In this document: positions 1-27,055 of the stretch, one piece after another
Layout of the letters: each line of letters begins with the position of its first letter
How positions within the stretch are numbered: position 1 is the first letter of the stretch
Source: a virus
Virus record (IMG/VR): IMGVR_UViG_3300022072_000109
Location: 1 to 27,055 of that record
Length of the DNA stretch: 27,055 nt
Strand: one strand, 5' to 3'
Notes under the pieces: model-generated
Told to the model about the DNA's origin: nothing
Databases searched by the model: none
Seen by the model: only the letters and a program-made list of their open reading frames with translations
Made by a program: the position numbers and the translations under genes

Positions 1-126
1 CGGGTGGGTGGGCGTAACGAAGTGAAGCCCTGAGTTCCTCAAGTAGGCGAGCGAGCACTGCTGCACCATGCGTTCGGTTTGCGCGGGCTGGGCGAGACCA
101 GTTCCGACATGTGGCCATCGAAAAAA

Positions 127-139
127 CCCGTAGTACGGG
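127..139. promoter_or_regulatory. Palindromic operator-like site, CCCGTAGTACGGG
   Basis: Two 6-bp arms separated by a single base, flanked by A runs on both sides. This is the first of seven exact CCCGTANTACGGG sites. A 1-base loop cannot form an RNA hairpin at full pairing, so a dimeric DNA-binding protein is the likelier reader. Confidence 0.6.
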
Positions 140-238
140 AAAAATGCAGCTGATTTGCGCCATAAGTTATCAAAGAGCTATTGTTCCGTATTGTTCCAGA
201 TTGTTCCGTTATGAAGAACAACATTAATTTTTTACTCG

Positions 239-303
239 GCACTTGCAAGTGCTTGTTTTTAAAGGCTTTTCTTTATATATATATCTATATCTATCTATAT
301 TTA
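239..303. other. Perfect palindrome plus AT-rich tract, possible DNA unwinding element
   Basis: GCACTTGCAAGTGC at 239-252 is a perfect 14-bp palindrome. It is followed directly by a tract (256-303) made almost only of A and T, with runs of TATATAT and repeated CTATAT. The tract lies between two groups of TTGTTCC repeats (181-207 and 310-324). This order of repeats, palindrome and AT-rich DNA is typical of theta-type origins. The origin role is inferred from layout only. Confidence 0.45.
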
Positions 304-447
304 CTTGTATTGTTCCAATGTTCCGTCTAAAAAAGAATATATACGCTCCAACTTTTTTTCGTTTCCTTCAATCACGTGTAAACGCGTTATTTCTATGATT
401 GCGTCCGTTTCTCTTTATTGCGGCAACTACTCAAAACCCCCAAAATT

Positions 448-568
448 GGAACAAGCTCCAACAACTACCCTCAAAACCCGCGCCCAGCCTCACTTTAGCA
501 TTGTTCTTTTCGACGGAACATTACCCTTTTTAGCGGAACAAGCTCCAGAAACCACCCTCGAAACCCGC
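448..568. repeat. Imperfect 34-bp direct repeat
   Basis: Positions 448-481 and 535-568 share GGAACAAGCTCCA, then ACCCTC, then AAACCCGC at the same spacing, with only a few differences. Each copy contains a GGAACAA element within an imperfect inverted repeat (GGAAC...GCTCC). The copies are 87 bp apart and sit inside the TTGTTCC cluster. Confidence 0.65.
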
Positions 569-609
569 ATGGGCTCTATGTTCCGTCTGTTCCACCACCC
601 ACAAAAATA

Positions 610-622
610 CCCGTATTACGGG
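610..622. promoter_or_regulatory. Palindromic operator-like site, CCCGTATTACGGG
   Basis: A perfect 6-1-6 inverted repeat with T at the centre, followed by GAAAAAG-like sequence as in the other intergenic copies. It lies 73 bp before the next copy, within the non-coding left region. Confidence 0.6.
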
Positions 623-682
623 AAAAAGTTATCAAAAAGAACTGAGGGCACCCAGTAGTAGATAATTGACAACACATAAAAA

Positions 683-695
683 CCCGTACTACGGG
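683..695. promoter_or_regulatory. Palindromic operator-like site, CCCGTACTACGGG
   Basis: A perfect 6-1-6 inverted repeat flanked by AAAAA and AAAAC. It lies about 80 bp upstream of the promoter at 776-804, a position suited to action at a distance or cooperative looping with the copy at 843-855. Confidence 0.6.
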
Positions 696-775
696 AAAAC
701 CCGAAACCAGTGCCCACACCACCAACACACCAATAATGGTTGTCACGTGATTACACCGAAACCAAAAAGGTCTAC

Positions 776-804
776 TTGACAAGTGTCAATACTTATGAGA
801 TAAT
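776..804 (+). promoter_or_regulatory. Strong sigma-70-type promoter with overlapping palindrome
   Basis: A consensus -35 box TTGACA (776-781) and a -10 box GATAAT (799-804) are separated by 17 bp. The -35 box is the left arm of an inverted repeat, TTGACA-AG-TGTCAA (776-789), so a repressor bound there would cover it. The predicted start is near 811, giving a leader of about 70 nt before the gene at 880 that contains the CCCGTACTACGGG site. It probably drives the first gene block. Confidence 0.75.
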
Positions 805-842
805 GATGGCGTTGGTTGAGTAAAGCGACACGAACAAAGAAA

Positions 843-855
843 CCCGTACTACGGG
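843..855. promoter_or_regulatory. Palindromic operator-like site downstream of the first promoter
   Basis: CCCGTACTACGGG begins exactly 67 nt after the first base of the TTGACA box at 776, that is about 32 nt into the predicted transcript. The same 67-nt geometry recurs at 3660/3727. A protein bound here would act as a roadblock or as a regulator of promoter clearance. Confidence 0.65.
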
Positions 856-879
856 AAATTTAACTCTAGGGAAATTACT

Positions 880-1722
880 ATGACAAACGCAAACGAGTAT
901 TTAGAAGTCAACGCAAACGGCGAACCGGTCACCTATCTGGGCAAAGCAAAACCTATCGGTAAGCGTCCATCGATAGCCAATATCAATCGTGCCAACAAGC
1001 CGAGCGGTTACATTATATATAGAGGCGCTTCGTTACTCGATGGCAAGCCAATCGTAGTTGTTGCAGTTACACGTGAATCAAAGAATGCCAAGACTGGCAA
1101 CATGGTGCAGACCTATATTCTGGTCGATAACGGCGCAAGCCCAGTGCAAAACGCACGTAGTCTGGATGATGTATCGGTGTGCGGGGATTGTAAGCACCGG
1201 CGCGGTATGGGTGGTTCGTGCTATGTCAACCTTGGGCAAGGCGCACGTAGTGTGATGGATGGTGTGCAGCGTGGGATATATCCGGAAGATCTAGTTGGTG
1301 CATGTTTGGCAACAGCAGGTAGGCATGTCCGGTTAGGTACGTACGGCGACCCAGCAGCAGTGCCCGCAGGGATTTGGAGCCCACTGTTATATAACGCAGC
1401 AGGTCATACCGGCTACACGCACCAATGGCATACCGGCAAGGCTGACCATGTAAAGCAATGGTGTATGGCAAGCGTGGATACAGCCAAGGAAATGGCAATT
1501 GCCAAGATGGACGGATGGCGCACGTTCCGTGTCCGTGGTGCGAACGAAGGGCTTGAGTATGGCCATGAGATGAAGTGCCCAGCATCGGCCGAGATGAACA
1601 AGCGTCTGACCTGCGATACATGCATGGCATGCAGTGGTGGTGTAGATAGCAAGAAGGCAAGCGTCGTGATCATCGTGCACGGCTCACTCAAGAATCGTTT
1701 TGCTGCATCAGTCGCAGCATAA
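880..1722 (+). CDS. Cysteine-rich conserved phage/plasmid protein, function unknown
   Basis: A 280-residue protein, the first gene after the promoter at 776-804. The RBS is weak (TAGGGAAATTACT before ATG). It has nine cysteines: a CxxC plus a third Cys at 101, 104 and 114, single ones at 142 and 195, and a C-terminal group at 233, 245, 248 and 251. This arrangement suggests one or two bound zinc ions or a metal cluster. Central motifs include GTYGDPAAVP (153-162) and YTHQWH (179-184). I recall similar proteins in phages and conjugative plasmids, annotated only as a domain of unknown function (possibly DUF7227), but this is unverified. No enzymatic motif is clear. Its place behind a tightly controlled promoter points to an early role, such as host takeover or replication control, but this is inference. 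Confidence 0.8.
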   Translation: MTNANEYLEVNANGEPVTYLGKAKPIGKRPSIANINRANKPSGYIIYRGASLLDGKPIVVVAVTRESKNAKTGNMVQTYILVDNGASPVQNARSLDDVSVCGDCKHRRGMGGSCYVNLGQGARSVMDGVQRGIYPEDLVGACLATAGRHVRLGTYGDPAAVPAGIWSPLLYNAAGHTGYTHQWHTGKADHVKQWCMASVDTAKEMAIAKMDGWRTFRVRGANEGLEYGHEMKCPASAEMNKRLTCDTCMACSGGVDSKKASVVIIVHGSLKNRFAASVAA

Positions 1723-1727
1723 AACAT

Positions 1728-1750
1728 GGGCGGGGCAACCCGCTTAATTA
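1728..1750 (+). terminator. Short GC hairpin after the first gene, possible weak terminator
   Basis: GCGGG (1730-1734) and CCCGC (1739-1743) form a perfect 5-bp stem closed by a GCAA tetraloop of the stable GNRA class, followed by TTAATTAA. The T run is poor, so termination would be partial. It could also act as an RNA stability element. It sits between the gene ending at 1722 and the palindrome at 1752. Confidence 0.35.
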
Positions 1751-1751
1751 A

Positions 1752-1764
1752 CCCGTACTACGGG
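1752..1764. promoter_or_regulatory. Palindromic operator-like site, CCCGTACTACGGG
   Basis: This copy sits in the 59-bp gap between the cysteine-rich gene and the next block, 18 nt before ATG 1782 and just upstream of its GGAGAAGAA RBS. No clear -35/-10 pair is seen at the 67-nt distance used elsewhere, so its role may be to block transcription passing through. Confidence 0.6.
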
Positions 1765-1781
1765 AAAAACTGGAGAAGAAA

Positions 1782-1967
1782 ATGAAATACAAAATTGAGA
1801 AGTTAGTGCTGTGCGAGGTAAGTATCTGGAACGTGATCGAGGCCGACTCTATGGAAGAGGCAATGGGCAATGCAGCGTATGGTGGTAGTGGTGACGAGAA
1901 TTACGACCATGAGATCGTGAGTGACGTTAGGACTATTCTAGTCAGAGTTAAGGAGATGACGGAATGA
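1782..1967 (+). CDS. Small acidic hypothetical protein
   Basis: A 61-residue protein with a strong RBS (ACTGGAGAAGAAA then ATG). It is acidic in the middle (SMEEA, GSGDENYDHE) and ends KEMTE. The end shares the AAGGAGATGACGGAATGA type of sequence that serves as RBS for the next gene, whose ATG overlaps this stop (ATGA). No family recognised. Confidence 0.65.
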   Translation: MKYKIEKLVLCEVSIWNVIEADSMEEAMGNAAYGGSGDENYDHEIVSDVRTILVRVKEMTE

Positions 1968-2143
1968 GACACATAGAGGCGATGTACAACATAGATAAGG
2001 ACGAACTGGAGGACATAGTGCGTGAGCTGGGCATGGTTATCGAAGAGGGCGACCCGCAAACCATAGCGGACGTGTGGCTGTACAAGGTCAAGCCGTATGT
2101 GCACAAGGCACTGGCTTCAATTTCTATACAGGAGACAAAATGA
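1964..2143 (+). CDS. Small hypothetical protein, 59 residues
   Basis: It begins MRHIEAMYNIDKDELEDIV and ends SISIQETK. The ATG overlaps the upstream stop as ATGA, and the stop overlaps the next ATG at 2140 in the same way. GGAGATGACGG lies just upstream as RBS. It is acidic and predicted mostly helical. It is shorter than 60 residues, so automatic gene finders could miss it. No family recognised. Confidence 0.65.
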   Translation: MRHIEAMYNIDKDELEDIVRELGMVIEEGDPQTIADVWLYKVKPYVHKALASISIQETK

Positions 2144-2409
2144 TTACAACAAAACAGATCGAAGAACTCGCATTGCATCAAGCACTGATGGTGGTGTTCG
2201 TTAACGTGGGTGAGGAGGGTTGGCCGGATGACCCGATGGAGTTTCTCGAGCGGGCAAGAGACGAAGATGGGTTCGAGTCGAATGATGAGATGGTTCCTTG
2301 GCAACCGTTCGAGTACTACGATGCGCATTCCCTATGTGACGAGGTGCATACGTTTGCAACAACGTTCGAGCAAGTGATTAACGAAGCATTAATTTTGGAT
2401 AGGGGTTGA
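2140..2409 (+). CDS. Small hypothetical protein, 89 residues
   Basis: The start at 2140 (MITTKQIEELALHQ) is chosen over an in-frame upstream start because it overlaps the previous stop (ATGA) and follows CAGGAGACAAA. The protein is strongly acidic (DDPMEF, RARDEDGFESNDE) and rich in aromatic residues. It sits in an unbroken translationally coupled chain of small genes, 1782-3653. Function unknown. Confidence 0.65.
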   Translation: MITTKQIEELALHQALMVVFVNVGEEGWPDDPMEFLERARDEDGFESNDEMVPWQPFEYYDAHSLCDEVHTFATTFEQVINEALILDRG

Positions 2410-2410
2410 T

Positions 2411-2626
2411 ATGAAAACAGAAGAGCAACGGATGATCGAGCTGGCGGGCGCACTGATCGGCGTAATAAACGAGCACGAGGCAGATACATTGGTGGCAGCA
2501 GGGTCGTTAACAGTCGCATTACTAAACATCGTCGTGCAATCGGGTATCGATAAGGATGCGTTCTTGAGGGCGTTTCACAGTCAAGCAGATCATATGTACA
2601 GCCTAGGCGGGGAGACGATGCAATGA
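2411..2626 (+). CDS. Small hypothetical protein, 71 residues
   Basis: Begins one base after the previous stop, with GGATAGGGGTTGAT upstream as RBS. The sequence MKTEEQRMIELAGALIGVINEHEADTLV-like N-terminus is helical, with a short hydrophobic middle (SLTVALLNIVV) that is too short and mixed to be called a membrane segment. The stop overlaps the next ATG at 2623. No family recognised. Confidence 0.6.
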   Translation: MKTEEQRMIELAGALIGVINEHEADTLVAAGSLTVALLNIVVQSGIDKDAFLRAFHSQADHMYSLGGETMQ

Positions 2627-2973
2627 AAACGTATCAGTTGCGGGGAGAATCACTCGCTTGGGCTGTGCTTACGGCGTTAGGAAAACCAGCGTACGTAAGC
2701 AAAAACAAACGGGTAATTACCGCGCCCTATGGGACATTCAACCATCGCAAAGGATTACCTTATTTTGAGCCACAGTATCGCGGGTCTCAGGGTTTAGCGT
2801 TAATCTGGAAATATAAAATTGCTATAGAGCCGTGGGATTCTTGTTACCGGTGGAGGGCACATATAAACAATGAGGTTGAAGCATTTGGGGATAACCCAGT
2901 AGAGGCAGCGATGAAGGCTTTAGTGAAACACAAACTAGGTGACGAAGTAGAGATACCAAAGGGGCTGCAATGA
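2623..2973 (+). CDS. Hypothetical phage protein, 116 residues
   Basis: Starts MKTYQLRGESLAWAVLTALGK. The ATG overlaps the previous stop. The C-terminal part has the pattern 'W.AHINNEVEAFGDNPVEAAMKALVKHKLGDEVEIP', which resembles small phage proteins (DUF2591-like) in which a helical AAM.A(L/F)V..K.GDEVE.P ending is common. That similarity is from memory. No catalytic motif is evident. Confidence 0.6.
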   Translation: MKTYQLRGESLAWAVLTALGKPAYVSKNKRVITAPYGTFNHRKGLPYFEPQYRGSQGLALIWKYKIAIEPWDSCYRWRAHINNEVEAFGDNPVEAAMKALVKHKLGDEVEIPKGLQ

Positions 2974-3125
2974 AAACATTTGCGCAGTGGGTTAGAGAGC
3001 ACGAAGACCAGATGGATGGCGTGGATATTGTGGCATGGTGTGCCGAGGCTTACATGGCTGGGTACGACATGGGCATTGCCATTCAAAAAGAACTGCAAGA
3101 CAAACAAAACGAGGCCAACACATGA
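2970..3125 (+). CDS. Small hypothetical protein, 51 residues
   Basis: MKTFAQWVREHEDQMDGVD..., ending KQNEANT. The ATG overlaps the previous stop (ATGA) and the stop overlaps the ATG at 3122. GGGGCTGCAATG gives only a weak RBS, so translation is probably coupled. Function unknown. Confidence 0.55.
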   Translation: MKTFAQWVREHEDQMDGVDIVAWCAEAYMAGYDMGIAIQKELQDKQNEANT

Positions 3126-3301
3126 CTGACAATATACCGGTAGCAAAGTGGGATGCATACGAGCAACAACAACGCCGATGGGAACTATTGCACCCGCCAA
3201 TACCCAAGACAATCACGGTGCGCTATCTGGACGCATACAGGCAGGTGACCCGTGAGTACGTAGTGCCTAACACGATTAAGTTTCCAGATCGGGTGTGGTG
3301 A
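3122..3301 (+). CDS. Small basic hypothetical protein, 59 residues
   Basis: The start at 3122 (MTDNIPVAKWDAYEQQQRRW) overlaps the previous stop. It is preferred to an upstream in-frame start lying inside the neighbouring gene. The protein has a proline-containing middle (HPPIPKTITV) and a basic aromatic end. The stop TGA overlaps the next start as TGATG. No family recognised. Confidence 0.55.
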   Translation: MTDNIPVAKWDAYEQQQRRWELLHPPIPKTITVRYLDAYRQVTREYVVPNTIKFPDRVW

Positions 3302-3402
3302 TGGAGGAGCTAGCGCTATGGAAATTTGTCGCTGGGGCATTTATAGGTATAGCGTTGTCCGCGCTATTGTTTCTCTTTATTGTTTTTTCGGGGGCAGTAT
3401 GA
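3301..3402 (+). CDS. Tiny single-span membrane protein, 33 residues
   Basis: The start overlaps the upstream stop (TGATG) and the stop overlaps the next ATG at 3399. The frame reads MEELALWKFVAGAFIGIALS and continues with a run of L, F, I and V to the end. This gives one membrane-spanning helix of about 22 residues (8-31) with an acidic N-terminus. It may be a holin-like or regulatory micropeptide. It is supported by its exact fit between two coupled genes, not by similarity. Confidence 0.5.
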   Translation: MEELALWKFVAGAFIGIALSALLFLFIVFSGAV

Positions 3403-3653
3403 AAGCAAAGATCATCATTTCGTTAGGGTATAGAAAGTTTGTGATGGACTCAGACAGGGCGCTGAAGGTAATAGACCTACTGGCTGACGCAGAGATGTAC
3501 GAGGCCAAGTACCACAGCTCAGTGGGTGATGTAGCCGCATACAACAGCCACCATGTGTACGCCAACGAGGACGCCAACGGTATCGGGCTAGAGTTAATGC
3601 CCGAGGCGATGTACGCAGTAGCCAAGCTGGCGGGTAAGCCCACTAACGACTAG
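3399..3653 (+). CDS. Hypothetical protein, 84 residues
   Basis: The start at 3399 (MKAKIIISLGYRKFVMDSDRALKVIDLLADAEMYE) is chosen because it overlaps the membrane peptide's stop, and an earlier in-frame start would overwrite that gene. It has a beta-strand-like N-terminus, a central helix, and a C-terminal helix ending AGKPTND. The pattern recalls small phage proteins in which a strand-helix unit 'VLxLLADAxxY' recurs, but no function is known. It is the last gene of the first block. Confidence 0.6.
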   Translation: MKAKIIISLGYRKFVMDSDRALKVIDLLADAEMYEAKYHSSVGDVAAYNSHHVYANEDANGIGLELMPEAMYAVAKLAGKPTND

Positions 3654-3659
3654 GTCTGT

Positions 3660-3688
3660 TTGACGCAAACATCTTTACATGTAATAAT
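3660..3688 (+). promoter_or_regulatory. Promoter of the MoxR-VWA operon
   Basis: TTGACG (3660-3665), 17 bp, then AATAAT (3683-3688). TACAT/ATGTA arms (3676-3680, 3687-3691) surround the -10 region. The operator CCCGTACTACGGG begins at 3727, exactly 67 nt from the first base of the -35 box, as at 776/843. The sequence from 3687 to 3700 (ATGTAGTTGTAGTA) recurs identically at the promoter near 20554. Confidence 0.7.
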
Positions 3689-3726
3689 GTAGTTGTAGTA
3701 ATTAGTACCAATAACAAACATAAATA

Positions 3727-3739
3727 CCCGTACTACGGG
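3727..3739. promoter_or_regulatory. Palindromic operator-like site upstream of the MoxR gene
   Basis: CCCGTACTACGGG, preceded by ATAAATA and followed by GATAACTT, lies 26 nt before ATG 3766. It is in the leader of the transcript predicted from 3660-3688 and probably controls the operon at 3766-7316. Confidence 0.65.
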
Positions 3740-3765
3740 ATAACTTAAATTCTTTGGAGAAGCAC

Positions 3766-4881
3766 ATGAGCACAATTACATTCGGTTCGACCCTGTCCCT
3801 TGATCAGTTCAAGACCGCTATTGCTACCGCAGGTGATCAGGTCACCATCATCGGCGAGGGAGAGCCGGGGATCGGTAAGTCGGCAGTTATGGGTTCACTG
3901 TCCCGTCTATTCCCTAACCACGAGCATGCGTATATCGATTGCACACTGCTGGACTTAGGTGACTTCGCACTGCCGTATACCGAGGTGGTGGAAGCAACTG
4001 GTCTCAATATGCGGGTGACCAAGTTTGCGCCGAACGCACGCTTTAAGTTTCAGTCAGGCAAGCCTGTCATCGTGATGCTGGATGAGATCGGCAAGGCAAT
4101 GAAGTCGGTCAAGAATGTGTTGTTGACGTTGATGCTGGAGCATCGCATCGGTGACATGCAGTTGCCAAAGGGTTCGATTGTATTCGGCACGACCAACCTT
4201 GCATCAGATGGTGTTGGCGATATGTTAGAGGCTCATGCCCGCAACCGTGTCTGTTTCGTCAAAGTGCGCAAGCCACACGCAGGCTTCAATGCAGATGGAT
4301 CAATCGATTCTGATTCGTGGGGTGCGTGGGCGTTGGAGAATGATATTGCGCCAGAGATCATTGCAGGTGTGCGTCAGTACCCGCAGTTCTTGGAGAGCTA
4401 TACCAACCCAGCACAGAAAGAAAACCCGTACATTTTTAATCCGTTGCGTGCAGGTAGCGCGGCGTTTGTTACACCACGTAGTTTAGAGAAGGCAAGTCAC
4501 ATCGCGAAGAAGCGTCACGTACTAGGCAATGAGATGACCCTGAGTCTGTTGGCCGGTACGATTGGCGAGTCAGCAGCACGTGATCTGGAGGCGTTCTTCA
4601 CAGTAGTAGATAAGCTGGCATCGTGGGAGGTAATCATCCGTGACCCAGAGAACACCAAGCTACCCGAGGATACGATTGCCAAATGCATTCAGGTGTTCAG
4701 TGCGATTACCCGTGTCGATAAAGATTCGTTTGATCAGTGGATGACGTACCTAGATCGTATGGACAAGGAATGGCAGGCACTGTTCGCTCGCAGTATCGTC
4801 AAGTCATCGACCAAGTCGAGCATCGCTGTAAAGAATAAACGGTTCGTTAAGTGGGCGACCGACAATCAGTGGTTGTTTTAA
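3766..4881 (+). CDS. MoxR-type AAA+ ATPase
   Basis: A 371-residue ATPase. ATG 3766 follows CTTTGGAGAAGCAC and is preferred to a TTG twelve bases upstream that lies within this RBS. The Walker A motif is GEPGIGKS (32-39) and Walker B is VIVMLDEI (101-108). A sensor-1 TTN lies at 142-144 and a candidate arginine finger in AHARNRV (156-162). This layout fits the MoxR/AAA_5 branch of AAA+ proteins, which act as chaperone-like remodelling machines with VWA-domain partners such as NorQ-NorD and CobS-CobT. The next gene encodes just such a partner, 10 bp away. The protein probably works in the cytoplasm. The target in a phage is unknown; remodelling of a host or virion metal-dependent protein is only inference. 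Confidence 0.85.
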   Translation: MSTITFGSTLSLDQFKTAIATAGDQVTIIGEGEPGIGKSAVMGSLSRLFPNHEHAYIDCTLLDLGDFALPYTEVVEATGLNMRVTKFAPNARFKFQSGKPVIVMLDEIGKAMKSVKNVLLTLMLEHRIGDMQLPKGSIVFGTTNLASDGVGDMLEAHARNRVCFVKVRKPHAGFNADGSIDSDSWGAWALENDIAPEIIAGVRQYPQFLESYTNPAQKENPYIFNPLRAGSAAFVTPRSLEKASHIAKKRHVLGNEMTLSLLAGTIGESAARDLEAFFTVVDKLASWEVIIRDPENTKLPEDTIAKCIQVFSAITRVDKDSFDQWMTYLDRMDKEWQALFARSIVKSSTKSSIAVKNKRFVKWATDNQWLF

Positions 4882-4891
4882 GGAGATAAGC

Positions 4892-6058
4892 ATGACGACA
4901 TTAACTCAAGAGCAACGCGTTCAACGCTCACATGTATGGCTGATGAACGAGCCTAAGTATTGTTTGTTTGCAGGCATCATGATGATGGGTACGACTGAGG
5001 TGCGTGACGATATGCCAACGGCTGCAACCAATGGCCGCGATACATTCTACGGTCGTGCGTTTGTAGCCAAGCAGGATGAAAAGAAATTACGTGGGCTTAT
5101 ATTGCACGAGAACATGCACAAGGCGTTTCGTCATCTGACTATATGGGAGCCGCTGTACAAGAAGAACCCGCGCTTGGCTAACATGGCAATGGACTACGTG
5201 ATTAACTTGTTTATTGTAGACGCTGACCCTAACAAGCAACACGTTGACCTGCCAGACGGTGGGCTAGTAGATGCGCGGTTCCGTGGTATGGACGTAGGTG
5301 CTGTATATAAAATATTGGAACAAGAGAATGAACAAAATGATGGTGGTGATGAGGCAAGCGAGGGCACGGGGTTCGATGAGCATGACTGGGATGGGGCACA
5401 AGAGCTGTCCGCTGACGAGAAAGAAGCACTCGCAAAAGAAATCGATCAGGCACTACGTCAAGGTGCAATCCTTGCAGGTAAGTTAAAGGGGGGCGTACCA
5501 CGTGAGATCAGCGACATGCTCGAGGCTAAGGTTGATTGGCGTGCAGTACTGCGTGATTATGTAACCTCGTATTGCGCTGAGAAAGATATGTCCACGTGGC
5601 GCAAACCTAACCGTAGGTGGGTGGATCAGGATGTGTACCTGCCATCTGTTATCGGCGAGACGGTCGGACGCATCGTAGTTGGTATCGACATGTCAGGTTC
5701 GGTTGGGGCAGCAGAAATCGGTCAGTTCTTAGGTGAGTTGATGCAGATATGTAACGCTGTACACCCTGAAGGTATCGACCTGCTGTATTGGGACACACAA
5801 GTTTGTCAGCATGAGAAGTATGAGATGGGTAGCTACGAGGGGCTGATGACTAGCACTAAGCCCAAGGGTGGTGGCGGTACAAGTCCGGCATGTGTAGCTG
5901 AGTACATCACTGCACATAAGATCAAGGCCGAGTGCGCGATCATGTTGACTGACGGATACGTATCAAGCTGGGGTACGTGGCCTATCCCTGTACTGTGGGG
6001 CATCACCACTAAACGTATCGTTGCTGACGTGGGAGTGTCTGTGTATGTCGGAGATTAA
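4892..6058 (+). CDS. Metallopeptidase-like / VWA domain protein, MoxR partner
   Basis: A 388-residue protein with RBS TAAGGAGATAAGC. The N-terminal half carries a zinc-peptidase-type HExxH motif, HENMH (72-76), in a helix, followed by 'ANMAMDYVIN' (96-105), the usual downstream element of the DUF2201 N-terminal domain. An acidic linker (about 143-175) follows. The C-terminal VWA-like domain has the metal-ion-dependent adhesion site DMSGS (266-270) and a later TDG near 354. This two-domain layout matches the VWA-like family paired with MoxR ATPases. The VWA domain should bind Mg2+ and the ATPase or its substrate. Whether the HExxH site cleaves protein is untested. The gene overlaps the start of the next by 14 bp. 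Confidence 0.85.
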   Translation: MTTLTQEQRVQRSHVWLMNEPKYCLFAGIMMMGTTEVRDDMPTAATNGRDTFYGRAFVAKQDEKKLRGLILHENMHKAFRHLTIWEPLYKKNPRLANMAMDYVINLFIVDADPNKQHVDLPDGGLVDARFRGMDVGAVYKILEQENEQNDGGDEASEGTGFDEHDWDGAQELSADEKEALAKEIDQALRQGAILAGKLKGGVPREISDMLEAKVDWRAVLRDYVTSYCAEKDMSTWRKPNRRWVDQDVYLPSVIGETVGRIVVGIDMSGSVGAAEIGQFLGELMQICNAVHPEGIDLLYWDTQVCQHEKYEMGSYEGLMTSTKPKGGGGTSPACVAEYITAHKIKAECAIMLTDGYVSSWGTWPIPVLWGITTKRIVADVGVSVYVGD

Positions 6059-6260
6059 TGAGATTGTAGAACGGGAATTGCAGAAGCGGGCTCGGTCTTT
6101 GTGGGGTGTGCTCCACCAGATTACGTACGGTAGGCAGTATGAGATCACAGAGCACGCTGCCTTCTATCAGAGCAACCCACGCTTAAAGGCAGCAGGTCTG
6201 ACATACGACGAGGCTAATGCAATGTGTATCTTAATGAATGCAGGGGGTACCTATGAGTGA
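6045..6260 (+). CDS. Small hypothetical protein, paralogue of the next gene
   Basis: ATG 6045 (MSEINEIVERELQKRARS) lies inside the end of the VWA gene, after GGGAGTGTCTGTGT. A start further upstream in frame is less likely because it would extend deeper into that gene. The C-terminus LTYDEANAMCILMN (about residues 51-64) matches LTYDEALALTKLMN in the next gene, with near-identical DNA (TCTGACATACGACGAGGC). The unit looks like a small alpha/beta fold, perhaps with an RNA- or protein-binding role. Function unknown. Confidence 0.6.
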   Translation: MSEINEIVERELQKRARSLWGVLHQITYGRQYEITEHAAFYQSNPRLKAAGLTYDEANAMCILMNAGGTYE

Positions 6261-6444
6261 TGATATGTACTGCATCGCTGAAGGGTTATCAAAACGTACC
6301 GGACGCAGGGTGATGTATCACGGCAATGACGTAACCGCTATAGAGCTACGCAAGATCGGTATAGAAGTATTTGTAGAGGATCTGACATACGACGAGGCGT
6401 TAGCCTTGACCAAACTAATGAACGACGAACGGAGTGAATCATGA
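6253..6444 (+). CDS. Small hypothetical protein, paralogue of the previous gene
   Basis: 63 residues, ATG 6253 after CAGGGGGTACCT, overlapping the previous stop by 8 bp. It ends with the same LTYDEA..L..LMN element, then DERSES. The charged tail replaces AGGTYE in the first copy. It is part of the MoxR-VWA operon, coupled to the next gene by ATGA. Confidence 0.6.
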   Translation: MSDDMYCIAEGLSKRTGRRVMYHGNDVTAIELRKIGIEVFVEDLTYDEALALTKLMNDERSES

Positions 6445-7316
6445 TTGAAAACAGCGCAATGTTGGTAGACCTGAACATCTCAGCATGGACGGGTCGCAAG
6501 ATGGATAGAAAAGTATCAGACGAGATTGATGTGGCTAAGGGTACGCGTTCTAAAGGTGGCAACTATCACAAGTCATTGCTCGCTGGGTCAGGCAAGCTCG
6601 AGGAAGTACAGCGCATCATCAACGCTATCCGTGTATGGCACTACGCACAGACACTGCCTTGGTCGGACGCGGGCTCCCGCTTGCTGCCTATGAAAAACTT
6701 CTTTGCCTATAAGGCACAGTTGGGTGCGTATGAGGCGCAGTTCCGTACGGTAGTAGACGAGCTGGTGGCAGAGTATCCATCACTGGTTTCAGCTGCGGCG
6801 TTTCAGTTGGGTGCATTGTTTGACCGCGCAGAGTATCCGGACGTATCAAGCATCGCTAGTAAGTTTCGTTTTAACTACGTGTTCATGCCTGTCCCTGCTA
6901 CCGGCGACTTCCGCATCGATGTTGAGAGCGAAGCATTAGACGAGTTGAAGACACAGTACGAATCGTTCTACGCTACAAAGCTCAACGCTGCGGTCAAAGA
7001 TGTGTGGACGCGTTTACATGAATGCCTGACGCACATGAGCGACAAGCTGGCTGACCTTGAAGTACCAAAGGTTAAGAAGAACGGCGACGAGGTACATGCT
7101 CAAGTGTTCCGTGACTCGCTGGTGTTCAATGCGCTGGAGTTGTGCGAGATGCTGACTAAACTTAATGTGCTTGATGACCCGAAGCTGGAGCAAGCACGTA
7201 AGGAATTAGAAGCCGCCATTATCAACGTGACACCGAAAGATATTCGTGAGAGCGATGGTACTCGCGCTGATGTGAAGGCTAAGGTCGATGCCATCCTGAA
7301 GTCGTTTGACTTTTGA
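6441..7316 (+). CDS. Conserved partner protein of MoxR-VWA operon, 291 residues
   Basis: ATG 6441 overlaps the previous stop and follows ACGGAGTGAATC. Recognisable elements from memory of phage homologues are 'SAWTGRKMDRKVSDEI' near the N-terminus, 'TLPWSDAGSRLLP' (about 71-83), 'FRTVVDELVAEYPSLV' and a 'PVPATGDFRIDVE' segment before a long helical C-terminal half. I recall such proteins next to MoxR/VWA genes in phages and mobile elements; the family may be DUF3150-like, which needs a profile search. The predicted all-helical C-terminal half suggests an adaptor or substrate of the ATPase. No catalytic residues are visible. It ends the operon. Confidence 0.7.
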   Translation: MIENSAMLVDLNISAWTGRKMDRKVSDEIDVAKGTRSKGGNYHKSLLAGSGKLEEVQRIINAIRVWHYAQTLPWSDAGSRLLPMKNFFAYKAQLGAYEAQFRTVVDELVAEYPSLVSAAAFQLGALFDRAEYPDVSSIASKFRFNYVFMPVPATGDFRIDVESEALDELKTQYESFYATKLNAAVKDVWTRLHECLTHMSDKLADLEVPKVKKNGDEVHAQVFRDSLVFNALELCEMLTKLNVLDDPKLEQARKELEAAIINVTPKDIRESDGTRADVKAKVDAILKSFDF

Positions 7317-7342
7317 CAGATGGGGAATTATTGGTGTAGACT
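7313..7342 (+). promoter_or_regulatory. Promoter with adjacent 12-bp palindrome
   Basis: TTGACA (7313-7318) overlaps the stop of the preceding gene. A weak -10 TAGACT (7337-7342) follows at 18 bp. Immediately downstream, ATTAGTACTAAT (7343-7354) is a perfect palindrome covering the predicted start site, so it is a plausible operator. GGGAG at 7356-7360 then serves as RBS for GTG 7367. There is no CCCGTANTACGGG site here, so regulation probably differs from the two upstream promoters. Confidence 0.55.
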
Positions 7343-7366
7343 ATTAGTACTAATCGGGAGTACTAT

Positions 7367-7621
7367 GTGATTACAAGCGCAGTAAGGGGGGTAATGTTGA
7401 AGATGGTAAAAGCAAGGATGATGTTGCGGGTCGTAGTTTATGGGGATGATTTGCGCTACGACCCACCAGAGTTATATGCCCCGCAGTTGGTAGAGATAAA
7501 AGAGAAGATTGCAATCTTACGTATGGCCGAGGAGGGAGCTTATGTACTCACGGTAGGGTCAAGGCATAACGATGTAATCTTTTATATAGAGCTAAGCAAG
7601 GAGAATAGAAATGCTAGTTAA
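7367..7621 (+). CDS. Hypothetical protein, GTG start
   Basis: GTG 7367 is chosen because GGGAG lies six bases upstream. An internal ATG at 7394 after AAGGGGGG is a possible alternative, with very tight spacing. The product has repeated methionines and basic residues in the first 25 positions, then a strand-rich part ending 'GSRHNDVIFYIELSKENRNAS'. It overlaps the next gene by 11 bp. No family recognised. Confidence 0.55.
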   Translation: MITSAVRGVMLKMVKARMMLRVVVYGDDLRYDPPELYAPQLVEIKEKIAILRMAEEGAYVLTVGSRHNDVIFYIELSKENRNAS

Positions 7622-7793
7622 CGGTAAGTTTGTTAAGGAACCACCACCGAAGATCGGTGCGCACTACGCACGGGATGTATACAACCGGAGTATCAGCAAC
7701 GAAGAATCTTTTGTGCAGGACGTGTTACTAGGGCATATGCCGTACACAACGTCGTTTTGGAAACAACTGGTTTCAAAAGTATTAGCAGTTTAA
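7611..7793 (+). CDS. Small hypothetical protein, 60 residues
   Basis: ATG 7611 after AAGGAGAATAGAA, a good RBS. It begins MLVNGKFVKEPPPKIGAHY and ends KQLVSKVLAV. No motif or family recognised. It is followed by 22 bp and the RBS of the HTH gene. Confidence 0.55.
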   Translation: MLVNGKFVKEPPPKIGAHYARDVYNRSISNEESFVQDVLLGHMPYTTSFWKQLVSKVLAV

Positions 7794-7815
7794 ATTTAAA
7801 TCTTTGGAGAAGAAC

Positions 7816-8106
7816 ATGGCACGTAAAACAACAGCAACAACAACGAAAATCATCGCGTACGTGGAGCGCAATCCGGATGCTAAACCAGCACAGATTGCTA
7901 AGGCGTTAAAGGTTCCCGTAGTACGGGTTTATTCAGTACGTTCGAAGCTGAACAAGCAAGCGGAACCCATACCTGTAGTTCTGGATGAAGTTACTAACCT
8001 CAAACCAGAAGAATGGAAGACCATCGCATACGCGATTACCAAAGGCCGTACCCGTGTTGAAGAACCTAAAGGCTTCTGGGCTAAGGTTGTTGGGTGGTTC
8101 AAATGA
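7816..8106 (+). CDS. Small helix-turn-helix protein with the operator palindrome in its gene
   Basis: 96 residues. ATG 7816 follows TCTTTGGAGAAGAAC; the TTG within this RBS is rejected as start. A basic threonine-rich N-terminus (ARKTTATTTK) precedes an HTH-like segment 'IIAYVERNPDAKPAQIAKAL' (about 12-31) with a probable recognition helix near VRVYSVRSKLNK. An aromatic basic tail, GFWAKVVGWFK, ends the protein. The codons for VPVVRV contain an exact CCCGTAGTACGGG site (7915-7927). This suggests the protein, or another regulator, may bind within its own gene. It could be a nucleoid-associated or transcription-control factor. DNA binding is inferred from fold-like pattern only. Confidence 0.6.
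   Translation: MARKTTATTTKIIAYVERNPDAKPAQIAKALKVPVVRVYSVRSKLNKQAEPIPVVLDEVTNLKPEEWKTIAYAITKGRTRVEEPKGFWAKVVGWFK
7915..7927. promoter_or_regulatory. Operator palindrome inside a coding sequence
   Basis: CCCGTAGTACGGG, identical to the copy at 127-139, lies within the HTH gene. Its flanks on the minus strand (AATAAA before, AACC after) resemble those of the intergenic copies on the plus strand, so the site is inverted relative to them. A random match to 12 fixed bases is expected about 0.0016 times in a window this size. Confidence 0.6.
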
Positions 8107-8303
8107 AAGGTATTGTTCCGTGGATAATCGGGATAGTGGTGGGGCTTACGTTTGGGTACTCACTTGGTAAAGACGCAGGCTACGACAGGGCACTAGCAGA
8201 CGTTAAGCTGATAACCCCGCCACCTAAGACAACAGACCAGCAGTGCATCGCATGGTTGTTTGAGTCCAACATGAGGGACGTTAAGAAGAAGGTGTGCAAA
8301 TGA
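8103..8303 (+). CDS. Small membrane-anchored protein
   Basis: 66 residues. The ATG overlaps the HTH gene's stop (ATGA). An N-terminal hydrophobic helix, IVPWIIGIVVGLTFGYSLG (4-22), is followed by a polar domain with two cysteines (QQC, VCK). The hydrophobic segment could be a signal anchor in the inner membrane. A lysis or superinfection role is possible but unsupported. Coupled to the next gene by ATGA. Confidence 0.6.
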   Translation: MKGIVPWIIGIVVGLTFGYSLGKDAGYDRALADVKLITPPPKTTDQQCIAWLFESNMRDVKKKVCK

Positions 8304-8587
8304 TCGTACAAGCGCCGGAGATGCGAGAAGAAAAGAAAGTAAAAAAAGTAAACCAACACCCCAAGCAAAGGGGGTTTCATATCAAGCAACCGCACAAATT
8401 GTTCGATCACATACGCACGTATTACAAAGTTAGTAGCGATGCAGCACTAGCACACATGCTTGATTTAAGTACGCCAGAGTTAAGTCGGTATCGCAATGGT
8501 CAGAAACGTGTCGGCGCAAGAGTAATACTAGCTGTATACGATGCAACAAAGATGCCGATTGAGGCTATTAGAGAAATGTTGAAGTAA
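8300..8587 (+). CDS. XRE-like helix-turn-helix regulator
   Basis: 95 residues. The first 30 are very basic (EEKKVKKVNQHPKQRG). Then comes an HTH domain, 'LFDHIRTYYKVSSDAALAHM' onward, with recognition segment STPELSRYRNGQKRV and end 'ILAVYDATKMPIEAIREML'. A second protein of the same type is at 13897-14118 (ILTIYDKSGMSLDAIRTL). Such small Cro/XRE-type proteins in phages act as transcription regulators. This one is a candidate reader of the CCCGTANTACGGG or ATTAGTACTAAT sites. Confidence 0.7.
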   Translation: MIVQAPEMREEKKVKKVNQHPKQRGFHIKQPHKLFDHIRTYYKVSSDAALAHMLDLSTPELSRYRNGQKRVGARVILAVYDATKMPIEAIREMLK

Positions 8588-8607
8588 CTACATAAAAGGA
8601 AAACAAA

Positions 8608-8769
8608 ATGGACGATCTTTTTGGATGGGGTATTGGTCTGGCTTTTATCGCTGCATGGTTGACGCATATCTTTACTTGCTTCGCGCATGAGATGTGGGGC
8701 TTCTTAATCGCGGGTGCTTTGGCGTTCCCCATTGGGATACTGCACGGCATTTACCTTTGGTTTGTATAG
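8608..8769 (+). CDS. Small two-span membrane protein, 53 residues
   Basis: ATG 8608 after AAAAGGAAAACAAA. The product begins MDDLFGWGIGLAFIAAWLTH and has a second hydrophobic stretch 'MWGFLIAGALAFPIGILHGI' before YLWFV. Two membrane segments and an acidic N-terminus fit a small holin-like or other membrane peptide. It is below 60 residues. No family recognised. Confidence 0.6.
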   Translation: MDDLFGWGIGLAFIAAWLTHIFTCFAHEMWGFLIAGALAFPIGILHGIYLWFV

Positions 8770-8778
8770 GGAGCTGAT

Positions 8779-9081
8779 ATGAAGCCACACAAACACGCAG
8801 AAGTAATTAAGGCTTGGGCAGATGGGGAAAAGATTCAGTATCGAAATGAAATATCAAATCCATATTGGACTGATATGCCTATTTGCTCACCGAACTGGCA
8901 TGAAGATGTTGAGTACCGCGTTAAGCCAGACGAAATTAGGTATCTTTTATTTTCATGGAAAGATTGGTTTATGTATAACGTTCCACAACGATACGATAAC
9001 GGCGACTATAAAAAAAATCAAATACGCTTAGTGTTTGACGGTAAAACCGGAAACCTTGACTCAGTGGAGTTAATCAAGTGA
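8779..9081 (+). CDS. Conserved hypothetical phage protein (WADG...YRVKP type)
   Basis: 100 residues, RBS AGGGAGCTGAT. Motifs 'KPHKHAEVIKAWADGEKIQY', 'W......P.W..DVEYRVKP' (about 39-50) are familiar from many tailed-phage proteins of unknown function. The second half is a strand-rich region ending DSVELIK. The stop overlaps the next GTG start. Confidence 0.7.
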   Translation: MKPHKHAEVIKAWADGEKIQYRNEISNPYWTDMPICSPNWHEDVEYRVKPDEIRYLLFSWKDWFMYNVPQRYDNGDYKKNQIRLVFDGKTGNLDSVELIK

Positions 9082-9302
9082 CTGACCCAGTTTGGCGAAC
9101 GAAGGTAGCCCATACCCGCAAAGAAGCTATGCGTACTATCCGCAACATCAGGGCTGGCGATGTTAACGAGGCTGATCTTGATATGCTGCAGAACTTTGTG
9201 CAGTTCTCGCTTGCACTGATGCAGATGGAAGGTGAGAAGAAATGGGCACGCGCTAAGGTCAATGCGGAGATCATGTCTTACACAATCAAGGAGGGGGAAT
9301 GA
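9078..9302 (+). CDS. Helical hypothetical protein, GTG start
   Basis: GTG 9078 overlaps the previous stop (GTGA) and no better start is near. 74 residues, mostly helical and charged (ADLDMLQNFVQFSLALMQMEGEKKWARA in pieces). It ends IKEGE, encoded by AAGGAGGGGGAA, which is also the RBS of the next gene. This is the same overlap of tail codons and RBS seen further on. Confidence 0.6.
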   Translation: MTDPVWRTKVAHTRKEAMRTIRNIRAGDVNEADLDMLQNFVQFSLALMQMEGEKKWARAKVNAEIMSYTIKEGE

Positions 9303-9565
9303 CTAGAGATGAACTTATACGCATGGCTGTGCAATGCCAGCTAGTGACTGCGTGCAATAGAGATGGGGTTTACATGGACGCGCTTGCAAAGTTTGCTGAC
9401 TTAATTGCATTAGCAGAACGTAAGAGAACATGGATACCCGTTGACTGGCTTGATTACGAGAAAAATATTGCGGCTATGGAACGCGAAGCCTGTGCATTGA
9501 TTTGCGATTCCCATGCTGATGACCCAGTTTATTGTGGTGAAGCTATCAGAGCAAGGGGGGATTGA
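9299..9565 (+). CDS. Small phage protein of the ALxxFADLI...EREACA...IRARG type
   Basis: 88 residues. The pattern 'ALAKFADLIALAER', then 'AAMEREACALICDSHADDP', then 'CGEAIRARGD' is typical of short phage proteins in modular accessory arrays. These are built from interchangeable pieces. The function of such proteins is unknown. ATG overlaps the previous stop, and the stop overlaps the next ATG (TGATG). Confidence 0.65.
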   Translation: MTRDELIRMAVQCQLVTACNRDGVYMDALAKFADLIALAERKRTWIPVDWLDYEKNIAAMEREACALICDSHADDPVYCGEAIRARGD

Positions 9566-9660
9566 TGACTGAATATCCACTAAGCATGGTGTTGTTTGTT
9601 ATTGGACTAGCTTGCTGGTGTTTCTTTATGGGGTATGTGTATGGGAGGACGCATGACTGA
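9565..9660 (+). CDS. Tiny single-span membrane peptide, 31 residues
   Basis: It begins MTEYPLSMVLFVIGLACWCF, then FMGYVYGRTHD. A single hydrophobic helix covers most of the peptide. The start overlaps the upstream stop and the stop lies 8 bp inside the next gene. The fit between neighbours is the main evidence; a weak RBS (AAGGGGGGATTG) precedes it. Confidence 0.5.
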   Translation: MTEYPLSMVLFVIGLACWCFFMGYVYGRTHD

Positions 9661-10111
9661 CAAAGAAGTAATGCAGATGGCGATGACTGCGCTGCAAGAA
9701 AATTGGAGAACAGATCAAGGTGATTTGGCAATCGAAGCACTACGCACAGCACTAGTGCAGCCTGAGTCAGCGGAATGTGACGGTGGAAAATGTGGCATCG
9801 GTGGGTATTGCAAGCAATGTCCAAAGACGCAACCTGATGTTCCCGAAAGCTGTTTCGGGGAGACGGAGCCAGTAGCGTGGGTTTCAGATAGAGAAGCACG
9901 AATGGTTTGGTGGAACGATAAGTTTACGCACATATCGCAAGCACCGCCGAGAAACACACCACTCTACACAGCGCCACCACAGCGCGAATGGGTAGGGCTG
10001 ACAGATGATGAATATGAATTAATGGCAGAGAAGCGCGTTACTAATTATTTTTTTAACACTTTAGATTATGCCCATGACATCGAAGCAAAGCTAAAGGAGA
10101 AGAACACATGA
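9653..10111 (+). CDS. Modular accessory protein with EPVAW, PLYTAPP, EWVGLT and KLKEKNT segments
   Basis: 152 residues. ATG 9653 follows GGGAGGACGC; an upstream in-frame ATG would lack an RBS. The N-terminal part is helical (ALQENWRTDQGDLAIEALRT) with a Cys-rich piece (CDGGKCGIGGYCKQC) that may bind a metal. It is followed by EPVAW, then PLYTAPP, then EWVGLTDDEYELMAEK, then DIEAKLKEKNT. The last segments recur in neighbouring genes in DNA as well as in protein. The last codons contain the RBS and overlap the ATG of the next gene. Function unknown. Confidence 0.65.
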   Translation: MTDKEVMQMAMTALQENWRTDQGDLAIEALRTALVQPESAECDGGKCGIGGYCKQCPKTQPDVPESCFGETEPVAWVSDREARMVWWNDKFTHISQAPPRNTPLYTAPPQREWVGLTDDEYELMAEKRVTNYFFNTLDYAHDIEAKLKEKNT

Positions 10112-10608
10112 CTAGAAACGATATAGTAAAGATAATGCATGAAGCGGGATTCAATTTATCCCTGCGTGGGCATCCAGATTTTCCGGAGAAAGATAACGAC
10201 GGCAATCTTTTGTTTTGGACATCTGGAGGAAACAAAGAGTTTCAAGCAATTTTTGCTCTTGCCTATGAAGCAGGTCGTAAATATGAAAATGAGGTGTGTG
10301 CGAAAGAAGTAGATAGATGGATTGGTTGCGACTTGTTGGCAGCAGCTATCAGAGCAAGACTAGCGCAGCCTGAACCGGAGCCGGTAGGGTGGATATATAG
10401 CCCTACTGGAACATTGTTTGATACTTGCCCACCGGACGCTGATGATGGTGAATTTTTGCCTCTCTACACCGCACCACCAAAGAAAGAATGGGTAGGGCTA
10501 ACGGATGAAGACATTGCAAAGAATATTTATGTAGAAGGTGAATTTATGTTGCCCTATTCTTTTGCAAGCTCAATTGAAGCAAAGCTAAAGGAGAAAAACA
10601 ATGGATGA
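10108..10608 (+). CDS. Modular accessory protein, 166 residues, with EPVGW/PLYTAPP/EWVGLT modules
   Basis: The N-terminal domain (MTRNDIVKIMHEAGFNLSLR through 'LLAAAIRARLAQPE') is unlike the preceding gene. The C-terminal half has the shared modules EPVGW, PLYTAPPKKEWVGLTDEDI and IEAKLKEKNNG. The gene thus looks like a fusion of a private N-terminal domain to a common tail. It overlaps both neighbours, the start by ATGA and the end by 8 bp. Confidence 0.65.
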   Translation: MTRNDIVKIMHEAGFNLSLRGHPDFPEKDNDGNLLFWTSGGNKEFQAIFALAYEAGRKYENEVCAKEVDRWIGCDLLAAAIRARLAQPEPEPVGWIYSPTGTLFDTCPPDADDGEFLPLYTAPPKKEWVGLTDEDIAKNIYVEGEFMLPYSFASSIEAKLKEKNNG

Positions 10609-10831
10609 ACCAGTGGCGTGGTTTTGTAAACTGCCTGATAACAAAATCTCAATCAAAATCGTCGGCAAACCAACGGAGGGCAACTGGGAGCCACTTTACA
10701 CCGCACCACCGCGCCGCGAATGGGTAGGGCTAACTGGTGAAGAACTGCAAGAGATTTATCAAGGCGGAGGAACTGTGCATTTTAAATTAGCAATGGCTGA
10801 AGCAAAGCTAAAGGAGAAGAACAATGGATGA
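10601..10831 (+). CDS. Short protein consisting only of the shared modules
   Basis: 76 residues: MDEPVAW at the very start, then a variable strand-rich piece, EPLYTAPPRREWVGLTGEEL, and AEAKLKEKNNG. It equals the C-terminal half of the previous gene without the private N-terminal domain. This shows the tail can exist as a free-standing gene. The start lies in the cassette GCAAAGCTAAAGGAG..AACAATG at 10576-10603. Confidence 0.65.
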   Translation: MDEPVAWFCKLPDNKISIKIVGKPTEGNWEPLYTAPPRREWVGLTGEELQEIYQGGGTVHFKLAMAEAKLKEKNNG

Positions 10832-11057
10832 GCCAGTAGCGTGGGAAGCATTAGTAGAATCTGTGCGCCAGATGCGTGATGTGCAGGGCATGGATGGTAA
10901 TTGGAACTACGACCCTTATATGCACGGGCTTTTTAATGGGATTGAGTTTTCTCTTTCGCTGATTGAAGTGCGAGAGCCAAAGTTTAGGGATGCACCAGAA
11001 AAGTGGTTGTGCGACGAGCCGAAAGCACGAATTTTTTCAGAGGATAAGAACAAATGA
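10824..11057 (+). CDS. Hypothetical phage protein starting MDEPVAW
   Basis: 77 residues. The start shares MDEPVAW, in near-identical DNA, with the previous gene. The remainder ('NYDPYMHGLFNGIEFSLSLI', 'EVREPKFRDAPEKWL') is the type of small phage protein with HGLFNGIELAL..E.REP..RDAP, function unknown. It lacks the EWVGLT and KLKEKNT parts. The start appears to have been exchanged with that of its neighbour. Confidence 0.65.
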   Translation: MDEPVAWEALVESVRQMRDVQGMDGNWNYDPYMHGLFNGIEFSLSLIEVREPKFRDAPEKWLCDEPKARIFSEDKNK

Positions 11058-11254
11058 CATGGCAAGTATGGACAAACATAATGCAGAAGAACGGAGCTTC
11101 GACTCATGTAGTGCCGTTAAACGACCTTCGAGAGCATGAGGAAGATACAACGTGTTGGTGTAATCCAAGAGTTGACGAGGAGCTGAACTTAGTTACGCAT
11201 CATAGTGCAGACAATAGAGAAGAATTTGAAACAGGGGAAAGGAAACCGACATGA
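11054..11254 (+). CDS. CWC-motif small protein, first paralogue
   Basis: 66 residues, ATGA overlap with the previous stop. The core 'VVPLNDLREHEEDTTCWCNP' followed by a VDEE/HH/S.D.REEFE region and end GERKPT recurs in the gene at 11522-11683. The CxC pair and conserved His could bind a metal. I recall such 'HDLREH...CWC.P' proteins in phages, function unknown. Its tail codons AAAGGAAACCGAC form the RBS for ATG 11251. Confidence 0.65.
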   Translation: MTWQVWTNIMQKNGASTHVVPLNDLREHEEDTTCWCNPRVDEELNLVTHHSADNREEFETGERKPT

Positions 11255-11508
11255 ACGAACAAATTAAACAACTTTGGGTGCAGGCTGCTGAAACAACTCA
11301 AGGTGATTCTTGGGAAGAGCAGACAAAGTTTATTGAACGGTTTGCCGAGTTGATTGTGCTGGAATGTATGCGTATGTGTGAGGTTACAGAGATGAGTTTT
11401 GTGACTCATAATTGTGATGTTGAGGCATCAGGTGCAATTACTGTTAGACAATTTATTGCTGAACATTTTGGAGTTGGGGATATACCCGCGCCATCGAAGC
11501 AAAGCTAA
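11251..11508 (+). CDS. Phage protein of the FAELIV..C...HFGV type with an out-of-frame tail
   Basis: 85 residues. The body 'FIERFAELIVLECMRMCEVT' and 'RQFIAEHFGV' is a common small phage protein type that normally ends shortly after HFGV(E). Here ten extra residues (GDIPAPSKQS) follow. They are the second reading frame of the repeated KLKEKNT cassette (11496-11525), which other genes read as IEAKLKEKNT. The cassette still supplies RBS and ATG for the next gene. This looks like a recombination event that kept the RBS but ignored the frame. Confidence 0.65.
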   Translation: MNEQIKQLWVQAAETTQGDSWEEQTKFIERFAELIVLECMRMCEVTEMSFVTHNCDVEASGAITVRQFIAEHFGVGDIPAPSKQS

Positions 11509-11521
11509 AGGAGAAGAACAC

Positions 11522-11683
11522 ATGACAATGCACACTTACCCGCTAAATGATTTGCGCGAACACGAAACTGATAAAGGTGCATTTTGCTGGTGTAGACCAG
11601 AGTACGACGAGGAGTATGACCTGTATGTACATAGAAGCATGGATGGACGCGAAGAGTATGAAGAAGGAAGGAAGCCTACATGA
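11522..11683 (+). CDS. CWC-motif small protein, second paralogue
   Basis: 53 residues (MTMHTYPLNDLREHETDKG). The start at 11522 is placed exactly behind the cassette RBS AAAGGAGAAGAACAC; an earlier in-frame start would overrun the upstream gene. It shares LNDLREHE, CWC.P, YDEE, REEYE and GRKPT with the gene at 11054. It lacks the first 13 or so residues of that copy. Coupled to the next gene by ATGA. Confidence 0.65.
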   Translation: MTMHTYPLNDLREHETDKGAFCWCRPEYDEEYDLYVHRSMDGREEYEEGRKPT

Positions 11684-11946
11684 GCGACCCAGAAATGACT
11701 ACGTTTGGTATGTACCCGAACTGGGGTATCGAATACTGTAAAGCATACGCCGAGCAACTCAGAGATAAGACAAGGGCAAACCGAGCAGTACACGCAGCAG
11801 AGTGCATTGAGTATCTTTTAAGTTTAGTTCAGAAAGAATGGGTAGGGCTGACTCATGAAGAACACATGGAAATTATGACAGGAACGATGACAACATCAAG
11901 CCGAATGGCGGCAGTCGAAGCAAAGCTAAAGGAGAAGAACACATGA
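11680..11946 (+). CDS. Modular protein with EWVGLT and EAKLKEKNT tail
   Basis: 88 residues. The private N-terminal domain (MSDPEMTTFGMYPNWGIEYC through 'AAECIEYLLSLVQ') is helical and joins directly to KEWVGLTHEEHMEIM and VEAKLKEKNT, without EPVAW or PLYTAPP. A different domain order from its neighbours again shows mosaic assembly. Its end overlaps the next ATG. Confidence 0.6.
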   Translation: MSDPEMTTFGMYPNWGIEYCKAYAEQLRDKTRANRAVHAAECIEYLLSLVQKEWVGLTHEEHMEIMTGTMTTSSRMAAVEAKLKEKNT

Positions 11947-12134
11947 TCGACGCAAGAAAATTACAGTACTACACGATGGCGCATAGGCTACAGGGTTACG
12001 CTGAGGGGTTGGATGAAGATCGATACGAAGCACTGTCGGACATGTTGATGAGAGCCGCGAAGATGTTGGAAGAAACATGGGAAGAGTACCACTCGACCCT
12101 GCCAAAAGTAAACAGACTGGAGAAGAACACATGA
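11943..12134 (+). CDS. Small helical protein with shortened cassette tail
   Basis: 63 residues, rich in helix-forming residues ('RLQGYAEGLDEDRYEALSDM', 'MRAAKMLEETWEEY'). The end is NRLEKNT, encoded by DNA in which only the last 16 bp of the cassette (GGAGAAGAACACATGA, 12119-12134) are kept. This is the shortest cassette form and still carries the RBS and next start. Confidence 0.6.
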   Translation: MIDARKLQYYTMAHRLQGYAEGLDEDRYEALSDMLMRAAKMLEETWEEYHSTLPKVNRLEKNT

Positions 12135-12340
12135 CTGGCGATGATTTAGAACGTGCGTTTTATCGTGATTGGGACGCAGGCAAAGTGCGGCGTGTGTCTG
12201 ATGGAAAAAGAATGGTTCCAGAGCGTGAATGGGTAGGGCTGACGAAGGAGGAAGCTAGAGAACTTTGTGTGGCTAACGTACCGTATGTTGTAGACATGGT
12301 GGCTGCATTGGAGGCCAAGCTAAAGGAGAAGAACACATGA
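12131..12340 (+). CDS. Modular protein with EWVGLT and KLKEKNT tail
   Basis: 69 residues: MTGDDLERAFYRDWDAGKVR, then REWVGLTKEEARELC, then AALEAKLKEKNT. ATG 12131 is set by the shortened cassette RBS. The cassette at its own end (12311-12340) has GAGGCC in place of GAAGCA. No function is known. Confidence 0.6.
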   Translation: MTGDDLERAFYRDWDAGKVRRVSDGKRMVPEREWVGLTKEEARELCVANVPYVVDMVAALEAKLKEKNT

Positions 12341-12537
12341 GATGCTGGCATAAAAAACTATACTACGTACGCACAGCGTGGAAAGCATTTGCTGGTGGAG
12401 GCGGTAGAAACTACTTAGTTACGGCTTCACTTGGAAGGGCTATGCGCATGAACAAGAAGTTGAAGGTAGTAGAAAGACAGATTGATGTGCGAGTACGTGG
12501 AAAGAAACCATACGTTTTGAAAGGGAGTTGGTTATGA
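12337..12537 (+). CDS. Small basic hypothetical protein
   Basis: 66 residues, start coupled to the previous stop. Rich in Lys/Arg and aromatics (MRCWHKKLYYVRTAWKAF), with a GGGG turn and ending KPYVLKGSWL. The high basic content could mean nucleic acid binding. The end is encoded by AAAGGGAGTTGGTTATGA, which provides the RBS for the next gene. No family recognised. Confidence 0.55.
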   Translation: MRCWHKKLYYVRTAWKAFAGGGGRNYLVTASLGRAMRMNKKLKVVERQIDVRVRGKKPYVLKGSWL

Positions 12538-12701
12538 CAGCAAAGAACGACATTACAGGCGACAAGATACAGACCAAAGAAATAACGGACAAGTACCGTG
12601 ATGGCTACGCCGCTATATTCAACCGCGACAAGTGCGAACGATGCGGTAAGACTTTGTTTGAAGACCACATACATACTTGCACACCGAAGGAGGAGAAGTG
12701 A
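12534..12701 (+). CDS. Small putative zinc-binding protein, 55 residues
   Basis: It reads MTAKNDITGDKIQTKEITDK and then contains 'NRDKCERCGKTLFEDHIHTC', giving a CxxC followed by an HxHxxC set suitable for one zinc ion. Its ATG overlaps the previous stop and its stop overlaps the next start (TGATG). The tail KEEK is encoded by the RBS AAGGAGGAGAAG of the next gene. Similar short 'IxSDKYRxGWDAIFG...' zinc proteins occur in phages; that is from memory. Confidence 0.65.
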   Translation: MTAKNDITGDKIQTKEITDKYRDGYAAIFNRDKCERCGKTLFEDHIHTCTPKEEK

Positions 12702-13033
12702 TGGCAAAAACATGGAAAGTACCAGAAGGTTACGACGGCCTGCCGGTAATAGGAATCAAACACGATCACGCCAAGCCGCGCATGAGTCTCATGCCAGAAG
12801 GTGTTATGGAAGAGATGCTGGCAGTGCTTGAGTACGGCGCAGCTAAGTACAGTGACGACAACTGGATGATCGTACCTGATGCCCAGACCCGCTACTACGA
12901 TGCCGCACACCGACATATCGAAGCATGGTGGAGATGCGAAGCTAAGGATCAGGAGTCAGGTAAGTCGCATCTGGCACACGCTATGTGTTGCTTGGCATTC
13001 TTGATGTGGTTCGATAAGCAGGGGGGACAATGA
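12701..13033 (+). CDS. dATP/dGTP diphosphohydrolase-like protein
   Basis: 110 residues, RBS AAGGAGGAGAAGTG overlapping the start. The pattern 'KHDHAKPRMSLMPEGVMEEM', 'EYGAAKYSDDNW', 'RYYDAAHRHIEAWW', 'ESGKSHLAHAMCCLAFLM' is that of the all-alpha dATP/dGTP diphosphohydrolase N-terminal domain family (DUF5664). These proteins convert dNTPs to dNMPs and pyrophosphate with Mg2+. The His and Asp/Glu residues in those segments are the likely metal and nucleotide ligands. In phages this adjusts the nucleotide pool or supports modified-base genomes. No purZ or other base-modification gene is visible here. It sits inside the accessory array. Confidence 0.8.
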   Translation: MAKTWKVPEGYDGLPVIGIKHDHAKPRMSLMPEGVMEEMLAVLEYGAAKYSDDNWMIVPDAQTRYYDAAHRHIEAWWRCEAKDQESGKSHLAHAMCCLAFLMWFDKQGGQ

Positions 13034-13242
13034 ACGAAGAAGAGCAATGGATTGAAACGAACAACGCAACGTGCGCAATAATAAGGCAGCTACACGATTC
13101 AATAGCGTTGGCCTCACTACCACCAAGACGCAGATGGATTGACCTGACGGATGAAGAGATGCGTGAAATAATTCGTGCGCATGATGTGTATTTGGATATG
13201 TGCCGCGCTATCGAAGCAAAGCTAAAGGAGAAGAACACATGA
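13030..13242 (+). CDS. Modular protein with a diverged EWVGLT segment and KLKEKNT tail
   Basis: 70 residues. It carries RRRWIDLTDEEMREI in place of EWVGLTDEE, then CRAIEAKLKEKNT. This is the most diverged copy of the module, while the cassette at its end (13213-13242) is identical to others, which suggests the cassette spreads independently of the protein module. ATGA overlap with the previous stop. Confidence 0.6.
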   Translation: MNEEEQWIETNNATCAIIRQLHDSIALASLPPRRRWIDLTDEEMREIIRAHDVYLDMCRAIEAKLKEKNT

Positions 13243-13385
13243 AATATATTGCTAAAGCAATTGCGGGCGTAGGTTTTACTGCTATAGGAATGTGGGGCTA
13301 CACAGTAAACATTGAGGATTCTGGCTGGCTAATTTTTGTTGGGATACTTTGCGTTATTGAATTTGAATATGCGAAGAAAACATGA
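13239..13385 (+). CDS. Small two-span membrane protein, 48 residues
   Basis: The start at 13239 is fixed by the cassette RBS. MKYIAKAIAGVGFTAIGMWG forms one hydrophobic segment and 'GWLIFVGILCVIEF' a second, ending EYAKKT. A polar turn (NIEDS) lies between. Likely inserted in the inner membrane. Function unknown. Its stop overlaps the next ATG. Confidence 0.6.
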   Translation: MKYIAKAIAGVGFTAIGMWGYTVNIEDSGWLIFVGILCVIEFEYAKKT

Positions 13386-13543
13386 CCTTCGAGATAAAAG
13401 AATACGCGCTGTCACCAAAGCTAGGAACAGTTGCGGTGCTATCAGAAGACGTTGGTGGGCTGACGTTTGTGGCTAGATGGGTACGCACAGACTTGTTGAC
13501 CGATAGAACAGAGTATTTAATAGACGAGCTACCCGATGAGTGA
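13382..13543 (+). CDS. Small strand-rich hypothetical protein, 53 residues
   Basis: MTFEIKEYALSPKLGTVAVL, then a beta-rich middle (LTFVARWVRTDLL) and an acidic end LIDELPDE. The ATG overlaps the previous stop, and the next gene starts 8 bp before the end. No RBS is strong, so coupling is likely. No family recognised. Confidence 0.55.
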   Translation: MTFEIKEYALSPKLGTVAVLSEDVGGLTFVARWVRTDLLTDRTEYLIDELPDE

Positions 13544-13739
13544 CCCAACACAAGTAACGACCGACCAGCTTTACTTCCGTGACCCAGACATTGACCCGCC
13601 ACCACGAGCAGTAAGTATGTTGCTGTTGAATGCAGGTGGTGTGTGCATAGTCGGGGTATGGGATGACTCTTGTATGGGTTGGTGTCCGAAGCCGCGCATA
13701 CCGCGCTCTATTAAAGAAAAAATGACGGAGATGAAATGA
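13536..13739 (+). CDS. Hypothetical protein ending with the MTEMK cassette
   Basis: 67 residues, beginning MSDPTQVTTDQLYFRDPDID. 'PDIDPPPRAVSMLLLNAGGV' and 'WDDSCMGWCPKPRIP' are recalled from phage proteins of unknown function (beta-sheet rich, Cys/Trp-rich end). Its last residues KMTEMK are encoded by a 21-bp sequence that also ends the next gene and carries ACGGAGATGAA as RBS. Confidence 0.6.
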   Translation: MSDPTQVTTDQLYFRDPDIDPPPRAVSMLLLNAGGVCIVGVWDDSCMGWCPKPRIPRSIKEKMTEMK

Positions 13740-13900
13740 AAGAAGTAACGGTTAAGGACGGAGAGGGCAAAGTACTAACGACGTTTAACATGCACCCCGC
13801 CGAATTTGAGTTAGCAAAGAAACTAGGTGTGCCGAGAGATGTGTACGTTAAAGAAAAAGTTAAGCAAGTACTAGCAAATAAAATGACGGAGATGAAATGA
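13719..13900 (+). repeat. Second gene-end/RBS/start cassette (MTEMK)
   Basis: The 21 bp at 13719-13739 and 13880-13900 are identical and contain ATGACGGAGATGAAATGA. Each codes for KMTEMK, supplies GGAG as RBS and starts the next gene by ATGA overlap. A related form ends the gene at 1967 (KEMTE). Confidence 0.75.
13736..13900 (+). CDS. Small hypothetical protein ending with the MTEMK cassette
   Basis: 54 residues, starting MKEVTVKDGEGKVLTTFNMH and ending ANKMTEMK. ATGA overlap at both ends. The middle has a short helix pattern (EFELAKKLGVPRDVYVKEKV) that looks like a minimal HTH or ribbon fold, too short to assign. The 3' end (13880-13900) is identical in DNA to 13719-13739. Confidence 0.55.
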   Translation: MKEVTVKDGEGKVLTTFNMHPAEFELAKKLGVPRDVYVKEKVKQVLANKMTEMK

Positions 13901-14118
13901 ACCATGTACTACTAGATCGATTGTTGTTAGTATTAGATTTAAAGAATACCCGCGCACTGGCGAAGCATCTGGAAGTAACGGAAGGCTCACTGAGTAAGAT
14001 CCGTGCAGGTGAACGCAAGGTAACAGGCGATCTTATCCTTACCATCTATGACAAGTCAGGTATGTCCCTTGATGCAATCCGCACACTAGCGAAAGAAGCC
14101 AATGGCACAAACGCCTGA
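13897..14118 (+). CDS. XRE-like helix-turn-helix regulator, second copy
   Basis: 73 residues. 'LLDRLLLVLDLKNTRALAKH', recognition region TEGSLSKIRAGERKV, and 'LILTIYDKSGMSLDAIRTLA'. The layout equals that of the 8300-8587 protein but without its basic N-terminal extension. It probably binds DNA as a dimer and controls early or replication genes. RBS ACGGAGATGAA from the MTEMK cassette. It overlaps the nuclease gene by 17 bp. Confidence 0.7.
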   Translation: MNHVLLDRLLLVLDLKNTRALAKHLEVTEGSLSKIRAGERKVTGDLILTIYDKSGMSLDAIRTLAKEANGTNA

Positions 14119-14416
14119 AAAGAAAGTTAAAGATAAAGTACGCAAGATGCTGGATGCCGCAGGTGCTTATCACTTCATGCCTGCTACGGGTGGGTTCGGT
14201 GCATCGGGTGTACCAGACATCGTTGGTTGCTATCACGGCACATTCTTCGCCATAGAGTGCAAAGCAGGCGCAGGCCGGACGACAGCGCTACAGGATAGAA
14301 ACCTCGGCATGATCTCTAAGGCTGGTGGGTATGCTGAAGTGATTAACGAGAACAACCTTGGTGATGTGCAGTTGATGCTAGACCGCATCTATCCTAAGAA
14401 GCCATGCGCAATGTAA
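14102..14416 (+). CDS. VRR-NUC nuclease
   Basis: 104 residues, the normal size for stand-alone phage VRR-NUC domains. The PD-(D/E)XK active site is seen as GVPDIVG (36-42) and AIECKAG (50-56), followed by GRTTALQ with the usual Gln (64). It cuts DNA, probably branched or flapped structures, with Mg2+, and works in phage replication or recombination. ATG 14102 lies within the end of the HTH gene; the end overlaps the winged-helix gene by 13 bp. Confidence 0.9.
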   Translation: MAQTPEKKVKDKVRKMLDAAGAYHFMPATGGFGASGVPDIVGCYHGTFFAIECKAGAGRTTALQDRNLGMISKAGGYAEVINENNLGDVQLMLDRIYPKKPCAM

Positions 14417-14637
14417 ACACAGCCGAGTGTCGCAGGCTTGAGATCATGCACTTACTATCTCTTGAGCATGTGATGAGCCATGCAGACCTAATGAAGGCGA
14501 CAGGGCTGGGTAAGAGTAGCGTGTGGAAGTATCTATACGACTTAGTACATGAGCGAAAGGTTAAGGCGAAGTTTACCTTACCGAAGAAGGGCTCAAAGAA
14601 ACCAGTGACTTATTATTGTTTAAGGATTCCGAAATGA
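14404..14637 (+). CDS. Winged-helix DNA-binding protein
   Basis: 77 residues. 'EIMHLLSLEHVMSHADLMKA', then TGLGKSSVWKYLYDLVHERKV, then a basic wing (FTLPKKGSKKPVTYYCL). This is a compact winged-helix pattern of the ArsR/MarR kind. It may be a regulator of the replication block. The stop overlaps the next start (ATGA). Confidence 0.65.
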   Translation: MRNVNTAECRRLEIMHLLSLEHVMSHADLMKATGLGKSSVWKYLYDLVHERKVKAKFTLPKKGSKKPVTYYCLRIPK

Positions 14638-14939
14638 ATAACATCCAGAAGTTGGCCGACAAGATGCATAAGATTCATGAGAAGTTTGGGGTTGATGCGC
14701 GAGACATAGAGCTGCTCGGGTTCATCTCCGGATGGTGGGACAAGGATAAAGCTACACGGGTCATGGACATTGTGAAGGCTACAACGATTGCGTCCCCTAG
14801 TACCGTGCTGCACATCCTCAAAGATCTGGAGTTCGTAGGCATGATCGGTATCAACAGCAACGCAGAAGACGCACGGGAGAAGTTTATCGAGAAGGGTAAA
14901 AGATTCGCTGCACTGGATAAAGCATTGGAGAACGTATGA
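14634..14939 (+). CDS. MarR-like winged-helix protein
   Basis: 101 residues. ATG 14634 overlaps the previous stop; a TTG further upstream is rejected. 'ELLGFISGWWDKDKATRVMD' and 'TTIASPSTVLHILKDLEFVG' give a helix-turn-helix with the serine-rich recognition helix of MarR-like proteins, then an end helix with KGKRFAAL. Together with its neighbour it forms a tandem pair of winged-helix genes just before the polymerase block. Confidence 0.65.
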   Translation: MNNIQKLADKMHKIHEKFGVDARDIELLGFISGWWDKDKATRVMDIVKATTIASPSTVLHILKDLEFVGMIGINSNAEDAREKFIEKGKRFAALDKALENV

Positions 14940-15364
14940 CTATTTCCTCAGCAGTAAGAGCATTGGTTAGTCGTATGGATCAACACCCTGAAGAATTCAT
15001 TAACGCAGGTTGGGATCCTGTTGTCAGTAACCTCTCAAACTTTTTGTATGGGACACGGTGGGAGACAGTATCTGAGTTGATGAGCATAAACGGTACACAG
15101 ATATTTACTCCTGAAGAAGTAGAAGCGTACATGGGCAAGCTTAAAGGTGTACTCCATGCCCGTGCGGAGGAGTCGATCATAAAAGAACTTGTGGGATATG
15201 CGAAAAAGAATTCAATGGAAGAAGCTGAAGCGTATCGTCAGAAGCAGCTGAACCTCCCGTTGGGTACGAGCACGGTGAACGCGAACATTAAACCTAGCGT
15301 ACTGCTAACCACAACGGACATAACCCGCGAGGCGTTAAAAATAATCGGTGCCACATACAAATGA
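14936..15364 (+). CDS. Hypothetical protein upstream of DNA polymerase
   Basis: 142 residues, mostly helical, ATGA overlap with the previous gene and with the polymerase start. A middle segment 'QIFTPEEVEAYMGKLKGVLH' and a C-terminal 'QKQLNLPLGTSTVN' stand out. QLNLPL resembles a sliding-clamp-binding motif (QxxLxLF type), which would fit its position beside the polymerase, but the match is loose. Function unknown. Confidence 0.55.
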   Translation: MTISSAVRALVSRMDQHPEEFINAGWDPVVSNLSNFLYGTRWETVSELMSINGTQIFTPEEVEAYMGKLKGVLHARAEESIIKELVGYAKKNSMEEAEAYRQKQLNLPLGTSTVNANIKPSVLLTTTDITREALKIIGATYK

Positions 15365-17226
15365 ATATCATCACAATTGACTTCGAGAGTTTTTATAGCA
15401 CCGAGGTAGGGTTCAGCAAGCATACGACCGAAGAGTACGTGCGCCATGAACAGTTTGAAGTAATCGGATTTGCCATTAAGGAAAATGATGAAGCGGCGAC
15501 TTGGCACACAGGAACACATGCGGAACTTGCGGAAGTCCTTAAAGGCTACGATTGGAAGAACTCATTCGTCCTCGCACACAACACCGCGTTTGATGGGGCA
15601 ATACTGTCATGGCACTTTGGGATTAACCCGAAAGGTTGGCTGGACACTCTTTCTATGGCGCGTGCGGTTCATGGTGTGGATGTCGGCGGGAGTTTGGCGA
15701 AGCTGGCAACGCGTTACAACATTGGTGAAAAAGGCACGGAAGTAAACGATGCCAAGGGTAAACGCAGGCTGGACTTCACACCACAAGATCTTGCTCAGTA
15801 CGGCAACTACTGTATCAACGACACCGAGCTGTGCCATACCCTGTTCCATATCCTGATGGCGGAGTTTCCTACTAAAGAGTTGAAGGTCATCGACATCACT
15901 CTGCGTATGTTTATCCACCCATCCTTGGTGCTTGACCTGCCGCTACTGGAGCAGCACTTAGAAGATGTGAAGGCACGTAAGGAAAAGCTACTGGCCGCAG
16001 TCGCCGTAGAAAAAGATCTGCTGATGTCGAACGATAAGTTTGCTGAGTTACTCAAGCAGTTGAAGGTTGTGCCACCTACGAAGATGAGTCTGAAAACAGG
16101 CAAGGAAGCATGGGCGTTTGCCAAGACTGACGAAGCCTTTAAGGAATTACAGAACCACCCTGATGTAAGAGTGCAAGCATTAGTTGCAGCCAGACTCGGC
16201 AATAAGTCAACGCTAGAGGAAACACGTACACAACGCTTTATTGATATAGCCAAGCGCGGTAAACTACCGGTGCCATTGAAGTACTATGCCGCCCACACAG
16301 GGCGTTGGGGTGGTGACGATAAGATTAACCTACAAAATCTACCGAGCCGTGGACAGAACGCAGGTAAGTTGAAGAAGGCAATGCGGGCTCCGGAAGGCTA
16401 CGTCATTATTGACTGTGACTCATCGCAGATCGAAGCGCGGGTGCTGGCATGGTGGGCTGGGCAGGATGATCTGGTGGAAGCCTTTGCCAAGGATGAGGAC
16501 ATTTACTCCCAGATGGCCACAGAGATTTATGGTCGTTCTATTAACCGTAAGCGTACTGAGATTAACGCCGAGGGTAAGGAGTTTAAGCCGGATGAACGCG
16601 AAGGTTTCGTGGGTAAGACAACGATTCTAGGTGCGGGTTACGGTATGGGTGCCCCTAAGTTTCAGGCACAGACATTGACGTTTGGTGTCGACCTACCGCA
16701 GGCGCTGTGTGAAAAGGCTATTGCCACCTACCGCGCTACTTACTCCCAGATTCCTAAGCTGTGGAAGGCTGGACAAGCATCGATTGAAGCAATGATTACA
16801 GGCAACCATGCGAACCTAGGTAAGGAAGGGGTTGTGGAGTTCGATGCAAGCCGCCAAGGGTTCAAACTTCCTAACGGTTTATGGCAGCGGTATGAAGGCA
16901 TCCGCCGTGTATTGGACGCACAAGGTAAGACCCAGTATGAGTACACAACCCGCCGTGGGTGGACTAAGTTGTATGGTGGCAAGCTGATCGAGAACCTCTG
17001 TCAGGCTATTGCTCGGTGTATCATCGCAGAACAGATGGTGAAGATTAACAAGCGGTACAAGGCGATTCTGACGGTACATGATGCGATTGCCTGTATGGCT
17101 CCAAAAGAAGAAGCGGCAGAAGCTCGTGCTTACGTAGAAGAGTGCATGCGGTGGACACCAGAATGGGCAACGGGATTGCCTTTGAATTGTGAATCAGGGA
17201 TGGGCGAGTCATATGGCGAGTGTTGA
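15361..17226 (+). CDS. Family A DNA polymerase with 3'-5' exonuclease
   Basis: 621 residues, as expected for phage polymerases that lack the 5' nuclease. Exonuclease motifs: IDFES (D7, E9), AHNTAFD (72-78) and YCINDTE with Y150/D154. Polymerase motif A is IDCDSSQIEAR (350-360). Motif B is FVGKTTILGAGYGMG with K419 and Y427. Motif C is TVHDAIAC (571-578). The Arg normally four residues before the motif B Lys is Gly415 here, with an Arg at 413. Motif C reads HDA, not HDE. Both active-site aspartates (353, 574) are present. This should be the phage replicative polymerase. Confidence 0.95.
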   Translation: MNIITIDFESFYSTEVGFSKHTTEEYVRHEQFEVIGFAIKENDEAATWHTGTHAELAEVLKGYDWKNSFVLAHNTAFDGAILSWHFGINPKGWLDTLSMARAVHGVDVGGSLAKLATRYNIGEKGTEVNDAKGKRRLDFTPQDLAQYGNYCINDTELCHTLFHILMAEFPTKELKVIDITLRMFIHPSLVLDLPLLEQHLEDVKARKEKLLAAVAVEKDLLMSNDKFAELLKQLKVVPPTKMSLKTGKEAWAFAKTDEAFKELQNHPDVRVQALVAARLGNKSTLEETRTQRFIDIAKRGKLPVPLKYYAAHTGRWGGDDKINLQNLPSRGQNAGKLKKAMRAPEGYVIIDCDSSQIEARVLAWWAGQDDLVEAFAKDEDIYSQMATEIYGRSINRKRTEINAEGKEFKPDEREGFVGKTTILGAGYGMGAPKFQAQTLTFGVDLPQALCEKAIATYRATYSQIPKLWKAGQASIEAMITGNHANLGKEGVVEFDASRQGFKLPNGLWQRYEGIRRVLDAQGKTQYEYTTRRGWTKLYGGKLIENLCQAIARCIIAEQMVKINKRYKAILTVHDAIACMAPKEEAAEARAYVEECMRWTPEWATGLPLNCESGMGESYGEC

Positions 17227-17398
17227 TGAGTTAGATACCACGGTGAAGAGCCGGTATTTCGTAGTACGTCCCAATGAGTCTAGGCTGGAGCCGGTGATGC
17301 TAAGTAAGGAAGTTTCCTTACGGATTGACTACGATGCTGCAGGTAATATGGTTGACGTGCAGTGGCGCAAGAAAGGTAAGGAATGGACGAAAGCGTAA
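17213..17398 (+). CDS. Small hypothetical protein overlapping polymerase end
   Basis: 61 residues, MASVDELDTTVKSRYFVVRP. ATG 17213 is chosen within the polymerase gene's last codons; an earlier in-frame start would lie deeper in it. The product is strand-rich and basic at its end (WRKKGKEWTKA). Its end overlaps the next start by 16 bp. No family recognised. Confidence 0.55.
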   Translation: MASVDELDTTVKSRYFVVRPNESRLEPVMLSKEVSLRIDYDAAGNMVDVQWRKKGKEWTKA

Positions 17399-18072
17399 CC
17401 CCGAAGTACACATGGTCGTATAGCAGCATCTCGCTGTTCAGCCAATGCCCGAAGAAGTATCACCGCCTCCGTATCGTTAAGGACATCATCGAGCCGGAAG
17501 CAGAACACTTATTGTATGGAACCGCTGCACATTTGGCGGCTGAAGAATACATCCGTGATGGCACACCGCTCCCTGCCAAGTTTAGCTTTATGCAAGACTC
17601 AATGGATGCGATGAACAAGCTCAAAGGTGAGAAGCATTGTGAGCTGAAGATGGGTCTGAATAAGAACCTCGATGCTTGTGAGTTCTTCGCTAAAGACGTT
17701 TGGTGGCGTGGCGTAGCCGACTTGGTGGTGATCGATGGGGAGAAGGCTTACCTGATTGACTACAAGACTTCCAAGAACGCAAAGTATGCGGATACTAAGC
17801 AGCTTGAGTTGCTGTCGCTGGCGTTGTTTAAGCACTTTCCACAGGTCAAGAAAGTTAAGGCTGGACTGCTGTTTTTGGTTGCAAAAGACTTCGTAAAAGC
17901 GGATTATACTAACGATGAGAAGCGTGGAACCTCATGGCTCAAATGGCTGGAAGAAACCAAACGGTTGGAGGTAGCACTCAAGACTGCGGTATGGAACCCT
18001 AAGCCTAACTTTACTTGCCGTGGTTGGTGTCCCGTAACTGACTGTAGCCATTGGCAAGAACGCAGAAAATAA
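17383..18072 (+). CDS. RecB/Cas4-like PD-(D/E)XK nuclease with probable Fe-S cluster
   Basis: 229 residues. 'SYSSISLFSQCPKKYHRLRI' is the standard N-terminus of the PDDEXK_1 family. The active site is GTAAH (H50), GVADLVV (D113) and LIDYKTSK (D126, K128), with Q140 in the QxxxY-like motif region (KQLELLSLAL). Cysteine 22 and C-terminal cysteines 212, 216 and 221 match the four-Cys iron-sulfur arrangement of Cas4 and AddB nucleases. It should process DNA ends in recombination together with the helicase downstream. RBS AAGGTAAGGA. Confidence 0.85.
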   Translation: MDESVTPKYTWSYSSISLFSQCPKKYHRLRIVKDIIEPEAEHLLYGTAAHLAAEEYIRDGTPLPAKFSFMQDSMDAMNKLKGEKHCELKMGLNKNLDACEFFAKDVWWRGVADLVVIDGEKAYLIDYKTSKNAKYADTKQLELLSLALFKHFPQVKKVKAGLLFLVAKDFVKADYTNDEKRGTSWLKWLEETKRLEVALKTAVWNPKPNFTCRGWCPVTDCSHWQERRK

Positions 18073-18081
18073 AGGAACCCT

Positions 18082-18396
18082 ATGCCGTACACCAAGACCG
18101 CCCGCCCTTATGCCCATGAATATGAAATGGAAAAGAAGCGTAAGGAACACCCAGATCGTATGGAACGCCAACGCGCTCGCCGTGCAATAGATAAGACAGG
18201 TGTAGATAAGAACAGCAATGGCAAAGCAGATAAGCGTGAAGGTAAAGACGTTGCCCATGTCAAAGCCCTGTCCAAGGGTGGTACTAACAAAGATGGCGTA
18301 CGGATTGAAAGTGCTGCAAAGAATAGATCGTTTAAACGTAACTCAACTAGTGCCTTAGTTTCAGAGACGAGTAAACGCGAGAAGAAAAAGAAGTAA
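18082..18396 (+). CDS. Small basic HNH-like protein
   Basis: 104 residues, very rich in Lys/Arg (HEYEMEKKRKEHPDRMERQR). The C-terminal half, GKDVAHVKALSKGGTNKDGV followed by R.ESAAKNRSFKRN, follows the His-Me finger layout D.xH....SKGG(T)N...R..S...NRS..R. The first catalytic-type His (80) and the Asn of NRS are present. It could be a small HNH nuclease or a structural relative. RBS AAAGGAACCCT. The next 179 bp are non-coding. Confidence 0.55.
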   Translation: MPYTKTARPYAHEYEMEKKRKEHPDRMERQRARRAIDKTGVDKNSNGKADKREGKDVAHVKALSKGGTNKDGVRIESAAKNRSFKRNSTSALVSETSKREKKKK

Positions 18397-18575
18397 GCTG
18401 TTGCTTCATGACCCTAGGTGCATTGGGTAAAAACTGTACCAGCTAGAGCATGGTTCTCCCTCAGAGCAGCATTGTCACTGTGTGATCTAGCCGAACAGCA
18501 CCCGTAAGGTGCTACTTAATTCTGGACTGTCTGTGCAAATTGCACTTTCAGTCTATTACTGCTTTGGAGAAGGCT
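18397..18575 (+). other. Non-coding gap with several hairpins, possible structured RNA or leader
   Basis: GCTAGA (near 18444) and TCTAGC (near 18486) could close a domain containing TCAC-TGT-GTGA. Then AGCACC-CGTAA-GGTGCT gives a perfect 6-bp hairpin (about 18496-18512) without a T run. GTGCAA-A-TTGCAC (18533-18545) is a 6-1-6 palindrome with the same geometry as the CCCGTANTACGGG sites. The RBS CTTTGGAGAAGGCT then precedes ATG 18576. I do not see a tRNA. It may be a leader or small RNA. Confidence 0.4.
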
Positions 18576-18791
18576 ATGACTGAGAAAGAATTTAAAGCCC
18601 TGCTGAAGATTGAGGGTAAGCGAATGCGGGTGGAAAAGTATTCAACCCGTTTTGGACTGGTATGGTACGCATGGGCAACAAACACAGACAGATACAAGCC
18701 CGAGGAGTTTATTGCGGCATGCACCATTGAGAATGCCCCTCCTACCAGAAAAGAGGCTGTGCAGATGTTGATAAAGGTTTGGTATGACTGA
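18576..18791 (+). CDS. Small paralogous protein (MTEKEF type), first copy
   Basis: 71 residues. ATG 18576 follows TTTGGAGAAGGCT; an upstream TTG is rejected as it lies before the RBS. It starts MTEKEFKALLKIEGKRMRVE, shares that N-terminus with the next gene (MTEQEFVALLAIEGKKLIV), and continues with an aromatic segment and an AAC-TIENAPPTRKEAVQML helix. It looks like a small alpha/beta domain that may bind a substrate or DNA. Unknown family. Confidence 0.6.
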   Translation: MTEKEFKALLKIEGKRMRVEKYSTRFGLVWYAWATNTDRYKPEEFIAACTIENAPPTRKEAVQMLIKVWYD

Positions 18792-19011
18792 ACAAGAATT
18801 TGTAGCGCTGCTGGCGATTGAGGGTAAGAAGTTAATTGTAGATCGAGAGATGTCACGCGGTAACTATAAGAATGGATATAAACCCGTGCCCTATTATTCC
18901 GTAGGCATCTTAGACCCGAACGATCCAAGCTTAGGGTTTTTCGGCAAGATGTATCGCAGTCGGAGCTACGCAATTAAAAAGGCTATTAAAAAATACTATG
19001 AAAATCGTTGA
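18784..19011 (+). CDS. Small paralogous protein (MTEQEF type), second copy
   Basis: 75 residues, overlapping the previous gene by 8 bp. After the shared N-terminus it is basic and aromatic (NYKNGYKPVPYYSVGI) and ends YAIKKAIKKYYENR. It starts the run into the helicase gene, which overlaps its end by 14 bp. The two copies arose by tandem duplication and diverged strongly. Confidence 0.6.
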   Translation: MTEQEFVALLAIEGKKLIVDREMSRGNYKNGYKPVPYYSVGILDPNDPSLGFFGKMYRSRSYAIKKAIKKYYENR

Positions 19012-20548
19012 TAACAAAGCTCTACTACTACGACTGCGGGATCCGGGTCGCATTACTACGATCATCCCGAAGAGTAAGGTGCTGGACTCTGGTGAGGTGT
19101 TAGTCAACTGGGGTATGGAAGAGGCGCAGGTACTAAAAAACCTGAAGCTGAAGAACGTACCGTCACCTATTCTTGGCAAGTACAAATGGCCGGGGCTATA
19201 TAAACCGTTTGATCACCAGAAGACAACCGCTGCATTCCTCACACTGCACCGCAGAGCATTTTGTTTTAACGAACAAGGTACAGGTAAGACGGGCAGCGTT
19301 ATCTGGGCAGTGGATTACCTGATGTCTATCGGCATGATTAAACGCGTGCTGATCCTATGCCCCTTGTCGATTATGCAGTCCGCTTGGCAGAATGATTTGT
19401 TTCGGTTTGCAATGCATCGCACAACAGCTATTGCCCACAGCCACTCGCGAGAGAAACGCATACAGGCTGTGCAGAGTGACGCGGAGTTTGTGATCTGTAA
19501 CTTCGATGGCCTCGACATTATTCAAGACGCAGTACGTAAAGAGAAGTTTGACCTGATCGTAATTGACGAAGCGAACGCATACAAAACAGTTTCTACGAAG
19601 CGTTGGAAAGTACTGAACTCAATCATCGAGCCGTCTACATGGGTATGGATGATGACGGGTACACCTGCTTCGCAATCTCCTACTGACGCCTACGGCCTAG
19701 CCCGTATCGTAAACCCTACCGGTGTACCAAAGTTCTTTGGCGCATTCCGCGACATGGTGATGCAGAAGATCACTACGTTTAAATGGGTTCCCCGCCCACG
19801 ATCTGAATCGATACTACATGACATATTGCAGCCAGCTATTCGGTTCACTAAAGAGGAATGCCTCGACCTGCCCCCAATGACGTTCGTTACTCGTGACATA
19901 CCGCTGACCCCACAACAGCAGAAGTACTACGAGACGATTCGCAAACACATGGTGGCTGTCGCTGCTGGGGAAGAGATCACTACGGTCAATGCTGCGGCCA
20001 ATCTTAACAAGCTCCTACAAATTTCAGGCGGCGCATGCTATGCAGACAATGGCGAGATCATTGAGTTTGATTCCTCCCCACGCATGAACGTACTGAAAGA
20101 GGTTATCGACGAAGCAAGCCATAAGGTTATCGTCTTCGTACCATTCAAACACACGATCCAAATTGTTTATCAAGAGCTAACTAAGTGTGGCTACGCCTGT
20201 GCAATTATCAGCGGCGATGTATCTGCCAACAAACGTACAGAGATCTTTGCGCAGTTCCAAACGGAAGATAACCCTAGGGTACTCATTGTGCAGCCACAGT
20301 CTGCATCGCACGGTGTGACGTTGACAGCCGCGAATGTAGTCGTATACTGGTCGCCCGTTATGAGTGTTGAGACCTACCTCCAGTGTAACTCTAGACCACA
20401 CCGTGCCGGACAACGCAACCCTGTAACCATCGTGCATCTGCAAGGCGCACCAGTAGAGAAGCGTATGTATGCAATGCTCGAAGCTAAGATCGACATTCAT
20501 TCCCGTGTCGTAGATCTGTACCAAAATTTAGTTGAAGAAGATAAATAA
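18998..20548 (+). CDS. SNF2-type superfamily 2 helicase/ATPase
   Basis: 516 residues. Motif Q/I: FDHQKTTAAFLT (71-82) and NEQGTGKT with Walker A at 94-98. Motif II is VIDEAN (188-193), motif III MMTGTP (218-223). Motifs V and VI are QSASHGVTLTAA and NSRPHRAGQR with R466-Q472. These are the standard SNF2/Rad54-like signatures. It uses ATP to move along double-stranded DNA, probably in replication, repair or recombination with the nuclease at 17383. The order polymerase, Cas4-like nuclease, SNF2 helicase is common in phage replication modules. Confidence 0.93.
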   Translation: MKIVDNKALLLRLRDPGRITTIIPKSKVLDSGEVLVNWGMEEAQVLKNLKLKNVPSPILGKYKWPGLYKPFDHQKTTAAFLTLHRRAFCFNEQGTGKTGSVIWAVDYLMSIGMIKRVLILCPLSIMQSAWQNDLFRFAMHRTTAIAHSHSREKRIQAVQSDAEFVICNFDGLDIIQDAVRKEKFDLIVIDEANAYKTVSTKRWKVLNSIIEPSTWVWMMTGTPASQSPTDAYGLARIVNPTGVPKFFGAFRDMVMQKITTFKWVPRPRSESILHDILQPAIRFTKEECLDLPPMTFVTRDIPLTPQQQKYYETIRKHMVAVAAGEEITTVNAAANLNKLLQISGGACYADNGEIIEFDSSPRMNVLKEVIDEASHKVIVFVPFKHTIQIVYQELTKCGYACAIISGDVSANKRTEIFAQFQTEDNPRVLIVQPQSASHGVTLTAANVVVYWSPVMSVETYLQCNSRPHRAGQRNPVTIVHLQGAPVEKRMYAMLEAKIDIHSRVVDLYQNLVEEDK

Positions 20549-20553
20549 AAGGT

Positions 20554-20582
20554 TGGACAGTGTCTTAGTTTGGTATTAGTAT
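20554..20582 (+). promoter_or_regulatory. Promoter before the late replication genes
   Basis: TGGACA (20554-20559), 17 bp, TAGTAT (20577-20582). Aligned on the 14 identical bases ATGTAGTTGTAGTA (20581-20594 and 3687-3700), both boxes coincide with those of the 3660-3688 promoter. The two promoters therefore belong to one class. No CCCGTANTACGGG site follows. It lies in the 62-bp gap after the helicase. Confidence 0.55.
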
Positions 20583-20610
20583 GTAGTTGTAGTATTTCTT
20601 GGAGAAGAAA

Positions 20611-21030
20611 ATGGACGAACCGGAATCAGTAGCAATTGCGAAAGTAATAGGCGCAGACAAGCTAGTACAGACATATGTAAAAGTACGCGATAAGCGTAAG
20701 CTAATAGCAGATGAGTTCAAGGCTAAAGATAAAGAGCTACAAGATATATTGGATATTATTGAAGCTGAACTTCTTGAGTCATGCAAAACCACAGGTGTAG
20801 AAAGTATGCGTACCGAATTTGGTACAGTAAGTCGTAAAGTTGCAAAGCGCTATTGGACGAATGATTGGTATTCGTTTCACGAATTCTTAAAGGAACATGA
20901 CGCATTAGATCTGATGGAGAAACGAGTATCCCAATCTAATATGGACACGTTCTTGAAAGATAACCCTGCCCTGCTTCCGCCGGGTCTTAATGTTGACAGC
21001 CGATACACGGTTGTTGTTCGTCGTAAATAA
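20611..21030 (+). CDS. Hypothetical helical protein before the ssDNA-binding candidate
   Basis: 139 residues. ATG 20611 follows CTTGGAGAAGAAA. A helical charged first half (VKVRDKRKLIADEFKAKDKE, then QDILDIIEAELLES) leads to 'CKTTGVESMRTEFGTVSRKV' and 'YWTNDWYSFHEFLKEHDALD'. The pattern resembles phage proteins found beside single-stranded DNA-binding genes, and distantly a Gam-like coiled coil. It probably acts in DNA replication or recombination, by context only. Confidence 0.65.
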   Translation: MDEPESVAIAKVIGADKLVQTYVKVRDKRKLIADEFKAKDKELQDILDIIEAELLESCKTTGVESMRTEFGTVSRKVAKRYWTNDWYSFHEFLKEHDALDLMEKRVSQSNMDTFLKDNPALLPPGLNVDSRYTVVVRRK

Positions 21031-21040
21031 GGAGAAGTGT

Positions 21041-21961
21041 ATGAGTGAATTAGCATTGTTGAGTAAAGGTCTTCCAGCCCACTTGCGTAACCGAGATGGC
21101 TTGGATGAGATGACTAAAGCCCTGATGGGTGGCGGCGGTGGCGGTGGTAGCAAGCGTATCTCGATCAAAGGCGGCGTATGGCGCATGATGGTTGATGGTA
21201 AAGAAGTTGCTAAGAACGAAGAGCGTGCGATGAATGTAGTTATTGTTGCTGCTGCGCCAAAGGTAAGCCGTACTTTTTATGAAGGTACATATACCGAGGG
21301 CGAAGTAACCTCACCTGCCTGCTGGTCTGCTGATGGTGAACAACCTGATGCAACTGCCAAGAGCCCACAGGGCAAAACGTGCGCTACCTGCCCACAAAAC
21401 ATTAAAGGTTCAGGCCAAGGGGAATCACGTGCATGCCGCTTCTCACAACGTCTGGCTGTAGTGCTTGAGAACGATGTGCAAGGTGACGTGTATCAGTTGA
21501 CGTTGCCAGCGCAGTCGATCTTCGGTGCAGGTGAGAATGGCAAATGGCCGCTGCAGACTTACGCAAAGATGCTGGGTAGCAAGGGTGCTCCTGTTAGTTC
21601 CGTAGTTACGGAAATGCGTTTCGATACAGGTAGTGCTACACCTAAGCTGACGTTTAAGCCTTCGCGTTTCTTGGAGACCGATGAGTTTATGCAAGCTGTG
21701 GATCAAGGCAAAACACCTGATGCGATTAAAGCAATCACCATGACTGTTGCGCAGGCAGATGGCGTTAAGGACGATGGCGAGAAGTTTGAACAAGTAGCCA
21801 AAGCACCTGCAAAGAAAGCTGCCCCTGCTCCAGCCCTTGTGGTTGAAGAAGCGGAAGAAGAAATTGCTGAGCCTGTAAAACGTGCCAGCAAAAAGGATGA
21901 AGAAGCACCAGCCGCGAAAAAAGACTTGTCGAAGATTCTAGACGAGTGGGATGATGAGTAA
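21041..21961 (+). CDS. Zinc-binding protein with acidic tail, candidate ssDNA-binding protein
   Basis: 306 residues. ATG 21041 follows AAGGAGAAGTGT; an earlier in-frame TTG is inside the previous gene. The core has an SPACWSADG segment and cysteines at 94, 114, 117 and 132, able to hold one zinc. A GGGGGGG run lies near 30. An Ala/Pro/Lys linker (about 262-295) joins a final SKILDEWDDE tail. Acidic tails with an aromatic residue are typical of single-stranded DNA-binding proteins such as T7 gp2.5 and bacterial SSB, where they recruit partner enzymes. Place among polymerase, helicase and primase genes supports this, but the fold is not proven. Confidence 0.65.
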   Translation: MSELALLSKGLPAHLRNRDGLDEMTKALMGGGGGGGSKRISIKGGVWRMMVDGKEVAKNEERAMNVVIVAAAPKVSRTFYEGTYTEGEVTSPACWSADGEQPDATAKSPQGKTCATCPQNIKGSGQGESRACRFSQRLAVVLENDVQGDVYQLTLPAQSIFGAGENGKWPLQTYAKMLGSKGAPVSSVVTEMRFDTGSATPKLTFKPSRFLETDEFMQAVDQGKTPDAIKAITMTVAQADGVKDDGEKFEQVAKAPAKKAAPAPALVVEEAEEEIAEPVKRASKKDEEAPAAKKDLSKILDEWDDE

Positions 21962-22190
21962 CGGCTATTCATCACGGTTTGCACTAGCTGTTAACTCAGC
22001 GGATACTAGAAAGCTTGGTGTTCAGCTGGGTAACATCTGCATTGACCTTGATATACCAGCTATAGAAGTAGCCGAGCATGTAGGTGTGTCTCGCGCTACG
22101 ATCTACAATTGGTTCAAGGGCATAACCAACATACCCCCTGCATATCGAGACGCTGTGCAGGATTTGGTTACCAGATTGACAGCTAAGTAA
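21951..22190 (+). CDS. XRE-type helix-turn-helix protein
   Basis: 79 residues; start at 21951 or at the adjacent ATG 21954, both inside the end of the previous gene. 'VQLGNICIDLDIPAIEVAEH' and VGVSRATIYNWFKGITNIPP form a clear HTH with recognition helix SRATIYNWFKG. It is probably a phage regulator of replication or of the primase gene. It is followed by a structured 101-bp leader. Confidence 0.75.
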   Translation: MMSNGYSSRFALAVNSADTRKLGVQLGNICIDLDIPAIEVAEHVGVSRATIYNWFKGITNIPPAYRDAVQDLVTRLTAK

Positions 22191-22291
22191 AACGGTTTAA
22201 GGAGGCTAGGGAGCGCACCCGAAAAGGGTAGTCCGCCGTCACTATCCCTGCCTACCTTATCTTTTAAAAGACGGCGACACACGAGGCGGCT
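22191..22291 (+). promoter_or_regulatory. Structured leader before the primase-helicase gene
   Basis: The leader has CCC-GAAAA-GGG (22218-22228), a possible longer stem between AAGGAGGCTAGGGA and TCCCTGCCTACCTT, and the 10-bp palindrome CTTTTAAAAG (22261-22270). CGCCGTC (22234-22240) can pair with GACGGCG (22270-22276). Alternatively CCGCC (22233-22237) can pair with GGCGG (22285-22289), which covers the weak RBS of ATG 22292. These two pairings exclude each other and could control translation. Confidence 0.45.
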
Positions 22292-25129
22292 ATGCTATCG
22301 AGGACAGACTTTTTTTCTCTGGTTTTACCACCTACAGGTGAGTACTGTGTGGTTGGCCTGAAGAAGGACACAGCACCAAAACAAGTTTTTGTCAGCACCA
22401 TAGAAGAATTAAATGATTATGCTGATGCGCTTGTACATAAAGGTTTTGACGCATATTTTGCGTTAGCTTCATTCAAAAACAATACCGATGGTCGTACCAT
22501 CGTAAACGCAGCACAACTGAATTCGTTTTATTTAGACATCGATTGCGGATTGGGTAAGCCCTATGCGGATCAGTCTGAAGGCGTTGCAGCACTAAAGTTA
22601 TTCGTTAAGGCATCTGGTGTGCCCAAGCCTACAGCTATTGTTAACTCAGGCCGTGGCGTGCATGCATACTGGGTACCAGAGCAGCCGATGGACAAGGAAG
22701 TGTGGAAGCCAATGGCTGAAGCCTTCAAGGCACTATGCGTTACACACGGACTCCATGCAGACCCAGCCGTTACTGCGGATACCGCACGCATATTGCGTAT
22801 GCCTGACACGTTGAACTTCAAGAATATTGATGACCCACAGCCGGTAAAACTAATCATGGCAGGGCAGCGGGTTGCATTTGAACAGCTACAAGAGTTGTTT
22901 GTTTCCGGCGAAATGGTGATTTCGGGCACGCCGCCGACTCGCATAATGGATCCGTTGACGCTGTCCTTGATGGGCAACTATCAGTCCGTGTTCAAAACCA
23001 TCATGATTAAGTCTGCGAACGGTGCGGGCTGTAATCAAATGCTGCACATCTACGAGAACCAAGACTCTATCGAAGAGCCATTGTGGAGAGCAGGTCTGTC
23101 TATTGCACATCATTGCACCGATGGCGCGAAGGCTATCCACAAACTGTCGAGTAAGCACCCTGACTACAACGCCAATACTACGTTGCGTAAGGCAGAGCAA
23201 ACGAAAGGGCCGTATACCTGTGAGACGTTTAGAAAACTCAATCCCGCTCCTTGCGAGGGTTGTACGCAAAAAATTACGTCGCCTATTCAGATTGGACGTG
23301 AGGTCATTGAGTCGTCCGAGGAGACTGAAACTGTTGAGGCTATCGAGCCTATCACGCAGGAAGTCCGTACGTATACCATACCTAAATTCCCGTTCCCTTT
23401 CTTTAGGGGCGCTGTCGGGGGTATCTATCGTAAGGCAGATCCGGATAAAGACAATGATAAGGATGAGCTCATCTGGCCGTACGACTTCTATGTAGTTAAG
23501 CGGTTGCAGGATCCTGAAGTCGGTGAATGTCTGATGATGCGTTTGCATTTGCCTAAAGATGGTGTGCGTGAATTCATCATGCCACTGCGGGATGTCATTG
23601 CTAAAGAGCGGTTCATCGGCAAGATAGCTGAGTACGGCGTAGCAGTATTGGGGAAGAGACAGGAGTCATTGATGTTATACACAACACGTTGGGTAGAGGA
23701 ACTACAGGCTATGGGCAAAGCAGAGATATCCCGTAAACAGTTCGGCTGGTTGGCTGACGACAGCGGCTTTATTATTGGTGACAAAGAAATCCATGCAGAC
23801 AAGATCGAGTACAGTCCGCCATCTGCACCTACACTGCCTCTAGTACCCGCGTTCGGTGCGCGTGGTGACTTCCACATATGGAAAGACGTTATCAATCACT
23901 ACCGTCATCCGGGTCAAGAGCTGCGTGCGTTTGCGTTCTTTATGGGCTTTGGTGGACCATTAATGAAGCATATCAACGGCGGTATGCTCAACGGGTTCCT
24001 GCTTAACTTGGTTAGCCGCGAAGGTGGTACGGGTAAATCTACGGTACTGCATGGCATCAATAGTATCTACGGCAATCCAGAAGCGTTGCTGATGACATAC
24101 AAAGATACGCATAACTTCCGTTTGCAACGTCTGGGCATCATGCAGAACCTGACCGCTACGATTGATGAGTTGACCAACATGCGCCCTGAGCAAATGTCTG
24201 ATCTGGTGTATGACATCACATCTGGTAAAGGTCGTGGTCGTATGTCGTCGAAGGCCAATGTGGAGCGGATCAATACAACTACGTGGAAACTTCCTGTGGT
24301 GTCTACTTCAAACAAGGTAATCCGCGATGCACTGCTAAGTATCAAATCATTTCCTGAGCCGGAATTGCTGCGCATACTGGAGGGTAACTTAGCTATTGAT
24401 ACTACGATGGACGCGATTACTTCCAAGCGCCACTTCGGTAGACTCGGTTCGAACTACGGCCATGCGATCACCCCGTTTATCCAGCACTGCCTGACCCACC
24501 TGCCTGAAGTTATACATCTGACTAATGAGGTCAGCGAGCGCTTGGACAAGGCAGCGGGTATTACAGGTAACGAGCGGTTCTGGTCGGCAGGCACTGCGAT
24601 TAGTTTGGCTGGTGGCATCATCGCCGGTAAGCTTGGACTGCACGACATCCCTGTTAAGCCTGTGTTCGACCATGCAGTAGAGCTGATCAAGAATTCACGT
24701 CGCTCGAACAAAGAATCGATGTTTGACTCTGAGGACTATCTGGGCGCGTTCTTGCAACGTCACTTCCACGAGATCTTGGTTATCAATGGCACAGCAGACA
24801 AGCGCACCGGTATTGAGATGGGCCCAATCCGTGAGCCACGTGGGCAGTTGGCAGTGCGTTACGAGCCAGACACCAAGATGCTATACGTGGCGATGCGTCC
24901 ATTCCGCGATGATTGCGCTAAGTACTCGATGAGTTACGACGGAGCAATCTCTCCTTACCAGAAGAGCGGTGCTTTCCAAGGTGCTAAGAAGAAGCGGATG
25001 TTCGCTGGTACGGTAGCTAGTACTTCGCAGAGCGTAATGGCACTGTGCTTTGACTCTAGTAAACTAGGATTCTTCGACGAGGAGATACTGCTAAATGCTC
25101 CAGATTCTGCAATTATTGGTGAGGATTGA
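22292..25129 (+). CDS. Primase-helicase (AEP-type primase fused to SF3/DUF927-like helicase)
   Basis: 945 residues. The N-terminal part has archaeo-eukaryotic primase-type motifs: YLDIDCG with D82 and D84, NSGRGVHAYW (118-127) with H124, and RILRMPDTLNFK (166-177). A three-Cys group (310, 321, 324) may bind zinc between the domains. The C-terminal ATPase has REGGTGKST (576-584), a Walker B TIDEL (623-627) and a sensor STSN (671-674). Such fused proteins prime and unwind DNA at the fork. It probably initiates or leads phage replication. The RBS (ACGAGGCGGCT) is weak and may be sequestered by the leader. Confidence 0.9.
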   Translation: MLSRTDFFSLVLPPTGEYCVVGLKKDTAPKQVFVSTIEELNDYADALVHKGFDAYFALASFKNNTDGRTIVNAAQLNSFYLDIDCGLGKPYADQSEGVAALKLFVKASGVPKPTAIVNSGRGVHAYWVPEQPMDKEVWKPMAEAFKALCVTHGLHADPAVTADTARILRMPDTLNFKNIDDPQPVKLIMAGQRVAFEQLQELFVSGEMVISGTPPTRIMDPLTLSLMGNYQSVFKTIMIKSANGAGCNQMLHIYENQDSIEEPLWRAGLSIAHHCTDGAKAIHKLSSKHPDYNANTTLRKAEQTKGPYTCETFRKLNPAPCEGCTQKITSPIQIGREVIESSEETETVEAIEPITQEVRTYTIPKFPFPFFRGAVGGIYRKADPDKDNDKDELIWPYDFYVVKRLQDPEVGECLMMRLHLPKDGVREFIMPLRDVIAKERFIGKIAEYGVAVLGKRQESLMLYTTRWVEELQAMGKAEISRKQFGWLADDSGFIIGDKEIHADKIEYSPPSAPTLPLVPAFGARGDFHIWKDVINHYRHPGQELRAFAFFMGFGGPLMKHINGGMLNGFLLNLVSREGGTGKSTVLHGINSIYGNPEALLMTYKDTHNFRLQRLGIMQNLTATIDELTNMRPEQMSDLVYDITSGKGRGRMSSKANVERINTTTWKLPVVSTSNKVIRDALLSIKSFPEPELLRILEGNLAIDTTMDAITSKRHFGRLGSNYGHAITPFIQHCLTHLPEVIHLTNEVSERLDKAAGITGNERFWSAGTAISLAGGIIAGKLGLHDIPVKPVFDHAVELIKNSRRSNKESMFDSEDYLGAFLQRHFHEILVINGTADKRTGIEMGPIREPRGQLAVRYEPDTKMLYVAMRPFRDDCAKYSMSYDGAISPYQKSGAFQGAKKKRMFAGTVASTSQSVMALCFDSSKLGFFDEEILLNAPDSAIIGED

Positions 25130-25295
25130 GTGGGAGAAGTTTAAGGTGGGCACATCATTTTTTGTGCCTTGCCTTGACCACAAAGCGGTCGCAGACTATA
25201 TCGGCAAGGAGACAGAGCGATTACGTTTCAAGGTGTTGTGCAAACCTGTGATCGAGCGGCACCGATATGGCTTGCGCGTGTGGCGGCTCGAGTGA
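25095..25295 (+). CDS. Small phage protein of the FKVGTSFFVPCLD type
   Basis: 66 residues, overlapping the primase end by 35 bp. 'KFKVGTSFFVPCLDHKAVAD' onward and an end RYGLRVWRLE match short proteins I recall beside phage primase or polymerase genes. The start at 25095 follows GAGGAGATACTGCTAA; an internal GTG near 25119 is an alternative that would place the conserved part near the N-terminus. Unknown function. It is the last gene before the terminator. Confidence 0.6.
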   Translation: MLQILQLLVRIEWEKFKVGTSFFVPCLDHKAVADYIGKETERLRFKVLCKPVIERHRYGLRVWRLE

Positions 25296-25334
25296 TATTC
25301 TACGAACACTCAACTTCTCCAGAGATCTGAGCTT

Positions 25335-25371
25335 TCCCCCGCCTTGCGTTATCGCTGCGGGGGATTTTTTT
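25335..25371 (+). terminator. Strong intrinsic terminator ending the plus-strand genes
   Basis: TCCCCCGC (25335-25342) and GCGGGGGA (25357-25364) pair perfectly over 8 bp with a 14-nt loop, followed by seven T (25365-25371). Read from the minus strand, the hairpin is followed by AAAGCTC, not a T run, so it works only for the plus strand. It separates two convergent transcription units. Confidence 0.9.
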
Positions 25372-27055
25372 ACTCTTTCGGTTTAGCCATCTGCCGGAGC
25401 CGTGGCACGTTGTACGCCAGCAAGATTTCTTTCTCTTGCTTCTGGATCGCATCAGTCTTAGCTCGTTTCTCTTCACTGCTTAGGCCGGGATCATTAGCGA
25501 TGACGTTGCGATACTTACGCAACTTGCCTAGGCTTTCTTCTACCTTACCAGCTACCCCCCGCATTGCGTACAACTGCAACTTCTCGGGGGTCAGGTACTC
25601 TTTCAACTCTTCGGCACGACCTTCACGTTTGAACAGATTCACTGTATCTACTACTTGATCAACTGACTCACGGAACTTATAGAACTCAGACTTGTACCCA
25701 CGGCCTGATGGGTCATACATAAACGTGCTGATCTGCGGGAGTTTATTAATTGGCTTGCCCATACGATCTGGGTTGGCTATAGCGTCTGTCATGTCCAAAG
25801 CAATTGCACCAACCATACCGGTATAGCCGCGTACTAGGTAGTCCACCTTCAGGGGAGAAATACCGATGGCCCCAAATAATTTAGCAAACTCGGAGGTACC
25901 CGATGTGAACTGATTAGACGGGTCAACGTTCTTCATGCTCTGGCCAACGATTGGGTTACCCGTAAAGAATGAGTAGTTCACCGCTATTTCTAGTACAGGC
26001 TTTACAGCTTGCGGCATCATGCTTGGACCACCATAAGCGTTAACAAAGGCGTCACGGAAACCCTTGTAGAAAGTCTCTGCATCCTGTGGGCGCTCAGTAC
26101 CTTGACTAACTACATAGCGAATGAGGCGCTCTGGAATAACTTTAAACAAGAATCCAACTTCAGGGGCGACTGGAATTTTAATGCCTGTGCCCGGGATGAT
26201 GTAGTTCTTATCGCGTTCGTACTCTTCCAAACCTTCGTAGTCATCGTCGCCACTAGCCATCATGGTGTAAGCAGCGGACAACGCGGCCAATTTGAGACCA
26301 GTGGCTAAGAACAATTGCTGCGCTTTGCGTTTATCTTGCAACGACACGCCTTTGCCACGCATGGTACGCACCAACACATCCATACCTTGGATATACGCGT
26401 TCATAAATGGCACAACATGGCGCAGCGTACGGATGGTAGAACTCGCACCGGAGCGTTTGAAGTTGATGTATTCTTTAGCGCGGTACAAAGCTAGCTGCGT
26501 ATCCCCGTTAGTTTCTTCCATCGTCTGCTCATAAATTGCAGCGCGTACAGCCAAGTCAGCGGCCATCGAAAACTTCTCAAGCTTACCCCATGCATTTTTA
26601 GCAGCGGACTGTTGCTTGATGCCGTACTTAATCTTGGCGCGCTCCATCGCATGTTCAGGCATGCCGTCATACACACCGGTAATACCCAGAGCTTGAATAT
26701 GATCTAACTCGCCACGCAGTGCTTTAGCAAAGTTAGCAAATACTTTAGGGGGCAAACTAAACGGGCGCTCTACGCCAGAGAGCAACATACCACGATAGGT
26801 ACCATCCTGAATTAACTGAGACAATGCGAACGCAGGCATGTGAGTAATAGCCCCGCGTAGGAAGTCGCCGACAAACTTAGCTCCCTGCATTAACGGGCCA
26901 AGTACTTCAATGTTCGTAGAGAACGCTGACATATCCAGAGCACTGCCCAACAGGTACGCAGTACGCTCACCCTTCTTATAGGTGTAGATCACACGGTCTT
27001 TGTTGCGCTTCTGCTCTAGCTTGAGTTCGTTGTCGGTTTTAATTTCTTTAGCGTC
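25370..27055 (-). CDS. C-terminal part of a large virion-associated polyvalent protein (LPD38-like), partial
   Basis: The frame is open from the right edge of the window to a stop at 25370-25372; at least 561 residues are visible. A GTG at 26992 is not a true start, since the frame continues upstream to the edge (DAKEIKTDNELKLEQKR). Segments such as 'MQGAKFVGDFLRGAITHMPA', 'FANFAKALRGEL', 'YINFKRSGASSTIRTLRHVV' and 'PFMNAYIQGMDVLVRTM' resemble the LPD38 type of domain at the end of giant phage polyvalent or internal virion proteins. A hydrophobic stretch near LAALSAAYTMMAS may touch membrane. Such proteins are carried in the particle and enter the cell with the DNA. Lys-rich, helical C-terminus. 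Confidence 0.65.
   Translation of the reverse strand, partial: DAKEIKTDNELKLEQKRNKDRVIYTYKKGERTAYLLGSALDMSAFSTNIEVLGPLMQGAKFVGDFLRGAITHMPAFALSQLIQDGTYRGMLLSGVERPFSLPPKVFANFAKALRGELDHIQALGITGVYDGMPEHAMERAKIKYGIKQQSAAKNAWGKLEKFSMAADLAVRAAIYEQTMEETNGDTQLALYRAKEYINFKRSGASSTIRTLRHVVPFMNAYIQGMDVLVRTMRGKGVSLQDKRKAQQLFLATGLKLAALSAAYTMMASGDDDYEGLEEYERDKNYIIPGTGIKIPVAPEVGFLFKVIPERLIRYVVSQGTERPQDAETFYKGFRDAFVNAYGGPSMMPQAVKPVLEIAVNYSFFTGNPIVGQSMKNVDPSNQFTSGTSEFAKLFGAIGISPLKVDYLVRGYTGMVGAIALDMTDAIANPDRMGKPINKLPQISTFMYDPSGRGYKSEFYKFRESVDQVVDTVNLFKREGRAEELKEYLTPEKLQLYAMRGVAGKVEESLGKLRKYRNVIANDPGLSSEEKRAKTDAIQKQEKEILLAYNVPRLRQMAKPKE

Follow-up and report, generated by a model that had tools for sequence, protein, structure and literature searches.

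Conserved boundary sequences have been proposed for the mosaics of phage genomes, yet they are not identifiable at most boundaries; these linkers are short, lie between exchangeable genes, and are a proposed substrate for homologous recombination (PMC3029335). PeSLs, as outlined in PMC4503421 after Arbiol 2010 and Comeau 2014, are promoter plus stem-loop units of T4-type phages; as repeats of a regulatory element they cluster among small accessory genes, whose shuffling has been attributed to them. Integron gene cassettes are promoterless small genes in series.

We analyzed a stretch of viral DNA of 27,055 nucleotides (IMG/VR record IMGVR_UViG_3300022072_000109; the window) in which a short repeat, the joint, lies between small genes that, like integron cassettes, are promoterless and follow one another in series. 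Like conserved boundary sequences, the joint has different flanking genes in related phages, and homology stops at it, with breakpoints placed by sequence comparison. Unlike them, it is coding, includes the ribosome-binding site (RBS) and start of the next gene, has seven copies in a single genome within 3.2 kb, and is common to hundreds of gene pairs. That density amid partner exchange is shared with PeSLs as outlined in the source above, but the joint has neither promoter nor stem-loop, acts in translation, and lies within coding sequence. Unlike integron cassettes, it has no foldable attC-like site, and its switch points are spread across the joint rather than confined to one base. Folding of two copies with RNA parameters gave no stem-loop or attC-like fold beyond those of shuffles, and no integrase gene was recognized among the window proteins searched (27-kb record). 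A scan limited to sigma-70-type sites found 10 promoter-like sites in the joint region against 7.4 expected, which is no excess, and no plus-strand terminator-like site was found in the joint gene string. How the pieces of phage mosaics come to be joined has long been disputed; in the present case the boundary sequence can be seen, is repeated, and has a clear role, in maintaining translation after a swap.

Joint copies and the C-terminal module in the window

A sequence-only reading had described a ~30-bp unit in seven full copies and one partial copy that supplies an RBS and overlaps the next start. Copies, RBS, and overlap were all recovered: the interval 10082-13242 holds seven full copies of 30 bp and a partial one of 16 bp (Table 1), each contributing AAGGAG and the start codon of the following gene. 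The coding part of that description was too broad, as only six of the seven full copies encode EAKLKEKN in frame, the copy at 11496 being the exception. Four copies, at 10082, 11496, 11917, and 13213, agree at all 30 nt, and the first two have 35 nt of exact identity in common. From the GAA codon on, most copies are exactly alike over 20 to 35 nt; at 12311 the identity is interrupted by a GAGGCC start. Stop and start overlap as ACATGA in five copies and as ACAATGGATGA in two. The sole exact part of the partial copy is GGAGAAGAACACATGA (12119-12134), which, with up to three mismatches, occurs 9 times in the window versus 0.30 expected from shuffles. Some junctions of the same gene string lack the cassette.

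Table 1. Positions of joint copies, C-terminal modules, and selected genes in the window
Feature	Position	Strand	Remarks
Joint copy 1	10082..10111	+	End of gene 9635-10111; RBS/start of gene 10108
Joint copy 2, ACAATGG form	10576..10605	+	End of gene 10108-10608; start of 10601
Joint copy 3, ACAATGG form	10799..10828	+	End of gene 10601-10831; start of 10824
Joint copy 4	11496..11525	+	Out of frame with upstream gene G; RBS/start of gene H (11522)
Joint copy 5	11917..11946	+	End of gene 11680-11946; start of 11943
Partial joint, RBS half only	12119..12134	+	End of gene J 11943-12134; start of 12131
Joint copy 6, GAGGCC variant	12311..12340	+	End of gene 12131-12340; start of 12337
Joint copy 7	13213..13242	+	End of gene 13030-13242; start of 13239
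C-terminal module EWVGLTDDE...KLKEKNT	9986..10111	+	Gene 9635-10111
C-terminal module	10486..10608	+	Gene 10108-10608
C-terminal module	10718..10831	+	Gene 10601-10831
C-terminal module	11836..11946	+	Gene 11680-11946
C-terminal module	12227..12340	+	Gene 12131-12340; structure modelled, pLDDT about 90 over module
C-terminal module, RWIDLTDEE variant	13132..13242	+	Gene 13030-13242
Gene G	11251..11508	+	Ends ...PAPSKQS*; out-of-frame joint directly downstream in several phages
Gene H, 53 aa	11522..11683	+	Many upstream partners, shuffled
Endonuclease / Holliday-junction-resolvase-like protein	14102..14416	+
PD-(D/E)XK exonuclease (phrog_69)	17383..18072	+	Possible recombination enzyme

The intervening genes had been called unrelated, which the comparison contradicted for most of them. 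Six window genes carry the same ~40-aa C-terminal module, REWVGLTDEE-(variable)-AIEAKLKEKN, three have PLYTAPP in common, and genes 11054 and 11522 both match phrog_2864. Gene 10601 also resembles phrog_60-type phage proteins (EPVAW...LYTAPP), which it matches upstream of WVGLTDEE (E=0.0005). No consistent Pfam or PHROG family was found for the WVGLTDEE...KLKEKN module, Foldseek gave no match (best E 2.2), and no mention of the joint peptide was found in the literature. A weak calmodulin likeness of the module profile among PDB sequences (best E 0.016) was dismissed as a chance likeness of an acidic helix start.

Partner exchange at the joint and at WVGLTDEE

Gene order on either side of the joint was compared in the contigs, at least 120 in number, retrieved by an IMG/VR scan. 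As the sequence-only reading had proposed, neighbors change at the cassette: where upstream ends matched, the downstream gene also matched in 25 of 289 joint pairs versus 161 of 407 control ATGA-junction pairs (p=2e-21; contigs are metagenomic and pairs non-independent). Contig-bootstrap 95% ranges of the downstream match were 0.05-0.15 for the joint and 0.27-0.52 for controls; with controls restricted to the 1.5 kb around a joint, the range was 0.21-0.50. The joint showed partner change much more often than these local controls did (odds ratio 0.18). Homology broke at the cassette edges, with breakpoints inferred from sequence comparison. Pairs sharing their upstream gene had an identity of about 0.9 throughout the joint, dropping to 0.29 past ATGA, and pairs sharing their downstream gene kept an identity of at least 0.8 back to -27, which then fell to about 0.3 by -36. 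Downstream-sharing control junctions were already at about 0.5 at -11 and 0.35 at -20.

Ordinary mosaicism followed by selection is an unlikely explanation of these patterns. It holds that illegitimate recombination is random, that survivors keep an SD and a start, and that the joint, located where a common protein module ends, is a good RBS but no recombination address. It fits the shuffling of control ATGA junctions, at which about 60% of upstream-matched pairs have another downstream gene, and the borderline outcome of a paired single-gene test, in which the joint side alone had changed in 10 pairs, the ordinary side alone in 3, and both in 24 (p=0.09); the last number indicates that accessory genes move at ordinary junctions as well. 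It is also favored by the exact identity of unrelated joint copies, which is often below known minimal pairing segments (23-27 bp for Redbeta and 31-34 for RecA; PMC3945230). Between random contig pairs the longest exact run within the 24-nt core is only about 11 nt, which is short for direct pairing. The excess of partner change over local controls and the extension of downstream-sharing identity through the joint argue against it, as does the likeness of copies within a genome, which exceeds what codon bias accounts for: the Leu codon is alike in 43% of same-contig joint pairs versus 27% between contigs, and control Leu codons are alike in 23% and 22%, respectively. The WVGLT island, which has no RBS role, speaks against it as well, being a second swapping point. 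There, 238 pairs had the same insert with a different body, 188 the same body with a different insert, and 32 had both the same.

Across 23 contexts, gene H had 17 upstream classes versus 8 downstream classes, and the cassette joined it to its upstream partner in 21 of them. Gene H lacks the module, and its copies behind the 17 upstream classes are 92-100% identical. This bears on a further account, that the KLKEKN genes are paralogues diverged past recognition whose neighbors differ by gene loss or duplication. Strong protein conservation and the sharing of the module and of PLYTAPP among window genes agree with such a history. Near-identical insert DNA is nevertheless found on unrelated bodies and identical bodies with unrelated inserts, and genes G and J are each followed by the joint out of frame. 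By these near-identical segments with unrelated flanks the account is largely refuted, and we consider it very improbable.

Assembly chimeras, formed where assemblers fuse unrelated phages at a 30-bp repeat, are hardly a credible source of the partner changes. Every change comes from metagenomic contigs, and the repeat is an expected chimera site; against this, a sequencing read is longer than the repeat, and 7 of 21 gene-H contexts were found again in different metagenome records. Identity within many of the exchanged pairs is 70-95%, short of 100%, which marks them as old events, and the out-of-frame joint copies have decayed in their coding half only.

Selection on the RBS and on the protein tail

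That the joint is a portable translational element was borne out by the breaks in gene order at it, by its codons, and by its out-of-frame use. SD codons, at AAG 91:8 and GAG 88:12, stand far above the background of gene bodies, where the values are 43% and 42%. Immediately outside the SD, the Lys codon is at 41:56, and the start codon lies exactly 7-8 nt past GAG in 117 of 142 copies. Within the EWVGLTDEE set, a comparison of SD codons between coupled and uncoupled copies gave no information, as a short ORF or GTG/TTG follows most of the "uncoupled" ones.

The protein tail had been taken for a by-product. An LKEKN-like tail is present in 142 of 150 distinct modules found by EWVGLTDEE alone, its Leu is retained in 110 of 112 start-coupled copies through all six codons, and operon-end copies in L128/L134/L147/L155 and L149 retain KLKEKNT with AAAGAAAA, that is, without an SD. 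The tail is therefore not a mere by-product, and the joint is under selection as DNA and as protein alike. Retention of KLKEKNT with other codons and no RBS, named beforehand as the mark of selection on protein, was thus encountered in part, in the six Leu codons and the operon-end copies; yet SD codons are kept. The proposal that the unit is maintained as nucleotide sequence for translation and homologous recombination is right about the SD codons, leaves out the selection on protein, and is plausible for recombination.

Proposed mechanism and occurrence in other phages

We propose, with a probability of roughly three in four, that the joint is a dual-coded segment, which closes a protein module and at the same time acts as a translational joint carrying homology, and that it is shuffled by homologous recombination. 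At the protein level it ends the small C-terminal module W(V/Q)GLTDEE-(variable)-AIEAKLKEKN; at the RNA level it provides the AAGGAG RBS and, 7-8 nt on, a start codon overlapping the stop; at the DNA level it offers identity over as much as 25-30 bp, both among the copies of one genome and between related phages. Recombination at the joint would connect different upstream and downstream genes while the operon remains translatable, the next gene probably being translated through coupling or re-initiation. The WVGLTDEE-coding stretch would be a second homology, for swapping gene bodies and variable inserts. Shared homology may drive exchange via phage annealing or strand-exchange enzymes, and the ease of exchange may help to maintain the joint. 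The copies share sequence, are constrained at SD and start and in the protein, and exchange partners with breakpoints at both stretches; homologous recombination would fit as the mechanism. No annealing protein was identified, the candidate at 20990-21961 being modelled at a pLDDT of only 36.

A more elaborate version, which we hold only tentatively and think rather doubtful, is a two-joint combinatorial system. A shared pool of short peptide inserts would lie between WVGLTDEE and KLKEKN-RBS-ATG, and bodies, inserts, and following genes would reassort independently, with a single short sequence closing a module, opening the next gene, and acting as recombination address, as an evolved device diversifying accessory genes, possibly for host takeover or counter-defence.

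The dual-coded reading suggests a simple rule for the gain, loss, and reordering of promoterless small genes in phage operons, and hundreds of natural junctions are open to testing. In the joint, a single short stretch is under selection both as protein and as RBS, probably also as homology, and it could be used as a natural connector when operons are built.

Hundreds of genes of environmental phages carry the joint. When the region was compared with isolate phages by BLASTN, the single match was 48 nt long, in DSL-LC05, and when gene 14936 was used to look for a sibling close to the window, only distant relatives (29-56%) came up. A tblastn search with a made-up module consensus matched six phage records, of which four came from Manatee Spring and two from Dishui Lake. 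A control scan turned up 41 stretches with tails that end in TAA/TAG, and those without module context were dismissed as chance. Ten matches were found among genome contigs, and the MAG matches point to freshwater Burkholderiales as possible hosts. Only L170, L171, and L176 of the ten were family-like; these are MAGs of Alphaproteobacteria, Betaproteobacteria, and Rhodoferax, respectively.

The joint and the module it closes

From 8.8 to 14.4 kb, the 27,055-bp virus record carries a series of small same-strand genes, mostly with overlaps of 4-8 nt. Seven junctions carry a joint, a 30-bp repeat (GAA GCA AAG CTA AAG GAG AAG AAC ACA TGA or near variants) made up of the last codons of one gene and the ribosome-binding site and start codon of the next. 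The 16-nt core had nine matches in the window, against 0.30 expected. The joint contains a strong Shine-Dalgarno (SD) sequence, AAGGAG; the next ATG lies 7-8 nt past it and overlaps the stop codon as ATGA or ATGGATGA. Since scans of the joint region detected no enrichment of promoter-like sites and, on the plus strand, nothing resembling a terminator, its genes look promoterless and polycistronic. Two adjoining genes share another ending, KMTEMK-ATGA (AAAATGACGGAGATGAAATGA, 90% over 29 nt), which may be a separate joint of its own kind.

Features of the joint region and its surroundings
Feature	Position	Strand	Basis
Joint, seven copies (starts)	10082, 10576, 10799, 11496, 11917, 12311, 13213	+	sequence match
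Partial joint, GGAGAAGAACACATGA only	12119-12134	+	sequence match
Gene G	11251-11508	+	
Gene H (53 aa)	11522-11683	+	
Gene J	11943-12134	+	
PLYTAPP-coding DNA	9959-10012, 10459-10512, 10691-10744		
KMTEMK-ATGA endings	13719-13747, 13880-13908		
Resolvase-like endonuclease	14102-14416	+	
PD-(D/E)XK exonuclease	17383-18072	+	phrog_69, E=9e-23
Palindrome CCCGTANTACGGG	127, 610, 683, 843, 1752, 3727, 7915		

The genes between joints had been taken as unrelated from sequence alone, but six have one C-terminal module of ~40 aa in common, REWVGLTDEE-(variable)-IEAKLKEKN. An IMG/VR search on EWVGLTDEE-type DNA alone, with the tail left free, gave an LKEKN-like tail in 142 of 150 distinct modules among the matches listed; joint and module abundances from IMG/VR scans are "at least" values. 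The module matched no Pfam or PHROG family consistently, and a PDB sequence-profile and fold search found no similar solved structure. It was modelled as two helices (pLDDT about 90), the second ending in KLKEKN.

Selection on the joint

Codons were counted over the 112 modules followed by ATG among the matches listed. The SD Lys codon favored AAG 91:8 and the SD Glu codon GAG 88:12, compared with 43% and 42%, respectively, in the bodies of the same genes; the Lys codon directly 5' of Leu was at background (41:56). Where Arg replaced the SD Lys, it was nearly always encoded by AGG or CGG, thus keeping GG. The start codon lay exactly 7 or 8 nt past the GAG codon in 117 of the 142 modules listed, despite variable last residues (T, HG, NG, A, Q, V). 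The biased SD codons and fixed spacing indicate that the nucleotide sequence of the joint is under selection. The Leu residue, whose codon lies outside the SD, was retained in 110/112 modules with all six codons in use, and KLKEKNT was kept as AAAGAAAA..., without an SD, in operon-end copies of contigs L128, L134, L147 and L155 (one lineage) and in L149. Selection on the protein tail as well is indicated by these two observations. The sequence-only reading, in which the joint is kept as DNA and the tail is a by-product, thus holds for the DNA and fails for the tail: KLKEKNT without a ribosome-binding site, which it had set against a pure DNA cassette, does occur. A KLKEKNT tail without the WVGLTDEE module was also seen on an AlpA/excisionase-like small DNA-binding protein (L100:574, minus strand; L129).

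Joints also occur without this tail. After gene G the joint is read in another frame, so that G ends PAPSKQS* in the window. Relatives in L181, L191, L360, L400, L401 and L411 end PxPSKPN* or PEPSKPS* at the joint, and other relatives end ...EHFGVE(E)*. About nine different genes follow this out-of-frame joint. Its coding half is degraded in L237, L271, L414 and L415 (CCATAACAACAAAGC, CCATAGAAACCAAGC), where the ribosome-binding half is still intact or nearly so. Gene J has the partial 16-nt joint in the window, most of its relatives end ...DQRVGS, and the one in L442 has a full joint, out of frame. In L444 and L448, the gene that precedes the J relative ends ..DLIKVEDL/K; in L452 it ends ..DLIKEKNT, with GGAGAAGAACACATGA replacing its native end, a capture of just the ribosome-binding half.

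Exchange of partners at the joint and at WVGLTDEE

We compared 481 joints with 1636 control ATGA overlaps bearing an SD, in 335 de-duplicated contigs among the matches listed. Gene order broke at the joint, as had been anticipated. For pairs matched over the 100 nt upstream, the downstream start was the same or different in 25:264 cases at joints and 161:246 at controls (Fisher p=2e-21); for downstream-matched pairs, the upstream counts were 25:112 and 161:184 (p=4e-9), the contig pairs in both comparisons being non-independent. Bootstrapping by contig gave shared-partner fractions of 0.05-0.15 for joints and 0.27-0.52 for controls; restricting the controls to those no more than 1.5 kb from a joint gave 0.21-0.50. 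Close pairs kept ~0.9 identity across the joint and fell to background directly after ATGA, and pairs sharing the downstream gene kept >=0.8 back to -27, reaching background by about -36. The window and L203 matched near-completely up to the joint at 10082, with different genes beyond. Ordinary junctions were shuffled too: in a paired single-gene test, the joint side alone had changed in 10 cases, the ordinary side alone in 3 and both in 24 (p=0.09).

Assembly chimeras might produce such partner changes. A search with gene H returned a 92-100% identical protein in 33 metagenomic contigs (L395-L427), representing, after removal of duplicates, 23 contexts with 17 upstream- and 8 downstream-sequence classes. 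A complete or partial joint preceded H in 21/23, and the recurrence of 7/21 contexts in different metagenome records argues against chimeras. Gene H matched phrog_2864; such conservation is unusual in a shuffled accessory gene.

WVGLTDEE is a second swapping point. Around it, 238 pairs shared the insert (the variable part of the module) on another body, 188 shared the body with another insert and 32 shared both, and identity switched inside the WVGLTDEE island. The body of gene 11680 occurred with about five other insert kinds, and its insert on another body in L106. The phrog_60-like PLYTAPP-coding DNA 5' of REWVGLTDEE is also conserved and may be a third island.

Proposed mechanism and known systems

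The best reading, which we infer from these comparisons, is that homologous recombination at the joint would exchange neighboring genes, with recombinants then selected for translatable operons through putative downstream translation. Most window copies share 20-35 nt of exact identity, within the range of minimal pairing segments for Redbeta (23-27 bp) and RecA (31-34 bp) (PMC3945230); copies from random contigs share less. The window encodes an exonuclease and a resolvase-like endonuclease, and no annealing protein was identified in it. Joints within a contig shared their Leu codon in 43% of pairs versus 27% between contigs, an excess suggesting that copies spread or were converted within genomes; control Leu codons of the same genes were shared in 23% and 22%, respectively.

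In effect, the joint resembles conserved boundary sequences (PMC3029335) and, as described in PMC4503421, the PeSL cassettes of T4-type phages. Unlike these, it is coding and supplies the downstream gene with its translation signal, without promoter or terminator; by a fold test on two joint copies, it does not look integron-like. Credible prokaryote-genome matches were few (Alphaproteobacteria, Betaproteobacteria and Rhodoferax MAGs).

Elsewhere in the window, an AAA_5 ATPase, a DUF2201 metallopeptidase/VWA-like protein and a weak DUF3150 match lie in a row at 3766-7316. The palindrome CCCGTANTACGGG, with six copies within the first 3.8 kb, two of its copies just ahead of a gene start, looks like an operator- or promoter-like repeat.

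Follow-up and report, generated by a model that had tools for sequence, protein, structure and literature searches.

The question raised by this locus is whether a short repeated sequence, which ends one gene and supplies the start of the next, has been joined to gene bodies without regard to reading frame. The window, a whole IMG/VR virus record of 27,055 bp, encodes a family A DNA polymerase, an SNF2-type helicase, a PD-(D/E)XK nuclease, and a DUF927 protein, as well as an AAA protein that adjoins a DUF2201 metallopeptidase/VWA-like protein. Between 10082 and 13242, a 30-nt snippet occurs in seven copies on the plus strand. Its 29-mer core, GAAGCAAAGCTAAAGGAGAAGAACACATG, is exact at 10082, 11496, 11917, and 13213, has two to three mismatches at 10799 and 12311, and has a seventh copy at 10576; the 29-mer was found in none of 100 dinucleotide shuffles. 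In six copies (10082–10111, 10576–10605, 10799–10828, 11917–11946, 12311–12340, and 13213–13242) the upstream gene is read in frame 0, ends in EAKLKEKN(T), and overlaps the start of the next gene, which begins with ATGGATGARCC at the copies at 10576 and 10799. At those two starts ATGGATGARCCAGTRGCGTGG (MDEPVAW) opens two otherwise unrelated genes (10601–10621 and 10824–10844), inside a 47-nt repeat of 94% identity. The copy at 11496–11525 differs. Here frame 1 holds the long open frame (TCG AAG CAA AGC TAA) and, as originally predicted, the gene at 11251–11508 (plus strand, 85 aa) ends in GDIPAPSKQS in place of the AIEAKLKEKNT encoded in frame 0; its C-terminal sequence before the stop codon is AEHFGVGDIPAPSKQS.

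Because 184 of 216 distinct copies are in frame 0 and preceded by a WxGLT motif, the snippet is natively the C-terminus of proteins in a WxGLT domain family combined with a putative Shine-Dalgarno (SD) sequence and an overlapping ATGA start. The last codons of the WxGLT gene (IEAKLKEKN) contain the SD of the next gene, AAGGAG, and stop and start overlap in ACATGA. Across variants the snippet holds a TAA (CTA/TTA variants) in frame 1 and a TGA in frame 0, and therefore two of three possible joinings end no more than 16 nt from the next ATG. A joining in frame 2 fuses the two genes and is rare. The same proportion of copies bears on the proposal that the cassette works as DNA or RNA, which holds in part: the SD and start would act at the level of RNA and the ~30-nt identity at the level of DNA, but most copies encode protein as well, which makes the snippet more than a DNA or RNA element.

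At the off-frame copy, the signals for the next gene are undamaged. The frame-1 stop TAA (11506–11508, in CTAAAGGAG) lies at the SD, 13 nt upstream of the ATG at 11522. The predicted SD, AAGGAG (11508–11513), is 8 nt before the ATG (11522–11524), and both are intact, as had been claimed. The snippet thereby supplies the start of a gene (MTMHTYPLNDLREHE..., 11522–11683, plus strand) that resembles the upstream partner of the off-frame gene, a PHROG 2864 gene of unknown function (11054–11254, plus strand; E = 6e-17). Outside the array, a similar start context, GGAGAAG(A/C)ACATG, precedes genes at 3756–3768 and 7806–7818.

Relatives of the gene 11251 body were collected from 52 IMG/VR loci. Those that lack the snippet end in HFGVE, HFGVEE, HFGVES, HFEIEE, or similar directly before the stop codon, confirming that bodies of this type normally stop soon after HFGV and that their ends lie at HFGVE(E) when no snippet is present. 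The off-frame joint itself is found in the same frame in 14 distinct alleles, that is, in the window and in 13 others, which come from several metagenomes and have the motif H(F/L)(G/E)VGDIP(A/E)P in common. They vary in a synonymous Gly codon (GGA, GGG, or GGT), in the A/E replacement, and in where they stop: five terminate directly after GDIP(A/E)P, at CCATAA or CCATAG, before the core. Because 14 alleles share the joint despite this variation, the off-frame event is old and inherited rather than fresh in the window genome. The original prediction of frame-blind recombination is thus upheld in that the off-frame joint is real and recurs on other bodies; as a trace of a fresh event it fails, because the tail is common to all 14 alleles. 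Despite the stops gained in the 5' half, the SD and start are nearly unchanged across off-frame alleles, and the coding part of the off-frame snippet seems to erode more quickly than the predicted SD. Locus L180 is an exception, with GGAT for the SD and no gene start directly downstream.

The same alleles bear on two explanations in which the frame would be only apparent. The window sequence is a single metagenome contig and the core is a 29-nt exact repeat, circumstances in which a base could be missing at about 11481–11490 or contigs could be chimeric at the repeat. An assembly or sequencing error is nevertheless very improbable, given the same frame in 14 distinct alleles, the recurrence of the same downstream joints in different metagenomes, and the position of the off-frame joint upstream of the repeated core; a single-base error, named beforehand as the refuting finding, is ruled out by the shared joint and frame. 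Programmed -1 frameshifting, by which the HFGV gene would also yield a KLKEKNT tail, gains something from the fact that, in several off-frame alleles, frame 0 is open for 8–11 codons before the snippet. Yet the short overlap contains no X XXY YYZ slippery heptamer, and the five alleles that stop at GDIP(A/E)P never reach the core. Stable RNA folds were not found at the snippet (z-scores of -0.33, 1.49, -0.49, and -0.94), and folding near it is no better than in shuffles (z = -0.33). We regard frameshifting as extremely improbable.

The joint can be placed to within a few bases. Native bodies without the snippet end in GTTGAAGAATGA, and chimeric alleles read GTTGGAGA^TATACCCGAGCC at the joint, where the caret marks the junction. 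In the window, the putative joint lies at about 11480/11481 (plus strand), between a native body ending in GTTGGGGA and TATACCCG..., which derives from a WxGLT-type gene's 3' end. A scan for donors with GATATACCCG recovered chimeric alleles only. A relaxed scan with TATACNCGNGCNATHGARGCNAAR found one in-frame WxGLT-type gene, at locus L190 (EWQGLTDEE...DTFDLDGYTRAIEAKLKEKNA before the stop), which has 20 nt (TATACCCGAGCCATCGAAGC) in common with the off-frame tail and reads them in frame 0 as YTRAIEA. The placement of the joint follows from these 20 nt; the L190 gene is donor-like, not a proven donor.

Joining to the snippet recurs on other bodies. Among the copies outside the 184 of 216 are unrelated bodies that differ in frame, some reading the snippet in frame 0, some in frame 1, and one in frame 2. 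An HFGV-type body at L059 ends in FGLKEKNT in frame 0, and at L069 the snippet is in frame 2 and fused to a next gene that itself ends in IEAKLKEKNT. Besides the HFGV-type, two more body families carry the snippet in two frames each. Members of the MIDARKLQYYTM family natively end in LPPDQRVGS or similar without the snippet. The window member (11943–12134) ends in RLEKNT in frame 0, by way of a partial snippet, CTGGAGAAGAACACATGA (12117–12134, plus strand); L191 ends in LPSKPN in frame 1; and L154 keeps a native-type RIGS stop, with AAGCTAA common to the gene end and the snippet (frame 1). In the KVGDASKGVVFKDY family, which has many native ends without the snippet, the snippet is in frame 0 in L062, L214, and L277, in frame 0 through a different joint in L258, and in frame 1 in L102. 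A scan by DNA pattern alone, with the frame list curated to remove artefacts of the raw counts (contig edges and alleles that stop before the snippet), gave about six foreign bodies in frame 0, three in frame 1, and one in frame 2, a sample too small to prove equal chances for the three frames, yet not one frame only. Five loci (L138, L149, L155, L252, and L255) count as foreign solely because the domain motif is missing, and the loci retrieved contained no native ends for their bodies. There are few independent off-frame joints, about six in frame 1 and one in frame 2, and this counts against the explanation that we favor.

Sequences on either side of the snippet have also been exchanged. At least nine different genes follow the off-frame gene in 18 sequences. 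Four pairs of loci (L011/L012, L014/L015, L015/L017, and L042/L043) are 99–100% identical over the 300 nt up to the snippet, and directly past the snippet end their identity falls to 42–46%, the level of a shuffled baseline (44%). Common blocks of 654 nt with no mismatches (L015/L017), 659 nt with no mismatches (L015/L016), and 458 nt with three mismatches (L011/L012) have both edges in the snippet and unrelated sequence outside, on different contigs. All relatives are metagenome contigs and could be chimeric at 30-nt repeats; single downstream joints do recur across metagenomes, in L013/L016/L020, L015/L018, and L043/L044/L045. Block edges also fall within the body, at FAELIV, and where the PHROG 2864 gene ends, at GGAAGCCGACATGA, and therefore the snippet is not the sole joint. 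In L013/L016 and L008/L019, N-terminal halves of HFGV-type genes diverge abruptly at FAELIV, as if swapped in frame. The GGAAGCCGACATGA-type ends of PHROG 2864 genes (11240–11254 and 11670–11683) may form a second SD/start joint, as at the right edge of the L013/L016 block. No recombinase was identified in the analysis.

Codon use separates the SD from the peptide that overlaps it. Copies for this comparison were found through the peptide EAKLKEK with a start 5–13 nt downstream, a set that is biased to frame 0 and was used for codon constraint alone. AAG was used at the fixed K codon of AAGGAG in 95 of 99 copies, versus 53 of 152 K codons elsewhere in the same proteins (Fisher's exact P = 2e-28), and GAG at the fixed E codon in 86 of 99 versus 155 of 367 (P = 1e-16). 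Codon use at the K two codons upstream of the SD was at background (P = 0.69). Codons of the predicted SD are thus constrained beyond the protein sequence. The K and N codons after the SD are skewed too, as is the Leu codon of the tail, toward CTA/CTC, and part of the DNA conservation therefore reflects common descent. Could descent be all there is, with the snippet merely a conserved WxGLT C-terminus and the off-frame copy a meaningless, rare accident? The predominance of in-frame copies with the domain is what this explanation expects, and the Leu skew suggests few ancestral lineages. We nonetheless consider it unlikely, because the snippet is present on several unrelated bodies and its frame differs among them, the SD codons are constrained while a neighboring Lys codon is free, block edges coincide with the snippet, and off-frame alleles gain stops in the 5' half (CCATAA, CCATAG) but keep the SD and start.

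Instead, we suggest that the snippet is probably both a recombination joint and a predicted translation-start adaptor within a phage array of small accessory genes. Identity between copies would let segments swap, through recombination of a homologous or annealing type. Now and then, a body from a different gene family would have become attached to the snippet where homology was slight or absent, in differing frames, as is seen in three body families. Selection may have let off-frame joints survive because two of three frames stop within reach of the next ATG and the SD and ATG are kept; the anatomy of the snippet is itself observed. Gene 11251 would go back to one event of this kind, in which an HFGV-type gene was joined in frame 1 to the 3' end of a WxGLT gene, and the product would later have been passed on and reshuffled. 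Against this reading, most copies are in-frame C-termini of a single domain family, so that descent accounts for most of the repetition. A bolder reading is possible, although we hold it only tentatively: the snippet, with stops in two of three frames, an SD, and a start within 30 nt, would be a selected, frame-tolerant adaptor that keeps the next gene translated regardless of which gene end is attached, and that makes the array an open acceptor of new small genes across many phages. Mosaic maps are the usual basis for inferring how phages acquire and exchange small accessory genes without making their operons untranslatable. In this array, the joint can be seen at almost base resolution, and it recurs in several gene families and reading frames. 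It is directly testable because its parts are predicted to differ in importance, with SD and start needed and the C-terminal peptide dispensable.

Database searches gave the array little context. Neither the HFGV nor the WxGLT proteins could be usefully named from Pfam or PHROGs, and neither the DNA stretch, the gene 11251 protein, nor a whole WxGLT protein had an informative relative in the phage collection. A WxGLT-domain consensus had five weak matches there, of which four are uncultured Manatee Spring phages. In bacterial genome contigs, four of five matches to the domain are betaproteobacterial MAGs, a weak hint at a betaproteobacterial host. Elsewhere in the window, palindromic ACCCGTACTACGGGAA repeats, possibly a phage regulatory site, are confined to the left part (113–142, 596–625, 669–698, 829–858, 1738–1767, 3713–3742, and, in reverse, 7913–7930), and a gene start is duplicated at 18575–18620 and 18783–18828 (MTEKEFKALLKIEGK and MTEQEFVALLAIEGK).

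Several known systems resemble the array in part. Integron cassettes are small genes exchanged as units and bounded by a repeated sequence, the structured attC site. Small genes are likewise exchanged between repeats in the array, but the snippet repeats are coding ends with an SD and start, and no integrase was found among the ten proteins scanned in the window, which is a fragment. PeSL cassettes of T4-type phages (Arbiol 2010; Comeau 2014), as cited in PMC4503421, carry an early promoter and a stem-loop in a repeated intergenic module said to mediate shuffling. Compared with that account, the snippet is also a short repeated module between swapped genes, but it lacks a stable structure and intergenic space, and what it offers for regulation is an SD with a start codon. 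The SAS repeats of cluster K mycobacteriophages lie just upstream of the starts of unrelated non-structural genes and contain AGGAG; they are 13-bp copies of GGGATAGGAGCCC, 3–7 bp before the start, almost always in the same orientation, and most of their genes have an intergenic space above 50 bp; half are accompanied by 17-bp inverted repeats (PMC3203893). Like SAS, the snippet overlaps the SD of unrelated downstream genes. Unlike SAS, it does not match GGGATAGGAGCCC, with AGGAG the sole common part, and it sits inside the upstream coding sequence, with overlapping stop and start.

Lambdoid phages are closest in kind. Short sequences common to module borders have been proposed to serve homologous recombination of mosaic modules in these phages, as cited in PMC3029335. 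The snippet, too, is a short stretch of homology at gene boundaries, and the genes next to it vary among relatives. It departs from lambdoid boundary sequences in that it combines the 3' coding end of a single domain family with an SD and start, and in that one array holds seven copies, not all read in the same frame; the gene content of the window (family A polymerase, SNF2 helicase, DUF927, and PD-(D/E)XK) is not lambdoid-looking, judged by content alone. A literature search on this snippet and on phage joints that ignore reading frame returned nothing closer than the systems compared here. The array joint is, on our best reading, a variant of known phage boundary-sequence mosaicism, and the variant itself is new.
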